Below, piece after piece: positions 1-64,000 of a stretch of DNA of 64,000 nucleotides; within the stretch, counting starts at the first letter, position 1; each line of letters begins with the position of its first letter. This stretch comes from Hylemonella sp. (GTDB taxonomy: Bacteria > Pseudomonadota > Gammaproteobacteria > Burkholderiales > Burkholderiaceae_C). The translations under genes were made by a program, and so were the position numbers. The stretch is from positions 806,001-870,000 of the forward strand of contig NZ_JAPZSV010000003.1 of NCBI RefSeq assembly GCF_027532185.1. Direction: 5' to 3'. The notes under the pieces were generated by a model, which did not search any database, was not told where the DNA came from, and saw nothing but the letters and a program-made list of their open reading frames with translations.

Positions 1-31
1 AGATCTCCTGAAGCGCCAGGCGCTCCAAAAC

Positions 32-61
32 AAAAGGGCTACGCAGTGCGTAGCCCTTTTT
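32..61. terminator. Bidirectional intrinsic terminator downstream of bfd
   Basis: AAAAGGGCTACGCA/TGCGTAGCCCTTTT perfect 14-bp arms with A and T tracts. Confidence 0.8.
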
Positions 62-78
62 GCTGGGGATGGAACTGA

Positions 79-312
79 TCAGGCGGCCACGGCCAGCGGG
101 ATGCTGCGGCCGACGCCGAGCTCCTGGCTCAGGTGGGCGATCTTGGGGCCGCCGCTGCGGCATTCGGACCAGAGCGCGCGGGCGCAGCCCTCGCACTTGC
201 CGCACTGGGTGGCCACGCCCAACTCGAGCTGGATGTCGTCGAACGCAGCGCCGGCACGGGCGGCGCGCGCAATGGTCTGGTCAGAGACGCGATGACAGAC
301 GCAAACAATCAT
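79..312 (-). CDS. bfd: Bacterioferritin-associated ferredoxin-like (2Fe-2S) protein
   Basis: MIVCVCHRVSDQTI...GVATQCGKCEGCAR; conserved CxC...CxxC spacing. Confidence 0.85.
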   Translation of the reverse strand: MIVCVCHRVSDQTIARAARAGAAFDDIQLELGVATQCGKCEGCARALWSECRSGGPKIAHLSQELGVGRSIPLAVAA

Positions 313-341
313 GGCGGGACAGGGTCGGGTTAAAAGCTTCG

Positions 342-360
342 CAAATGATAATGGTTCGTA
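342..360. promoter_or_regulatory. Candidate Fur box upstream of bfd
   Basis: caaATGATAATggTTcgta resembles half of the GATAATGATAATCATTATC consensus; 30 bp upstream of bfd start. Confidence 0.4.
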
Positions 361-441
361 CTACAAATGCCAAGCCCATCCCCCTGCCCGGTCAGGGGTA
401 TCGATCCGTCAGAACTGGCCAAAACCCCAGGAACTTTGTGT

Positions 442-468
442 TTAGCACTCTCTCAAAGAGAGTGCTAA
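442..468. promoter_or_regulatory. CIRCE element (HrcA operator) upstream of rpoH
   Basis: TTAGCACTC-TCTCAAAGA-GAGTGCTAA, exact match to TTAGCACTC-N9-GAGTGCTAA; symmetry extends to 12-bp arms. Confidence 0.9.
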
Positions 469-500
469 TATTTGTGCCTGCTTCCGAAAGGAGTCCTGGA

Positions 501-1442
501 ATGACCGCTCTGACTGCTAACTCCGGTTCCGCCCTGGCCGTTGCCAACCCTTGGGGCCTGGTGCCCCCCCTGGGCAATCTGGACGCCTATATCACGGCCG
601 TCAACCGCATGCCCATGCTCACCCACGAGGAAGAGCAGGAGTACGCGCGCAAGTTCCGGGACACTGGGGATCTTGAGGCAGCCGGTAAGTTGGTGCTCTC
701 TCACCTGCGTCTGGTCGTCTCCGTCTCGCGCCAGTACCTGGGCTATGGCCTGCCCCATGGCGACCTGATCCAGGAGGGCAATGTGGGCCTGATGAAGGCC
801 GTCAAGCGCTTCGACCCCGACCAGGGCGTGCGTCTGGTCAGCTATGCGCTGCACTGGATCAAGGCCGAGATCCACGAGTACATCCTGAAGAACTGGCGCA
901 TGGTCAAGGTCGCCACGACCAAGGCCCAGCGCAAGCTCTTCTTCAACCTGCGCTCCAAGAAGCAGGGCTACAAGGCCGATGCCGCCGCCGCGGATGCCGC
1001 CACCCACCGCGAGACCCTGAGCGAGCAGGAAATCGACCTCATGGCCCAGGAGCTCAAGGTCAAGCGCGAGGAAGTCATCGAGATGGAAACGCGTCTGTCC
1101 GGTGGCGACGTGGCGCTGGACCCGGGCCCGGGCGACGACGGCGAGGACAGCTTCGGCCCCATCGCCTACCTGGCCGACGCCAACCACGAGCCCACGGCCA
1201 TGATCGAAGCCCGCCAGCGCGACCGCCTGGCCAGCGACGGCATCAGCACCGCCCTGGCCACACTGGATGCGCGCAGCCGCCGCATCGTGGAGGAGCGCTG
1301 GCTCAAGGTCAACGACGACAACTCGGGCGGCATGACGCTGCACGAGCTGGCCGCCGAGTACGGCGTGAGCGCCGAGCGCATCCGCCAGATCGAGGTGGCG
1401 GCCATGAAGAAGATGAAGGCCGCGCTGGCAGAATACGCCTGA
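501..1442 (+). CDS. rpoH: RNA polymerase heat-shock sigma factor RpoH (sigma-32)
   Basis: MTALTANSG...LVLSHLRLVVSVSRQYLGYGLPHGDLIQEGNVGLMKAVKRFDPDQGVRLVSYALHWIKAEIHEYILKNWRMVKVATTKAQRKLFFNLR; start set at ATG 501 after aaaggag. Confidence 0.97.
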   Translation: MTALTANSGSALAVANPWGLVPPLGNLDAYITAVNRMPMLTHEEEQEYARKFRDTGDLEAAGKLVLSHLRLVVSVSRQYLGYGLPHGDLIQEGNVGLMKAVKRFDPDQGVRLVSYALHWIKAEIHEYILKNWRMVKVATTKAQRKLFFNLRSKKQGYKADAAAADAATHRETLSEQEIDLMAQELKVKREEVIEMETRLSGGDVALDPGPGDDGEDSFGPIAYLADANHEPTAMIEARQRDRLASDGISTALATLDARSRRIVEERWLKVNDDNSGGMTLHELAAEYGVSAERIRQIEVAAMKKMKAALAEYA

Positions 1443-1461
1443 CCTGGCACCCGCCGCAACC

Positions 1462-1494
1462 GGCCCCGACTTGTCCAGAGTCCGGGGCCTTTTC
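1462..1494 (+). terminator. Intrinsic terminator after rpoH
   Basis: GGCCCCGAC...GTCCGGGGCCTTTT hairpin plus T-tract (one bulge). Confidence 0.6.
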
Positions 1495-1512
1495 ATTTCT
1501 GGAGCTGCAAGC

Positions 1513-2496
1513 ATGCGCTTGATCCCCTCGTCCCCGCTGCGTCGTGCCCTGCTGGCGCTGGCGCTCACCTCCCTCGCCCTGGGCAGCCAGGCCGCCGAGC
1601 CTTGGCCCAGCAAGCCGGTCAAATTGCTGGTGGGTTTTCCGGCCGGTACCTCGCCCGACCTTGTGGCCCGCACGCTGGCCGAACCGCTCTCCAAGGCTCT
1701 GGGCCAGCCCGTGGTGGTGGAGAACCGACCGGGCGCCGGCGGCAATATCGCGGCCGACCTCGTGGCCAAGGCGACCGATGGCCACACCCTGGGCGTGATG
1801 ATCAACGGCAACCTCACCATCGCCAAACTGCTCAACCCCAAGACGCCGTACGACCCAGCCAAGGATCTGGCCCCCATCAGCCTGATCGGCACCGCGCCGC
1901 TGGTGCTCTCGGCGCCGGCTGGTGCACCGGGCAGCGGCACGGCCGACTGGCTGGCTGCAGCGCGCAGCAGCGGCAGCAAATGGAGCTATGGCTCGCCGGG
2001 CGTTGGCACCGTGGGCCACATCGGCATGGAACTGTTCAAGGCGCGCACCGGTGCCGAGCCCGTGCACGTGCCCTACCCCGGCTACCCGCAGGTGGTCACG
2101 GCCATGGTGGGCGGCGACATCCAGCTCTCCATGCTGCCCCCGGGCCTGGCCCAGGCGCAGGCCGCTGCGGGCAAGGTACGTCTGCTGGGTGTGACCTCGG
2201 CCGGCCGCAGCACACTGGCACCGGGCGTGCCCAGCCTGTCCGAGGCCGGCGTGAAAGACTTTCAGCTGGAGATCTGGAACGCCGTGGCCGGCCCGGCTTC
2301 GCTGCCCAAGCCGGTGGTGGCCAAGCTCTCGGCCCTGCTGAGCGAAATTGCCCGCAGCCCCGAGGTGCGTCAGCGCCTGTACCAGCAAGGCTGGCAGGTG
2401 GCCGGCGGCAGCTCGGAAGCGCTGGCGCGCCGCATCGCTGCGGACACCGCGGCCATGGGCAGGATCATCGCCGAGCGCGGCATCAAGGTCGAGTGA
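1513..2496 (+). CDS. Bug-family (tripartite tricarboxylate transporter) periplasmic substrate-binding protein
   Basis: Signal peptide then AEPWPSKPVKLLVGFPAGTSPDLVARTLAEPLSKALGQPVVVENRPGAGGNIAADLVAKA. Confidence 0.9.
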   Translation: MRLIPSSPLRRALLALALTSLALGSQAAEPWPSKPVKLLVGFPAGTSPDLVARTLAEPLSKALGQPVVVENRPGAGGNIAADLVAKATDGHTLGVMINGNLTIAKLLNPKTPYDPAKDLAPISLIGTAPLVLSAPAGAPGSGTADWLAAARSSGSKWSYGSPGVGTVGHIGMELFKARTGAEPVHVPYPGYPQVVTAMVGGDIQLSMLPPGLAQAQAAAGKVRLLGVTSAGRSTLAPGVPSLSEAGVKDFQLEIWNAVAGPASLPKPVVAKLSALLSEIARSPEVRQRLYQQGWQVAGGSSEALARRIAADTAAMGRIIAERGIKVE

Positions 2497-2517
2497 GGCC
2501 AGCCCGCGGCCTGCAGC

Positions 2518-3126
2518 TCAGGACTTGAGCAGCAGGCGGATGTCGTCGGCCAGCGCACCCGCGCCACTGCCGTAGCGCGAGTACAGACGCAAACGGCCCT
2601 GGGTGTCGTAGATGTACATGCCGGCCGAGTGGTCCATGGTGTAGCTCGTGGGCGTCTTGCCGGCCACCTTCTTGTAATAGACCTTGTAGTCCTTGGCCAC
2701 GGCGGCGAGCTGATCCGGCGAAGCCGCATAGAGCGCGAGGAAGCTCGGGTCGAAGTTGGCCATATAGGCCTTCATGACCTCGGGTGTGTCGCGCTCGGGG
2801 TCGACGGTGACGAACAGGCCCTGCACCTTCTCCCCGTCTTTGCCCAGCAGCTTCTTGACGGCCGCAAGCTCGGTCATGGAGGTGGGGCAGACGTCGGGGC
2901 ATTGCGTGTAGCCGAAGAACATGACGACGACCTTGCCCTGGAAATCCTTGAGCGTGCGCGCCTGGCCGTTGTGATCGGTCAGAGCGAAGTCCTTGGCGTA
3001 GTCGGCGCCAGTGACGTCGATCGCGTTGAAGCTGGCCTTGCCACCCTCGGAGCAAGCGCCCAGCAGCAGCGCGCTGCCCGCCAGCACGGCGAGCAGGATG
3101 GAACGGAGCAGTCGGCGTGGGTCCAT
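2518..3126 (-). CDS. SCO1/SenC family copper chaperone lipoprotein
   Basis: LLGACSEGG lipobox; FFGYTQCPDVCPTSMTEL; YTMDHSAGMYIYD (CxxxC and His copper ligands). Confidence 0.93.
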   Translation of the reverse strand: MDPRRLLRSILLAVLAGSALLLGACSEGGKASFNAIDVTGADYAKDFALTDHNGQARTLKDFQGKVVVMFFGYTQCPDVCPTSMTELAAVKKLLGKDGEKVQGLFVTVDPERDTPEVMKAYMANFDPSFLALYAASPDQLAAVAKDYKVYYKKVAGKTPTSYTMDHSAGMYIYDTQGRLRLYSRYGSGAGALADDIRLLLKS

Positions 3127-3134
3127 GACGGTCC

Positions 3135-4031
3135 TCAGAGCAGGTAGTGGTCGAGCAGCAGCGCGGCGAACAGCACGCTGAGATGGATGAGCGAGAAACG
3201 GAAGGTGCGGCGGGCGAGTTCGTCCGAGTAGCTGCGCCAGAGCTTGAAGGCGTAGGTGAAGAAACCCACGCTGAGCACCACGGCAGCCGCCAGGTAGAGC
3301 CAGGAGCTCATGCCGTAAGCGAAAGGCATGAGACAGGCCGCGAACAGCACCAGGGTGTAGAGCAGGATCTGCAGGCGCGTGAACTCGTTACCGTGCGTGA
3401 CGGGCAGCATGGGCAGGCCGGACTTGCGGTAGTCCTCGACGCGGTAGAGGGCCAGGGCCCAGAAGTGCGGCGGCGTCCAGAGGAAGATGATGAGGAAGAG
3501 GATCAGCGCCTCGGGGCCGACGTGGTTGGTCATGGCGGCCCAGCCCAGCACCGGCGGCATGGCGCCGGACGCGCCACCGATCACGATGTTCTGCGGTGTC
3601 AGCGGCTTGAGAATGACGGTGTAGATCACCGCGTAACCGACGAAGGTCGCGAAGGTCAGCCACATGGTCAGCGGGTTGACCCAGACGTAGAGCAACGCCG
3701 AGCCGGCGGCGCAGAGCACGGCCGAGAACAGCAGGGTCTGCACATCGCTGAGCTCGCCCTTGGCCGTGGGACGCCAGGCCGTGCGCTTCATCTTGGCGTC
3801 GATGCCCTTCTCGACAATGCAGTTGAAGGCCGCGGCAGCGCCGGCCACCAGCCAGATGCCCAGGCAGGCGATGAGCATGAGGCGCAACTCAGGCCAACGC
3901 GGCAGGCCGGGCACGGCCAGCACCATGCCGATGAGGGCACAGAAGACGATGAGCTGCACGACGCGCGGCTTGGTCAGCGCATAGAACTGGCTGAACACGG
4001 AAGACGTCGGAGCGGAAACGGTGGCACTCAT
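3135..4031 (-). CDS. ctaB: Protoheme IX farnesyltransferase (heme O synthase)
   Basis: [36 protein letters not shown]...[22 protein letters not shown] trimmed to ATG 4031. Confidence 0.95.
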
Positions 4032-5212
4032 GCGGCGGAACTCGGGACGGGGGCAGAAGCGGTGCGGACAACGGCGCGGTGGGTCTTGCTGCCCGCCAGC
4101 CCCCAGGTCAGCAGGACCACCAGGGCCGCGGCGCCGCCGGTGTGCAGCACGGCGGCCAACAGGGGCCAATCGAGCACCACATTGCTCAGACCGGTGAGGA
4201 ACTGCAGCAGCAGCAGGCCCGCGAGCCAGCGCGCCGGACCACGCCAAGCCGGCAGCGCATGCAGGCGCCAGGCCAGCAGCACCAGTACGGCGATCACGAG
4301 GTAGGCCGCGAGGCGGTGCGCGTAGTGGATGGCCGTCAGCGCGGCAAAGCTGACGTGCTCACCGGCCGCGGTGAGCCCGAGCTCGCGCCAGAGCTCGAAG
4401 CCCTGCGCGAAGTTCATCTCGGGCCACCAGCTGCCCTGGCAGGTGGGGAATTCGGTGCAGGCCAGCACGGCGTAGTTGGTGCTGACCCAGCCGCCCAGCG
4501 CAATCTGCAGCGTGAGCAGACCCAGGCCGATCTTCATCAAGGTGTACAGGCGCGCGGGCAGCGGGCGTGTGGCCGAAGGGCTGTGCAGCTGGGCGTAGCG
4601 CACGGCCTGCAAGGCCAGCAGGGCCAGCAGCAAGAGGCCACCGAGCAGGTGCAAGGTGACGATGGCAGGAAAGAGCTTCATGGTCACGGTGAGCGCGCCA
4701 AAGGCGCCCTGCACGCAGACCCAGACCAGGGTCAGCGTGGCCCACCAGGGGCTGGGCACAGCGACGATGCTCGCGCTGCTACGGCGCTGGCGCAGGTGCT
4801 CGGCCCAGGTGCTGATGGCGAGCACGAGGATGAGCACGCCCACGCCCGTGGCCAGGTAGCGGTGGATCATCTCCACCCAGGCCTTGCCGTGCGTCACGGG
4901 GCCGGTCGGCATGGCCTGCTGCGCCGCGCTGATCTCGGCGTGCGCGCCCATCGGGCTGGCCTTGCCGTAGCAGCCGGGCCAATCAGGGCAGCCCAGCCCC
5001 GAATCGGTCAGCCGTGTGAAGGAGCCGAAGAGCACGAGGTCGAAGGTCAGGAACAGTGTGAGCAGGGTCAGGGCCTGCAGGCGACGCGAACTGCCGGCCT
5101 GGCGGTTGCGCAGCCAGACCCAGGCCAGCGGGCCGGCCGCGAGCACCAGGCCCATACCCATGAGGCGCAGCGCCGGGCTCAGATCGTAGAGGGCTTGCGT
5201 GTCCATGCTCAA
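4028..5212 (-). CDS. ctaA: Heme A synthase (COX15/CtaA family)
   Basis: [20 protein letters not shown]...[18 protein letters not shown]; overlaps ctaB start by 4 bp. Confidence 0.95.
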
Positions 5213-5931
5213 CGTCCCGGCTGGTCCCAGGAGGACGAGGCGCGCAGCAGGCGCTCGAGGTCGCGCTTGGCCTTGGCCGCGGTCTCCACGGTCATGTGGG
5301 CAGGAAAGCGCATCATCCAGTTGCCCATGGGATCGACCACATAGAGGTGGTCCTCGATACGCTGTCCGGCTGCTGGCACGAGCCAGCGCGCCAGTTCGTC
5401 GGCCGGAACGCGCAGCGCGGTGGCGCCCTGCAGCGCCGCCTGCAGGGATTCGGGCACCGGCGCGGCATCCTGGATCAGCCAGACGCGGTCCACGCGCTCT
5501 TTCTCGCGGCCCATGAGTTCACGCAGCTGACGCTGGAAGTAGAGCTGCTGCTGACAGGCCTCGGGACAGGCGGCCGGGCCCACGCTGAGCAGCAGCCACT
5601 GCCCCTTGAGTTCGGGCAGGCGGTGCGTGGCACCTGCCAGGTCCAGTGCCAGCATTTCAGGCAGGGGACGCTGCGGATCGATGAGCTCGCCAAAGCTGCG
5701 TTTGCCCTCGGGGCGGATCACGTAGTAGGTGAAATAGGAAGCGATGACGGGCGCAGCGCAGACCAGCATCAGCGCGATCATCTTCCAGCGGCCCGAACGT
5801 GTACGCGCCGCGTCCTCGGCCAGGACCTGGCCGGGCTCGGGCAGGCTGTGCACGGTGAGCCCGAGCACGTGGTCTCGTGCAGCTTCAGGGCCGGCGGCCA
5901 CGGAATCTTCGGACAATTTGGAACCAGACAT
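5209..5931 (-). CDS. Membrane-anchored SCO-like thioredoxin-fold protein
   Basis: One TM helix (MIALMLVCAAPVIASYFTYYVI) then LSVGPAACPEACQQQLYFQRQL and IEDHLYVVDPMGNWMMRF; CxxxC plus downstream His. Confidence 0.75.
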   Translation of the reverse strand: MSGSKLSEDSVAAGPEAARDHVLGLTVHSLPEPGQVLAEDAARTRSGRWKMIALMLVCAAPVIASYFTYYVIRPEGKRSFGELIDPQRPLPEMLALDLAGATHRLPELKGQWLLLSVGPAACPEACQQQLYFQRQLRELMGREKERVDRVWLIQDAAPVPESLQAALQGATALRVPADELARWLVPAAGQRIEDHLYVVDPMGNWMMRFPAHMTVETAAKAKRDLERLLRASSSWDQPGR

Positions 5932-6604
5932 AAAGAATCGCCATCAGGGCACAGAGCCCGAACCATTGGAATGCGTAGCCGTAGTGCTTGTCCACGCCGG
6001 TGTTGATCTGCGGCCAGTCGCGCAGCAGGCCGTCGGTGGCGGGACCGGTCTGCTGGATGGACAGGCCTGCCAGCGGCAGGCCGGTTTCCGCGCGGAACTG
6101 CGCCAGGTCGAGATTTTGCCGGATCGTCCCGGCCTCGGCCGGCCCCATCTCGTAAAGCCGTGAAGGCGGTGCGGCCAGCCGCCCCTGCACCACGACGGAC
6201 CCCGCGGGCGTGTCGATGGTCGGCACGCGGGTGCGGTCCTCGAAGTTGCGCGGCACCCAGCCGCGCTGCACCAACAGCACGCCGGCCTCGCCCTCCAGCC
6301 GCAGTGGGGTGACGACGAAGAAGCCGGGGCGTCCGTTCATCTGACGGTTGTCGAGGAAGACCGTGCGCTCGCCCACCCACTGCCCGCGGGCCTCGACCCG
6401 GCGGTGCAGCAGGTCGAGCTGGGCGTCCAGCCCTGCGGCACTGCGCGCGTCGAGCACGGACTGGCTGCCGCGTGCATCAATGGCGGCCTGCAGCGCTTCC
6501 TTCTCGGCCGCACGTCCCAGCTGCCAGCGCCCGAGCGCGGCCGTGACGGCCATGCCCATCACAGCGGCCAGCGTCACCACCCAGAAACGACTGCGTTCGC
6601 TCAC
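5885..6604 (-). CDS. SURF1 family cytochrome oxidase assembly protein
   Basis: VSERSRFWVVTLAAVMGMAVTAALGRWQLGRAAEKEAL...HYGYAFQWFGLCALMAILYVWF; GTG start at 6604. Confidence 0.9.
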   Translation of the reverse strand: MSERSRFWVVTLAAVMGMAVTAALGRWQLGRAAEKEALQAAIDARGSQSVLDARSAAGLDAQLDLLHRRVEARGQWVGERTVFLDNRQMNGRPGFFVVTPLRLEGEAGVLLVQRGWVPRNFEDRTRVPTIDTPAGSVVVQGRLAAPPSRLYEMGPAEAGTIRQNLDLAQFRAETGLPLAGLSIQQTGPATDGLLRDWPQINTGVDKHYGYAFQWFGLCALMAILYVWFQIVRRFRGRRP

Positions 6605-6619
6605 GCGATAATCCTGTCC

Positions 6620-6841
6620 ATGAAATACCTCGTCGCCCTGGCCTTCCTGGCCATCATCGCCAGCCTGGGCTCCGCCCTGTTCTTCATGCTGCGCGACGGC
6701 CGGGACGGCAAACCCAAGACCAGCAACATGGCGCGCGCCCTCGCGTTCCGCGTGGGCTTCTCCGTCCTGATCTTCATCTGCATCCTGATCGCCTGGCAGC
6801 TCGGCTACATCCAGCCCACGGGCATCAAGCCGGGGCAGTAA
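6620..6841 (+). CDS. Twin-TM protein, DUF2909 family
   Basis: MKYLVALAFLAIIASLGSALFFMLRDGRDGKPKTSNMARALAFRVGFSVLIFICILIAWQLGYI. Confidence 0.85.
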   Translation: MKYLVALAFLAIIASLGSALFFMLRDGRDGKPKTSNMARALAFRVGFSVLIFICILIAWQLGYIQPTGIKPGQ

Positions 6842-6857
6842 GCAACACACCTCGAAC

Positions 6858-6892
6858 AAAAACAAAAGCCGCGCGATGCGGCTTTTGTTTTT
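6858..6892. terminator. Bidirectional intrinsic terminator
   Basis: AAAAACAAAAGCCGC / GCGGCTTTTGTTTTT perfect 15-bp arms. Confidence 0.85.
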
Positions 6893-6896
6893 ATTG

Positions 6897-7022
6897 CCAC
6901 GCCGTGGGGGCGTAGCGAGCGGGATGCAGTGCTAGGCGGACGGAGCGCAGGAACCGGAACGTACCTTGGGGTACGTGAGGATTCCGAGCACCGCCCAACG
7001 ACGCAATGCGCCCGCGCAGTAG
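6897..7022 (-). repeat. Dispersed repeat family A, copy 1 (directly 3' of ctaE)
   Basis: gtagcgagcgg...aggcggacggagcgcaggaaccggaacgtac..ggtacgtgaggattccgagcaccgcccaacg; near-identical core at 15038-15181. Confidence 0.85.
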
Positions 7023-7026
7023 CCCT

Positions 7027-7908
7027 TTACATCCAGTAGACGAGGATATACAGGCCGAGCCAGACCACGTCCACAAAGTGCCAGTACCAGGCGGCGCCCT
7101 CGAAGCCGAAGTGGCGCTCGGGGGTGAAGTGGCCCTTCTGCAGGCGCAGGGTGATGAAGAGCAGCATCAGCATGCCGACGAACACGTGGAAGCCGTGGAA
7201 GCCGGTCAGCATGAAGAAGGTGGAGCCGAAGATGCCCGAGGAGAGCTTGAGGTTCAGGTCGGTGTAGGCGTGGTAGTACTCGTAGCCCTGTACGAACAGG
7301 AAGATCAGGCCCAGCAGCACCGTGATCCACATGAAGCCGATGGTCTTGCCGCGGTTGCCATCACGCAGGGCGTGGTGGGCGATGGTCAGCGTGACACCCG
7401 AGGTCAGCAGCAGGGCCGTGTTGATCGTGGGCAGCCAGAAGGGGCCCATGGTCTGAAAGGGCTCGATGATGCCGGCCGGAGAGGCGGTGGCACCGGCCAC
7501 GACGCTGGGCCAGACGGCCTTGAAGTCAGGCCACAGCAGCGCATTGTCCAGGCTGCCCAGCGCCGGCACCGAGTGGGCACGGGCCCACCACAGGGCGGTG
7601 AAGAAGGCACCGAAGAACATCACCTCGGAGAAGATGAACCACGTCATGCTCCAGCGATAGGAGATGTCGATCTTGTGACCGTACTGGCCGCCTTCGCTCT
7701 CGGCGATGGCTTCACGGAACCACTGGTACAGGACAAACAGCCACCACACCAGGCCCAGCAGCAGGGAGTACTTGCCCCAGCTTGAACCGTTGATCCACTG
7801 GCCGGCGCCCAGGATGACGAAGAACAGACCGATCGACGCCATCACGGGATGACGGGACGGGCCGGGCACATAGTAGTACGGGGTGCCGCCGTGGGTCGTA
7901 GAACTCAT
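7027..7908 (-). CDS. ctaE: Cytochrome c oxidase subunit III
   Basis: MSSTTHGGTPYYYVPGPSRHPVMASIGLFFVILGAGQW...FHGFHVFVGMLMLLFITLRLQKGHFTPERHFGFEGAAWYWHFVDVVWLGLYI. Confidence 0.96.
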   Translation of the reverse strand: MSSTTHGGTPYYYVPGPSRHPVMASIGLFFVILGAGQWINGSSWGKYSLLLGLVWWLFVLYQWFREAIAESEGGQYGHKIDISYRWSMTWFIFSEVMFFGAFFTALWWARAHSVPALGSLDNALLWPDFKAVWPSVVAGATASPAGIIEPFQTMGPFWLPTINTALLLTSGVTLTIAHHALRDGNRGKTIGFMWITVLLGLIFLFVQGYEYYHAYTDLNLKLSSGIFGSTFFMLTGFHGFHVFVGMLMLLFITLRLQKGHFTPERHFGFEGAAWYWHFVDVVWLGLYILVYWM

Positions 7909-7966
7909 GTTTACTCCATTACTTCCGGTTCTGGTTTTCTTCAATGCTGAACGCTGGACCCTGGCC

Positions 7967-8176
7967 TCAAGCGGCAACGATCCAGTTCACCAATCCAATC
8001 AAAAACAATACGAAGAGGATGCCACCGACCAGACCCACCGCAATGATGTGGTACGGCTTGAGGCGGCTGATGTCCTCCTGGAAACCACTGCCCTTGCGCA
8101 CGCCAAGGAAGGACCAGGCCACAGCCTTGACCGTGGCCCAGACGGAACCCTGCTGCACGGTGGTGGACTTGCTCAT
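7967..8176 (-). CDS. DUF2970 small membrane protein
   Basis: VWATVKAVAWSFLGVRKGSGFQEDISRLKPYHIIAVGLVGGILFVLFLIGLVNWIVAA. Confidence 0.85.
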   Translation of the reverse strand: MSKSTTVQQGSVWATVKAVAWSFLGVRKGSGFQEDISRLKPYHIIAVGLVGGILFVLFLIGLVNWIVAA

Positions 8177-8757
8177 GCGCCGGCCTCCGTCGATGCCGTC
8201 TTGCGAGCCGCCGTCGGTGCGGCCGGCGTCTTGCTGCCGACCTCGAAGAAGGTGTAGGACAGCGTGATGGTGCTCACGTCCTTGGACAGCTTGGGATCGA
8301 CCACGAAGACCACGGGCCACTGCTTCTTCTCGCCGGGCTCCAGCGTGTACTCGTTGAAGCAGAAACACTCGAGCTTGTTGAAGTGCGCGGCAGCCTGGCG
8401 CGGCGCGTAGCTCGGGATGGCCTGGGCCGCCATGCGACGGTTCTGCACGTTCTCGAACTCGTACATCACGGTGGCCATCTCGCCTGGGTGGACCTGCAGC
8501 GAGGCCTGCGCCGGCTTGAAACGCCAGGGGCCGCGCACATTGGCGTCGAACTCGACGGTGATGGTGCGGCTGGTATCGACCTGGGTGTTGACGGCGCGCA
8601 GGCTACGGTCCTGCTCGCCCACGGCCAGCACGTTGATGCCCAGCGCCTCGCAGAGATGCTTGTAGATAGGCACCAGCGCATAGCCGAAGCCGAACATGCC
8701 GGCCACCACGATGGCCAGCTTGCCCACCATCTTCACGTTCTCGTGCCGCAGGTTCAT
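8173..8757 (-). CDS. ctaG: Cytochrome c oxidase assembly protein CtaG (Cox11)
   Basis: ALVPIYKHLCEALGIN...RTITVEFDANVRGPWRFKP...FNKLECFCFNEYTLEPGEKKQWPVVFVVDP. Confidence 0.95.
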   Translation of the reverse strand: MNLRHENVKMVGKLAIVVAGMFGFGYALVPIYKHLCEALGINVLAVGEQDRSLRAVNTQVDTSRTITVEFDANVRGPWRFKPAQASLQVHPGEMATVMYEFENVQNRRMAAQAIPSYAPRQAAAHFNKLECFCFNEYTLEPGEKKQWPVVFVVDPKLSKDVSTITLSYTFFEVGSKTPAAPTAARKTASTEAGA

Positions 8758-8764
8758 GGCCCGC

Positions 8765-8878
8765 TCACTTGCCGAAGAGGAGGAACTTGGCCAGGAAGCC
8801 CAGGAAGAAGGCCAGCGCCACGGTGGCCAGCACCAGGCCCAGTCGCAGGTTGGCTTTCTTCTGTTCAGGCGTCGTCAT
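8765..8878 (-). CDS. 37-aa single-TM protein, probable small cytochrome oxidase assembly protein
   Basis: Below the cutoff of the supplied ORF track; translates MTTPEQKKANLRLGLVLATVALAFFLGFLAKFLLFGK*, between ctaG and ctaD. Confidence 0.75.
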   Translation of the reverse strand: MTTPEQKKANLRLGLVLATVALAFFLGFLAKFLLFGK

Positions 8879-8901
8879 GGCGCAGGCTTTCCGTCCGTGG
8901 C

Positions 8902-10521
8902 TCAGCCGATGACCTTGGTGGCCGTGGCGTCAAGCTTCGGGGGGTTCTCGAAGGTGTGGAAAGGCGCCGGCGAGGGGACTTCCCACTCCAGGCCTTCAGC
9001 AGCTTCCCAGGGCTTCTGCGGGGCCTTCTCGCCCTGGCCGCGCATCGCCGGGATGATCACGAAGACGAAGAAGTAGACCTGGGCCAGACCGAAGCCGAAG
9101 GCACCGACGCTGGCAATCGCGTTGAAGTCGGCGAACTGCATGGGGTAGTCGGCGTAACGACGCGGCATGCCGGCCAGACCCAGGAAGTGCATCGGGAAGA
9201 AGGTGATGTTGAAGGAGATCATCGACCACCAGAAGTGCAGCTTGCCGCGGAATTCGCTGTACATCACGCCGGTCCACTTGGGCAGCCAGTAGTAGATGCC
9301 GGCGAACATGGCGAACAGCGAGCCGGCCACGAGCACGTAGTGGAAGTGGGCCACGACGTAGTAGGTGTCCTGCAGCTGGATGTCGATCGGAGCCATGGAC
9401 AGGATCAGACCGGTGAAGCCACCCATGGTGAACACGAAGATGAAGCCCACGGCCCAGAGCATCGGGGCCTCGAAGGTCATCGAACCCTTCCACATGGTGG
9501 CCAGCCAGTTGAAGATCTTCACGCCCGTGGGCACGGAGATCAGCATGGTGGCGTACATGAAGAAGAGCTGGCCGGTCACCGGCATGCCGGTGGTGTACAT
9601 GTGGTGGGCCCACACGATGAAGGACAGGATGGCGATGGAGGCCGTGGCGTAGACCATGGAGGCATAGCCAAACAGCTTCTTGCGCGAGAAGGCCGGCACG
9701 ATGGCGCTCACGATGCCGAAGGCCGGCAGAATCATGATGTACACCTCGGGGTGGCCGAAGAACCAGAAGATGTGCTGGTACATCACCGGGTCACCGCCGC
9801 CGGCGGGGTTGAAGAAGGTGGTGCCGAAGTGGCGGTCAGTCAGCGTCATGGTGATGGCGCCGGCCAGCACGGGCATCACGGCGATCAGCAGGTAGGCGGT
9901 GATCAGCCAGGTCCAGCAGAACAGCGGCATCTTCATCAGCGTCATGCCGGGCGCGCGCATGTTCAGGATGGTCACGATGATGTTGATCGAGCCCATGATG
10001 GAGGAGGCGCCGAGGATGTGCATCGCGAAGATGCCGGCGTCCATCGAGGGACCCATCTGCAGCGTCAGCGGGGCGTACAGCGTCCAGCCGGCTGCCGGCG
10101 CACCGCCGGGCATGAAGAACGAAGCCACCAGCATGACGGCCGCCGGGATCATCAGCCAGAAGCTGAAGTTGTTCATGCGGGCGAAGGCCATGTCGGATGC
10201 GCCGATCTGCAGCGGGATCATCCAGTTCGCGAAGCCCACGAAGGCCGGCATGATGGCGCCGAACACCATGATCAGGCCGTGCATGGTAGTGAGCTGGTTG
10301 AACAGCTCGGGGTTCACGACCTGCAGGCCGGGCTGGAACAGCTCGGCGCGGATCAGCAGCGCGAGCACGCCGCCCACCATGAGCATGGTGAAGGCGAACA
10401 ACAGGTACAGCGTACCGATGTCCTTGTGGTTGGTCGCGAAGACCCAGCGCCGCCAGCCCGTGGGGGCATGGTGGTGGTCGTCATGGGCGTGGTGATCGTG
10501 ATGGTCAAGAACGGCACTCAT
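8902..10521 (-). CDS. ctaD: Cytochrome c oxidase subunit I
   Basis: GWRRWVFATNHKDIGTLYLLFAFTMLMVGG...WFFGHPEVYIMILPAFGIVSAIVPAFSRKKLFGYASMVYATASIAILSFIVWAHHMY. Confidence 0.98.
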   Translation of the reverse strand: MSAVLDHHDHHAHDDHHHAPTGWRRWVFATNHKDIGTLYLLFAFTMLMVGGVLALLIRAELFQPGLQVVNPELFNQLTTMHGLIMVFGAIMPAFVGFANWMIPLQIGASDMAFARMNNFSFWLMIPAAVMLVASFFMPGGAPAAGWTLYAPLTLQMGPSMDAGIFAMHILGASSIMGSINIIVTILNMRAPGMTLMKMPLFCWTWLITAYLLIAVMPVLAGAITMTLTDRHFGTTFFNPAGGGDPVMYQHIFWFFGHPEVYIMILPAFGIVSAIVPAFSRKKLFGYASMVYATASIAILSFIVWAHHMYTTGMPVTGQLFFMYATMLISVPTGVKIFNWLATMWKGSMTFEAPMLWAVGFIFVFTMGGFTGLILSMAPIDIQLQDTYYVVAHFHYVLVAGSLFAMFAGIYYWLPKWTGVMYSEFRGKLHFWWSMISFNITFFPMHFLGLAGMPRRYADYPMQFADFNAIASVGAFGFGLAQVYFFVFVIIPAMRGQGEKAPQKPWEAAEGLEWEVPSPAPFHTFENPPKLDATATKVIG

Positions 10522-10562
10522 CGTGATTTCCTTCTGAATTCTCTACGTCTGACGACAGCTGC

Positions 10563-11741
10563 TTACTTGCGGGCGGTCTTGATGTCGGCTGGCTGCACCA
10601 GCTGACCGGTCTTGTTGGACCAGTTGTTCTTGGTATAGGTGATGACAGCGGCGATCTCGGTGTCGCTCAGCTGCTTCCAGGCCGGCATGGCGCCCTTGCC
10701 ATTGAGCATGATGTCAATCTGCTTGGACTTGTCGCCGCTCAGCACCAGGGCCGAGCCATCGAGCGCCTTGATCGGGCCGGCACCCTTGCCGTTGGCTTGG
10801 TGGCAGGCCGCGCAGTTGGCGGCGTAGACCTTCTCGCCGCGCTTGGCCAGCTCGTCCAGCACCCAGACCTTGTTCGGATCGTCGGCCTTGGCGGCCATGA
10901 CCTTCTTCTGTTCGTCGACCCACTTGGAATAGTCTTCAGCCGACAGCACCTTCACGTGGATGGGCATGTAGGCGTGCTCCTTGCCGCAGAGCTCGGCGCA
11001 CTGGCCATAGAAGTCACCGGTCTTCTCGGCGCGGAACCATGTGTCACGCACGAAGCCGGGGATGGCGTCCTGCTTGATACCGAAAGCCGGCACCATGAAG
11101 GCGTGGATCACGTCGTTGGCGGTGGTGATGATGCGGACCTTCTTGTCCACGGGCACGACCAGCGGGTTGTCCACCTTGAGCAGGTAATCGTCGGTGGCCG
11201 GGGGCTTGCCGGACTCGGACATCACGCGGTGGTTGTTGTCCAGGGTGGAGATGAAACCGATGCCCTCGCCTTCACCCTTGAGGTAGTCGTAACCCCACTT
11301 CCACTGGTAGCCCGTGACCTTGATGGTCAGGTCGGCGTTGCTGGTGTCCTTCTGGGCCACGACCACCTTGGTGGCCGGCAGGGCCATGAGGATCACGATG
11401 ATGAAGGGGATCACGGTCCAGGCGATTTCCACGGCCACAGACTCATGGAAGTCGGCGGGCTTGTGGCCGACGGACTTGCGGTGCTTGATGATGGAATAGA
11501 ACATCACCCCGAACACGCCGACGAAGATGACGGTGCAGATGATGAGCATGAACCAGTGCAGCCACTGCTGTTCGGCCGCGATCTTGGTGGCCGCGGGGCC
11601 CAGATTGAGCTGGTTGACCGCAGGACCGCCAGGCAGATCGTTGACAGCCTGGGCCGCGGTGAAGGCCGCCGAGCCGGCCCATGCGCCAGCCGTGAGCAGC
11701 AGTGAAGCCAATTTATTAGAAATGCTCTTCATCATGTTCAC
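10563..11741 (-). CDS. ctaC: Cytochrome c oxidase subunit II with C-terminal cytochrome c domain
   Basis: CuA motif FYGQCAELCGKEHAYM followed by heme motif CAACHQANGKGAGP. Confidence 0.96.
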   Translation of the reverse strand: MNMMKSISNKLASLLLTAGAWAGSAAFTAAQAVNDLPGGPAVNQLNLGPAATKIAAEQQWLHWFMLIICTVIFVGVFGVMFYSIIKHRKSVGHKPADFHESVAVEIAWTVIPFIIVILMALPATKVVVAQKDTSNADLTIKVTGYQWKWGYDYLKGEGEGIGFISTLDNNHRVMSESGKPPATDDYLLKVDNPLVVPVDKKVRIITTANDVIHAFMVPAFGIKQDAIPGFVRDTWFRAEKTGDFYGQCAELCGKEHAYMPIHVKVLSAEDYSKWVDEQKKVMAAKADDPNKVWVLDELAKRGEKVYAANCAACHQANGKGAGPIKALDGSALVLSGDKSKQIDIMLNGKGAMPAWKQLSDTEIAAVITYTKNNWSNKTGQLVQPADIKTARK

Positions 11742-11921
11742 TTCTTCAATGTCTTAAATATTCCAGGACTGCTCAGAGGCTCGCACCGCACGCGGCTTGT
11801 GACCGATGTGCCTCGCACCCATGACGGATACAGGCGGCAAGCTGCCGTTGAATCGCAAAATTCAGCAACCGCTTATTGTAGCCCAGCACTTTTCGGCGAC
11901 CGGTCGGCGACGCAGTGCCCC

Positions 11922-12806
11922 TCAGCCCGGCGTGCCACCCCGGCCACGGCGCAGGCTGCCACGCATTTCATCCAGGCTCAGCCGGGTCTCGGGCGCCACG
12001 GTCAAGCGACGTTGCGGCTTGAAGGCATGGCCGTAGATGATCTCGAAACTCAGCCGCAAGCGCCCGTCCTCAGCCGCCAGCCGGCCCAGGGCCTCGTGCA
12101 GCCGGCCCTGCCAGGCCCGCCCGCGCAGGGCGGGGAAACGCGCCGGGTGCAGATTACGGCCCAGTTCGCGCAGTTCCTGCAGGAGGCGCTGCGGCGTCTC
12201 GAAGCTCAGCTCGATACGCTCCATGTCCATTACGGGTTCTGCGAAGCCGGCACTCACCAGCATGTCGCCCCAGTCGTGCATGTCGGTGTACTCGTGGGCG
12301 GGTGCTGGCCAGCCCAGCTCGGCATACAGCGCGCGCAGTTCGCGCAGGGTGTCCGGCCCGAGGCAGGAGAACATCAGGAAGCCGTCCACCGCCAGCGCCT
12401 CGTGCCACTGCCCGATCAGGGCCTGCGGGTCGGCACTCATGTGCAGGCTCATATTGGCCCAGAGCAATTCGGGGGCCGGAACGGGCGCGGGGCGAAAAGC
12501 GGTCTTGAGCGAGCGCCACCAGGGCTGTGCTGCCAACCGCGAGGCGAGCGCCTGCTCCTGCGGCACCCGTGCGCGGATCTCGCAGCGCGCCGCGGGGTAA
12601 CGCTGTGCGAGCAGCTTCTGAGCCTGCAGGCCGCCACGCACCGGCTCCCAGTGCAGCCAGCTGCACGGCTGGCGCACGATCCAGTCCAGGCGCTGCTCCA
12701 TGCGACGCGCCACCTCCTCGTGCAACCAGGCCGAGACCGGCTGCGGCCGCTGCTGCCAGCGTGCGGCAGCCACGGGGTCGATGGTGGGCGGGCGGCGATC
12801 GTTCAT
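11922..12806 (-). CDS. BioC-like SAM-dependent methyltransferase
   Basis: MNDRRPPTIDPVAAARWQQRPQPVSAWLHEEVARRMEQRLDWI...PDTLRELRALYAELGWPAPAHEYTDMHDWGDMLVSAGFAEPVMDMERI. Confidence 0.75.
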   Translation of the reverse strand: MNDRRPPTIDPVAAARWQQRPQPVSAWLHEEVARRMEQRLDWIVRQPCSWLHWEPVRGGLQAQKLLAQRYPAARCEIRARVPQEQALASRLAAQPWWRSLKTAFRPAPVPAPELLWANMSLHMSADPQALIGQWHEALAVDGFLMFSCLGPDTLRELRALYAELGWPAPAHEYTDMHDWGDMLVSAGFAEPVMDMERIELSFETPQRLLQELRELGRNLHPARFPALRGRAWQGRLHEALGRLAAEDGRLRLSFEIIYGHAFKPQRRLTVAPETRLSLDEMRGSLRRGRGGTPG

Positions 12807-12867
12807 GGGAAGCGGCGAGTATATTGACTGGCCCTGAGCCCTCCCCTGCAGACTCGAAGAGACCACA

Positions 12868-13560
12868 TTGCGCGCCCTGCTCCATCGCCTCAGCGCCGCG
12901 CTGCCCGGGCAGTGCGCGCTCTGCCATGCCTGGCCGACCCGCCCCATCTGCCCCGCCTGCACGGCGCGCTTTGCCCAGCCACGGCCGCGCTGCGACCTGT
13001 GCGCCCTGCCCCTGCCTGCCGGTGTCGCGCGCTGCGGCGCCTGCATCAAGGACCCACCACCGCTGGACCAGTGCCTGGCCGTCGTTGCTTATGCATACCC
13101 CTGGAGCGGCCTGATCGCGCGCTACAAGTTCGGCCCCAGCCCCGGCTGGTCGGCCGCGCTGGCGCGACTGATGCGGGACGGCCCCGGCGTCGCGGCTGCG
13201 CTCGACGCGGCCGATCTGCTGCTGCCCCTGCCGCTGTCCACCCAGCGCCTGCGCGAGCGCGGCTTCAACCAGGCCCTGGAGCTGGCACGCCAGCTGACAC
13301 CGGGCAAGACACGCGCCGATCTGCTGCTGCGCCTGCGCGATACACCGGCCCAGAGCAGCCTGCCGCTGGAGCGGCGCCTGCGCAATGTGCAGGACGCCTT
13401 CGGGCTGGCCGCGGGTGCAGAGCGCGCACTGCGGGGTCGACGCCTGGTACTCGTCGACGATGTGATGACCAGCGGTGCCACGCTGCACGCCGCCGCCCGG
13501 CTGCTGCGCACGGCGGGCGCAGACCACGTCACGGGTCTGGTCCTGGCCCGGACCGAATGA
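12868..13560 (+). CDS. ComF family phosphoribosyltransferase
   Basis: CALCHAWPTRPICPACTARFAQPRPRCDLCALPL zinc cysteines; RLVLVDDVMTSGATLHAAARLL PRPP motif; TTG start. Confidence 0.9.
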   Translation: MRALLHRLSAALPGQCALCHAWPTRPICPACTARFAQPRPRCDLCALPLPAGVARCGACIKDPPPLDQCLAVVAYAYPWSGLIARYKFGPSPGWSAALARLMRDGPGVAAALDAADLLLPLPLSTQRLRERGFNQALELARQLTPGKTRADLLLRLRDTPAQSSLPLERRLRNVQDAFGLAAGAERALRGRRLVLVDDVMTSGATLHAAARLLRTAGADHVTGLVLARTE

Positions 13561-13569
13561 ACGCGCGCC

Positions 13570-13962
13570 TCAGTGCACGGTCTCGATGACCATGCGGTGG
13601 TAGCGCTCGGCCAGCATGAAAGGCACGTGGTGGATGGCCTGCGAGACATGCTCGGCCATCTGCTCGTTGGGCGTGGGCAGGATCAGGAAAGTGGCCCCGG
13701 CACGCGCTGCGTCCAGAAAGGCCTGCACCGTGGTGAGGCTGGTGCCCAGGTTGGCGATGAAGCCGGCCTCGTGCAGATTCTTTTCGGCAAAGGCGGCCAT
13801 GTCCTCGGGCGCGACTTCGAGCACGTCCGGGGTACGGTGCATCATCGCCTCCAGCTCATGGACGACGCGGTGCGCGTCCTCGGCTTGGTGGAAGGCCACC
13901 ACCATGTGGCCCGTGGGGAAAAAGGCGCCGAAGTCCCGGTGCAGCTGATCCAGTGGTTTCAT
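13570..13962 (-). CDS. Conserved hypothetical protein
   Basis: MKPLDQLHRDFGAFFPTGHMVVAFHQAEDAHRVVHELEAMM...; coding ORF with plausible start. Confidence 0.6.
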   Translation of the reverse strand: MKPLDQLHRDFGAFFPTGHMVVAFHQAEDAHRVVHELEAMMHRTPDVLEVAPEDMAAFAEKNLHEAGFIANLGTSLTTVQAFLDAARAGATFLILPTPNEQMAEHVSQAIHHVPFMLAERYHRMVIETVH

Positions 13963-14051
13963 GCTTGGTCTCCTGGGTCCGGATCGCTTCATTCTAGGAA
14001 GCGACGCACTTTTTTCCAGTCCCGCCTGCCGGGCCGACGAAAATAACGCCC

Positions 14052-14519
14052 ATGTTCCACATCGTCCTGGTCCACCCCGAGATCCCGCCCAACACGGGCA
14101 ACGTCATCCGCCTGGCGGCCAACACGGGCTGCACCCTGCACCTGATCGAGCCGCTGGGCTTCTCGATGGAAGACCGGCTGATGCGTCGCGCCGGCCTGGA
14201 CTATCACGAATACGCCGAAGTGAAGCGCCATGCCAGCTGGGAGGCTTTTCACTCGGCCGAACAGCCGGACAGCGCGCGCCTGTTTGCACTGACCACGCGC
14301 GGCACGCGTTTTGTGCATAACGTGGCCTTCATGCCCGGGGACTGGCTGGTCTTCGGCTCGGAAACCAGCGGCCTGCCCGACGCCGTGCGCGCGGCTTTCG
14401 CCCCGGAGCAGCAGCTCAAACTGCCCATGCGCCCGGGCCAGCGCAGCCTCAACCTCTCAAACGCCGTGGCGGTGACGGTCTTCGAGGCCTGGCGGCAGAA
14501 CGGTTTTGCGGCGAACTGA
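14052..14519 (+). CDS. trmL: tRNA (cytidine(34)-2'-O)-methyltransferase (SPOUT)
   Basis: MFHIVLVHPEIPPNTGNVIRLAANTGCTLHLIEPLGF...GSETSGLP...RSLNLSNAVAVTVFEAWRQ. Confidence 0.95.
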   Translation: MFHIVLVHPEIPPNTGNVIRLAANTGCTLHLIEPLGFSMEDRLMRRAGLDYHEYAEVKRHASWEAFHSAEQPDSARLFALTTRGTRFVHNVAFMPGDWLVFGSETSGLPDAVRAAFAPEQQLKLPMRPGQRSLNLSNAVAVTVFEAWRQNGFAAN

Positions 14520-14525
14520 AGCGGC

Positions 14526-14981
14526 TCAGGGGTAGCGCCGCGCGATCGACTCGGCCACGCAGACCGGCTTGGCCTCACCCTCGCGCTCGATCGTCACTTC
14601 CCAGGTCATCTGCATGCCGCCGTTGGCGATGGGCTCGCAGGCCAGCAGCTTCATGCGCGCACGCAGGCGGCTGCCCACGGGTACCGGGGCCATGAAGCGC
14701 ACGCGGTTGAGGCCGTAGTTCACGCCCATACGCGACTCGACGATCTCCATCGTGGTCTCGAAGAAGCGCGGCAGCAGGGACAGGGTGAGAAAGCCGTGGG
14801 CGATCGGCGCGCCAAACGGCCCGGCCTTGGCGCGCTCCACGTCGACGTGGATCCACTGGTGATCACCCGTGGCCTCGGCAAACTGGTTGACCTGTGCCTG
14901 CGTGATCGTGAGCCAGTCGCTGACCGCGACTTCCTGGCCCACGAGTGCGGGGAACTCCTGGAGGGACTGGAAGGTTTTCAT
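14526..14981 (-). CDS. MaoC family dehydratase
   Basis: DWLTITQAQVNQFAEATGDHQWIHVDVERAKAGPFGAPIAHGFLTLSLLP hydratase 2 motif. Confidence 0.92.
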   Translation of the reverse strand: MKTFQSLQEFPALVGQEVAVSDWLTITQAQVNQFAEATGDHQWIHVDVERAKAGPFGAPIAHGFLTLSLLPRFFETTMEIVESRMGVNYGLNRVRFMAPVPVGSRLRARMKLLACEPIANGGMQMTWEVTIEREGEAKPVCVAESIARRYP

Positions 14982-15037
14982 GCCGCCAATGTAGCGGGCC
15001 GCCCGTGGGCGGCCCTGTCATGCATGCGACGTCCACA

Positions 15038-15181
15038 AGAACTTGCGACGAAATCGTAGCGAGCGGCCCGAGCGCAAGGCGGACGGAGCGCAGGAACCGG
15101 AGCGTACTTCAGGTACGTGAGGATTCCGAGTACCGCCCAACGCCGCGATCGGGTTGCGCAGTAGATTTATTCGTAAGTTCT
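15038..15181 (-). repeat. Dispersed repeat family A, copy 2 (directly 3' of parA-like gene)
   Basis: agaacttgcgacgaaatcgtagcgagcgg...ggcggacggagcgcaggaaccggagcgtac..gtacgtgaggattccgagtaccgcccaacg...attcgtaagttct; imperfect inverted ends. Confidence 0.85.
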
Positions 15182-15797
15182 AACGGTCGAGCCAGCGGCA
15201 GAGCCCCTGCCACTGCTCCAGATCCTTCTCGACCCGGCTTGGCGCCACGTCGAAGAGGGTCAGGCCATGGGCGGCCAGATGGATGTAGTTCTGCGTGTCG
15301 CGCAGGTAGGCCAGCACGGGCAGGCCCAGGCTTTCGACGAAGGCCTTGAGCTTGTCGGCCGAGAGCGTGCGCGCGTCCACGCGCATGCCCACGATGCCCA
15401 CCTGCATGCCCTTGTGGGCGTGCTGCCGGATTTCGTCGAGGAAATCGCGCGTGGCGAAGATGTCGAAGACGCTGGGCTGCAGGGGCACGATGACCTTGTC
15501 GGCGTGCTGCAGCACCTCCTTCATGCGCGCCCCCTTGAGACCGGCCGGGGTGTCGAGCACCACATGGGTTGTGCCCTTGGGCAGCTTGGCCAGCTTGTCC
15601 TCGCCCACGTCCCAGCTCACGATGGGACGTGCCGTCGCAGGCCGCAGGCCCAGCCACAGGCGCGAGGATTGCTGTCGGTCGGCGTCGCCCAGCATGACCT
15701 TGTGCCCCTGGCTGGCGAAGTAACCCGCCACATTGGTGGACAGGGTGGACTTGCCCACGCCGCCCTTGGGATTGGCAACCACAACGACCGGCATCAC
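15180..15797 (-). CDS. ParA/MinD-like P-loop ATPase
   Basis: MMPVVVVANPKGGVGKSTLSTNVAGYFASQGHKVMLGDADRQQSS (deviant Walker A). Confidence 0.88.
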   Translation of the reverse strand: MMPVVVVANPKGGVGKSTLSTNVAGYFASQGHKVMLGDADRQQSSRLWLGLRPATARPIVSWDVGEDKLAKLPKGTTHVVLDTPAGLKGARMKEVLQHADKVIVPLQPSVFDIFATRDFLDEIRQHAHKGMQVGIVGMRVDARTLSADKLKAFVESLGLPVLAYLRDTQNYIHLAAHGLTLFDVAPSRVEKDLEQWQGLCRWLDR

Positions 15798-15858
15798 GCG
15801 CTCCTGTTAGTTGGACCTGCCCCATGTTAGCGCAGACCCACCGGGAAGCCCGCACGAT

Positions 15859-17706
15859 TCAAGGCTGATCGTCGCGGGCTCGCAACTCGGCCGCCTGCCA
15901 GCCATAGGGCGTTTTGCCGCGCCGGGTCTCCTCGCGCAGCTGGCGCTCCAGCTCTTCGCGGCTCTCGCGGATGACCCGCGCATAGTCCTTGGGCTGCACC
16001 TGCTCACGCAGCTGTGCGAAGTCGTCGACCTGCTTCTGGTTGCCGCGCCGGAAGGCATCGGCCATCTCCCGGGCCTCATAGGCGCCGAAACCCAGGGTCT
16101 CCAGGGCGTGGCGGCCCAGGCGCAGGGAGCTCTCGTAGACCTCGCGCTGGATCACATGGGCACCGGCCTTCTTGAGCTCGTAGTAGTGGGGCACGTCATA
16201 GGCGCGCGCCAGCACCGTGAGGTGCGGGAAGGAATGCCGCGCGATCTCGACGATGGTTTTGGCATCCTCCCGGTCATCCACGGCTACGACCAGCACGCGG
16301 GCCTTCGATGCCCCCGCGGCGTGCAGCAGATCGAGCCGGGTCGCGTCGCCGTAATAGACCTTGAAGCCGAACTGGCGCATGCTTTCGATGTGCACAGCGT
16401 CGTTGTCCATGATGGTGCTCACGATGCCGTTGGACATCAGCAAGCGCCCCACCACCTGGCCGAAGCGGCCGAAGCCCGCGATGATGACCGGGCTGTGGTC
16501 CATCTCGGTGTCCATGGGCCGCTCCTCATTGATGTCGCGGCGCTTGCAGCGCGCCACCCAGCGCCCGTGCGCGAGCAGCAGGATGGGCGTGAGCACCATG
16601 GAGAGGATGATGACCGCGGTGTAGACGGAGTTGATACGCGCATCCAGCACACCTGCCGACACGGCCGCGGCGTAGAGCACAAAAGCAAACTCGCCGCCCT
16701 GCGCCATCAGCACCATGCGCTCCAGCGCGTCGTCGTGATTCGCCCGGGCCAGCCGCGCCACGCCATAGATGGCCGCGGACTTCAGGACCATGTAGGCCAG
16801 CACGCTGATGAGCACCTCCTGCCAGTTGGCCGCGATGATGGCCAGGTCCATGGACATGCCGACAGCCAGGAAAAACAGGCCGAGCAGCAAGCCCTTGAAA
16901 GGCTCGACATCGGCTTCCAGCTGATGACGGAAGGACGACTCGGCCAGCATGACCCCGGCCAGGAAGGCCCCCATGGCAGCCGAGAGCCCACCGAGGTCCA
17001 TCCACAGTGCCGAGCCCAGCACCACGAGCAGGGCCGCGGCCGTCATGACCTCGCGCGAGCGCGTGGTCGACAGCAGCACGAAGAGCGGGTTGAGCAGCCA
17101 GCGGCCCACGGCCACGAGCACCGCCGTGGCCCCCAGGGCCAGGCCGATGCTCTGTGCGCGGTCCAGCCAGGTGCTGGTCTCGCCACCCGGCGCGATGAAG
17201 GCCACCAGGGCCAGCAAGGGCACGATGAGCAGATCCTCCAGCAGCAGGATGGACACCACGCGCTGGCCCGCGGGGCTGCCCATCTGGTGCCGGTCCTGCA
17301 GCATCTGCATCACGATGGCCGTGGACGTGAGCACGAAGCCGGTGCCCACCACCCAGGCCTGGGCCCAGCCCAGGCCGAACATCACACCCACCGGCGCCAG
17401 CAGCAGCATGGCCACCAGCACCTGCAGCGAGCCCAGGCCGAAGATCTGCCGGCGCATCTGCCACAGATGGCTGGGCCGCATCTCCAGCCCGACGATGAAG
17501 AGGAACATGACCACGCCGAGCTCGGCCGTGTGGAGGATGGTCTCGGGATCGGCGATGAGCCTGAGCCCCGAGGGACCGATCAGCACGCCGGCCGCCAGAT
17601 AGCCCAGCACGGCACCCAGGGCCAGGCGCTTGAACAGGGGCACGGCCACGACGGCCGCGGCCAGCAGCGTGACCACGGGGATGAGATTGGGTCCTTCGGT
17701 GGCCAT
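15859..17706 (-). CDS. CPA2 family K+/H+ antiporter with TrkA-N domain (KefB/KefC-like)
   Basis: LFKRLALGAVLGYLAAGVLIGPSGLRLI...HTAELGVVMFLFIVGLEM...VIIAGFGRFGQVVGRLLMSNGIVSTIMDND. Confidence 0.92.
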   Translation of the reverse strand: MATEGPNLIPVVTLLAAAVVAVPLFKRLALGAVLGYLAAGVLIGPSGLRLIADPETILHTAELGVVMFLFIVGLEMRPSHLWQMRRQIFGLGSLQVLVAMLLLAPVGVMFGLGWAQAWVVGTGFVLTSTAIVMQMLQDRHQMGSPAGQRVVSILLLEDLLIVPLLALVAFIAPGGETSTWLDRAQSIGLALGATAVLVAVGRWLLNPLFVLLSTTRSREVMTAAALLVVLGSALWMDLGGLSAAMGAFLAGVMLAESSFRHQLEADVEPFKGLLLGLFFLAVGMSMDLAIIAANWQEVLISVLAYMVLKSAAIYGVARLARANHDDALERMVLMAQGGEFAFVLYAAAVSAGVLDARINSVYTAVIILSMVLTPILLLAHGRWVARCKRRDINEERPMDTEMDHSPVIIAGFGRFGQVVGRLLMSNGIVSTIMDNDAVHIESMRQFGFKVYYGDATRLDLLHAAGASKARVLVVAVDDREDAKTIVEIARHSFPHLTVLARAYDVPHYYELKKAGAHVIQREVYESSLRLGRHALETLGFGAYEAREMADAFRRGNQKQVDDFAQLREQVQPKDYARVIRESREELERQLREETRRGKTPYGWQAAELRARDDQP

Positions 17707-17707
17707 G

Positions 17708-18268
17708 TCAGCGCTCCTGCGGGGATGGGGCATCAAGTTCGACCTGCAGGCGCGCGCGATAGCCCTGCGCCGCCGCCGCCAGTTCCTGTGCCGAAAGGCG
17801 GTTGGCGCCGTGCACGATGTGGGGATCCAGCCATTGCAGACCGCAATACAGCGCCGTCTGGCGGATCGGTGTGGCGATCTGCACCATGGTGTGGTGGTTG
17901 TAGCCCTCCGCCTGGTAGGCACGTTCCGCGCCCCCCGTGCTCACGGCCCAGAGCAGGCGCTTGCCCTCGAGCGCCCGAGTGGGCTGGCCCGCAGGATCGT
18001 GGCCGTAGGCCCAGCCGTAGGCCAGGGTCTTCTCGAACCACAGGCTCAGCAGGGCCGGCGCGTGGTACCAGTGCAGCGGGTGCTGGAGCACCACGGTGCC
18101 GCTGTCGGCCAGCGCGGCCTGCTCAGCGCGCGCGTCGATGTGGAAATCCGGGTAGAGCGCGTACAGATCACGGACCTGCAGGCCCGGCAGGTCCCGCACC
18201 GCCTCCAGCAAGGCACGGTTAGCGCGCGAATGCAGGGGGTAGGGATGGGCGTAGATGAGGGTGATCAT
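17708..18268 (-). CDS. KefF-like NAD(P)H oxidoreductase / antiporter ancillary protein
   Basis: MITLIYAHPYPLHSRANRALLEAV...TVVLQHPLHWYHAPALLSLWFEKTLAYGWAYG; 1 bp from antiporter start. Confidence 0.85.
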   Translation of the reverse strand: MITLIYAHPYPLHSRANRALLEAVRDLPGLQVRDLYALYPDFHIDARAEQAALADSGTVVLQHPLHWYHAPALLSLWFEKTLAYGWAYGHDPAGQPTRALEGKRLLWAVSTGGAERAYQAEGYNHHTMVQIATPIRQTALYCGLQWLDPHIVHGANRLSAQELAAAAQGYRARLQVELDAPSPQER

Positions 18269-18307
18269 GGAGAGGATTCTTGCAGATCAACCTCTGCAAC
18301 GCACTCT

Positions 18308-18396
18308 GAACTTGCGCAGAAATCGCAGCGAGCGGCCGGAGCCAACATCGCCCAACGCAGCGACGGGCAATCGCCGTGGATTCACTCGCAAGTTCT
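18308..18396 (-). repeat. Dispersed repeat family A, copy 3 (shortened; directly 3' of TauE-like gene)
   Basis: gaacttgcgcagaaatcgcagcgagcggccggagc...cgcccaacgcagcg...cactcgcaagttc; outer ends GAACTTGCG/CGCAAGTTC. Confidence 0.7.
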
Positions 18397-19151
18397 CAAT
18401 GAAAAGCGTCCCAGACCAGCTTGATGCCAGTGAGCAGCAGGCCCAGGTAGATCAGGCGGTAGAACAGCTGGGGATCGATGCGCCGGGCCATGCGCACGCC
18501 CACCCACACGCCCACGGGCGCCAGCGGCAGCAGCACGATGGAGGTGGCCAGGTTGCGCCAGTCCAGCAGGCCCAGCCAGGCGTAGGGGACCCACTTGGAG
18601 AGGTTGATGAAGAAGAAGAACCAGGACAGCGTGGCCGCGAAGACGATGGGCCGCAGCTTGAGCGGCAGCACATAGGCCGAGACGGGTGGCCCGCCCGCGT
18701 GAGCGACGAAGCTGGTGAAGCCGCCGGCCGTGGTCAGCACGGCGCCCAGCCAGCGCGGCGGCGGCGCACTGTCGGCACGCGGCGGGAACAGCAGGCGCTG
18801 GGCCAGGAAGAGCAAGGTGAACACGCCCACGATGCCGGCCACGATGTTGGCCGCCAGCAGCTTGAACAGCAGGGTACCGATCAACGTGCCCAGCAGGCCC
18901 CAGGGCAACATGAACTTCAGCAGTCCGCGATCGAAATCCTTGCGCAGCGCGGCGATGCCCAGCAGGTCCATGAGCAGCAGCACGGGCATGAGGATGGCCG
19001 CAGCCTGGGGCACGGTGACGGCCAGCGCCATCATGGGCACGGCCAGCGAACCGAAACCGGCGCCGAAACCACTCTTGCTGATGCCCAGCAGCAGCACCGC
19101 GGGGACCGACACCAGATAGAAATAGGGGTCGGTGATGACGGGAAAACTCAA
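18396..19151 (-). CDS. Sulfite exporter TauE/SafE family protein
   Basis: GISKSGFGAGFGSLAVPMMALAV...GGFTSFVAHAGGPPVSAYVLPLKL. Confidence 0.9.
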   Translation of the reverse strand: MSFPVITDPYFYLVSVPAVLLLGISKSGFGAGFGSLAVPMMALAVTVPQAAAILMPVLLLMDLLGIAALRKDFDRGLLKFMLPWGLLGTLIGTLLFKLLAANIVAGIVGVFTLLFLAQRLLFPPRADSAPPPRWLGAVLTTAGGFTSFVAHAGGPPVSAYVLPLKLRPIVFAATLSWFFFFINLSKWVPYAWLGLLDWRNLATSIVLLPLAPVGVWVGVRMARRIDPQLFYRLIYLGLLLTGIKLVWDAFH

Positions 19152-19162
19152 GAGACGCTTTC

Positions 19163-19195
19163 TTCAGGCCCGCCCCGATGCAGAGCGGGCCTGAA
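19163..19195. terminator. Hairpin downstream of FMN reductase (possible terminator)
   Basis: TTCAGGCCCGC / GCGGGCCTGAA perfect 11-bp arms, no clear T-tract. Confidence 0.35.
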
Positions 19196-19226
19196 GTGTA
19201 AGAGACGGACGGGCGGTGCGCCGCCT

Positions 19227-19772
19227 TCAGCCCACGCGGGCCTTGAGGTTCTTCATGGCCACCAGCAGCTCGCTGATGACCTTGGCCGTGGCCTCGTCGG
19301 TGAGTTCACCCTCGGCATTGAACTTGCCGGCACAGTGATTGATGAAGACCTCGGGCTTGTTGACCACGAAGGCATTCATGAACACCATGACCTGGCGCAG
19401 GTGGTACTGCATGCGCGCCGTGCCCACCTGGCCGGGCGAGGCGCCCAGGATGCCCACGACCTTGCCGTCAAAGGGCGGCTCGGGCGGACGCGAAAGCCAG
19501 TCCAGCGTGTTCTTGAGCACGCCGGGGATGGAGAAGTTGTACTCCGGCGTGGCGATCAGCACGGCGTCGGCCGCGCGCACCTGGGCCTTGAGCGCGGTCA
19601 CCGCCGCAGGCTCACCGGCGAGGCGCACATCGTCGTTGTACAGGGGCACCTGCGAAATATCGGCGATGGCGAGCTCCACGCCGGCCGCCGCGCCGAGCTT
19701 CTGCGCCGCACGCAGCGCCAGGGTGTTGTAGGACGCCTTGCGCAGGCTGCCCGTGATACCGATAACTTTCAT
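19227..19772 (-). CDS. NADPH-dependent FMN reductase family protein
   Basis: MKVIGITGSLRKASYNTLALRAAQKL...VLIATPEYNFSIPGVLKNTLDWLSRP. Confidence 0.93.
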   Translation of the reverse strand: MKVIGITGSLRKASYNTLALRAAQKLGAAAGVELAIADISQVPLYNDDVRLAGEPAAVTALKAQVRAADAVLIATPEYNFSIPGVLKNTLDWLSRPPEPPFDGKVVGILGASPGQVGTARMQYHLRQVMVFMNAFVVNKPEVFINHCAGKFNAEGELTDEATAKVISELLVAMKNLKARVG

Positions 19773-19792
19773 GGTTTTTCCTTGGAACAGAA

Positions 19793-20785
19793 TCAATCAG
19801 CCTTGATGCCAATGTCGCGCACCAGCTTGGTCCAGCGCTCGACGTCGCGCTTGACCAGGGCCTTGGTCTGCGCGGCGTTGAGGTTGAGCGGCTTGCCGCC
19901 GCGACTGCGGAAATTCTCCTGCAATTCGGGCTGGGCGATGACCTTGGCCAGCTCGCTGCGCAGACGCTCCTGCACGGCGGCTGGCGTCTTGGCAGGCACG
20001 AAGTAGCCGAACCAGGACTCCAGGTCGAGCTGGGCCACGCCGCTTTCGAGGATGGTGGGCACATCCGGATGCATGGGGTTGCGCTCGGCGCCCGACAGGG
20101 CCAGGGCCTTGACCTTGCCGCCGTCCACCTGCGGGCGCGCCGTGGACGAGAGGTCGAAGAACAGGTCCACGCGCCCGCCCAGCATGTCCTGATAGGCAGC
20201 CTGCGCACCCTTGTAGGGGATGTGGGTGATGTCGACGCCCGCCAGGTGCCACAGCGCCGCGGCCAGCACGTGCTGACCCGAGCCGTTGCCGGCCGAGGCG
20301 TAGTTGAGCTTGCCCGGGTTGGCCTTGGCGTGGGCCACCACCTCCTGCAGCGAGTTGAAGGGCAGGTCCTTGCGCGCCATCAGCGTATAGCTGTAGCTCA
20401 CGGCCAGGCCCACGGGTTCGAAGTCGCGCAGGCTGTCGTAGGACAGCTTGTCGTACAGGCCCATGTTGAGCGCGATGTTGGAGACCGAGCCCATGAGCAG
20501 GGTGTAGCCATCGGGGTCGGCCTTGGCGGCTGCATCGGTGCCGACCAGGGTGCCGGAGCCCGGCTTGTTTTCGACCACCACGCTCTGGCCGATCTGCTTG
20601 CTAAGTCGGTCGCCGAGCGCACGCGCCACGAAATCGAAGCCGCCGCCCGGCGGCTGCGGCACGATGACGCGCAGCGGACGGCTGGGCCAGGCCTGGGCCC
20701 CGGCCATTGGCGCCAGGCCGCCCAGGGCCAGGGCGGGGATGGCCTGCACGAGCTGTCGTCGCTTCAGGGATAGGATGTTGTTCAT
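19793..20785 (-). CDS. Bug-family periplasmic substrate-binding protein
   Basis: AQAWPSRPLRVIVPQPPGGGFDFVARALGDRLSKQIGQSVVVENKPGSGTLVGTDAAAKA. Confidence 0.92.
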   Translation of the reverse strand: MNNILSLKRRQLVQAIPALALGGLAPMAGAQAWPSRPLRVIVPQPPGGGFDFVARALGDRLSKQIGQSVVVENKPGSGTLVGTDAAAKADPDGYTLLMGSVSNIALNMGLYDKLSYDSLRDFEPVGLAVSYSYTLMARKDLPFNSLQEVVAHAKANPGKLNYASAGNGSGQHVLAAALWHLAGVDITHIPYKGAQAAYQDMLGGRVDLFFDLSSTARPQVDGGKVKALALSGAERNPMHPDVPTILESGVAQLDLESWFGYFVPAKTPAAVQERLRSELAKVIAQPELQENFRSRGGKPLNLNAAQTKALVKRDVERWTKLVRDIGIKAD

Positions 20786-20816
20786 GCTTGTCTCCTCGTT
20801 TTGAAACTCCTGGGTC

Positions 20817-21434
20817 TCAGCGCTCCAGCGGCCCACCGGCCAGCCAGCGCGCGCCGCGCTTGTAGAGCTCGTCCACCACCGGCCCCTTGAGCATGGGCAT
20901 GTCCATCTTCACCGTGTAGCCGATGCGGGTCTGGATGTAGGCGAGATGCCGGTAGCCCTCGGGGAAGGTGGCCAGGGCCTTTTGATCAAGCTTGAGCACA
21001 GCGGTGGAGTCCACCGGGTCGATGCGGTCCTTCTCGTAGATGGGCTGGCGATGGATCAGCTTCCACTCGCCGTTGTGGCGGGTGACGAAGTCGTAGAAGC
21101 GGCCGGTGCAGACCACGTCGCAGAGCACGGGGCCGTCGGCGCCCTCGACCATGCCGCGCTGCGAGATGGTCATCTTGGTCTGGGCAATCGCGCGGTCTCC
21201 CACCACCTCGATGGCCGAGCCGCCGAGGAAATGCAGGATGCTCACGCCCTTGGCCCAGCCCTCCTTGGTGACGCGGATGAATTCGGCGAACGGGCCCTGG
21301 AACCAGGTGGCCATCATCACGCCCTCGGGATGCCAGACGGTGGCGAAACGCTCCCAGTCTCCCGCGTCGCGCCAGACGGCCCAGCGCTCCACCATCTGGC
21401 GGATCTGGAGTTCGTCGTTGAATGTGCCGTTCAT
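20817..21434 (-). CDS. SnoaL-like/NTF2-fold protein
   Basis: IRQMVERWAVWRDAGDWERFATVWHPEGVMMATWF...GRFYDFVTRHNGEWKLIHRQPIYEKDRIDPVD. Confidence 0.75.
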   Translation of the reverse strand: MNGTFNDELQIRQMVERWAVWRDAGDWERFATVWHPEGVMMATWFQGPFAEFIRVTKEGWAKGVSILHFLGGSAIEVVGDRAIAQTKMTISQRGMVEGADGPVLCDVVCTGRFYDFVTRHNGEWKLIHRQPIYEKDRIDPVDSTAVLKLDQKALATFPEGYRHLAYIQTRIGYTVKMDMPMLKGPVVDELYKRGARWLAGGPLER

Positions 21435-21463
21435 GCTTCTTCCTTCTGGATCAAAGATAAAAA

Positions 21464-21778
21464 TCAGGGGGCTGCGTAGTCGACCTGGTGGCGCGCAATG
21501 CGCAGGTCGGCCACCTCGCGCTTCACGCGCAGATGCTCGGGATGCTCGGCGTAGGCGTCGAGCGCGGCCTGGCTTTCGAATTCGCTGTAGAGCACCACAT
21601 CGCAGGCGTAATCGATGCGACTGCTGTCCACGCCGATCTCCAGATGCAGCAGGCCGGGGATGCGGCCACGCAGACTCTCGAAGCTGCGCTTGAGGCGATC
21701 GACGCCCTGCGCCTTCTCGGCCGGCGTCGCGCCGCGCACGTTCCACATGACGATGTGCTTGATCATGGTCTCCGTCAT
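21464..21778 (-). CDS. Dabb (stress-responsive A/B barrel) family protein
   Basis: MIKHIVMWNVRGATPAEKAQGVDRLKRSFESLRGRIPGLLHLEIGVD. Confidence 0.88.
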   Translation of the reverse strand: MTETMIKHIVMWNVRGATPAEKAQGVDRLKRSFESLRGRIPGLLHLEIGVDSSRIDYACDVVLYSEFESQAALDAYAEHPEHLRVKREVADLRIARHQVDYAAP

Positions 21779-21779
21779 C

Positions 21780-22085
21780 TCAGGCGGCAGGCGGAAAGCC
21801 GGCCTTCTGCGGCCAGAGATTGGCGAAGGCATGGACGGTAGTGCTGGCGTAGAGCCCGGCCCGGGTGAAGGGCTCCTCGGCCAGCCAGGCGTGTGCCGCG
21901 TCGCGGCTGGGGAAATCGATCACCAGCAGACTGCCCAGCATGGTCTGGCCGTCGTCGTGGGTGAAGGGGCCAGCAAAGGCGATGCGATCGGCCATGGCGC
22001 CAAGGTAGGCCTTGTGCTCGGGGCGCACGCGCTGACGCAGCGCGCCATGGTCCGGCTTGTCGATCAGGATGAAGGCGAACAGCAT
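21780..22085 (-). CDS. YciI family protein
   Basis: FAGPFTHDDGQTMLGSLLVIDFPSRDAAHAWLAEEPFTRAGLYASTTVHAF. Confidence 0.9.
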   Translation of the reverse strand: MLFAFILIDKPDHGALRQRVRPEHKAYLGAMADRIAFAGPFTHDDGQTMLGSLLVIDFPSRDAAHAWLAEEPFTRAGLYASTTVHAFANLWPQKAGFPPAA

Positions 22086-22095
22086 GTCGAAGTCC

Positions 22096-23415
22096 TCAGA
22101 GATAGGCCAGCCAGGTGGACAGCGCAGGGAAGGCGATCAGCAAGCCGAGAATCGCGGTCATGGCCAGCACGAAGGGGAAAGCCCCCGCGAAGATGTCGCG
22201 GATGGTGATGCGGGAATCGTTCAGCGCGGACTTAACGGTGTAGACCGAAACGCCGAAAGGCGGGGTCAGCAGGCCGATCTCCACCGCCACCACGGTGATC
22301 ACCCCGAACCAGACGATGTCCATGCCGAAGCTGCGGGCGATCGGCAGCACGATGGGCAGCATGATCAGCATGATGGACACCGAGTCGATGATGCAGCCCA
22401 TGGCGATCACGATCGCGAGGTAGGCCACCAGAAAGCCGTAAGGCCCCCAGCCCAAGGCCGTGATGCCCTCGGTCACCGCCGCGGGCATGCCGGTCAATGC
22501 CAGCATGCGGCTGTAAAGCATGGCCGAGATGATGAGAAAGAGCACCGAGACCGAGACATAACCGGTCTCGGTGAGCACGTTCCAGAGCTTCTTCCAGTCG
22601 AGCCGGCGGCGCAGCAGCGCGATGACCAGCGCACCGGCCGCGCCCACGGCACCGGCCTCGGTGGGGGTGAACAGGCCGCCGTAAAGGCCACCGAGCACCA
22701 GGGTGATGAGCAGCAGGATGGGCAGGAACTTGCGCGTGGCGCTGCGCCAGGTCTCGTGGTGGCCGTCCGTGCGGGTAATGTCGGCCGGGTTCTGCATGAT
22801 CATGCCCGGGCGCAGATAGGCCATGCCGACGATGAGCAGGCCGAAGCCCGTGGCCAGCACGATGCCCGGGATGATGCCGGCGATGAACATGCGCCCCACC
22901 GATTCCTCGGCCAGCACGCCGTAGATGATCATCAGCAGCGAAGGGGGGATCAGCATGCCGAGCACCGAGGAGCCGGCGACCACGCCGACCGCGAAGCGCC
23001 GCGTGTAGCCGTGGCGGATCATCTCGGGCACGGCCACCTTGGTGAAGACCGAGGCCGACGCGATAGAAATACCGGTGATGGCGGCAAAGACCGCATTGGC
23101 GCCCACCGTCGCCAGGCCCAGGCCGCCGCGGATGCGGCGCATGAGCCACTGAAAGACGTCGAAGGTGTCGCGCCCTACCCCACTCACGCTGACCAGCATG
23201 CCCATGAGCACGAAGAGCGGGATCACGCCGAAGAGGTAGTCGCGAATCGCGTCGTTGGCCGAGGCCGCGACAAAGCGCGCGGCCACATCCGGCGACTTGA
23301 TCAGTGCCACGCTGACGAAGGACGTGACGATGAGTGCCACGCCGATGTGCATGCCGAAGTAGATGCCCGCGAGCATCAGCACGATGGCCAACAGGCCGAT
23401 CTGGAGATCAGTCAC
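22096..23415 (-). CDS. TRAP transporter large permease (DctM-like)
   Basis: Polytopic; GIPLFVLMG-like VIPLFVLMGMLVS...GSSVLGMLIPPSLLMIIYGVLAEESVGRMFIAGIIPG. Confidence 0.93.
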   Translation of the reverse strand: MTDLQIGLLAIVLMLAGIYFGMHIGVALIVTSFVSVALIKSPDVAARFVAASANDAIRDYLFGVIPLFVLMGMLVSVSGVGRDTFDVFQWLMRRIRGGLGLATVGANAVFAAITGISIASASVFTKVAVPEMIRHGYTRRFAVGVVAGSSVLGMLIPPSLLMIIYGVLAEESVGRMFIAGIIPGIVLATGFGLLIVGMAYLRPGMIMQNPADITRTDGHHETWRSATRKFLPILLLITLVLGGLYGGLFTPTEAGAVGAAGALVIALLRRRLDWKKLWNVLTETGYVSVSVLFLIISAMLYSRMLALTGMPAAVTEGITALGWGPYGFLVAYLAIVIAMGCIIDSVSIMLIMLPIVLPIARSFGMDIVWFGVITVVAVEIGLLTPPFGVSVYTVKSALNDSRITIRDIFAGAFPFVLAMTAILGLLIAFPALSTWLAYL

Positions 23416-23956
23416 CGGACGACTCCTTCAGGTCCTGGACGGCCAGCAGCACGTACTGCACGGCCGCCAGCGCGGCACCCAACAGCACCACGGCCCGCAT
23501 GGGCCAGGTCGGGAAGGTGAAGACGCCCTCCACACCCAGGTACTCCTGATCGGTCCAGGCGCGCGCCAGCGGCTTCCAGGTGGCATAGGCGATGACGCCG
23601 CAGGCGAACACTCCCGCAAGCGAGAACAGGGCCCGCAGGCGCCGGCCGGCACGTGGGCGGCGCGCGATGTAAGGATCGATGAAGAGATCGGCGCGCGACA
23701 TGCGACCGTGGCGCAGCGTGGCCGGCAGCTGTAGGAAGACGATGATGACAATGCTCGTGGCCACGAGTTCGGCCACGCCGTCGATCGGGCGGTTGGCCAG
23801 ATCGCGCAGCAGCACGTCGGCACACATCAGCAGCATGACGGCGCCGATCAGCACCGAACCCGCGGCGTTGAGCGCGTCAACCAGCCGGCCAAACCAGCTG
23901 TCGGGCGCGGACGGCGACGGAGCGGACTCAAGGTCCGTGTTGGCTTCGTAGGACAA
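23408..23956 (-). CDS. TRAP transporter small permease (DctQ-like)
   Basis: Four TM helices; IGAVMLLMCADVLLRDLANRPIDGVAELVATSIVIIVFLQLPATLRHGRM. Confidence 0.88.
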   Translation of the reverse strand: MSYEANTDLESAPSPSAPDSWFGRLVDALNAAGSVLIGAVMLLMCADVLLRDLANRPIDGVAELVATSIVIIVFLQLPATLRHGRMSRADLFIDPYIARRPRAGRRLRALFSLAGVFACGVIAYATWKPLARAWTDQEYLGVEGVFTFPTWPMRAVVLLGAALAAVQYVLLAVQDLKESSGD

Positions 23957-23997
23957 GAAAAACCTCAGTGAATGCAGGCTAAGCAGCGACCTTGTTC

Positions 23998-24090
23998 AGG
24001 GACGCCGCGGAACCGGCTTCGCCGGGCCGCTGGGGTCGCCCCCTTGAGGGGGGTGGCGCAGCGACCGCAGGGAGCGAAGCCTGGGGGTGT
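23998..24090 (-). repeat. Dispersed repeat family B, copy 1 (between dctP-like and dctQ-like genes)
   Basis: gacgccgcggaaccggcttcgccgggccgctggggtcgcccccttgaggggggtggcgcagcgaccgcagggagcgaagcctgggggtgt; matches 58961-59055. Confidence 0.85.
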
Positions 24091-25185
24091 TCACAACTCT
24101 TTATCCCAGTCACGCGCGGGCTTGACGCCGCGCTTGCGCAACTCGTTCATGTAGGTGCTCACGATGTCCTTGGCCGGGCCCTTGGAGGCATTGGCCTTGA
24201 CCCAGTCGGCCGCCAGGTTGGGCATGGTCTTGACCCAGTTGGCGCGCTCGGCAGGGCTGAGCTCGCTGATCTTCACCGGCACGGCCTGCTTGGCACCGAC
24301 CTCGGCCATGGTCTTGAGCGCGCCCTCGTAGCGCTGCATCAGCGTCTCGCCCAGCGCGCGCGAGTACTCCTTGCCCACGTCCTTGACGATCTTCTGCACC
24401 TCGGGCGGCAGCTTGGCATAGCTGTCCTTGTTCATGGCCATGCCACCGATGTAGAGCGCGCCGATGTTGACCTTGGTGACGTAGGGCGCCACCTCGTAGA
24501 TCTTGTTGGGCAGGATGCCGGTGGAGATGGATACCGTGCCGTCGGACACACCGCTCTGGATGTCGGTGTAGTAGCTGGTCAGCGAGCCGTCCACGGGCAC
24601 AGCCCCCGAGCCCTTGAGCCACAGCCCGATGGAGCCGGGGGCGGAAATCTTGCGCCCTTTGAGGTCGGCGTAGGCGTTGACCGGCGTCTTGGTGAAGAGG
24701 TGGTAGGTGTCCACGCCGGTGGCGCCGAGGAAGACCATGTTGTTGCGGTCCCACTCGCGCTTGAGCGCGGGCACGTTCTCGTTCATCTCGTTGGCCACGT
24801 CCAGGATGACGCGCACATCGTCCGTGGTGAAGGGCGTCACGGTGCCGAACTGCGAGAGCGGCATCTTGGCGGCTTCCAGGTTGTGGAAGACCCAGCCGAT
24901 GTCGGTCACGCCCTGCTCCACGCTGGTCAGCGTGGCGTTCATCTTGTAGAGCTGGCCGCCATAGGCCTCTCGCCACTCGATCTTGTAGCCCTTGCCCAGG
25001 GCCTCGACGCGCTTGTTGACCTCGGGCACGAAGAGCGTGCTCATCAGTCCCACCCAGGGCAGCACCACGGGGTGGCTCGACGCGATGGTCAGCTTGAAGG
25101 TCTGCTGGGCCTGCGCCGGCATGAGCGCCGTGGCAGCCAGGGCGGCGGCGCACAGGGCGCCCTTGATCATCTGTCGCTTCTGCAT
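24091..25185 (-). CDS. TRAP transporter substrate-binding protein (DctP-like)
   Basis: MQKRQMIKGALCAAALAATALMPAQAQQTFKLTIASSHPVVLPWVGLMSTLFVPEVNKR. Confidence 0.9.
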   Translation of the reverse strand: MQKRQMIKGALCAAALAATALMPAQAQQTFKLTIASSHPVVLPWVGLMSTLFVPEVNKRVEALGKGYKIEWREAYGGQLYKMNATLTSVEQGVTDIGWVFHNLEAAKMPLSQFGTVTPFTTDDVRVILDVANEMNENVPALKREWDRNNMVFLGATGVDTYHLFTKTPVNAYADLKGRKISAPGSIGLWLKGSGAVPVDGSLTSYYTDIQSGVSDGTVSISTGILPNKIYEVAPYVTKVNIGALYIGGMAMNKDSYAKLPPEVQKIVKDVGKEYSRALGETLMQRYEGALKTMAEVGAKQAVPVKISELSPAERANWVKTMPNLAADWVKANASKGPAKDIVSTYMNELRKRGVKPARDWDKEL

Positions 25186-25235
25186 GTCTGTCTCCTCGGT
25201 GGTAGTTTGGGTCGCGATCGCTCTGTGGCGATCTC

Positions 25236-26066
25236 TCACTTCTTCGGGTTGAGCACGAAATCGAACGCCAGCAGCCAGCTCCTGTCGGCCTGTTGCACCC
25301 AGTCGGCCACCAGGGACTGGCGTACGCCGAACACGGCGTCCGAGTCCAGGTAGGGGTCGCCGTCGCGGAAGACATGGGTGATCAGGGTCTCGTAGCCCTC
25401 GGCCTTGATCATGAAATGCAGGTGGGCCGGGCGCCAGGGATGGTTTTGGCTGGCGCGCAGCATCTCGCCCACCGGACCGTCGGTGGGAATGGGGTAAGCC
25501 TCGGCCACGATGGTGCGGAAGTCGAAGCTGCCATCGGCACGGGCCTGCAGCACACCGCGCGCCTGTGGATGGGCCAGCTCGGCGTACTGCACGTCGTAGT
25601 TGCCATCGGCGTCAGCCTGCCAGACCTCGATGGTCGCGTGCGGCACGGGTTTGCCATCGAGGCCGCGTACGGTGCCGCGCACCACGCAGGGCTGGCCGCT
25701 GGCGCCGTTGGCCACGTCGTCGCCGTTCTGGTACTTCGGCGCGCCCTCCACATAGAAGGGCCCGAACACCGTGGCCTCGGTGCAGCCGGCCGGCTTCTTG
25801 TTGTTCATGGCCACGGTCAGCATGGACAGGCCCAGGGTGTCGGACAGCAGGATGAACTCCTGCCGCTTGTCATCGCACATATGGCCCGTGCGCGTGAGGA
25901 AGTCGATGCCCTGGAACCACTCGGCCTCGGTGAGCTGGGTCTCGCGTGCAAACGCGTGCAGATGCTGGATCAGGCTGGTCAGGATTTCCTTGAGTCGGGG
26001 ATCGGGCGTCTTCGAGAAACGCTCGATCACGGCCTGGGTGATGGTGTCCTCGTTGAGGTTGCGCAT
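25236..26066 (-). CDS. Intradiol ring-cleavage dioxygenase, hydroxyquinol 1,2-dioxygenase-like
   Basis: GPFYVEGAPKYQNGDDVANGASGQPCVVRGTVRGLDGKPVPHATIEVWQADADGNYDVQYAE...HPWRPAHLHFMIKAEGYETLITHVFRDGDPYLDSDAVFGVR. Confidence 0.88.
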   Translation of the reverse strand: MRNLNEDTITQAVIERFSKTPDPRLKEILTSLIQHLHAFARETQLTEAEWFQGIDFLTRTGHMCDDKRQEFILLSDTLGLSMLTVAMNNKKPAGCTEATVFGPFYVEGAPKYQNGDDVANGASGQPCVVRGTVRGLDGKPVPHATIEVWQADADGNYDVQYAELAHPQARGVLQARADGSFDFRTIVAEAYPIPTDGPVGEMLRASQNHPWRPAHLHFMIKAEGYETLITHVFRDGDPYLDSDAVFGVRQSLVADWVQQADRSWLLAFDFVLNPKK

Positions 26067-26200
26067 GCGCGGGTCTCCTGCGGGTTCTCTCTATCGGCTG
26101 GACTGTAAAAGTCCCCGACAATTTGGGGAAGCGCGCTGCCGCAAATGACTTTTCCGCGCAGCGAAATAAACCCGGGCTACAGTGCCGGGCAGGAGACCCC

Positions 26201-27130
26201 GTGGACCGCTTCGCAGAAATCCAGCTCTTTGTTCAGGTGGCCGAGACCGGCAGCCTGAGCCGTGCGGCCGAAGCGCTGGGTCTGTCCAATGCCGCCGCCA
26301 GCCGCCACCTGCAGGCGCTGGAAGACCGCCTGGCCGCACGCCTGGTGGAGCGCAACACGCGTCGCCTTTTTCTGACCGACACCGGCCAGGAATTCTTCAG
26401 CCGCGCCAAGACTCTGCTGGCCGACCTCCAGGACGCCGAAGACGCCGTCAACGCGAGCACGCTCAACCCCACGGGCACGCTGCGCATCACGGCCTCGCTG
26501 TCCTTTTCCATGCAGCACATCGCGCCCTTGCTGCGCGAGTACACGCAGCGCTACCCCAATGTCAGCGTGCACGTGGAGGCGGCCAACCGCTACCTGGACA
26601 TCATCGACAACAACATCGACGTGGCCATCCGCACGCGCGAGTTCGAGCCGGACTCCAACATCACCGTGCGGCGACTGGGCGCCACGCGCCGCATCCTGGT
26701 CGCCGCGCCGCGCTACCTGGCCCGCCACGGTCGGCCGAAGACGCTGGAAGACCTGCTGCAGCATCAGCTGCTGATCTACACCCACGCCAACAACCCCAAC
26801 GAGCTGCGTTTCACCCGGGAGGGCGAAACCACCAGCTTGCAGGTCAAGGGCCTGCTCGAATCGAACGACGGCCAGATCCTGCGCGCGGCGGCGCTCGACG
26901 GCCTGGGCATCCTGGTGCAGCCCACCTACATCGTCTACGAGGACATGGTGGCCGGCCGGCTGGTGCCCGTGCTCGACGACTGGGACCTGCCGCGCCTGAC
27001 CATCAATCTCGCCTACCCCAGCCGCAAGCACCTGTCGGCCAAGGTCCGCACCTTCATCGACTTCATGGCCGAGCATTTCTTGCGCATGAACTACGAGCAG
27101 AAGTGGACCGGGCGTTTCGGCGTGAACTGA
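26201..27130 (+). CDS. LysR family transcriptional regulator
   Basis: VDRFAEIQLFVQVAETGSLSRAAEALGLSNAAASRHLQALEDRLAARLVERNTRRLFLTDTG; GTG start; divergent from the dioxygenase. Confidence 0.9.
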   Translation: MDRFAEIQLFVQVAETGSLSRAAEALGLSNAAASRHLQALEDRLAARLVERNTRRLFLTDTGQEFFSRAKTLLADLQDAEDAVNASTLNPTGTLRITASLSFSMQHIAPLLREYTQRYPNVSVHVEAANRYLDIIDNNIDVAIRTREFEPDSNITVRRLGATRRILVAAPRYLARHGRPKTLEDLLQHQLLIYTHANNPNELRFTREGETTSLQVKGLLESNDGQILRAAALDGLGILVQPTYIVYEDMVAGRLVPVLDDWDLPRLTINLAYPSRKHLSAKVRTFIDFMAEHFLRMNYEQKWTGRFGVN

Positions 27131-27133
27131 GTC

Positions 27134-27622
27134 CTACGGGGCCCCGATCGACTGGACGCCATCGGCATAGGTCGCCAACGGCCCATAGAGGGCCTGCGCG
27201 GCCGGCTCACCGATCTCGCGGACCAGCTCGCGCTCGGCCTTGCGCAAGGCCTTGCCGAAATCGGCGAGCCACAAGCGTCCCTGCGCGGTGAAACGCACCA
27301 CGCGCGCACGGGCATCGGCCGGATCGGCCACCCGCAGCACCAGGCCCAGCTGCTCGCACTGGTCAATCAGTTCGGTCATGGCGGCATTGGTCATGCGCGC
27401 ACGACGGGCCAGCTCGGTGATGCGCGTGCCCTCCAGATCCAGGTGGCGGGTCAGATTCACGTGCGACAGCCGGGTGCCCGTGTGGCCGGCCTGCTCCATC
27501 AAGGCCAGCACCCGGGTCTCGAAACGGATCAGGGCGTTGCCGAGGATGCGACCCGCGTTGTGCAGACGCCAGCCGTCGGGGGCGGTCTTGCGGACAGCCG
27601 ATGTCTTTTTCGCTACACTCAC
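27134..27622 (-). CDS. MarR family transcriptional regulator
   Basis: LSHVNLTRHLDLEGTRITELARRARMTNAAMTELIDQCEQLGLVLRVADPADARARVVRFTAQG. Confidence 0.85.
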   Translation of the reverse strand: MSVAKKTSAVRKTAPDGWRLHNAGRILGNALIRFETRVLALMEQAGHTGTRLSHVNLTRHLDLEGTRITELARRARMTNAAMTELIDQCEQLGLVLRVADPADARARVVRFTAQGRLWLADFGKALRKAERELVREIGEPAAQALYGPLATYADGVQSIGAP

Positions 27623-27657
27623 AATACTTTGGCTACCTAACTAAATAGGGATAGGCG

Positions 27658-29355
27658 ATGACGGCACCATTATCGTCCCGAGGCGCAGACAGCGACACCA
27701 CCACCGAGGTGCTGATCGCCGGTGGCGGCCCCTTCGGCCTGATGCTCGCGCTGGAGCTCGGCAGGCGCGGCGTGCGCTGCCTGCTGGTCGAGCCCAAACC
27801 GGGCACGGCCTTCAACCCGCAGGCCAACGCCACCCAGGCGCGCACCATGGAGCACTTCCGTCGCCACGGCTTTGCCGACGCCGTGCGAGCCCAGGGCCTG
27901 CCGCCCGACCATCCGACCGACATCGCCTATTTCACGCGCTACTGCGGCTACGAGCTCGCGCGCCTGCAGCTGCCCACAGCCGCGCAGGCCAGTCAGACTG
28001 TCAAATCGATGGGCGGCTCCTGGAGCGCGGCTGAGCTGCCGCACCGGGTCTCGCAGAAGTTCGTCGAGGCCATCCTGGTGGAACAGGCCCGCCGGCTGCC
28101 GAGCGTGACGCTGATGCACGGATGGACGCTGGACAGCTTCGAAGACGGCGGCGACGGCGTCCAGGCACGCATCCGCTCGCTCGACAGCGGCGCCCTCCGC
28201 AACGTGCACGCGGCCTACCTCGTCGGCGCCGACGGCGCACGCAGCCTGGTACGCCAGCGGCTCGGCATCGCCTGGGGCGGGGCCACGGGCTTCAAGCGCG
28301 ACTTCATGGGCGGCAAGATGTTCGCGGTCTACCTGCGCGCGCCCGGCTTCTACGAAGCCTTTCCCCACGCCCGCGCCTGGATGTATGTTTCGGTCAACGC
28401 CCAACGGCGTGCCTTCATGGCCTCGGTGGACGGCCGCACCGAGTTTGCCTTCCATGCCGCGGTGCACGAAGGCGAGGATGCGGACGCCTGGACGGCCGAG
28501 GACGCGCGCCGCATCTTCGCCGAGGCCCAGGGCCGCGAGATTCCCATCGAGGTGCTGTCGGTGCTCACCTGGACCGCGGGCCATGCCCTGGTGGCCGAGC
28601 GCTTTCAGCACGGGCGCGTCTTCATCGGCGGTGATGCGGCCCATCTTTTCACGCCCACAGGCGGTCTCGGCTACAACACGGCAGTGGAAGATGCCGTCAA
28701 TCTGGGCTGGAAGCTCGCGCATGTGTTGCAGGGTCGGGCGCCGGCGCAGCTGCTCGCGAGCTACGAGACCGAACGCCGGCCGCTGGCACAGCGCAACACG
28801 GGCTATGCACGCCAGTTCGCCGACAGCGTGGGCCTGTTTGCGGCCACGCCCGAACTCGAGGCCGAGACGCCCGCCGGCGCCGCCGCACGCACGGCGGCCA
28901 GCGATTACCTGAACCGCCATGTGCGGCTGGAGTTCAACATCCCCGGCGTGACCTTCGGCGGCCGCTATGACGGCTCGCCCCTGATCGTGCCCGACGGCAG
29001 CACGCCGCCGCCCGACGCAGCCAACAGCTACACGCCCACGGCCTGTCCTGGCGGACGCCCGCCGCACGCCTGGCTGGCTGATGGACGTTCGCTCTACGAC
29101 AGCTTGCACTTCGAATGGACCCTGCTTGCACTCGGCCCTCAGGCACCTGACACGAAGCCCTTCGCGCAGGCGGCGCAGGCCCTGGGCCTGGACCTGCGTG
29201 TGGTGCGCCATGAGGCACCCGAGCTGCATGCGCTCTACGAGGCGCCGCTGGCGCTGATCCGGCCCGACCAGATCGTGGCCTGGCGCGGCCACGGCGCCGA
29301 GGAAGCGGCCTACGTACTGAAGCGCGCCAGCGGTCGGGTTCCGACTGACCCATGA
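27658..29355 (+). CDS. FAD-dependent aromatic monooxygenase (PheA/TfdB-like; possible resorcinol-type hydroxylase)
   Basis: VLIAGGGPFGLMLALELGRRGVRCLLVEPKPGTAFNPQANATQARTMEHFRRHG...GRVFIGGDAAHLFTPTGGLGYNTAVEDAVNLGWKLA. Confidence 0.88.
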   Translation: MTAPLSSRGADSDTTTEVLIAGGGPFGLMLALELGRRGVRCLLVEPKPGTAFNPQANATQARTMEHFRRHGFADAVRAQGLPPDHPTDIAYFTRYCGYELARLQLPTAAQASQTVKSMGGSWSAAELPHRVSQKFVEAILVEQARRLPSVTLMHGWTLDSFEDGGDGVQARIRSLDSGALRNVHAAYLVGADGARSLVRQRLGIAWGGATGFKRDFMGGKMFAVYLRAPGFYEAFPHARAWMYVSVNAQRRAFMASVDGRTEFAFHAAVHEGEDADAWTAEDARRIFAEAQGREIPIEVLSVLTWTAGHALVAERFQHGRVFIGGDAAHLFTPTGGLGYNTAVEDAVNLGWKLAHVLQGRAPAQLLASYETERRPLAQRNTGYARQFADSVGLFAATPELEAETPAGAAARTAASDYLNRHVRLEFNIPGVTFGGRYDGSPLIVPDGSTPPPDAANSYTPTACPGGRPPHAWLADGRSLYDSLHFEWTLLALGPQAPDTKPFAQAAQALGLDLRVVRHEAPELHALYEAPLALIRPDQIVAWRGHGAEEAAYVLKRASGRVPTDP

Positions 29356-29383
29356 GAAAAGGGCCTCGCGGCCCTTTTCTCAT
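29352..29383. terminator. Bidirectional terminator hairpin overlapping the monooxygenase stop codon
   Basis: ATGAGAAAAGGGCC / GGCCCTTTTCTCAT perfect 14-bp arms; stop TGA 29353-29355 is in the 5' arm. Confidence 0.75.
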
Positions 29384-29400
29384 AGGCGGCTGACGCCGGC

Positions 29401-29829
29401 TCAGACCAGACGCAGATCGACAACGATGTTGCCGCGCGTGGCGTTGGAGTAAGGGCAGACCTTGTGGGCGGTGTCCACCAGATCCTGCGCCACGGCGCGA
29501 TCCATGCCCGGCAGGCTGATGGCCAGGCGCGCGGCGATACCGAAACCCTGGGGGATGGGGCCGATGTCCACTTCGGCGTCGATGGACGCGTCGGCCGGAA
29601 CGGCGATCTTCTTCATGCCGGCCACGTGCTTGAGCGCGCCCATGAAGCAGGCCGAGTAACCGGCGGCAAAGAGCTGCTCGGGGTTGGTCGCGTTGCCGGC
29701 ACCCCCCATGGCCTTGGGCGGGGACAGCTTGACGTCGAGCAGGCCGTCGTCGCTGGTGGAACGGCCGTCGCGGCCGCCCGTGGTGTGGGCTTTGGCGGTG
29801 TAGACAACTTTTTCGAGGACGGTGGGCAT
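29401..29829 (-). CDS. ohr: Organic hydroperoxide resistance protein Ohr
   Basis: MPTVLEKVVYTAKAHTTGGRDGRSTSDDGLLDVKLSPP...NPEQLFAAGYSACFMGAL...CPYSNATRGNI. Confidence 0.95.
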   Translation of the reverse strand: MPTVLEKVVYTAKAHTTGGRDGRSTSDDGLLDVKLSPPKAMGGAGNATNPEQLFAAGYSACFMGALKHVAGMKKIAVPADASIDAEVDIGPIPQGFGIAARLAISLPGMDRAVAQDLVDTAHKVCPYSNATRGNIVVDLRLV

Positions 29830-29864
29830 GGTGAGCTCCTGGTTGGGGGTTGGAAAGGGAAAGA

Positions 29865-30317
29865 TCACGCGGCCTGGAGACGGTCGCGCAGTTGCTGGAC
29901 CTGACGCGTCAGGGCCGTGAGTTCGTTGATCGAGCACTGCATGGATTCGAGCATGCAGGCCGGGATGGCTACGGCCTTGGCCTTGAGCTTGCGGCCGGCC
30001 GCGGTGAGCTGGATCAGCACACGGCGCTCGTCGGCCGCGTCGCGCAGACGGCTGATGTAGCCCGCGCCTTCGAGGCGCTTGAGCAGGGGCGTGAGCGTGC
30101 CCGAATCGAGGTAGAGGCGCTCCCCGATCTCGGAGACGGTCAGCCCGTCGCGCTCCCAGAGCACGAGCATGGCCACGTACTGCGGATACGTCAGGCCCAG
30201 TGCATCGAGATGCGGCTTGTAGGCCTTGGACATGGCATGCGATGCCGAATACAGGGCGAAGCAGACCTGGTTGTCCAGCCGCAGGGCCTGGTCAGGGGAG
30301 ATCGATTTGCTTGGCAT
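29865..30317 (-). CDS. ohrR: OhrR-type MarR family regulator
   Basis: [72 protein letters not shown]; reactive Cys motif QVCFALY. Confidence 0.92.
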
Positions 30318-30334
30318 GGGCTGAATTATTGCGT

Positions 30335-30361
30335 CAAATTAGATTGTGCGCAATTAAATTG
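30335..30361. promoter_or_regulatory. Candidate OhrR operator upstream of ohrR-ohr
   Basis: CAAATTAGATTGTGCGCAATTAAATTG imperfect AT-rich inverted repeat, 18 bp upstream of ohrR. Confidence 0.45.
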
Positions 30362-30407
30362 GCCATGACCCTACCCAGAGCGTGGGCACGGGTTCGAGCG
30401 GACGGCG

Positions 30408-31469
30408 TCAGGTCTGCGGCCGCACGCCCTCCCAGGCGTTCTGCAGCAGCGCGCGGATGGCCGCGCGCTCCAGCGGGCGCGGGTTGGGGTACTGGTTCTG
30501 CAGCGCGATCTCGCAGGCGCGGTCCAGGTCGGCCGCCTGCACGCCGAGCTCACGCAGGGCCACCGGTGCGCCATTGTTTTTCGCGAGGTCGTAGACCGCC
30601 TGAGCCGCCGAGGTGCCGCCCAACGCGCGCCGGATGCGCGCCATGGCCTGGGGCGCATGCGCGCTGTTGTAGGCCAGGGCGTGCGGCAGCACGATGGTGT
30701 GGGTCTCGGCATGCGGCAGGTTGAAGCTGCCGCCCAGGGTGTGGCAGAGCTTGTGGTGCAGCGCCATGCCCACATGCCCCAGCACCGTGCCGCAGAGCCA
30801 GGCGCCGTAGAGCGCGTCGCTGCGCGCATCGACATCGCTGGCGCTCTTCACGATGGCCGGAAGGGCTCGGCCGAGCGCGGCGATGCCCTCTTCGGCCATG
30901 AGGTCCATGATGGGGTTGCGGTCCACGGCGTACAGGCCCTCGGCCGCATGGGCAATGGCATTGATGCCGCTGGTCACGCTCAGGGGCACGGGCAGGCTCA
31001 GCGTGAGCTCGGGGTCGTAGATCACCGTGCGTGGCAGCACGCGCAGGTCGCGCCCGGTCTTCTTGAGACCGCCTTCGGTGAGCCCGTAGATCGGCGTCAT
31101 CTCGGAGCCGGCATAGGTGGTGGGGATGGCCAGGATGGGCAGACCCGAATCGAGCGCGATGGCCTTGCCCAGGCCGGTGGTGGAGCCGCCACCGATGGCG
31201 ACGGCACAGTCGGCGCCGAGCTGGCGTGCGATCTCACGCGCCTCACGCGCGGTCTCCAGCGGCACGTGCATGACGGCCCGGTCGTAGACACCCGCGGCGC
31301 GCGCGCCCAGCATGTCGGCCACGTTCTCGGCCGAGGCGCGCTGCTCGGGCGTGGACAGCACGAGGGCCTTCTTCGCGCCCAGCGCATCGATCTCCTGGGC
31401 CAGCTGTGACAGGGAGCCCGCGCCGAAGATGACGCGCGCGGGCTGGGCGGTGTAGACAAAGGGCAGCAC
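30408..31469 (-). CDS. Maleylacetate reductase (iron-containing alcohol dehydrogenase family)
   Basis: LPFVYTAQPARVIFGAGSLSQLAQEIDALGAKKALVLSTPEQ...AIGGGSTTGLGKAIALDSGLPILAIPTTYAGSEMTPIYGLTE. Confidence 0.92.
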   Translation of the reverse strand: MLPFVYTAQPARVIFGAGSLSQLAQEIDALGAKKALVLSTPEQRASAENVADMLGARAAGVYDRAVMHVPLETAREAREIARQLGADCAVAIGGGSTTGLGKAIALDSGLPILAIPTTYAGSEMTPIYGLTEGGLKKTGRDLRVLPRTVIYDPELTLSLPVPLSVTSGINAIAHAAEGLYAVDRNPIMDLMAEEGIAALGRALPAIVKSASDVDARSDALYGAWLCGTVLGHVGMALHHKLCHTLGGSFNLPHAETHTIVLPHALAYNSAHAPQAMARIRRALGGTSAAQAVYDLAKNNGAPVALRELGVQAADLDRACEIALQNQYPNPRPLERAAIRALLQNAWEGVRPQT

Positions 31470-31491
31470 AACGCGACTCCGGTTCAGACGA

Positions 31492-32367
31492 TCAGGATGT
31501 GCCGGGCAGGCGCGCGTCCTGCTCCAGCACCTTGAGGATGGCAGCATAGTCCTCCTGCCCCAGGCCGCGCGTCAGCGCCTCGTGCATGAGGCCCAGGGTC
31601 ATGGCGGTCTGCGGCAGGGGCGCATCGACGGCGCGGCCCGCGCCGAGGATCAGGTCCAGGTCCTTGATCATCTGCTCGACGGTGAAGGTGGGCGTGAAGT
31701 CACGCTGCGCGAGCTGTACGGACTTGGCCTTGAGGATGGGCGAGGCCACGGCGCTGGCGGTGAGCACCTGCCACATGGCTTGCCAGTCCAGCCCGCCCTT
31801 GCGGCCCAGGGTCAGGGCCTCGGCCAGCATGGCGCTGGTCTGCGCGATCATGAGGTTGACGACCAGCTTCATCAGGCGCGCCTGTTCGGCATCGCCCAGG
31901 TAGAACTGGGTGGGCCCGAATCGCTCGAGCAACGGCAGCATGCGGTCATAGCCTGCGCGCGGCCCCGACGCCAGCACCGTGAGCTGGGCCGACTCGGCCA
32001 TCTTGTTGTTGCCGGAGACGGCGGTACGGACATAGACGAGGCCCCGCGCCTCCAGCACCTGGGCGACCTGGGCCGAGGCCTGGGGCGAGACAGTGCTGGT
32101 GTCCACATAGGTGGTACCGGGCCGCGCCGCACCGGCCAGCACAGCGGCCACCGTGCGCAGCGCGCCATCGTGGGGCAGCGAGGAAAAGACCACATGGGCT
32201 GCGGCCATGGCCTTGCGCTCGTCCTCGGCCACGCTCAGGCCCTGCTGGCGTGCCAGCGCGAGGCGCTCGGCGCTGGGGTCGCTGACCGTGAGTTCATGGC
32301 CGGCCGCAGCCAGATGGCCGGCCATGGGCAGGCCCATCTTGCCGACGCCGCAGAAATGGATCTTCAC
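31492..32367 (-). CDS. NAD(P)-dependent beta-hydroxyacid dehydrogenase (3-hydroxyisobutyrate dehydrogenase family)
   Basis: MKIHFCGVGKMGLPMAGHLAAAGHELTVSDPS...KLVVNLMIAQTSAMLAEALTLGRKGGLD. Confidence 0.88.
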   Translation of the reverse strand: MKIHFCGVGKMGLPMAGHLAAAGHELTVSDPSAERLALARQQGLSVAEDERKAMAAAHVVFSSLPHDGALRTVAAVLAGAARPGTTYVDTSTVSPQASAQVAQVLEARGLVYVRTAVSGNNKMAESAQLTVLASGPRAGYDRMLPLLERFGPTQFYLGDAEQARLMKLVVNLMIAQTSAMLAEALTLGRKGGLDWQAMWQVLTASAVASPILKAKSVQLAQRDFTPTFTVEQMIKDLDLILGAGRAVDAPLPQTAMTLGLMHEALTRGLGQEDYAAILKVLEQDARLPGTS

Positions 32368-32383
32368 GCTGTCACCTGTGCCT

Positions 32384-33340
32384 TCACTGTGCCTTCAGGC
32401 CCGCGACCTTGACGATGCGCGCGGCCACGTCCATCTCGCTCTTGATGTAGGCGTTGAAAGCCTCGGGCGACATGGGCATGGGGTCGGCGCCGAGCTTGGC
32501 CATGCGCTCCCTGAGCTCGGGGCTGTTGAGCGCCTTGATGGCTTCTTCGTTGAGCTTTTTCACGACGGCCGCCGGTGTGGCCGCGGGCACGATCATGCCA
32601 ACCCACAGGGTGTAGTCCGAGTCGGCCAGACCGGCCTCGATGCTCGTGGGCACATCGGGCAGGGTGGACGCACGGGTCTTGGTGCTGACCGACAGGGCCT
32701 GCAGACGGCCGTCCTTGATCAGCGGCAGGGCCGAGGCCAGCGGCGCGAAGAACCAGTCGTTGGAGCCGCCGATCACGTTGTTCATCGCATCGGGCGTGCC
32801 CTTGTAGGGCACGTGCAGGGCATCGAGGCCGGCCTGCAGACGGAAGATCTCGGCGTTCATATGGGTGCCGCTGCCCACACCGGCCGAGGCGTAGTTCATC
32901 TTGCCCGGCTGGGCCTTGACGGCGGCGATCAGCTCGGCCTGGGTCTTCCAGCCCTTGTTCGGATGCACCACCAGCACATTGGGGATGCCGGCCAGGGCGG
33001 TGACCCCGGTCAGGTCGCGCAGGGTGTCGTAGCCCGGGTTGCTGTAGAGCGCCGGATTGAGCGCGTGGGCCGAGGAATGCACGAGCACGGTGTAGCCGTC
33101 GGCCTCACCCTTGGCCACCTGGGCCGCGGCAATGGTGCCGCCGGCGCCCAGCTTGTTCTCGATCACGACGGGCTGGCCCATGCTGCGGCTCATGGCCTCG
33201 CCCACGGTGCGTGCCACGATGTCGGTGGCGCTGCCCGCGGTGAAGGGCACGACGAACTTGATAGGCTTGCTCGGGTAGGCCTGGGCCCACACGGAGCCGG
33301 CCAGTAGCAGCGTGGCTGCCAGGGTCAGGATGCGTTTCAT
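32384..33340 (-). CDS. Bug-family periplasmic substrate-binding protein
   Basis: AYPSKPIKFVVPFTAGSATDIVARTVGEAMSRSMGQPVVIENKLGAGGTIAAAQVAKGEADGYT. Confidence 0.92.
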   Translation of the reverse strand: MKRILTLAATLLLAGSVWAQAYPSKPIKFVVPFTAGSATDIVARTVGEAMSRSMGQPVVIENKLGAGGTIAAAQVAKGEADGYTVLVHSSAHALNPALYSNPGYDTLRDLTGVTALAGIPNVLVVHPNKGWKTQAELIAAVKAQPGKMNYASAGVGSGTHMNAEIFRLQAGLDALHVPYKGTPDAMNNVIGGSNDWFFAPLASALPLIKDGRLQALSVSTKTRASTLPDVPTSIEAGLADSDYTLWVGMIVPAATPAAVVKKLNEEAIKALNSPELRERMAKLGADPMPMSPEAFNAYIKSEMDVAARIVKVAGLKAQ

Positions 33341-33423
33341 GTCTGTCTCCTTGTGTTGTTGCATGGGGGAACACACCGGCGACCCTCTGCCCTTGGCGGC
33401 AGGCGTCGCTTCTTTCTACTCAC

Positions 33424-33693
33424 TAGGGCCTGTTCACACTATTTTCTTGAGTGCGAACGGGGAGCAAACGTCGCCAATCTAGACGCACGACGAAGCCCAG
33501 ACTGGCCGTCTGGGCAAGGAGTGCAACGACGAGTGGCGCCGTTTTCTCCCCGTTCCCTTCGGGTTGCGGCCAAAAAGGCCATGCGCGGTGTTGCGAAGCC
33601 TTGCCGGGGGCCCACCCCGGCGGCGTTTCGCGCCTTGCGCATGACCTTTTTGTTCCGCAACGCATCTCAAGAAAATAGTGTGAACAGGCCCTA
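33424..33693. mobile_element. MITE-like non-autonomous element (270 bp)
   Basis: Perfect 28-bp terminal inverted repeats tagggcctgttcacactattttcttgag (33424-33451) and ctcaagaaaatagtgtgaacaggcccta (33666-33693); no convincing ORF inside. Confidence 0.8.
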
Positions 33694-35043
33694 ACGCGAC
33701 AGCCCCAGGGCCGTCGTGATCTTGCGGCCCGAAGCCTGCAGCGCTGCGAGCTTCGGGGCCAGGTCCACGTCGAGCAGCTCGCCGTGGCGTTTCTTCCAGC
33801 GGCCCGCCACCATCACGCTGTCGATATTGGCCAGCGTGGTCTGCATCACCACCGTGCTCACCGGGTCGTGCACGGGCTGCATATTCAGATCGTCGGCGCG
33901 GATCAGCACCAGATCGGCCTGCTTGCCCGCGGCCAGCGTGCCGATGCGGTCGAGCTGGCCCAGCATGCGCGCACCCTCCACCGTGACCCACTGCAAGGCC
34001 TCGCGCGTGGTGATGGTGGAGGTGGGCGGAATGCTGCCGTGGGCCTCGCGGTACGCCACGTTGTCCAGGCTGCGCTGCATGCCCAGGGCCACGCGGGCCT
34101 GGGTGAGCATGTCGCCGCAGAGCACGCTCTCAAGATCGGCGCCCAGCGAGGGCGCCTTGCCGAACTGACGCAGGCGGCCTGTGATCGGATGACCGTGACC
34201 TTGCGTCATCTCGTTCTCGGCGGCGGCCGAGAAGCTCATGCCAAGGTCGCAGAAGCACTTGAGTTGTGCGTCGCTGAGCGCGTGACCGTGCACGATATTG
34301 ATCTGCGGGCCCAGCAGGCCGGCGGCCTCCAGCCTTTCCCAGCCATCGGGCGTGCGCGCCGCGCCACCGCCCTGGTGCAGCGAGCCCACGACGCCCAGCT
34401 CTTTGACCATACGAAAGTCGTGCAGGGCCACGTCCAGCGTGGAATAGTGCGGCCCGAGCACGGCGGCATGCACGCTGAGCAGCTCGCGGCCCTGATGGGC
34501 TTTCAGCAAACGCTCGACCTCGGCACCGGGGTGTGGCACCTCCCAGAACGGCCGCTCGCCGGGCTTGGGGTCGGGCTTGGGCGTGCCATGGAAGAAGGCG
34601 GCACGGATGCCCGATTCGAGCAGACCGGTGATGGCCGCGTCGTTGTGCGCCGGCGTCTTGTTGTTGTGGCACCAGTCGGCCAGCGTGGTGGTGCCGCAGT
34701 TGAGCTGATTGAGCGCACCCACCAGCGTGGCGATGTAGAGATCCTGCGGCTCGAACACCGTGGCCAGGCCCGCGTGCATCTTCTGGAAATACTCCAGCAG
34801 CGTCCAGTTGGCCGCCAGACCACGCAGCGCGGTCTGCCAAGTGTGCATGTGCGCGTTGACTAGGCCGGGGATGAGGATGCAGCCCGTGGCATCCACCAGC
34901 TGTGCGTCGTCAACGTGCAAGGTGGGCGCGATCTCGGTGATCGTCTCGCCCGTCACCAGTACATCGGCACGCGGCAGGTCGCCCTGCTTGTCCAGGGTGA
35001 TGACCGTGGCGCCACGGATCAAGGTTCGCGTTGCAGCGACCAT
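33691..35043 (-). CDS. Amidohydrolase family protein (8-oxoguanine deaminase / AtzB-TrzA-like)
   Basis: LIPGLVNAHMHTWQTALRGLAANWTLLEYFQKMHAGLAT...NIVHGHALSDAQLKCFCDLG...GTLAAGKQADLVLI; stop codon lies in the MITE terminus. Confidence 0.85.
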   Translation of the reverse strand: MVAATRTLIRGATVITLDKQGDLPRADVLVTGETITEIAPTLHVDDAQLVDATGCILIPGLVNAHMHTWQTALRGLAANWTLLEYFQKMHAGLATVFEPQDLYIATLVGALNQLNCGTTTLADWCHNNKTPAHNDAAITGLLESGIRAAFFHGTPKPDPKPGERPFWEVPHPGAEVERLLKAHQGRELLSVHAAVLGPHYSTLDVALHDFRMVKELGVVGSLHQGGGAARTPDGWERLEAAGLLGPQINIVHGHALSDAQLKCFCDLGMSFSAAAENEMTQGHGHPITGRLRQFGKAPSLGADLESVLCGDMLTQARVALGMQRSLDNVAYREAHGSIPPTSTITTREALQWVTVEGARMLGQLDRIGTLAAGKQADLVLIRADDLNMQPVHDPVSTVVMQTTLANIDSVMVAGRWKKRHGELLDVDLAPKLAALQASGRKITTALGLSR

Positions 35044-35047
35044 GATT

Positions 35048-35971
35048 TCAGCTTGTCAGTCCGTCGCCGATCTGCAGGTTCAGCGGCTGGATCTTCAGAC
35101 CGGAGTCCTTGGCCGTCTCTTCGAGCAGAATGGCGAAGTCCACGTTGTCCAGACCATGGCCCACCATGCGCGCGATGGACTCGCGCGTGGCGGCTGCGGC
35201 CGGCATGGGCACGCCGTGCGCCTTGGCCGCCCCCATGCCCAGGTCCATGTCCTTGAGCAGCAGCTTGGGCGTGAAGGTCACCTGATCCCAATTCAGATTG
35301 CACAGCACCGGCGTCTTGTAGCGCGTGTACATGGAGCCTAGCACCGAGTCATTGATGCTCTCCAGGAAGACGTTGCGCGGGATGCCCGCCTTCTCGGCCA
35401 GCACGGTGATCTCGCACAGGTTCTGGATGATGACGCCGAACATTGTGTTGTGCGCGATCTTCCAGATGCGGGCCAGTTCGCCCTCTCCCACCCACATGGT
35501 CTTGCGCGACATGGCCTGCAGATAGGGCTCGGCCATCTCGTAGAGTTTCTTCGGCCCCGAGGCCACCACCAGCAGCTTGCCGGCCTTGGCCACCTTGGCG
35601 TTACCCGAGACCGGGGCGCAGAGGTAAGCCACGCCCAGACCTTCGAGCTGGGCGCGGATCTCAGCCGAGCCCTCCTGCGAGATGGACGAGCTGTCCACCA
35701 CCACCTGCGGCTTTTTCGCGCCGGTCACGAGGCCGCCAGGACCGAACAGCACCTCCTTGAGGTCGTCGGTGGTGGAAACCATGGTGAAGACCACGTCGCA
35801 ACCCGCGAGATCGATCTTGTTCGCCTCGATCTTCGCGCCGTACTCGGCCAGGTGGGCGGCCTTGGAGGCGGTGCGGTTCCAGACATGGACCGTGTGGCCC
35901 GCCTTCAGGAGCTTGGTCACCATGGCCTCGCCCATGCGGCCCAAGCCGATCCAGCCGATCTTCTTGCTCAT
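35048..35971 (-). CDS. NAD(P)-dependent beta-hydroxyacid dehydrogenase (second paralog)
   Basis: MSKKIGWIGLGRMGEAMVTKLLKAGHTVHVWNRTASKAAHLAEYG...WKIAHNTMFGVIIQNLCEITVLAEKAGI. Confidence 0.88.
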   Translation of the reverse strand: MSKKIGWIGLGRMGEAMVTKLLKAGHTVHVWNRTASKAAHLAEYGAKIEANKIDLAGCDVVFTMVSTTDDLKEVLFGPGGLVTGAKKPQVVVDSSSISQEGSAEIRAQLEGLGVAYLCAPVSGNAKVAKAGKLLVVASGPKKLYEMAEPYLQAMSRKTMWVGEGELARIWKIAHNTMFGVIIQNLCEITVLAEKAGIPRNVFLESINDSVLGSMYTRYKTPVLCNLNWDQVTFTPKLLLKDMDLGMGAAKAHGVPMPAAAATRESIARMVGHGLDNVDFAILLEETAKDSGLKIQPLNLQIGDGLTS

Positions 35972-36073
35972 CCTGTCTCTCCTCGGGTTTCTGATGTTGT
36001 CCAGGCCTCGCAGTGTTGGACAAAGCCGCCGCCGGTACAAGGCAGCCGCGGGGAAATCAGTTTTCCGATGGGC

Positions 36074-36106
36074 GAAAAAAAGAGGGCCAGACTAGGCCTG
36101 GCCCTC
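36074..36106 (-). terminator. Intrinsic terminator downstream of pcaF
   Basis: Minus strand GAGGGCCAG GCCTAGT CTGGCCCTC TTTTTTT. Confidence 0.85.
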
Positions 36107-36124
36107 CTCAGGGTTAGCCCCGAC

Positions 36125-37327
<1,203 letters not shown>

Positions 37328-37350
37328 GGTGTGTCCTTGTTTACTCGGCT

Positions 37351-37992
37351 TTATTTGGCAATGGGCAGACCGATCATCTTTTCCAGTTCGGCGTGCGTGA
37401 GACCGTCGACCACGTCAACGAGCTTGAGCCCCTGCGGCGTGCAGTCCAGCGTACAGACGTCGGTGTAGACACGCTTGACACAGGCGATGCCCGTGAGCGG
37501 ATAGGTACAGGCCGCCACGATCTTGCTCTCGCCCTGCTTGGTCAACAGGTCCATCATGACCCAGGTCTGCTTGGCGCCCACGGCCAGATCCATGGCACCG
37601 CCCACGGCGGGAATCGCATCCTTCTCACCCGTGTGCCAGTTGGCCAGGTCGCCCGTGGCACTGACCTGGAAAGCGCCGAGCACGCAGATGTCCAGATGGC
37701 CACCGCGCATCATGGCGAAGCTGTCGGTGTGGTGGAAGTAGGAGCCACCGGGCAGCAGCGTGACCGGCTGCTTGCCGGCGTTGATGAGGTCGTAGTCCTC
37801 CTCCCCCGCGGCCGGTGCCGGGCCCATGCCCAGCAGGCCGTTCTCGCTGTGCAGCAGCACCTCGCGCGACTTGGGGATGTGGTTGGCCACCAGCGTGGGC
37901 TGGCCGATGCCGAGGTTGACCACGGCGCCTTCGGGGATGTCCTGGGCCACGCGCGCGGCGAGCTGGTCTTTGCTACGTTTTTGATAGCTCAT
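37351..37992 (-). CDS. pcaJ: 3-oxoadipate/3-oxoacid CoA-transferase subunit B
   Basis: VVNLGIGQPTLVANHIPKSREVLLHSENGLLGMGPAPAAGEEDYDLINAGKQPVTLLPGGSYFHHTDSFAMMRGGHLD. Confidence 0.93.
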   Translation of the reverse strand: MSYQKRSKDQLAARVAQDIPEGAVVNLGIGQPTLVANHIPKSREVLLHSENGLLGMGPAPAAGEEDYDLINAGKQPVTLLPGGSYFHHTDSFAMMRGGHLDICVLGAFQVSATGDLANWHTGEKDAIPAVGGAMDLAVGAKQTWVMMDLLTKQGESKIVAACTYPLTGIACVKRVYTDVCTLDCTPQGLKLVDVVDGLTHAELEKMIGLPIAK

Positions 37993-37993
37993 G

Positions 37994-38695
37994 TCATGCC
38001 GCCTTCTTGAAGCCACCAGCCTGGGTGGCCTGGCGTTCGATCTTGACAATCTTGCTCACGTAGATGGCCGGCGTCACCACGGCCTCGGGATCGAGTGCCC
38101 CCAACTCCACGATCTCGTGCACGCTGGCAATCGTCTGCTGGCAGGCCATGGCCATGCTGGGGCCGAAGTTGCGCGCGGTCTTGCGGTAGGTCAGATTCCC
38201 CCAGCGGTCACCGCGTTCGGCCTTGACCAAGGCGACGTCGCCGTGGATGGGCGTTTCCAGCACATAGCCCTTGCCGTCGATCACGCGCGTCTCCTTGCCT
38301 TTGGCCAGGTCTGTGCCATAACCCGTGGGCGTGAAGAAACCGCCGATGCCGGCGCCTGCCGCACGGATGCGTTCGGACAGATTGCCCTGGGGTACGAGTT
38401 CGAGCTCCAGCTTGCCGCTGCGGTAAAGGCCGTCGAAGACGTGGCTGTCGGCCTGGCGCGGGAAGCTGCAGATGATCTTGCGCACCCGACCCGTGGCCAG
38501 CAAAGCGGCCAGGCCCGTGTCGCCGTTGCCGGCGTTGTTGTTCACCACCGTGAGGTCCTTGGCGCCCTGTTCAATCAGGCCATCGATGAGCTCCAGCGGT
38601 ATGCCCGCCGTACCGAAGCCGCCGATCATGACGGTGGACCCGTCCTTGACGCCGGCCAGCGCCTCGGCCACCGAGGCTGCGATCTTGTTGATCAT
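37994..38695 (-). CDS. pcaI: 3-oxoadipate/3-oxoacid CoA-transferase subunit A
   Basis: MINKIAASVAEALAGVKDGSTVMIGGFGTAGIPLELIDGLIEQGAKDLTVVNNNAGNGDTGLAALL. Confidence 0.93.
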   Translation of the reverse strand: MINKIAASVAEALAGVKDGSTVMIGGFGTAGIPLELIDGLIEQGAKDLTVVNNNAGNGDTGLAALLATGRVRKIICSFPRQADSHVFDGLYRSGKLELELVPQGNLSERIRAAGAGIGGFFTPTGYGTDLAKGKETRVIDGKGYVLETPIHGDVALVKAERGDRWGNLTYRKTARNFGPSMAMACQQTIASVHEIVELGALDPEAVVTPAIYVSKIVKIERQATQAGGFKKAA

Positions 38696-38722
38696 GGGAA
38701 CGCTCCTGCTTGAAATCCTTGA

Positions 38723-38770
38723 TGTTCGTATATCGAACATTTGTTCGTATAATGAATTCTAGAACAAACC
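38723..38770. promoter_or_regulatory. Candidate PcaR operator region between pcaI and pcaR
   Basis: TGTTCGTATATCGAACA (TGTTCG-N5-CGAACA, 38723-38739), second TGTTCGTATA at 38742-38751, further inverted GAACA near 38762. Confidence 0.65.
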
Positions 38771-38784
38771 GGACACCCCTTCGC

Positions 38785-39564
38785 ATGCCCACCTCCGCGA
38801 CTGCCCCCCAACCCGGCGACAGCTATGTGCAGTCCTTCGCGCGTGGACTGGAGGTCATCCGCTCCTTCAGCGCGCATAGCCCGGCGCAGACGCTGAGCGA
38901 GGTGGCTGCCCGCACCGGCCTCACACGCGCCGGGGCCCGCCGTATCCTGCTCACGCTGCAGACCCTGGGCTATGTCGAAAGCGACGGCAAGCACTTCCGC
39001 CTGACCGCGCGCATCCTGGACCTGGGTTTCGCCTACCTGTCGTCCCTGCCCCTCTGGAACCTGGCCGAGCCCGTCATGGAAGCGCTGGTCGACGAGGTCA
39101 AGGAATCGAGCTCGGCGGCCGTGCTCGAAGGCACGGACATCGTCTACGTGCTGCGTGTGCCTACGCACAAGATCATGAGCATAGTCCTGGGCGTGGGCTC
39201 GCGCCTGCCGGCCTACTGCACCAGCATGGGCCGGGTGCTGCTGGCCGGGCTGGACGACGATGAAGTGCTGCGCCGTCTCAAGGCCTCGCGCCCCAAGGCG
39301 CTGACCAAGCACACCGTGACCGATGTGGACGCCCTGCTGACCAAAGTGCAGCAGGTGCGCCGCCAGGGCTGGAGCCTGGTGAACCAGGAACTGGAAGAGG
39401 GCTTGATCTCCCTGGCCGCCCCCATCACCGACCGCAGTGGCCGCGTGATCGCCGCGCTCAACCTCAGCGGCCAGGCCAACCGCACCAACACCAAGGTGGC
39501 GCAGGAGAGCCTGCTGCCCGCGCTGCAGCGCGCAGCGCGCACCATCTCGCAACGGCTGGGATAA
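38785..39564 (+). CDS. IclR family regulator, PcaR-like
   Basis: SYVQSFARGLEVIRSFSAHSPAQTLSEVAARTGLTRAGARRILLTLQTLGYVESDGKHFRLTARILDLGFAYLSSLPLW; divergent from pcaIJF. Confidence 0.9.
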   Translation: MPTSATAPQPGDSYVQSFARGLEVIRSFSAHSPAQTLSEVAARTGLTRAGARRILLTLQTLGYVESDGKHFRLTARILDLGFAYLSSLPLWNLAEPVMEALVDEVKESSSAAVLEGTDIVYVLRVPTHKIMSIVLGVGSRLPAYCTSMGRVLLAGLDDDEVLRRLKASRPKALTKHTVTDVDALLTKVQQVRRQGWSLVNQELEEGLISLAAPITDRSGRVIAALNLSGQANRTNTKVAQESLLPALQRAARTISQRLG

Positions 39565-39589
39565 TCAGCGCCTCTTCAAGACCCCACCC

Positions 39590-40027
39590 ATGATGTTCCA
39601 GCCCACTCAGGCCGATGTGCGCCGCTTCTTCTGCGGCGTCTACGCCAAAGCCCGCGCCAATCAGCCTCTGGAAGCCATCGAGCTGCTGGCCAGCCAGTGG
39701 ATCGCCGAGCACCCCGAGTACCACGCCGAATTCGCCGACGTGGACGCCGCGCTGGCCCGCATGACCCAGGCCGAGCCTGGTCGCGAGAACCCTTTCCTGC
39801 ACCTGTCCATGCACCTTTCGATCAGCGAGCAGTGCAGCATCGACCAGCCGCGCGGCATACGCCAGGCCGTGGAGCTGCTGACCGCGCGCCGCAAGGACCT
39901 GCATGCCGCCCACCACGAGGTGATGGACTGCCTGGGGCGCATGGTCTGGGAAAGCCAGCGTGCCGGCCGCCCGCCGGACGGCGCGGCTTACATCGATTGC
40001 GTGCAGCAAAGGGCCACGAAAGACTGA
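39590..40027 (+). CDS. DUF1841 family protein
   Basis: MMFQPTQADVRRFFCGVYAKARANQPLEAIELLASQWIAEHPEYHAEF...NPFLHLSMHLSISEQCSIDQPRGIRQ. Confidence 0.85.
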   Translation: MMFQPTQADVRRFFCGVYAKARANQPLEAIELLASQWIAEHPEYHAEFADVDAALARMTQAEPGRENPFLHLSMHLSISEQCSIDQPRGIRQAVELLTARRKDLHAAHHEVMDCLGRMVWESQRAGRPPDGAAYIDCVQQRATKD

Positions 40028-40045
40028 CGCGCCTCTATCCAGGCA

Positions 40046-40077
40046 TAAAAAAAGCCGCTCATCGAGCGGCTTTTTTG
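40046..40077. terminator. Bidirectional intrinsic terminator
   Basis: AAAAAAAGCCGCTC AT GAGCGGCTTTTTT-type hairpin between convergent genes. Confidence 0.85.
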
Positions 40078-40095
40078 TGCGAGCTGGGGAACAGC

Positions 40096-40758
40096 TCAGC
40101 GGAACTTGCGCTGCGGCACGGTCTTGAGTTCCGGCGGCAGGCTGCTGATGTAGCCGGCCAGTTCCTTGAGTTCGGCATTGCTGAACTGCTTGGCGATGCC
40201 GCCCATGATGCCGTTGGCACGGCCCCAGTTGGCCTGGCCTTCGACCTTGTAGGACTTGAGCGCGACAAACAGGTAGTCCGCGGGCTGGCCACCCACCTTG
40301 GGGTAGCTGGGATCCACGGGCTTGTTGAAGTTGTCGCCGTGGCAGGCAATGCAGCCGCCCTTGTTCAGCAGCTCGGCCACCTTGGCCGAGGGGGCCGGCG
40401 CGGCCTTGACGGCGGTGGCGGCGGTCTTGCCATGGCCTTCGTAGAAAGCGGAGATGTCGGCGATGTCCTGCTCGCTCAGGCTCTCGGCGATGGCGCGCAT
40501 GGAGGGGTGCTTGCGCTCGCCCTTCTGGTAGGCCGTCAGGGCCGAGGCGATGAACTTGGCGTTCTGGCCCGAGATCATGGGCACGCGGTAGACCTCGGGG
40601 AAGCTGGCCTGATAGCCCGGGATACCGTGGCAGCCGATGCACATGGCCACCTTGGCCTCGCCGGCCTTGGCGTCACCCTTGAGCTCCTGGGCGTGGGCGG
40701 AAAACACCGTCGCAGAAGCGACAAGCAGCGAGGAGAGCGTCAGCGACAGATTCTTCAT
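40096..40758 (-). CDS. Diheme cytochrome c4-type protein
   Basis: Signal peptide; CIGCHGIPGYQASFPEVYRVPMISGQ and CIACHGDNFNKPVDPSYPKVGGQ. Confidence 0.9.
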   Translation of the reverse strand: MKNLSLTLSSLLVASATVFSAHAQELKGDAKAGEAKVAMCIGCHGIPGYQASFPEVYRVPMISGQNAKFIASALTAYQKGERKHPSMRAIAESLSEQDIADISAFYEGHGKTAATAVKAAPAPSAKVAELLNKGGCIACHGDNFNKPVDPSYPKVGGQPADYLFVALKSYKVEGQANWGRANGIMGGIAKQFSNAELKELAGYISSLPPELKTVPQRKFR

Positions 40759-40845
40759 TTTGCGAGGACAATCAGCCTGTGGTTGAATAAATCAGCCTCG
40801 CATTATATCGACCGGTTTCCCCCGGCCTTCCAGCCCCCTGCGCCC

Positions 40846-41688
40846 ATGAAATTCCAAGGTACCTCCAACTACGTCGCCACCCAGGATCTGATGCTGTCGG
40901 TCAACGCCGCCATCACCCTCAAGCGCCCCCTGCTGGTCAAGGGCGAACCCGGCACGGGCAAGACCATGCTGGCCGAGGAAGTGTCCCAGGCCCTGGGCCT
41001 GCCCCTGCTGCAATGGCACATCAAGTCCACCACCAAGGCCCAGCAGGGCCTGTACGAGTACGACGCGGTCAGCCGCCTGCGTGACTCGCAGCTGGGCGAC
41101 GAGAAGGTCAAGGACATCCACAACTACATCGTCAAGGGCGTGCTCTGGCAGGCCTTCACGGCCGACCAGCCCGTGGCCCTGCTGATCGACGAGATCGACA
41201 AGGCCGACATCGAATTCCCCAACGACCTGCTGCGGGAAATCGACCGCATGGAGTTCTACTGCTACGAGACGCGGGAGCTGATCCGGGCCAAGCACCGCCC
41301 CCTGGTCTTCATCACCTCCAACAACGAGAAGGAGCTGCCCGACGCCTTCCTGCGCCGCTGCTTCTTCCACTACATCAAGTTCCCCGACGCCGAAACCATG
41401 GCCAAGATCGTGGCCGTGCACTTCCCCGGCCTCAAGCAGGAGCTGCTGGGCGCGGCCATGAAGACCTTCTTCGACGTGCGCAACCTGCCCGGCCTGAAGA
41501 AAAAGCCCTCCACCAGCGAGCTGCTGGACTGGCTCAAGCTGCTGCTGGCCGAAGACATCCCCGCCGAGGCCCTGCAGAGCAAGGACGAGAAGGTGGCCGT
41601 GCCCCCGCTGGTGGGTGCGCTGCTCAAGAACGAACAGGACGTGAGCCTGTTCGAGAAGCTGGTCTTCATGCAGAGGCACAACCGATGA
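40846..41688 (+). CDS. MoxR family AAA+ ATPase
   Basis: LLVKGEPGTGKTMLAEEVSQALGLPLLQWHIKSTTKAQQGLYEYDAV...PVALLIDEIDKADIEFPNDLLREIDRMEF. Confidence 0.93.
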   Translation: MKFQGTSNYVATQDLMLSVNAAITLKRPLLVKGEPGTGKTMLAEEVSQALGLPLLQWHIKSTTKAQQGLYEYDAVSRLRDSQLGDEKVKDIHNYIVKGVLWQAFTADQPVALLIDEIDKADIEFPNDLLREIDRMEFYCYETRELIRAKHRPLVFITSNNEKELPDAFLRRCFFHYIKFPDAETMAKIVAVHFPGLKQELLGAAMKTFFDVRNLPGLKKKPSTSELLDWLKLLLAEDIPAEALQSKDEKVAVPPLVGALLKNEQDVSLFEKLVFMQRHNR

Positions 41689-41891
41689 TGGCCAAGCAGC
41701 CCCTGCTCCGAGACGCCCTCGTGCTGGCTGGCAGTTTCGTGGCCGGCGCGGTCATCGGCTATTTCATCGCACGTCTTCAGGGCATGGACGCGCTGGCCGG
41801 CAGTTCCGCCGGCCTGGTGATCGCCCTGCTGGGCGGGGCCGTCTGCCTGCGCCTGGCCTGGCGCCTGCAGGTGGCCAGCCGGAAAGGCTGA
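41685..41891 (+). CDS. Small two-TM hypothetical protein
   Basis: MMAKQPLLRDALVLAGSFVAGAVIGYFIARLQGMDALAGSSAGLVIALLGGAVCLRLAWRL; overlaps moxR stop by 4 bp. Confidence 0.65.
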   Translation: MMAKQPLLRDALVLAGSFVAGAVIGYFIARLQGMDALAGSSAGLVIALLGGAVCLRLAWRLQVASRKG

Positions 41892-41892
41892 A

Positions 41893-41975
41893 ATGGCTCC
41901 CACGCTGCTCAGTTCGTGTGCTGCGCTGCCCCCCAAGGGGACCGTCGTCGCCTTGGGGCGGCCCGGCGGCAACTG
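41893..41975 (+). repeat. Intergenic repeat family C (GC-rich hairpin unit)
   Basis: cccacgctgctcagttcgtgtgctgcgctgccCCCCAAGGggaccgtcgtcgCCTTGGGGcggcccggcggc; 8-bp perfect stem 41931-41938/41951-41958. Confidence 0.6.
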
Positions 41976-41977
41976 AC

Positions 41978-42571
41978 ATGGCCTTCGTCGAACCGGTCAC
42001 CCTGGCCCTGCGCGGCGTGCGCCTGGTGCCACTGGCGCTGGCGCACGAAGCCGGCCTGCGCGCCGCGGCGGCTGACGGCGAACTCTGGAAACTGCGCGTG
42101 ACCTCGGTGCCCGAGCCGCAGGAAACCCGCGCCTACATCGAGACCGCGCTCCGGATGCGCGCCGAGGGTAGCCGCTTTGCCTTCGCCGTGGAAGACGAGC
42201 TCAGCGGCCGCGTGCTGGGCAGCACCAGCTACCACGACATCCTGCCCGCCGTGAAACGCGTGGAGATCGGCTACACCTGGTACGCCAAAAGCGTACAGCG
42301 TACCCACGTCAACACCTGCTGCAAGCTGCTCATGCTGCAGCACGCCTTCGAGACCCTGGGCTGCTACGTGGTGGGCTGGCGCACCGACAACTACAACCAT
42401 GCCTCGCAGGCCGCCATCGAGCGCCTGGGCGCCAAGAAGGATGGCGTGATCCGCGGCCACTCGCTGCGTCGCGACGGCACCATCCGCGACACCGTGATGT
42501 ACAGCTTGGCGCAAGGCGAGTGGCCCGAAGTCCGCGCGCACCTGAACTACCTCTTGGACAAGCCGCGCTGA
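41978..42571 (+). CDS. GNAT family N-acetyltransferase (RimJ-like)
   Basis: LRGVRLVPLALAHEAGLRAAAADGELWKLRVTSVPEPQETRAYIETAL...VLGSTSYHDILPAVKRVEIGYTWYAKSVQRTHVNTCCKLLMLQHAFE. Confidence 0.92.
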   Translation: MAFVEPVTLALRGVRLVPLALAHEAGLRAAAADGELWKLRVTSVPEPQETRAYIETALRMRAEGSRFAFAVEDELSGRVLGSTSYHDILPAVKRVEIGYTWYAKSVQRTHVNTCCKLLMLQHAFETLGCYVVGWRTDNYNHASQAAIERLGAKKDGVIRGHSLRRDGTIRDTVMYSLAQGEWPEVRAHLNYLLDKPR

Positions 42572-42581
42572 GGAGCTCGTC

Positions 42582-43793
42582 ATGCTGATCGATTTCTTCT
42601 ACACCCTGCGCGCCGCCAAGCTGCCGGTCTCGGTCAAAGAGTACCTGACCCTGCTCGAAGCGCTCAAGGAAGGCGTGGTCGGCCCCAAGGCTGCGCCCGA
42701 AGGCGAGGGCGGAAGTTCGGGCTACAGCGTGGACGACTTCTACTACCTGAGCCGCACCTCGCTGGTGAAGGACGAGAAGCACTACGACAAGTTCGACCGT
42801 GCTTTTTCTGCCTACTTCAAGGGCGTGGAGCTGCTGACCGACTTCACCAAGGACATTCCGCTGGAGTGGCTGCGCAAGAACCTGGAGCTCAACCTCAGTC
42901 CCGAGGAGAAGGCCGCCATCGAGAAGATGGGCTGGGACGAGCTCATGGAGACGCTCAAGAAGCGCTTCGAGGAGCAGAAGGAGCGCCACGAGGGCGGCAG
43001 CAAATGGATCGGCACGGGCGGCACCAGCCCCTTCGGGGCCAACGGCTACAACCCGCAGGGCATCCGCATCGGTCAGGACAAGAGCCGCAACAAGAATGCG
43101 GTGAAGGTGTGGGACCAGCGCGCCTACCAGGACTACGACGACACGCAGGAACTGGGCACGCGCAACATCAAGGTGGCACTGCGGCGCCTGCGCAAGTTTG
43201 CGCGCGAAGGCCATGAGGACGAGCTGGACCTGGAAGACACCATCCGCAAGACGGCAGAGAACGCCGGCTACCTGGACATCCGGATGCGGCCCGAGCGGCA
43301 CAACAACGTCAAGGTGCTGCTGCTCATGGACGTGGGCGGCACCATGGACGAGCACATCGCCCGCGTGGAAGAACTCTTCAGCGCCACCAAGACCGAGTTC
43401 AAGCACCTCGAGTTCTACTATTTCCACAACTGCGTCTACGACTTCATGTGGAAGAACAACCGGCGGCGCTACAGCGAGAAGTTCCCGACCTGGGACATCA
43501 TCCGCAAATACAACAAGGACTACAAGCTGATCTTCGTGGGCGACGCCACCATGAGCCCCTACGAGATCCTGCAGCCCGGCGGCAGCGTGGAATACAACAA
43601 CGAGGAAGCCGGCGCCGAATGGATCCAGCGCCTCACCAACGCCTTCCCCAAGTTCGTCTGGATCAACCCCGAGCCGCAAGGCGTCTGGCAGTACCGCCAG
43701 AGCATCAGCATCATGCAGCAGCTCATGAACCAGCGCATGTATCCCCTGACGATCAAGGGGATCGAGGAAGCCATGCGTCTGCTGACAAAATAG
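42582..43793 (+). CDS. VWA domain (CoxE-like) protein
   Basis: MLIDFFYTLRAAKLPVSVKEYLTLLEALKEGVV...NNVKVLLLMDVGGTMDEHIARVEELFSATKTEFKHLEFYYFHNCVYDFMW. Confidence 0.88.
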   Translation: MLIDFFYTLRAAKLPVSVKEYLTLLEALKEGVVGPKAAPEGEGGSSGYSVDDFYYLSRTSLVKDEKHYDKFDRAFSAYFKGVELLTDFTKDIPLEWLRKNLELNLSPEEKAAIEKMGWDELMETLKKRFEEQKERHEGGSKWIGTGGTSPFGANGYNPQGIRIGQDKSRNKNAVKVWDQRAYQDYDDTQELGTRNIKVALRRLRKFAREGHEDELDLEDTIRKTAENAGYLDIRMRPERHNNVKVLLLMDVGGTMDEHIARVEELFSATKTEFKHLEFYYFHNCVYDFMWKNNRRRYSEKFPTWDIIRKYNKDYKLIFVGDATMSPYEILQPGGSVEYNNEEAGAEWIQRLTNAFPKFVWINPEPQGVWQYRQSISIMQQLMNQRMYPLTIKGIEEAMRLLTK

Positions 43794-43866
43794 GCGGGCG
43801 TCGGAAGTTCATCCGGGGCGGCGCGCCCCTTCCGTTCGCGACCCGACCATCCCACAGGGAGTCCGC

Positions 43867-44241
43867 ATGAACGTCAAGCGTGCCATCGACACCACCGAAA
43901 AGACCTTTCTGGTCGTGATTGCGCTGTTCACCGTGGTGGCCATGCTGCAGGAGATCGCGCTGGTCTTTGAGAACCGACGGGTCGAGCTCAAGGACCTGCT
44001 GCTGATGTTCATCTATGCCGAGGTGCTGGGCATGCTCAGTGCCTTCTACAGCAGCCACCGCATTCCCATCACCATCCCGCTGTTCATCGCGATGACCGCG
44101 CTGAGCCGGCTGATCATCCTGCAGGGCAAGGAGGGCGACCCCTCCATCCTGCTGTACGAAAGCGGTGCCATCCTCATGATCGCCATCGCCTGCTGGGTGG
44201 TCAGCAAGCTGCGGCAGGACGATGCGCGGGACGCCAGCTGA
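43867..44241 (+). CDS. PsiE-like (phosphate-starvation-inducible family) membrane protein
   Basis: MNVKRAIDTTEKTFLVVIALFTVVAMLQEIALVFENRRVELKDLLLMFIYAEVLGMLSAFYSSHRIPITIPLFIAMTALSRLIIL. Confidence 0.8.
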   Translation: MNVKRAIDTTEKTFLVVIALFTVVAMLQEIALVFENRRVELKDLLLMFIYAEVLGMLSAFYSSHRIPITIPLFIAMTALSRLIILQGKEGDPSILLYESGAILMIAIACWVVSKLRQDDARDAS

Positions 44242-44338
44242 GTCCCAGCCCGCCGGCCGCTTTGCTCCGACCGCCGGCGGCGACGGTGTCTCCGGCGGCA
44301 AGCGACTGGTGGCTGCCAATTACAATGGCAACCGGTCT

Positions 44339-44413
44339 GCCGCCGTAGTTCAATGGATAGAACGAGCGCCTCCTAAGCGCTAGATACAGGTTCGATTCCT
44401 GTCGGGGGCGCCA
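44339..44413 (+). tRNA. tRNA-Arg (anticodon CCT), CCA encoded
   Basis: gccgccg TA gttc..gaac g agcgc CTCCTAA gcgct agat acagg TTCGATT cctgt cgggggc g CCA folds as cloverleaf; one G.G acceptor mismatch. Confidence 0.93.
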
Positions 44414-44457
44414 ACCCACCACCGCGACAGGTCCTCGATCCCGAGTTTGCCCCTCGC

Positions 44458-45909
44458 TCAAGAGTCAGGCGCCATTCCAAGCGCCACAGGTCTGGCGGGC
44501 GACGTCACCGCCCCGTTCGCTTCCCAGCCCCCGCCCAACGCACGGATCAGCAGCACCGTTGCCTGCCGCTGCGTCGCTTCCACGCGTTGCGCCAGACGGC
44601 GGTTGAGCAGCTCATTACGACGCGCGTCCAGCAGTTCGAGTTGGCTCACCAGGCCGTTGCGATAGCGCGTCTCGGCAATCGCGCTCGCACGCTGCGCCGC
44701 CGTCACCGCACGCCCCTGGGCCTGGCCCTGCTCCTGCAAGAGGCGCAGGGCCGAGAGCTGGTCTTCCACTTCGCGGAAAGCGTTGAGCACCTGGCCGCGG
44801 TAGCTCGCGGCGGCGGCGTCGAGCTGCGCCTCGGCGTTCTGCACGCCAGCGGCACGGCGGCCGCCGTCGAACAAGGGCGCGGACACCAGGGCGCCGACGC
44901 CCCAGGCACGCGATGACCAGCGGAACAGGTCGCTGAGGTCCGGCGAGGCATAGCCTCCCGCCGCCGTGAGCGAGACGCTGGGGAACCACGCAGCCTGGGC
45001 CACGCCCACACGGGCCTGGGCGGCCAGCAGCGAGGCCTGGGCCGCGGCGACGTCAGGGCGGCGCGAGAGCACGGTGGCGGGCACGCCGGCCGGGATCGCG
45101 GGCAAGGCAGTGCTGCCCGTCGCAGGCGCCATCGAGAAGCCCGAGGCCGCCTCGCCCACCAGCACCGCCAATGCGTTCTCAAGCTCTGCACGGCTGCGGC
45201 TGAGCGCAAACACCTCGGCCTCGGTGGCGGCGAGTTCGGTCTGGATGCGGATCACGTCGAGCTCGGCCACATCGCCCGCTTCATATCGACGCTGCGTGAG
45301 ACGCAGGGTCTCGGCATAGGCGGTCGCAGTGTCCTGCACCAGGGTACGCTCGGTGTCGACCGCACGCAGGGACAGGTAGGTCTGCGCCACCTGGGCCTGC
45401 ACCAGCAGCTGCGTGCTCTGCAGCAGGGCGGCGCGCGACTGCGCGTCCAGCGCGGCCGCATCCCGCAGGCCGGCCAGGCGGCCGAAGAGATCCACCTCGT
45501 AGGACAGGTTGGCGCCGGCCTGCAGCAAGGTGGCCGGTGTGGCACCGTTGGCGGTGTTGGCGCCGGCGCCGCGTGTGGCCTCGGCACCCACGCCGACCTG
45601 GGGCAAACGATTGGCCTGCGCGTTGCGCACCAGGGCCTGCGCCTGGTTCAACCGTGCGGCGGCTTCCTGGATGCTGGTGTTGTTGACCCCGGCGCGTTCG
45701 ACGAGCTCGTCGAGCACGGGGTCGTTGAATGCCTTCCACCAGGTGCCGCGGTCGCGGGCCTCGGCGGGCTGGGCTATGGTCCACTGCTCCTTGTTTTCCT
45801 TGAACTGGCTGGGCGTCTCGGGCGTGGCCGGCAAGGGCGGCAAGGCGGTGGCGCACCCAGCCAGCAGCAGGGCCGCGACCAGGGGCAGGAGGTGAGGAAT
45901 GTTTTTCAT
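44458..45909 (-). CDS. RND efflux outer membrane lipoprotein (NodT/OprN-like)
   Basis: LLLAGCATALPPLPATPETPSQF lipobox; two OEP domains; VLSRRPDVAAAQASLLAAQARVGVAQAAWFPSVSL. Confidence 0.93.
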   Translation of the reverse strand: MKNIPHLLPLVAALLLAGCATALPPLPATPETPSQFKENKEQWTIAQPAEARDRGTWWKAFNDPVLDELVERAGVNNTSIQEAAARLNQAQALVRNAQANRLPQVGVGAEATRGAGANTANGATPATLLQAGANLSYEVDLFGRLAGLRDAAALDAQSRAALLQSTQLLVQAQVAQTYLSLRAVDTERTLVQDTATAYAETLRLTQRRYEAGDVAELDVIRIQTELAATEAEVFALSRSRAELENALAVLVGEAASGFSMAPATGSTALPAIPAGVPATVLSRRPDVAAAQASLLAAQARVGVAQAAWFPSVSLTAAGGYASPDLSDLFRWSSRAWGVGALVSAPLFDGGRRAAGVQNAEAQLDAAAASYRGQVLNAFREVEDQLSALRLLQEQGQAQGRAVTAAQRASAIAETRYRNGLVSQLELLDARRNELLNRRLAQRVEATQRQATVLLIRALGGGWEANGAVTSPARPVALGMAPDS

Positions 45910-45920
45910 GGAAGTCACCT

Positions 45921-48900
45921 TCAGAATTTCAGGGGGGCAGCGGGCACGGCGTGGGCCGTGCCGCCACCGCCAGAGGCAAAGCCTTCGAGGTGCGGCACTT
46001 CGCCGTGCAGCTTGAGTGGGCGGTTGCCGGCCATACGACGCAGCAGCACGTAGAACACAGGCGTGAGGAAGAGGCCGAAGGCGGTCACACCGATCATTCC
46101 GGCGAACACGGCCACGCCCATGGCCGAGCGCATCTCGGCGCCTGCACCCGTGGCCAGCACCAGGGGCAGCACGCCCATGACAAAGGCCAGCGAAGTCATG
46201 AGGATGGGGCGCAGGCGCAGACGGCTGGCCTCGATGGCGGCCTGCACCGGCGTGCGGCCCGCGAACTCCAGCTCACGCGCGAACTCCACGATCAGGATCG
46301 CGTTCTTCGCTGAAAGCCCGACCAGCACGATGAGCCCGATCTGCGTGAACACATTGTTGTCCCCGCCCGAGAGCCAGACACCGGTCATCGCGGCCAGCAG
46401 GCCCATGGGCACGATCAGGATGATGGACAGCGGCAGCGTGAGGCTTTCGTACTGCGCAGCCAGCACCAGGAAGACCAGCAGAATGGCCAGGGGAAAGACC
46501 CACAGCGCGGAGTTACCGGCCAGGATCTCCTGGTAGGTGAGTTCGGTCCACTCGTAGCCTATGCCCTTGGGCAGCGTCTCGGCAGCGATGCGTTCGATCG
46601 CGTCCTGCGCCTGGCCCGAGGAGTAACCGGGCGCGGGGCCGCCGTTGATGTCGGCCGAGAGGTAGCCGTTGTAGCGCATGGCACGCTCGGGACCGAAGCT
46701 GGAGTTCACCTTCATCAGCGCCGACAGCGGCACCATCTCACCTGTGCTGGAGCGCACCTTGAGCAGGCCCACGTCTTCGGCGCGCGCGCGGTAGGGCGCG
46801 TCGGCCTGGGCGCGCACGCTGTAGGTGCGGCCAAACTTGTTGAAGTCGTTGACGTACAGGCTACCCAGGTAGATCTGCATGGTGTCGAAGATCTCCGTCA
46901 CCGGCACGCCGAGCTGGCGGGCTTTGGTGCGGTCGATGTCGGCGTAGAGCTGCGGCACGTTGACCTGCCAGCTCGTGAACATGCCCGCGAGCTCCGGCGT
47001 CTGGTAGGCCTTGGCCATGAAGGCCTTGACCGCCGCGTCCATCGCGTCATAGCCCAGCGAGGCCTTGTCTTCGAGTTGCAACTTGAAGCCGCCCGTGGTG
47101 CCCAGGCCCGCCACCGGCGGCGGCGGGAACATCACGATGAAGGCGTCCTGGATCTCGCCATAAGCCTGGTTGAGCTGGCCGGCCACGGCGCCGCCACTCT
47201 GGTCGGCACGCGTGCGTTCAGCAAAGGGCTTGAGCGTAGCGAACACGATGCCCGAGTTCGAGCTGTTGGTGAAGCCGTTGATCGACAGGCCGGGGAAGGC
47301 AATGGCGTCTTCGACATTCGGGTTCTGCTTGGTGATCTCACCCATGCGCTGGATCACCTCCTCGGTGCGGTCCAGCGTGGCGCCGTCGGGCAGCTGCGCA
47401 AAGCCGATCAGGTACTGCTTGTCCTGGGCCGGTACAAAGCCGCTGGGCACGGCCTTGAACAGGCCGAAAGTCACGACCACCAGCGCCAGGTAGATGGCCA
47501 TCATCAGCGCCTTGCGCGAGATCACGCGCTGCACGCCACCGCTGTAGGCCTCAGAGCCGCGGTGGAAGTAGCGGTTGAAGCCGCGGAACAGGCCGCCGAG
47601 GACACGGTCCATGCCGCGCGTGAGCGCGTCCTTGGGCGCGTCGTGGCTGCGCAGCAGCAGGGCCGAGAGCGCGGGCGACAACGTGAGCGAGTTGATCGCC
47701 GAGATCACGGTCGAGATGGCGATGGTCACCGCGAACTGCTTGTAGAACTGGCCGGTCAGGCCGCTGATGAAGGCCAGCGGCACAAACACCGCCACCAGCA
47801 CCAGGGCGATGGCGATGATGGGGCCCGACACTTCTTTCATGGCGCGGTAGGTCGCCTCGCGAGGCGACAGACCGGCCTCGATATTGCGTTCCACGTTCTC
47901 CACCACCACGATGGCGTCATCGACCACGATGCCGATGGCCAGCACCAGGCCGAACAGCGAGAGCGCGTTGATCGAGAAGCCCAGCAGGTGCAGCACGGCA
48001 AAGGTACCCACCACCGACACCGGCACGGCCAGCAACGGGATGATGGAGGCGCGCCAGGTCTGCAGGAAGAGGATCACCACCAGCACCACGAGCGCGATGG
48101 CTTCGAGCAAGGTATGGATCACCGATTGGATGGAGGCACGCACGAACTGCGTCGGGTCGTAGGCGATGCGGTATTCCACACCTTCAGGCATGAGCTTCTG
48201 CAGCTCGTCCATGGTGGAGCGCACCTGGGCGGAAATGTCCAGCGCATTGGAGCCCGGGGCCTGGAACACACCGATGCCCACGGCCGGGTCGTTGTTGAGC
48301 AGGGAACGCAGCGAATAGTCGGCAGCGCCCATCTCCAGGCGGGCGATGTCGCGTAGCCGGGTCACGGCGCCGTTGGCGCTGGTCTTGACGATGATGTCGC
48401 CAAACTCTTCTTCGCTCTGCAGACGGCCCTGGGCATTGATGGACAGTTGCAGGTCCACACCCGGCAGGCCCGGCGAGGCGCCGACCACACCGGCCGCGGC
48501 CTGCACGTTCTGGCTACGGATGGCGTTGACCACATCACCAGCCGAGAGGCCGCGCTGCGCGACCTTCTGCGGATCGAGCCAGACGCGCATGGAATAGTCG
48601 CCGCCGCCAAAGATCTGCACCTGGCCCACGCCCTGGATGCGCGCGAGGCGGTCCTTGACGTTGAGCACGGCGTAGTTGCGCAGGTAGTTGATGTCGTAGC
48701 GGTCGTTGGGCGAGACCAGATGCACGACCATGGTGATGTCGGGCGAGCTCTTGACCGTGGTCACCCCCAGGCGGCGCACTTCCTCGGGCAGGCGCGGCGC
48801 GGCCTGCGAGACGCGGTTCTGCACCAGCTGCTGGGCCTTGTCAGCGTCGGTGCCGAGCTTGAAGGTCACGGTCAGCGTCAGCACACCATCGGTCGTGGCC

Positions 48901-49148
48901 TGGCTGCCCATGTAGAGCATGCCCTCCACACCGTTGATGGCTTCCTCCAACGGCGTGGCCACGGTTTCGGCAATGACCTTGGGGTTGGCGCCCGGGTACT
49001 GGGCGCGGACGACCACCGAGGGCGGTGCGACCTCGGGGTATTCAGAGATGGGCAGGCCGCGCAAGGCAACCAGGCCGGCGATCAGGATCAGCAGCGACAG
49101 GACGCCGGCAAAGATCGGTCGATCGATGAAAAATTTCGAGAAGTTCAT
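45921..49148 (-). CDS. RND efflux inner membrane transporter (HAE1, MexF/OqxB-like)
   Basis: MNFSKFFIDRPIFAGVLSLLILIAGLVALRGLPISEYPEVAPPSVVVRAQYPGANPKVIAETVATPLEEAINGVEGMLYM; 1075 aa. Confidence 0.96.
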   Translation of the reverse strand: MNFSKFFIDRPIFAGVLSLLILIAGLVALRGLPISEYPEVAPPSVVVRAQYPGANPKVIAETVATPLEEAINGVEGMLYMGSQATTDGVLTLTVTFKLGTDADKAQQLVQNRVSQAAPRLPEEVRRLGVTTVKSSPDITMVVHLVSPNDRYDINYLRNYAVLNVKDRLARIQGVGQVQIFGGGDYSMRVWLDPQKVAQRGLSAGDVVNAIRSQNVQAAAGVVGASPGLPGVDLQLSINAQGRLQSEEEFGDIIVKTSANGAVTRLRDIARLEMGAADYSLRSLLNNDPAVGIGVFQAPGSNALDISAQVRSTMDELQKLMPEGVEYRIAYDPTQFVRASIQSVIHTLLEAIALVVLVVILFLQTWRASIIPLLAVPVSVVGTFAVLHLLGFSINALSLFGLVLAIGIVVDDAIVVVENVERNIEAGLSPREATYRAMKEVSGPIIAIALVLVAVFVPLAFISGLTGQFYKQFAVTIAISTVISAINSLTLSPALSALLLRSHDAPKDALTRGMDRVLGGLFRGFNRYFHRGSEAYSGGVQRVISRKALMMAIYLALVVVTFGLFKAVPSGFVPAQDKQYLIGFAQLPDGATLDRTEEVIQRMGEITKQNPNVEDAIAFPGLSINGFTNSSNSGIVFATLKPFAERTRADQSGGAVAGQLNQAYGEIQDAFIVMFPPPPVAGLGTTGGFKLQLEDKASLGYDAMDAAVKAFMAKAYQTPELAGMFTSWQVNVPQLYADIDRTKARQLGVPVTEIFDTMQIYLGSLYVNDFNKFGRTYSVRAQADAPYRARAEDVGLLKVRSSTGEMVPLSALMKVNSSFGPERAMRYNGYLSADINGGPAPGYSSGQAQDAIERIAAETLPKGIGYEWTELTYQEILAGNSALWVFPLAILLVFLVLAAQYESLTLPLSIILIVPMGLLAAMTGVWLSGGDNNVFTQIGLIVLVGLSAKNAILIVEFARELEFAGRTPVQAAIEASRLRLRPILMTSLAFVMGVLPLVLATGAGAEMRSAMGVAVFAGMIGVTAFGLFLTPVFYVLLRRMAGNRPLKLHGEVPHLEGFASGGGGTAHAVPAAPLKF

Positions 49149-49171
49149 GATGTTCGATTCGTGCGCGAAGT

Positions 49172-50401
49172 TCAGGGCTTGGCCAAAGCCACGGTTTGCC
49201 CGGCGGCACCCGCACGGGCGTTCATGGGCACCACCTGCGGCTGCACCACATCACCCGGGCGCACGCGCTGCAGGCCGTTGACGACGATGCGTTCACCGGC
49301 GCGCAGACCGCTGTGCACGGTGCGCAGACCGTCGACGGGCGCGCCCAGCGTGACTTCGCGGTACTCGGTCTTGTTGCCTTCGCCCACAACCAGCACGTAT
49401 TTCTTGTTCTGGTCGGTGCCGATGGCGCGTTCACTCACCAGCAGGGTGCGCGCGGTCTGCGCCTGGCCCATTCGGATGCGGGCAAACTGCCCAGGCATGA
49501 GCTGGCCGTCCTTGTTGTCGAAGACGGCGCGCACACGCACCGTGCCGCTGCGGGCGTCCACCTGGTTGTCGATCAGCTGCAGCTTGCCGGTATAGGGGGT
49601 GTCGCTCACGTCGGAGGTGCCCATCTGCACGGGGATGCGTCCGAGCGCCTGACGCGCGCTGCTGCCGTAGCCGCTGATGCCCTTGAGGGCCCGGGCCACG
49701 ACCTTTTCGTCGGCATCGAAGCTGGCGTAGATGGGGCTGACCGAGACCAGGGTGGTCAGCACGGGGGCATTGGTGCCGGCAGCGACGAGGTTGCCCACCG
49801 TCACTTCCAGCTTGCCGATGCGCCCGGCCACGGGGGCGCGCACCTGGGTGTAGCCCAGGTTGAGATGGCTCACCTGCAGCTGCGCCTGCGCGGCCTTGAG
49901 GTTGGCCTCGGCTTCACGCAGCGCGTTCTGCCGATCGTCGAGTTCACGCTGGGAGATCGCGCGGTCGTCCCACAGCCGGCGGGCACGGGCGTATTCGCTG
50001 CCGGTGTAGGTGGCGCGCGCCTGGGCCGCGGCGACCTGCGCTTCGGCGCGCGCCACATCGGCTTCATAGGGGGCGGGATCGATGGTGAGCAGCAGATCAC
50101 CCTTGGCGACCAGGGCCCCTTCGTTGAAATGCTTGGCGAGCACCACCCCACCGATGCGGGGGCGGATGTCCACGCGCTCGACGGCCTCGAGCCGGCCCGA
50201 GAACTCGTCCCAGGCGGCGATGTCGCTCTCGGTGACCGTGGCCACGGAGACCGGCATGGGCGGCGGTGCGCCCTGCGGTGCGCTGGCCTGGGCGGGGCTG
50301 GATTTCTGGACCAGCACGATCACGGCGATGGTGATCGCGGCCAGGGCGGCAGAGGTGGGCCACCAAAGGCGGCGGCGTGACAGAACAGGCAGACGTGACA
50401 T
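49172..50401 (-). CDS. RND efflux periplasmic adaptor (MexE-like)
   Basis: RVDIRPRIGGVVLAKHFNEGALVAKGDLLLTIDPAPYEADVARAEAQVAAAQARATYTGSEY. Confidence 0.94.
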   Translation of the reverse strand: MSRLPVLSRRRLWWPTSAALAAITIAVIVLVQKSSPAQASAPQGAPPPMPVSVATVTESDIAAWDEFSGRLEAVERVDIRPRIGGVVLAKHFNEGALVAKGDLLLTIDPAPYEADVARAEAQVAAAQARATYTGSEYARARRLWDDRAISQRELDDRQNALREAEANLKAAQAQLQVSHLNLGYTQVRAPVAGRIGKLEVTVGNLVAAGTNAPVLTTLVSVSPIYASFDADEKVVARALKGISGYGSSARQALGRIPVQMGTSDVSDTPYTGKLQLIDNQVDARSGTVRVRAVFDNKDGQLMPGQFARIRMGQAQTARTLLVSERAIGTDQNKKYVLVVGEGNKTEYREVTLGAPVDGLRTVHSGLRAGERIVVNGLQRVRPGDVVQPQVVPMNARAGAAGQTVALAKP

Positions 50402-50494
50402 GGTTTTTTCCTTTTTGAGGGTGAGCGAAGCCTCCCCCGGCGGATCACCGGGGTTGGCAGGTCTGGGAAAGCGGGGAGAGAGAGGACGGGCCCG

Positions 50495-51325
50495 TCAGGC
50501 GGGCGGGGGCGCTGCGGCCTGGAAGAAGGCACGCAGTTGCCCGCGCACCTCGGCGGCGCAAGGGCACTCGGTCGGCGTTTCAGCCAGCGAATCGGGCCAG
50601 CCCGTGGTAGGCGGCAGCAACTCGCTGCTGACGTGGATGCCCGCCGCGCGCAGACGCTCGGCATACGCCAGGGCCTCGTCACGCATGGGGTCGTCGCCGC
50701 CCGTGAGGATGAGCGCGGGTGGCAGACCGGCGAGGCGCTGCGCGCGCCCCGGCACGGCATACGGGTGTTCGGCGTCCATGGGACCGCGCAGGTACTGCTG
50801 CCAGCCGTCGATCCACTTGCAGCCCGTGGCCTGGCCCATGGTTTCCCGCAGCGAGGCCGTGGCGTTGCACGGGTCCAGCATGGGCGAGACGAGGATCTGC
50901 CCGGCCAGCGGCGGATGGGCGCGGTCGCGCACCATCAGCGCCAAGGCCGCGGCCAGGTTGCCGCCGGCTTCTTCTCCGGCAACAAACAGGGGGGCGCCCG
51001 TCCCGGCCAGGCGCGTGCGCTGCTTGTACAACCACTCCAGTGCGGCATAACCGGCTTCCAACGCCTCCGGGAATGGATGTGCGGGCGCCAGCGGATAGGC
51101 CAGCGAAGCCACGACGGCCCCGGCACTGGTCAGCAACTCGGCCAGGCAGGCGCCGCTGTCCAGATCACCCGAGACAAAGGCGCCGCCGTGGAAGTGCAAC
51201 ACCAGGGGCGAGGACTGGCCGCGCACCTTGCGGCCCCAGACCCGCAATTCCAGCGGCGGCTGGCCGGGCACAGACAGGGTCTGTACCGGGACCGGCAAGG
51301 CGGAGGTGTTGGAGTTTGCAACCAT
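50495..51325 (-). CDS. Alpha/beta hydrolase (HSL-like esterase family)
   Basis: LVLHFHGGAFVSGDLDSG (HGG oxyanion motif); GTGAPLFVAGEEAGGNLAAALAL. Confidence 0.85.
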   Translation of the reverse strand: MVANSNTSALPVPVQTLSVPGQPPLELRVWGRKVRGQSSPLVLHFHGGAFVSGDLDSGACLAELLTSAGAVVASLAYPLAPAHPFPEALEAGYAALEWLYKQRTRLAGTGAPLFVAGEEAGGNLAAALALMVRDRAHPPLAGQILVSPMLDPCNATASLRETMGQATGCKWIDGWQQYLRGPMDAEHPYAVPGRAQRLAGLPPALILTGGDDPMRDEALAYAERLRAAGIHVSSELLPPTTGWPDSLAETPTECPCAAEVRGQLRAFFQAAAPPPA

Positions 51326-51436
51326 GAACGTGACTATAGACGTAGCTTTTCTGCGGATAAAGCGGGCTGCCACCAGAGGTCTGTTTCCAATTCATGAACA
51401 ATCCGCCCTGAAACTGACACATTCGGGAGTTCGGCC

Positions 51437-52351
51437 ATGGACCAGATTCAGTCAATACGCGTGTTTGCGCGGGTGGTGGAGGCCGGGACCTTCACCAAGG
51501 CCGCCGAGTCGCTGGACCTGCCCAAGGGCACGGTGACCAAGCTCGTGCAGCAGCTGGAAGCGCGCCTCAAGGTCAAGCTGCTCAACCGGACCACCCGGCG
51601 CGTGACCGTGACGCCCGACGGCGCGGCCTATTACGAGCGCACGGCCCGCGTGCTCAACGATCTGGACGACATCGAGGCCAGCATGACCAATGCCCAGGCC
51701 AAGCCCAGCGGGCGTCTGCGGGTGGATGTGGGCACCACGGTGGCACGCGAGGTCATCATCCCTGCGCTGGCCGACTTCTACCGCCGTTACCCCGATATCC
51801 AGCTCGACCTGGGCGTGACCGACCGCTCCGTGGACCTGCTCGCGGACAACGTGGACTGCGTGATCCGTGGCGGCGAGTTGCTGGACCAGTCGCTCGTGGC
51901 GCGGCGCGTGGCCAACGTGCCGCTGATCACCGTGGCTTCACCAGCCTACATCCGGGCGCACGGCACGCCCACGCATCCGGAACAGCTGGAGAACGAACAC
52001 ACCACGGTGAACTATTTCTCCACCCGCAACGGCAGACCTTATCCGAACGAGTTCGAAAAAGACGGCCAGACGCTGGAGATCTCGGGCCGCTACAAGCTCT
52101 CGGTCAACGAGAGCAACGCGATGATCGCAGCCGTGCTGGCCGGCCTGGGCGTGGGGCAGATCGCGGCCTTCACGGCCTGGCCCCTGATCGAACGCGGTGA
52201 GCTGGTGCAGGTGCTGCCCGACTGGACCTGCCACACCATCCCGCTGCACGTGGTCTACCCACCCAATCGGCATCTCAGTGCCAAGGTACGGGCCTTTGTG
52301 GAGTGGGTGGCGGAGCTGTTCACGCAACATCCTCGGCTGTCACCCCGCTAA
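51437..52351 (+). CDS. LysR family transcriptional regulator
   Basis: MDQIQSIRVFARVVEAGTFTKAAESLDLPKGTVTKLVQQLEARLKVKLLNRTTRRVTVTPDG. Confidence 0.93.
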   Translation: MDQIQSIRVFARVVEAGTFTKAAESLDLPKGTVTKLVQQLEARLKVKLLNRTTRRVTVTPDGAAYYERTARVLNDLDDIEASMTNAQAKPSGRLRVDVGTTVAREVIIPALADFYRRYPDIQLDLGVTDRSVDLLADNVDCVIRGGELLDQSLVARRVANVPLITVASPAYIRAHGTPTHPEQLENEHTTVNYFSTRNGRPYPNEFEKDGQTLEISGRYKLSVNESNAMIAAVLAGLGVGQIAAFTAWPLIERGELVQVLPDWTCHTIPLHVVYPPNRHLSAKVRAFVEWVAELFTQHPRLSPR

Positions 52352-52366
52352 GCGTCGGGTTGCGCC

Positions 52367-52924
52367 TCAGGGGATGATGTTCTGTAGCGGCCCCATCGGG
52401 CGTTTGACGATCTCCACCTCGTCGATCTTGGGCTGACCGCTCCAGGAGCGGTAGACGATCTCGTCGTTGATCAGCAGCACCAGCGCGTTGAAACGCCAGC
52501 CCGTGGTCTCGGTGCGGCGATGGAAGTTGAGGAAATCCGGCCAGAACGAGCCGGTGCGGACCTTGGAGACCCGGCCCCCCACCACCTCCACGCCCCGGCA
52601 GGCGTCGCGTGCTTCGAGGCAGGCCAGGATGCCGGGATCGAGATCCTCGCGCTTGAGCAGGGCGCTGGGCACGAAGCGACGCACCACATCAGCGTGCGTG
52701 AGCAGGGTCATGTTGGGATGATGCGCCGGGGCGAAGCCATTGCGCTCCAATGCCTCGCGGTCACTCTTGCGGGGTTCGAGCTTCTCCAGGGCGGCTCGCG
52801 CCTCGTCAAAGCTGTTGAAGCTCGTGGTGTTGGTATGGGTTTCGGGCAGCATGGCGGCACAGCCCGTGAGCAGCAGCGCCGCCATGCCCATCCCCCACCC
52901 TCTGCACCCTGCACCATATCGCAT
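52367..52924 (-). CDS. Putative lipoprotein of unknown function
   Basis: MRYGAGCRGWGMGMAALLLTGCAAMLPETHTNTTSFNSFDEARAALEKLEPRKSD; lipobox LLTGC. Confidence 0.7.
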   Translation of the reverse strand: MRYGAGCRGWGMGMAALLLTGCAAMLPETHTNTTSFNSFDEARAALEKLEPRKSDREALERNGFAPAHHPNMTLLTHADVVRRFVPSALLKREDLDPGILACLEARDACRGVEVVGGRVSKVRTGSFWPDFLNFHRRTETTGWRFNALVLLINDEIVYRSWSGQPKIDEVEIVKRPMGPLQNIIP

Positions 52925-52975
52925 GACGACTATCATGGCTGGCCTGCACCGCCCCCGACCATCAGGAGTTCCCCC

Positions 52976-53512
52976 ATGTTGCGTCTGAACGCCATTCCCC
53001 TGTGCGCCCGCGCCGGCCTCGTGCTGGCCGCCGCCCTGCTGCTGTCCCCGACCCCGACGCTGGCCCAGGCCAAAGTGGTGCAGACGCCTTACCAGAACCC
53101 CAAGGCCCTGGTCGACATCTTCCTTGATGATCCCGCCAAGCTGGGCGCGGCGCTCTACTGGGTGCGCAGCTTCGTGAACCCGCTGACCGAGGCGCCCTAC
53201 AGCATGTTCCCGGAGGACATCAAGGTCATCGTGTTGCTGCACGGTACCGAGATCGTGGCGCTGGCGAAGAAGAACGCCGCGCGCTACGAGGAGGTGTTGC
53301 AACGCATGCGCTATTACGCCGAGATGGGCGTGAAGTTCCGCGTCTGCGGCCTGGCGCTGCAGGACTATGGCTATACGCCGGCCGACATGCAGGACTTCGT
53401 GGAAGTGGCGCCCTCGGCCATCACCGAGCTCGTGCACTGGCAGAACCAGGGTTATGCGCTGGTGCCGGCCATCGTGCAGGACAAGAAGTTCTCGATCGAG
53501 CAGATCCGCTGA
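52976..53512 (+). CDS. Exported DsrE-like family protein
   Basis: Signal peptide LLLSPTPTLAQA; IKVIVLLHGTEIVALAKKNAARYEEVLQRMRYYAEMGVKFRVCGLALQDYGYTPADMQDFVEVAPSAITELVHWQNQGYALV. Confidence 0.75.
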   Translation: MLRLNAIPLCARAGLVLAAALLLSPTPTLAQAKVVQTPYQNPKALVDIFLDDPAKLGAALYWVRSFVNPLTEAPYSMFPEDIKVIVLLHGTEIVALAKKNAARYEEVLQRMRYYAEMGVKFRVCGLALQDYGYTPADMQDFVEVAPSAITELVHWQNQGYALVPAIVQDKKFSIEQIR

Positions 53513-53520
53513 AACGCTCG

Positions 53521-53562
53521 CACCATGAACAAGGGGACCCGCAGGCCCCCTTGTTCATGGTG
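53521..53562. terminator. Long hairpin between convergent dsrE-like gene and soxB (bidirectional terminator)
   Basis: CACCATGAACAAGGGG...CCCCTTGTTCATGGTG, 16-bp perfect arms. Confidence 0.6.
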
Positions 53563-53573
53563 CACCGAAAGCC

Positions 53574-55307
53574 TCAGGCCGCGTAACCCGGGTTGGGCAG
53601 CACGCCTTCGACCTTGGGCATGTTGAGCTGACGCGGCGCGACCTTGCCGCCGCGCGCGTTGAGCCAGGTCTCGACCACGTCCCACACCGGCTTGTTGCCG
53701 GCGTTGCGTGCCTCCTCAGCCACCGGCGCCCAGCCGGCCACCTTGTAGAGCTTGTCCGCCTCAATGCGCCGGCCCTTGAGCGTCATGTTGTCGATGCGCT
53801 GACCCATGCCGGCCATGGGGTTGCAGGTGTAGCTCAGGCCACCGACACGCACCATGTCGCCACCCTGCTGGTAATAGGGATCGGGATTGAAGAGGTTGTC
53901 GCAGACGTCTTCGAGCACGGTCTTGATCATGGCGCCGCTCATTTCGCTCACCGTGGCGTAGGAATAGGTGGTGGCCGTCATGTCCATGAGCCACTCGCGC
54001 GTGATGGCCTGGCCCGGCAGCAGGCTGGTGCCCCAGCGGAAACCGGGCGAAAAGGCCAGGTCCGCGCCCTGCACGTCCATCAGTGCATCGAGCAGCAGCT
54101 GGTCACCCGTGCCGTTGAAGTTGCCGCGGCGGTAGAGCGTGCCTTCGGTCACGGCCAGCACTTCATTGAGCTTGCCCTCATACGGCGCGCGGATCTTGGT
54201 GATCAGTGCGTCCATAGCGGGATCGGCGGGCAGCATGTTGGCGAAAATCGGCAAGAGCTTGTAGCGGAAGTCCACCACCTTCTTGTCCTTGACCTGGAAG
54301 TCGATCACGCCGAGGAACTTGCCGTTGGAGCCGGCGTTGGTGACGATGGTCTTGCCACCCTTGTTGCTCACGATGCTCGCCACGGGCATGCCGTCGTGCG
54401 TGTGGCCGCCCAGGATGGCGTCGATGCCGCTGACACGGCTGGCCATCTTGAGGTCTACATCCATGCCGTTGTGCGAGAGCACCACGACGAGCTGCGCGCC
54501 CTTGCCACGCGCCTCGTCCACCACCTTCTGCATGTTCTCGTCCTGGATGCCGAAGGACCAGTCGGCCACCATGTAGCGCGGGTTGGCGATGGGGGTGTAG
54601 GGGAAGGCCTGACCGATGATGGCGCAGGGTACGCCGTTGATCTCGCGGATCACATAGGGCTTGAACACCGGGTCACCGAAGTCGGTGGTGGTGACGTTCT
54701 GCGCCACGAAGTCCACCTTGCCCGCGAAGTCCTTCTCGATGATTTCCTTCACGCGCTCCATGCCGTAGGTGAATTCCCAGTGGCCGGTCATCACGTCCAC
54801 GCCCAGCAACTTGCAGGCGTCGACCATGTCCTTCGCGTTGGTCCACAGCGAGGTGGCGCTGCCCTGCCAGGTGTCGCCGCCGTCGAGCAGCAGCGCGCCG
54901 GGCCGGCTGGCCTTGAGGCGTTGCACCAGGGTGGACAGGTGGGCGAAGCCGCCGACCTTGCCGTAGCGTTGTGCGGCCTTCTCGAAGTCCAGGTAGGTCA
55001 GCGCATGCGCCTCAGCCGTGCCCGGGCGCACCTTGGCCACCTTGAGCAGGTGCTCGCCCACGAGGTGCGGCAGGCGGCCCTTCATGCTGGCGATGCCCAG
55101 ATTCACATTGGGTTCGCGGAAGTGTATGGGTTTGAGCTGCGCGTGGCAGTCGGTCATGTGCAGCAGGGACACATTGCCGAATTTCGGGATGTCATAGAGG
55201 CCCTGCGCCGCGGTCGCCGCGTCGGCCTCGGCGTAGGTACCCAGGCCCATGCCCGCCATGGTGCCGGCGCCCAGCACCTGCATGAATTCGCGCTTGGAGA
55301 GATTCAT
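53574..55307 (-). CDS. soxB: Thiosulfohydrolase SoxB
   Basis: NVSLLHMTDCHAQLKPIHFREPNVNLGI...LLLDGGDTWQGSATSLWTNAKDMVDACKLLGVDVMTGHWEFTYG. Confidence 0.97.
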   Translation of the reverse strand: MNLSKREFMQVLGAGTMAGMGLGTYAEADAATAAQGLYDIPKFGNVSLLHMTDCHAQLKPIHFREPNVNLGIASMKGRLPHLVGEHLLKVAKVRPGTAEAHALTYLDFEKAAQRYGKVGGFAHLSTLVQRLKASRPGALLLDGGDTWQGSATSLWTNAKDMVDACKLLGVDVMTGHWEFTYGMERVKEIIEKDFAGKVDFVAQNVTTTDFGDPVFKPYVIREINGVPCAIIGQAFPYTPIANPRYMVADWSFGIQDENMQKVVDEARGKGAQLVVVLSHNGMDVDLKMASRVSGIDAILGGHTHDGMPVASIVSNKGGKTIVTNAGSNGKFLGVIDFQVKDKKVVDFRYKLLPIFANMLPADPAMDALITKIRAPYEGKLNEVLAVTEGTLYRRGNFNGTGDQLLLDALMDVQGADLAFSPGFRWGTSLLPGQAITREWLMDMTATTYSYATVSEMSGAMIKTVLEDVCDNLFNPDPYYQQGGDMVRVGGLSYTCNPMAGMGQRIDNMTLKGRRIEADKLYKVAGWAPVAEEARNAGNKPVWDVVETWLNARGGKVAPRQLNMPKVEGVLPNPGYAA

Positions 55308-55334
55308 AGTTCAGTCTTCACTGATATGTAGGAG

Positions 55335-55364
55335 AAAAAAAGGCCCGGGGACCAGCCCCGGGCC
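55335..55364 (-). terminator. Intrinsic terminator between soxX and soxB
   Basis: Minus strand GGCCCGGGG CTGGT CCCCGGGCC TTTTTTT. Confidence 0.85.
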
Positions 55365-55375
55365 GATGGTAGACC

Positions 55376-56035
55376 TTACTGGTTGACGGGCGACTTGGGA
55401 TCGAGCAGCAGGGCCATGATGTGCCGCATCTGCGTCTCGGTCAGCACGCCCTTGTGGCCGGCGCGCGGCATCTGCGAGCAGGCGTTGTAGGCCCGTGCGT
55501 TGTAAATCTTGCCCCAGGTGTACTGGATGATGGCGGCCGACTCGGGCGCGTAGAGATTGCTCACGCCGCGGATCTTGCCGTAGTTGTAGAGGCTCGGGCC
55601 CAGGGTACCGAAGGAGATTTCTTCCTTGCTGATCTGGTGGCAGTTGTAGCAGTTGCCGCCGTTCTCGCTGCCGGCCGCATCGGTCCAGGTCATGCCACGG
55701 CCGCTCTGGGCGATCTTCTCGCCCTCCTTCCAGTCGCCGATGTACTGGCCACCGGCGGGCCACTTGATGGTCGCCATGTTCTGGGCCTCGATGGCCTTGG
55801 CCCACTTTTCGTCGATGGGTTTGCCGGCCACATCGGCCTTCATGCACTCGCGGTTGGCGTCGTCGAGCACCAGGCGGTCCATCTTGGCCTGGCCCTGGTC
55901 GCGGAAAGAGGCCTGCATGATGTCGGCCGTCTTCTTGTCAAGTTCCGCGCTGCTGGGCAGGCTGGCACAGCCGGCCACGAAGACGGCCGCCACGGCGACC
56001 GCCGCAGCGGTGATGTATTGCGTCTGTTTTTTCAT
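55376..56035 (-). CDS. soxX: Sulfur oxidation c-type cytochrome SoxX
   Basis: QSGRGMTWTDAAGSENGGNCYNCHQISKEEISFGTLGPSLYNYGKIRG. Confidence 0.95.
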   Translation of the reverse strand: MKKQTQYITAAAVAVAAVFVAGCASLPSSAELDKKTADIMQASFRDQGQAKMDRLVLDDANRECMKADVAGKPIDEKWAKAIEAQNMATIKWPAGGQYIGDWKEGEKIAQSGRGMTWTDAAGSENGGNCYNCHQISKEEISFGTLGPSLYNYGKIRGVSNLYAPESAAIIQYTWGKIYNARAYNACSQMPRAGHKGVLTETQMRHIMALLLDPKSPVNQ

Positions 56036-56050
56036 GTTCGTGTCTCCAAC

Positions 56051-56845
56051 TCAGCGCTTGATGGCCGGCGCGATGTTCTCGGCGCCCTTGGCGTTGACGC
56101 CCATGAAGGTGCCCAGGGCCACAGTGGCCTCGCTGCCGAAGAGCGGGGCCGGGAAACGCTGCTGGCGATAGCAGTCGTTGAGGCGCAGCTGCATGCTCCA
56201 CATCTGGCCGTTGGACACACGGTAAGCCGGCCAGGCGGCAAAGCCGATGCCGTCGCCCGGGTTCTTGGTCAGGTTGGGCAGGTCCTGCAAACGGATGCGC
56301 TTGCCGTCTTCACCGTGGCAGGACGCGCAGGAGAAATCGTGCGAGCCGCCGCGCATGTAGAAAATGCGCTTGCCGACTTCGTACATGACCTTTTCCTGCT
56401 CATGGCTCTGAGGCAGGTTGAACTTGAGGCCGCGCGATTCGGCGGCGATCCAGGTCGCCAGCGCCGTCACATTGGCCATCTCGCCGCGTCCGAAAGGCGT
56501 CTTGGCAATCTCGGCACCGTTGAAGCCTTGCAGCGTCTCCATACAGGTCACGAGGCGTGACTCCAGATCCTGAACCTGCTTGGTATCAGCGAAGTACCGG
56601 GGCAACTCCACGAAGGCGCCCTTGACCACGCCCGGACCCTTGCCCAGATCGCACTTTTCCAGCGACACGTTCTTGGGACCGCGCTTCTGCTTCCAGAGGT
56701 CTTCCCCCTTGGCTTCAAAAAGTTCGGCGGGGTTGCCGTCGGCCAGCATGGCGCGGTATTCAGCAATACCGTCGGCGGCGGATTTCTGCGCCAGCGCGGG
56801 GACGCTGATCAGCGTGGCCGCGAGGGCCAGGGTCCAACGTTTCAT
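56051..56845 (-). CDS. soxA: Sulfur oxidation c-type cytochrome SoxA
   Basis: AEYRAMLADGNPAELFEAKGEDLWKQKRGPKNVSLEKCDLGKGPGVVKGAFVELPRYFADT...DFSCASCHGEDGKRIRLQDLPNLT. Confidence 0.95.
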   Translation of the reverse strand: MKRWTLALAATLISVPALAQKSAADGIAEYRAMLADGNPAELFEAKGEDLWKQKRGPKNVSLEKCDLGKGPGVVKGAFVELPRYFADTKQVQDLESRLVTCMETLQGFNGAEIAKTPFGRGEMANVTALATWIAAESRGLKFNLPQSHEQEKVMYEVGKRIFYMRGGSHDFSCASCHGEDGKRIRLQDLPNLTKNPGDGIGFAAWPAYRVSNGQMWSMQLRLNDCYRQQRFPAPLFGSEATVALGTFMGVNAKGAENIAPAIKR

Positions 56846-56874
56846 GTGTGTCACCTCGTCTTTTGTTGTGCAAG

Positions 56875-56908
56875 CAAAAAATGGAGAAGGACGGCTGCCC
56901 TTCTCCAT
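56875..56908 (-). terminator. Intrinsic terminator between soxZ and soxA
   Basis: Minus strand ATGGAGAAGG GCAGCCGT CCTTCTCCAT TTTTTGC. Confidence 0.85.
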
Positions 56909-56922
56909 CCATCCCGTGGGGA

Positions 56923-57234
56923 TCAGGACACCGTTGCTTCGTCGGTGCGGCTGTCGCCCTTGTTGTCCTTCCAGCTCACGCTGATCTTGTCGCCAGCCTT
57001 GGCGCCCTTGACCACGAACTGCATGAAGGGGTTCTTGGAAACCGCCGGCCCCCACTCGGCGGTCAGCACGACCTTGCCGTTGTGGGAGGCGGTGACTTCA
57101 CTGATGAACCAGGCGGGAATGGTCTTGCCAGCCGCGTCCTTGCGCTGACCGGTTTCCATTTCGTGGCTCATGAGTACGCGCACGGTGGCCTTGTCGCCAG
57201 CGGCTTGCGCGCGGATGCGCATCGGATCTGCCAT
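56923..57234 (-). CDS. soxZ: Thiosulfate oxidation carrier complex protein SoxZ
   Basis: MADPMRIRAQAAGDKATVRVLMSHEMETGQRKDAAGKTIPAWFISEVTASHNGKVVLTAEWGPAVSKNPFMQF. Confidence 0.96.
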   Translation of the reverse strand: MADPMRIRAQAAGDKATVRVLMSHEMETGQRKDAAGKTIPAWFISEVTASHNGKVVLTAEWGPAVSKNPFMQFVVKGAKAGDKISVSWKDNKGDSRTDEATVS

Positions 57235-57284
57235 GTTGATGACTCCTGAATCTGATTAAAACGGTGTGGGGATGTCGGGGGCCA

Positions 57285-57743
57285 TCAGCCGCCGCAGCCA
57301 CCCAGCGTGACCTTGACTTCCTTCTTCGCGAAGTAGGCCTTGCCGTCGGTCGTCAGGGCCACGGCGTAGACGTCGGAAGACTGGCCCATCTTGGCGCGCG
57401 TGGCGAAGCTGGGTTCGACGGCGTCGTTCACATTGAAGATCGCCACCAGCGCGCTGGGGTTCTTCTCGACCAGCAGAAGCAGGCGCTTGACGCCGGGCAG
57501 CGTGGTGCTGGCCGACAGCGGCACCACCGCACCGTTCTCGGCGATATCCGGGCCACCAATGGTGACGTCCTTGCTCTCCACGGGCGCTGCGCCACCCAAG
57601 GCCTTGACCACGTCGGCCGGGGTCTTGGCATCGAAGGCAGCCTTCTCGTAGGCCAGAGCCTGCTGCGGCAACAGACCACCGGCGGAAGCCAGCAGACCCG
57701 CCACCACGGCGCTCTGTTTCAGTGTCTCGCGACGAGTTTGCAT
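57285..57743 (-). CDS. soxY: Thiosulfate oxidation carrier protein SoxY
   Basis: TAT-like RRETLK signal; C-terminal swinging arm VKVTLGGCGG. Confidence 0.96.
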   Translation of the reverse strand: MQTRRETLKQSAVVAGLLASAGGLLPQQALAYEKAAFDAKTPADVVKALGGAAPVESKDVTIGGPDIAENGAVVPLSASTTLPGVKRLLLLVEKNPSALVAIFNVNDAVEPSFATRAKMGQSSDVYAVALTTDGKAYFAKKEVKVTLGGCGG

Positions 57744-57821
57744 GTGTCTCTCCTTGAATAAGTCCATGCTAATGAAAAAAACTATCCTGCCCTATTGGTA
57801 CTTGTACTTAAAACTGCAACG

Positions 57822-58907
57822 CTATTTTCCCGCACCCGCGGCCAACCATTGCGCCAGGGTCTTTGCATCTGCCTCAGGCAGCGACTGGGCAGGCATGGGG
57901 ATGGGCCCCCAGACACCGGCGCTGCCACTCTTGATCTTGCCCGCGAGGTAATCACTCTTGCCGGCGTGCTTCTTGGCGATCTCGGCAAAGCTCGGGCCCA
58001 CGAGCTTGCGGTCCATGGCGTGGCAGGCCGTACAGCTGTACTTGGACAGCATCGCCTGCACCGCCTTGGTATCGACACCGCCCTCGGCTTTTGCTCCAGG
58101 CCGGGTCTCAGCCCTCGCCGGTGCCGCAGCCACCACCGCAGCAGCGGCACCCGCCCCCTTGGGCTCGGGCTTGCTGGTGTCCGCACCGCGCTGTGCACCG
58201 ACCAGGCGGTTCTGTTCCGCGAGGTTGCCGTGCGCATCGCGTGCATAGTCGGGCAGATAGGAGGCCACGCGCGCCTCGGTTGCGCAGTCCTTCATGCAAG
58301 CGACCGCCCGCACATCGGGCTGCGGCGCCTTGCTGCCGAACTCCCGGCCGGGCCAGAGCGCATGATCGGTCGTCATCCCGTTGCGATTGGGCATGCGCTG
58401 CTGCACCTCGGCGATGTTCTTCTCCGACAGCACGTAGTTGTCGGGCACGATGCCGCCCAGGTTGAGCAGGAAGGCCGTGACCGCGTACACCTCTTCGGTG
58501 CTCAGCGACTTCGGGGCGTTCCAGGGCATGGCGCGGTTGATGTAGTCCCACAGCGTCGAGACCGTGGGTACCTTCATCAGCGTGGTCCGCCCGGGGAAAT
58601 CGGCGCGCTTGAGATTGGCCACGCGACCGGTCTTGATGTCCTCGGCCGTGGTGCCACCGACCAGCGGACTGAACACCTCGCCCGATTCGCCGAAGATGCC
58701 ATGGCAGCTCGCGCACTTGCCCTCCCACACCTCCTGGCCCTTGGCCACGCTGCCCGAGCCCGCGGGCAGGCCCTTGAAGTCGGGACGCACATCGATGTCC
58801 CAGGCCGCGACTTCCTTGGCCGTGGCATCGCGTCCCACACCCGGAAACTTGCTGCCCTGTGCCTGCGCCGTTCCGAGCGCAATAAACAGGGCCAGCGCCA
58901 ACAGCAT
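57822..58907 (-). CDS. soxD: Sulfur dehydrogenase diheme cytochrome subunit SoxD
   Basis: GKCASCHGIFGESGEVFSPLVGGTTAEDIKTGRVANLKRADFPGRTTLMKVPTVSTLWDYINRAMPWNAPKSLS...YSCTACHAMDRKLVGPSF. Confidence 0.95.
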   Translation of the reverse strand: MLLALALFIALGTAQAQGSKFPGVGRDATAKEVAAWDIDVRPDFKGLPAGSGSVAKGQEVWEGKCASCHGIFGESGEVFSPLVGGTTAEDIKTGRVANLKRADFPGRTTLMKVPTVSTLWDYINRAMPWNAPKSLSTEEVYAVTAFLLNLGGIVPDNYVLSEKNIAEVQQRMPNRNGMTTDHALWPGREFGSKAPQPDVRAVACMKDCATEARVASYLPDYARDAHGNLAEQNRLVGAQRGADTSKPEPKGAGAAAAVVAAAPARAETRPGAKAEGGVDTKAVQAMLSKYSCTACHAMDRKLVGPSFAEIAKKHAGKSDYLAGKIKSGSAGVWGPIPMPAQSLPEADAKTLAQWLAAGAGK

Positions 58908-58960
58908 CTCCGCTACGCGACCACGCGAGGCGCGACGCGCGACACAAGAAACAGCGTTAT

Positions 58961-59055
58961 CGAGGAACGCCGTGGAACTGGCTTTGCCGGTCCACTGGCG
59001 TTGCCCCCTGGAGGGGGGTGGCGAAGCGAACGCAGGGAGCGCAGCCTGGGGGTGC
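58961..59055 (-). repeat. Dispersed repeat family B, copy 2 (between soxC and soxD)
   Basis: ggaacgccgtggaactggctttgccggtccactggcgttgccccctggaggggggtggcgaagcgaacgcagggagcgcagcctgggggtgc; matches 23998-24090. Confidence 0.85.
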
Positions 59056-60417
59056 TCACGATACCTGGACATTTTTCACCTCCCCGCTTTCCTGCACCAG
59101 CCAGGACTGGATGGCGTTGTTGTGATAAATCGAGCGCGTGCCGCGTACCGCGCGCAGCTGCTTGTAGGTGGGCTGCACATAGCCTGTCTCGTCGGTGGCA
59201 CGGCTCTGGATGATGGCTGGCTTGCCGTCCCAGACCCAGTCGATGTTGAAGCGGGTCAGCGCTTTGCTCAGCACGGGAGACTCCAGCCGGGCGCGGCGCC
59301 AGTTGCGTCCGCCGTCCACCGACACGTCGACATGCTTGACCTTGCCGCGACCGGACCAGGCCAGACCACTGACGTTGTAGAAACCCTTGTCGAGCAGCAC
59401 CTGGCCGCCCGAGGGCGTGGTGACCACGCTCTTGCATTCCTGGATGCTGCTGTACTGGCGATGCAGGCCGTTGGGCATGAGGTCCACGTAGTGGATGGCC
59501 TCGTCCTTGGCCGCCCAGGGCTGGTCGCCCAGCTCGATGCGGCGCAGGTACTTGACCCAGCTCACGCCCTGCACGCCCGGCACGACGAGGCGCAGCGGGT
59601 AGCCCTGCTCGGGCCGCAGCATCTCGCCGTTCTGGCCATAGGCCACGAACACCTCGCCCGACTTGATCAGGTCCATGGGGATGGTGCGCGTCATCGAGGA
59701 ACCGTCGGCTCCCTCGGCGAGCACGAACTTGCCGTTCTTCAGATCAGCGCCGGCGAGTTCGAGCAGCGTGATCAGCGGCACGCCGGTGAACTCGCTGCAC
59801 GAGAGCATGCCGTGCGTGTACTGCACGGTGGGCACGGCCACATTGCCCCACTCCATGCCGGTGTTGGCGCCGCACTCGATGAAGTGAAAGCGCGAGACCG
59901 AGGGCAGGCGCATGATCTCGTCCATCGTGAAGACCTTGGCGGCCTTGACCATGCCGTTGACCATGAGGCGGTGCTTGGACGGGTCGATGTCCCACCAGCC
60001 CTGGTGGTGGCGCTCGAAATGCAGGCCGCTGGGCGTGACGATGCCGAACAGCGACTGCAGCGGCGCGAAGGACACCGAAGCCTGCGTGGTCTGCGTGAGG
60101 CCCGGGCTCTGGCGGCGCTGCACATTGCTCTCGAACTTCGAGGGCTTGCCGTAGCCATCGGTGGCCACGCTCTGGCCCAGGCCCGTCGTGTGCTCGGGCA
60201 GGTTCAGGATGTTGGGGTCGCCGCCCTCGGCCGGCACCGGGTTGCTCTGCGCCAGCGCGTGGGCACCGGTCGCACCAGCCGCCGCCGCCGCAAACGCGTT
60301 GCGGATGAAGTTGCGGCGGCCCTGTTTGGCCTCGGCCATGACGGTGCGGATGCCGTCGGGCTTGAGAAAACTCTCGGGTGCCTTGCGTAGGCGGCCCGAA
60401 CTCATGGAATCGTGCAT
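59056..60417 (-). CDS. soxC: Sulfur dehydrogenase molybdenum subunit SoxC
   Basis: RRNFIRNAFAAAAAGATG TAT-like signal; GIVTPSGLHFERHHQGWWDIDPSKHRLMVNGMV...FIECGANTGMEW. Confidence 0.96.
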   Translation of the reverse strand: MHDSMSSGRLRKAPESFLKPDGIRTVMAEAKQGRRNFIRNAFAAAAAGATGAHALAQSNPVPAEGGDPNILNLPEHTTGLGQSVATDGYGKPSKFESNVQRRQSPGLTQTTQASVSFAPLQSLFGIVTPSGLHFERHHQGWWDIDPSKHRLMVNGMVKAAKVFTMDEIMRLPSVSRFHFIECGANTGMEWGNVAVPTVQYTHGMLSCSEFTGVPLITLLELAGADLKNGKFVLAEGADGSSMTRTIPMDLIKSGEVFVAYGQNGEMLRPEQGYPLRLVVPGVQGVSWVKYLRRIELGDQPWAAKDEAIHYVDLMPNGLHRQYSSIQECKSVVTTPSGGQVLLDKGFYNVSGLAWSGRGKVKHVDVSVDGGRNWRRARLESPVLSKALTRFNIDWVWDGKPAIIQSRATDETGYVQPTYKQLRAVRGTRSIYHNNAIQSWLVQESGEVKNVQVS

Positions 60418-60471
60418 GTCCTGCTCCTGCGGTGGCGCGCTGCGCACGGCACCTGTGGCTGTTAAATCAAA

Positions 60472-60491
60472 ATATCAGCAAGTACTAATAT
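60472..60491. promoter_or_regulatory. Candidate operator upstream of soxC
   Basis: ATATCAGCA-AG-TACTAATAT imperfect inverted repeat (7/9) in an AT-rich gap; shares CAAGTACYAATA with the soxY upstream region (57793-57804, minus). Confidence 0.4.
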
Positions 60492-60543
60492 ATAACAGAT
60501 CAAACCGGGATGGATCAGGGTTTCTACGGAGACCGGGCGGGCC

Positions 60544-60864
60544 TCAACGAGCGAAGCGGTAGTGGTCGCGGTTGAGCACCGCAGCCAAGGCCGTGACCTC
60601 TTCAGGGAACAGGCCCAGATTGAGCTCGGTGTTGCAGTGCTCCACCATGCCGCGCAGCAGGCCCGCGCTGTTGATGCGCCCATTGGGCCGGTAGATGGCG
60701 CTGCCATCACCCCCCACCTTCTGCTGGTGACAGGCCGCGCACTTGTGCTCGGCCAGCAGCTGCGCCCCCAGGCGCAGATCGGCCCCCTGGAAGATGGCCG
60801 GTTCCTGGGCCTGTGCGCTCAGAGCCCAGGCGGCTGCAATAAGGAGGAGGGACGGGCGGTGCAT
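60544..60864 (-). CDS. Small monoheme c-type cytochrome
   Basis: Signal peptide LLLIAAAWALSAQA; LLAEHKCAACHQQKVGGDGSAIYRPNGRINSAGLLRGMVEHCNTELNLGLFPEEVTALAAVLN. Confidence 0.85.
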   Translation of the reverse strand: MHRPSLLLIAAAWALSAQAQEPAIFQGADLRLGAQLLAEHKCAACHQQKVGGDGSAIYRPNGRINSAGLLRGMVEHCNTELNLGLFPEEVTALAAVLNRDHYRFAR

Positions 60865-60961
60865 GGATACAAGGTTATACAAAGCTGTGGGCTCGAACAA
60901 GCGAAAACGGCGATGAATCTGGCAAACTGCCGGTTTCACGTCTGTCACACTCGAGCCCATC

Positions 60962-61276
60962 ATGTCGCGCAAGCCCGCCCCCGCCGCCGTAGCCGCCACG
61001 ACCGCCGCCGTCTTCCGTGCGGACCACCAGAAAGACGTGATCAACCGTCTGCGTCGCATCGAGGGCCAGGTCCGCGGCGTGGTGGAGATGATCCAGGAAG
61101 GCCGCAGCTGCGAGGACGTGGCCCTGCAGATGTCGGCCGCGCGCAAGGCCATGGACAAGGCTTTCTACCGCATGATGGCCTGCACCATGATCGAGGCCGT
61201 CAACGGCGCCGAGGACGAAGCGCGCGCCATGGAAGAGATCGAGCAGGCCACGCGCCTGCTGGAAAAATTCGGCTGA
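60962..61276 (+). CDS. CsoR/RcnR/CstR family (DUF156) transcriptional regulator with atypical sensing residues
   Basis: DVINRLRRIEGQVRGVVEMIQEGRSCEDVALQMSAARKAMDKAFYRMMACTMIEAVNGAEDEARAMEEIEQATRLLEKFG. Confidence 0.9.
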   Translation: MSRKPAPAAVAATTAAVFRADHQKDVINRLRRIEGQVRGVVEMIQEGRSCEDVALQMSAARKAMDKAFYRMMACTMIEAVNGAEDEARAMEEIEQATRLLEKFG

Positions 61277-61364
61277 ACCCAGGGCGACAGGCCGTCGCCT
61301 GGGGGCTGCAGCGCTGAAGAGCGTGCATGCCGCGTCCGACCGCCGGGCGCGCCGGCGTCAGCCA

Positions 61365-62249
61365 TCAGCTCAGCCCCAGCACGCGACGGCGTCGCTCCAT
61401 CATGCGCCAGATGAAAGGCGTGAAGATCAGTTGCATCGCCAGCTCCATCTTGCCGCCGGGAATCACGATGGTGTTGGCCCGGCTCATCCATGAGTTGTCG
61501 ATCATGTTGAGCAGGTAGGGAAAGTCGATGCCCTTGGGGTTGGCAAAGCGGATCACCACCATGCTCTCGTCGGCCGAGGGGATATCGCGCGCGATGAAGG
61601 GGTTGGAGGTATCCACCACCGGCACGCGCTGGAAGTTCACGTGGGTGTGCGCAAACTGCGGCACGATGTAGTGCACATAGTCGGGCATGCGCCGCAGGAT
61701 GGTGTCGGTCACGGCCTCGGTACTGTAGCCGCGCTGATGCTTGTCACGCCAGAGCTTCTGGATCCACTCGAGGTTGATCACCGGCACCACACCGATGCGC
61801 AGGTCCGGGTACTGCGCGATGTTGTGCTCGGGCGTGACCATGGCACCGTGCAGACCCTCATAGAACAGCATCTCGGTGTCCGGCGGCAATTCCTCCCAGG
61901 GTGTGAAGGTGCCGGGCGCCTGGCCACATTCGGCCGCGTCGGCTTCGTGGTGCAGATAACGGCGCGTGCGGCCCTGACCCGAGGCGCCGTAACGGCGGAA
62001 CAGGTCTTCGAGTTCGGCAAAGAGATTGGACTCGGGACCGAAGTGACTGAAATGCTGGTCGCCGGCACGCTCGGCCTCGGCAGCGCGGCGCTCCATCTCG
62101 GCGCGGTCGTAGCGGTGGAAGCTGTCGCCTTCGACGATAGCCGCCTTCACGCCCTCACGGCGAAAGATGTTGGCAAAGGTCCGCGTGACGGTGGACGTGC
62201 CCGCGCCTGACGAGCCGGTGATGGCGATGATGGGATGACGTTCAGACAC
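61365..62249 (-). CDS. cbbP: Phosphoribulokinase
   Basis: MSERHPIIAITGSSGAGTSTVTRTFANIFRREGVKAAIVEGDSFHRYDRAEM...LFYEGLHGAMVTPEHNIAQYPDLRIGVVPVINLEWIQKLWRDKHQRGYSTEAVTDTILRRMPDYVHYI. Confidence 0.96.
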   Translation of the reverse strand: MSERHPIIAITGSSGAGTSTVTRTFANIFRREGVKAAIVEGDSFHRYDRAEMERRAAEAERAGDQHFSHFGPESNLFAELEDLFRRYGASGQGRTRRYLHHEADAAECGQAPGTFTPWEELPPDTEMLFYEGLHGAMVTPEHNIAQYPDLRIGVVPVINLEWIQKLWRDKHQRGYSTEAVTDTILRRMPDYVHYIVPQFAHTHVNFQRVPVVDTSNPFIARDIPSADESMVVIRFANPKGIDFPYLLNMIDNSWMSRANTIVIPGGKMELAMQLIFTPFIWRMMERRRRVLGLS

Positions 62250-62288
62250 GGGACTCGCCGGTATAACAGGATCTGGCTAGTGCCAGGC

Positions 62289-62510
62289 TCAGGGACGGAA
62301 GAGGCCGCGCGGGGCGAAGAGGGAGCGGACCGGCGGCTCACCGGGCGCGGGCTCGACCTCAGGCAACAAGGAGGCCGGTCCGGCAAAGAGCCCGCCCTCG
62401 CTGTCGCTGAAATCAGCGACAGCAGGTTCGGCAGTGGGCGCAACCAGCGCCTGCGTCGCGGGCTGTGCAGGCGCAAGATCTTTGGGAGCGTCGGGCCGCG
62501 TGCGCTGCAT
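62289..62510 (-). CDS. Small Pro-rich hypothetical protein between cbbY and cbbP
   Basis: MQRTRPDAPKDLAPAQPATQALVAPTAEPAVADFSDSEGGLFAGPASLLPEVEPAPGEPPVRSLFAPRGLFRP; starts 8 bp after cbbY. Confidence 0.45.
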   Translation of the reverse strand: MQRTRPDAPKDLAPAQPATQALVAPTAEPAVADFSDSEGGLFAGPASLLPEVEPAPGEPPVRSLFAPRGLFRP

Positions 62511-62518
62511 GGCTGCCG

Positions 62519-63274
62519 TCAGACCTCCACGGCCAGCAGGCGCTCACCACTCCAGTGGGCCTGATGCCAGTCGCGCAGATCCGCCAGATGCGTGCTGCCG
62601 AGATCAGGCAGCACCTGCAGGGCGCGGCTGAAATCGTGGGCGCGGGTGTAGCGCGTGGGCGTGATCACCGTGGCCAGACCGGCCAGGGTGGCGGCCTTGA
62701 GGCCATTGCCCGAGTCCTCGAAGGCCAGGCACTCGCCGGGGTCGAGCTGCATGAGCTGCAGGATCTGCTGATAGACCATGGGGTGCGGCTTCTTGAGCGG
62801 CGCGCTAGAGCCGTCACCGATGGCGGCGAAGGAATGACGCCAGGCTGGGCCCATGGCACGGCGCAGCAGCGCGGCGATGTTGACCGGCGAGGTGGTGGTG
62901 GCGATAGCCAGTTGCAGACCGGCCGCTGCAGCCTCGTCGAACAGCGCCAGCACACCGGGGCGCAGGCCGACGGCGCCGTCCTGGATGGCGGACTCGTAGT
63001 ACGCGGTCTTGAGCTCGTGGATGCGCGCAATGGTGTGCTGCATGGCCTGGGCGTCGATGGCCCGCACCTCGGGGTTCATCTGCTGCCAGTAGTGCTGCAG
63101 GCGATCGCGGCCACCTGAGATGTCGAGCAGTTCGGTGTACAGCGCCTCGTCCCAGTGCCAGCCCAGACCGAGTTCTGCAAACGCGTGGTTGAAGGCCTCG
63201 CGGTGCAGGTCCTCGGTGTCGGCCAGGGTGCCGTCGACGTCGAAGATCAGGGCTTGCAGGGTGGGATGGTTCAT
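62519..63274 (-). CDS. cbbY: HAD family phosphatase CbbY
   Basis: LQALIFDVDGTLADTEDLHREAFNHAFAELGLGWHWDEALYTELLDISGGRDRLQHYW...KKPHPMVYQQILQLMQLDPGECLAFEDSGNGLKAATLAGL. Confidence 0.92.
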   Translation of the reverse strand: MNHPTLQALIFDVDGTLADTEDLHREAFNHAFAELGLGWHWDEALYTELLDISGGRDRLQHYWQQMNPEVRAIDAQAMQHTIARIHELKTAYYESAIQDGAVGLRPGVLALFDEAAAAGLQLAIATTTSPVNIAALLRRAMGPAWRHSFAAIGDGSSAPLKKPHPMVYQQILQLMQLDPGECLAFEDSGNGLKAATLAGLATVITPTRYTRAHDFSRALQVLPDLGSTHLADLRDWHQAHWSGERLLAVEV

Positions 63275-63391
63275 GGTCTGCCTCGTAGGTAGGTATAGGG
63301 TAGGCGGCCTGGTGGGCCGTTGCTCACTATAAAAAGGCAGTGAACTAAGGTAAATTCAATATTTATTACATAATACTTCAGCTAAACCTTA

Positions 63392-64000
63392 ATGAAAAAC
63401 GCCACCTTCCGCCAGCTACGGGTGTTCAGCGAGGTGGCACGCCTGCTCAGTTTCAGCAAAGCCGCCCAGCAGCTGCACCTGAGCCCGCCCGCCGTGACCA
63501 TGCAGGTCAAGGAACTGGAAGGCCATGTGGGCATGCCGCTGTTCGAGCGCAAGGGCCGCCAGATCGCGCTGACCACCGCGGGCGAGTACATGCTGGTCTA
63601 CGCCCGGCGCATCCTGTCCACGCTCAAGGACGCGGAAGACGCCGCCGCCCGGCTGCAGAAACTGGAGGTCGGCACGCTGACCATCGGCATGGTCAGCACG
63701 GCCGAGTACTTTCTGCCACGCCTGCTGGCCGGCTTTCAGGCCGAGCACCCGGGCATCGACATCCGGCTCATCGTCGGCAACCGCGACCAGCTCGTGCGCA
63801 TGCTGCAGGCCAACGACGTGGACATCGCCATCATGGGCCGCCCACCGCGGGAGATGGCCACGCGCGCCGAGCCCTTTGCCGCCCACCCGCATGTCTTCGT
63901 GGCGCCGCCGGGCCACCCCCTGCTGGGGCGCGGGCACCCGCCGCTGCAGACCCTGCAGGGCTACAAGCTCATCCTGCGCGAGGAAGGCTCGGGCACACGC
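63392..64000 (+). CDS. cbbR: LysR family regulator CbbR (partial, runs off window)
   Basis: My translation from ATG 63392: MKNATFRQLRVFSEVARLLSFSKAAQQLHLSPPAVTMQVKELEGHVGMPLFERKGRQIALTTAGEYMLVYARRIL...; open to window end, divergent from cbbY-cbbP. Confidence 0.9.
   Translation, partial: MKNATFRQLRVFSEVARLLSFSKAAQQLHLSPPAVTMQVKELEGHVGMPLFERKGRQIALTTAGEYMLVYARRILSTLKDAEDAAARLQKLEVGTLTIGMVSTAEYFLPRLLAGFQAEHPGIDIRLIVGNRDQLVRMLQANDVDIAIMGRPPREMATRAEPFAAHPHVFVAPPGHPLLGRGHPPLQTLQGYKLILREEGSGTR

Follow-up and report, generated by a model that had tools for sequence, protein, structure and literature searches.

Title: A CIRCE operator upstream of rpoH in Hylemonella sp. and its relatives that probably overlaps sigma-70 and sigma-E promoters

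Introduction

Regulation of rpoH, which encodes the heat-shock sigma factor sigma-32, by the HrcA operator CIRCE has a described counterpart in Geobacter sulfurreducens, for which a perfect CIRCE is listed at position -51 of rpoH (PMC545781, Table 8). Operator and target gene are the same as in Hylemonella sp. and hrcA is present in both, although the two organisms belong to different phyla, and the part of that account that deals with the rpoH CIRCE does not mention an overlap with a sigma-E promoter (PMC545781). A different input is described for Escherichia coli, where the P3 promoter of rpoH is a sigma-E promoter, as stated in an account of rpoH in Bordetella bronchiseptica (PMC3490749). 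According to the same account, SigE of B. bronchiseptica transcribes the promoter region of rpoH (named fam in this organism) in vitro. B. bronchiseptica belongs, like Hylemonella sp., to the Burkholderiales, and its SigE is an RpoE-type sigma factor. The passages on fam mention neither CIRCE nor HrcA (PMC3490749).

Control of rpoH by HrcA can hence be regarded as known or expected, and sigma-E transcription of rpoH as known in E. coli and Bordetella. The survey of beta, gamma and epsilon groups by Permina and Gelfand (J Mol Microbiol Biotechnol 2003, 6:174) probably lists rpoH for betaproteobacteria. For an element in which CIRCE and a sigma-E promoter are fused, a literature search, whose scope did not extend to this 2003 survey, returned no description. 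Here we analyze such a candidate element in Hylemonella sp. and compare it with the corresponding regions of related genomes.

The CIRCE Element and Its Genomic Context

The window, i.e., the whole stretch of DNA analyzed (64,000 nucleotides), had been predicted to carry a perfect CIRCE in front of rpoH. A pattern scan confirmed this, finding TTAGCACTC-TCTCAAAGA-GAGTGCTAA with zero mismatches at 442-468. The features of the region, in window positions, are:

430..436, + strand: candidate -35 element GGAACTT of a sigma-E (RpoE, ECF02-type) promoter, from motif scan and conservation
442..468, no strand: CIRCE, the HrcA operator, TTAGCACTC-N9-GAGTGCTAA, a perfect dyad kept upstream of rpoH in 147 of 147 family genomes
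442..447, + strand: candidate sigma-70 -35 element TTAGCA, in the left CIRCE arm
451..459, no strand: CIRCE spacer TCTCAAAGA, containing the candidate sigma-E -10 element
453..457, + strand: candidate sigma-E -10 element TCAAA, 16 bp after GAACTT and inside the CIRCE spacer
466..471, + strand: candidate sigma-70 -10 element TAATAT, formed by the end of the right CIRCE arm and the following NAT
489..493, + strand: ribosome-binding site AGGAG, from the sequence
501..1442, + strand: rpoH, heat-shock sigma factor sigma-32, 313 aa (TIGR02392, 397.3 bits against a cut-off of 323.1)

The operator lies just upstream of rpoH, as had been proposed, but the distance given then, 33 bp, has to be corrected to the 32 bases between its end at 468 and the ATG at 501. 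It is the sole match to CIRCE in the window at up to three mismatches, and none of 100 shuffles contained any match. At the same threshold the 3.33-Mb genome holds two matches, both perfect, one at rpoH and the other 88 bases upstream of groES-groEL (L002 1501-1527; G000:C7:182931-182957). A reversed control pattern of CIRCE gave zero matches genome-wide, and a rough estimate from base composition puts the number of perfect copies expected by chance at about 6.5e-6 per genome.

The original prediction depended on an hrcA gene elsewhere in the genome, and a profile search of the genome found exactly one, which is full-length (TIGR00331, 308 bits against a cut-off of 197.2; PF01628, E-value 4e-66). 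It is located on the same contig, about 66 kb from the rpoH CIRCE, and adjoins a gene resembling NAD kinase rather than dnaK. RpoE is also represented once above the cut-off of TIGR02939, in a cluster resembling fabF-orf-rpoE-rseA-rseB.

The rpoH element shares its intergenic region with a divergent gene on the minus strand (window 79-312) that encodes a 77-aa protein similar to bacterioferritin-associated ferredoxin (NF007803, below the cut-off). This gene is preceded by a stretch resembling a Fur box, AACCATTATCATTTGC (minus strand, 345-356).

Conservation of the rpoH CIRCE

Conservation was evaluated in a family set of 151 genomes sampled evenly across the family, with the rpoH upstream region read in 147 of them, and in a class sample of 60 genomes from other orders, one per family. 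CIRCE is present in all 151 family genomes, in almost all of them exactly twice. Its possible conservation across rpoH upstream regions, raised together with the original prediction, was borne out in the family, as all 147 regions contain the element at no more than two mismatches (113 perfectly). Other families of the order are similar, with an rpoH CIRCE at up to three mismatches in 39 of 40 genomes; shuffled upstream regions never came below four mismatches in 1200 tries. Within the class sample, the element was found in 44 of the 46 genomes that have hrcA versus 2 of the 14 that lack it (Fisher 5e-9, ancestry uncorrected), and it is this dependence on hrcA that speaks most strongly for the rpoH CIRCE being a working HrcA operator. 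Since it is kept in the family, the order and the class sample, the rpoH CIRCE can be regarded, as judged from genome comparison, as general among those members of the class that bear HrcA, and not as an oddity of the Hylemonella genome. The presence of hrcA, the family-wide conservation and the class-wide co-occurrence strongly support the predicted HrcA operator on rpoH.

The number of copies is higher than two in a few genomes, namely G145:C1 with four sites and G048, G050, G061, G091, G126, and G142 with three each. CIRCE-like sites upstream of rpoH (one and three mismatches) were seen in two genomes with no detected hrcA, L372 (G281) and L380 (G332), which may reflect incomplete assemblies or a recent loss of hrcA.

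In Hylemonella sp. the symmetry continues beyond the CIRCE arms, and the inverted repeat with 12-bp arms and a CAA loop is present just as it had been described. With a promoter located upstream, perfect arms of this length could base-pair in RNA, and the repeat might then be a hairpin or thermometer in the rpoH leader instead of a DNA operator. We regard this as very improbable, because it is the CIRCE arms that are conserved and not the extension toward the loop, because the site follows the presence of hrcA, and because the overlapping promoters considered below would leave most of the repeat untranscribed. A functional role of the extended 12-bp symmetry was rejected, as relatives do not conserve it, and the extension is probably incidental. 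The DNA operator is the reading followed below.

A Candidate Sigma-70 Promoter Within the Operator

A sigma-70 promoter of the form TTAGCA-18-TAATAT had been proposed to overlap CIRCE, and both hexamers are present at this spacing, each matching the sigma-70 consensus at four of six positions. Among relatives, the commonest form of the left arm with one mismatch is TTGGCA. The proposal gains support from the bases immediately after CIRCE, since NAT, which completes the motif TAANAT, is found at rpoH in 142 of 147 family genomes versus none of ten groESL copies. NAT is also kept at rpoH in genomes that lack RpoE.

These observations bear on a reading in which the region combines an HrcA site with a sigma-E promoter only, TAATAT being no promoter and basal transcription of rpoH starting elsewhere, for example further upstream. 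The match of the hexamers to the consensus is indeed only moderate, as this reading would have it, but a NAT present at almost every rpoH site compared and at none of the groESL sites would then be left unaccounted for, and its persistence in RpoE-lacking genomes, which need some promoter, argues in the same direction. We therefore hold this reading to be quite unlikely and retain a putative sigma-70 promoter inside the operator.

In ten genomes the groESL CIRCE lies 80-95 bases before groES, mostly right after a -10-like stretch containing TTAT, so that HrcA would act there at a promoter position unlike that at rpoH.

A Candidate Sigma-E Promoter Over the Operator

The pattern tested for sigma-E (ECF02) consisted of GGAACTT followed after 15 or 16 bp by TCNAA or TCTGA. 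In the motif scan the stretch GGAACTT-N16-TCAAA at rpoH reached the full score, 13.1; of the shuffled sequences, 99% stayed below 11.3. The strict motif GGAACTT-N16-TCNRA is not enriched in the genome, with only two occurrences and more for its reversed control, and the scan gave no evidence of a wider RpoE regulon that uses it; the second strict match lies inside a coding sequence. A possible site before the rpoE operon, GGAACCA-N15-TCAAA (L064), is located within the C-terminal coding part of fabF and was left out of the count.

Evidence for this promoter comes from the comparison of genomes. HrcA is not expected to read the CIRCE spacer, and conservation within the spacer therefore needs another cause. 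Such conservation is seen in the 77 family genomes with GAAC just upstream of CIRCE (group A), where columns 11, 12, 14, and 15 of the spacer are T in 90%, C in 84%, A in 70%, and A in 83%. Of the 52 occurrences of GAAC-N18-TCNAA in the family set, 42 share a single offset, -11 from CIRCE. A GAAC between -18 and -5 of CIRCE was found in 79 of 147 family rpoH regions versus a mean of 4.2% in control windows, and together with a matching -10 element in 68 of 147 versus 0.6%. The groESL copies of the same genomes provide an internal comparison, being the same operator for the same regulator: they lack NAT and their spacer is unconserved, and a sigma-E -10 element was present in the spacer of 0 of 36 of them versus 17 of 35 rpoH copies (p 4e-7). 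The original prediction of a sigma-70 promoter of rpoH that HrcA would repress is supported in part, through the conserved sigma-70 -10 element, but it had overlooked the putative sigma-E promoter with its -10 element in the CIRCE spacer.

The P3 promoter of E. coli rpoH has the same -35 element and the same 16-bp spacing. A profile search gave no HrcA match in E. coli and P3 is without CIRCE, whereas in Hylemonella sp. the candidate -10 element sits inside the HrcA operator.

Co-occurrence With RpoE and Shifts of Register

In the family set, 18 of the 151 genomes lack RpoE, and they do not cluster at one level of RpoH similarity but spread across its range. The upstream sigma-E motif occurs in none of these 18 and in 79 of 129 family genomes with RpoE (p 2e-7, ancestry ignored). 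The same is true of the class sample, with 0 of 6 RpoE-lacking versus 31 of 40 RpoE-bearing genomes (p 5e-4, ancestry ignored), and of the genomes with the closest RpoH alone, with 0 of 4 versus 62 of 73 (p 0.001, ancestry ignored). The upstream GAAC is absent from 11 of the 73 close relatives with RpoE (about 15%). The in vitro result with SigE of B. bronchiseptica may be taken as independent experimental support, from a nearby organism, for transcription of rpoH by sigma-E.

The model underlying the original prediction, a plain HrcA operator on a sigma-70 promoter of rpoH with an accidental GGAACTT/TCAAA match, has to be weighed against these data. It would accommodate the perfect CIRCE and the presence of hrcA, the fact that NAT is the more constant neighbor of the operator (142 of 147), and those RpoE-bearing relatives that are devoid of the sigma-E motif. 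An accidental match would, however, hardly recur at a single offset, and far more often than in control windows, across many genera and in other orders, nor would it be absent both from groESL CIRCEs and wherever RpoE is missing. We consider this model unlikely, and a sigma-E promoter laid over the operator in addition to the sigma-70 promoter remains the preferred reading.

The register of the motif differs among lineages. The -11 register of Comamonadaceae, with the -10 element wholly in the spacer, was found in Variovorax, Acidovorax, Comamonas, Hydrogenophaga, Polaromonas, Rhodoferax, Ramlibacter, Tepidimonas, and others. Public genomes hold at least 118 stretches with the exact pattern of this register; among the matches listed, rpoH follows in 113, at a median of 29 bases from the pattern end. 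No RpoH match qualified in the remaining five, and in at least four of these the site is near an edge of the fetched stretch. Outside the family the -35 element is placed four bases farther upstream, 39 of 85 genomes having GAAC exactly at -15, and the -10 element of this register consists of the last TC of the left CIRCE arm and the next three bases, mostly as TCTCA, TCTAA, or TCCAA.

About 30 family genomes have a downstream site ("type B") with GGAAC at +34 from the CIRCE start and TCTGA at +57, the presence of which follows that of RpoE. As TCTGA overlaps ATGTCTGA at the start codon in several genomes, the type B site may be leader or coding sequence and is tentative as a promoter. In two related genomes, L095 and L048 (G025, G139), GGAACAT-N16-TCCAA is found at +43 from the CIRCE start and is followed by an ordinary leader; it is a candidate for a sigma-E promoter that was relocated downstream of the operator.

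Proposed Mechanism and Implications

From the sequence comparisons we propose, with a probability of roughly 0.8, that the HrcA operator coincides with a pair of overlapping rpoH promoters, one for sigma-70 and one for RpoE/sigma-E, and that HrcA gates both. The genomes directly show the operator and promoter sequences, how far they are conserved, and that they co-occur with hrcA and rpoE; from this we infer HrcA binding, the activity and start site of each promoter, and titration by GroEL at this locus. Titration of HrcA by GroEL is established in other systems. Active HrcA, maintained in this state by GroEL, would mask the core of each promoter and keep rpoH expression low. When misfolded proteins occupy GroEL, HrcA would lose its activity and both promoters would become accessible. 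Under envelope stress RpoE could then add to rpoH output only while HrcA is off. As no HrcA target besides rpoH and groESL was detected in the genome, GroEL would feed back on its own operon and on the gene for sigma-32.

On a broader scale, and with less confidence, we find it fairly probable that HrcA-bearing Gammaproteobacteria (as defined by GTDB, with the betaproteobacteria included) have at rpoH a composite switch of ancient origin, whose HrcA operator and RpoE promoter share bases. The -10 element would have slid into the spacer in Comamonadaceae and GGAAC would have moved downstream in other members of the family. Such a switch would act as an AND-type gate, making activation of sigma-32 by envelope stress conditional on GroEL being occupied, and E. 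coli would have lost the gate together with HrcA.

The control of sigma-32 is taught from E. coli, whose rpoH has a sigma-E promoter and is without HrcA, whereas our data suggest that in many relatives that kept HrcA the sigma-E promoter is fused to the HrcA operator. The shifts of register, the loss of the motif with RpoE and the loss of CIRCE with HrcA can be arranged as an evolutionary series of this element. Sensors of GroEL load and of envelope damage would meet on a few dozen base pairs, and a single stretch of 42 bases could combine both.
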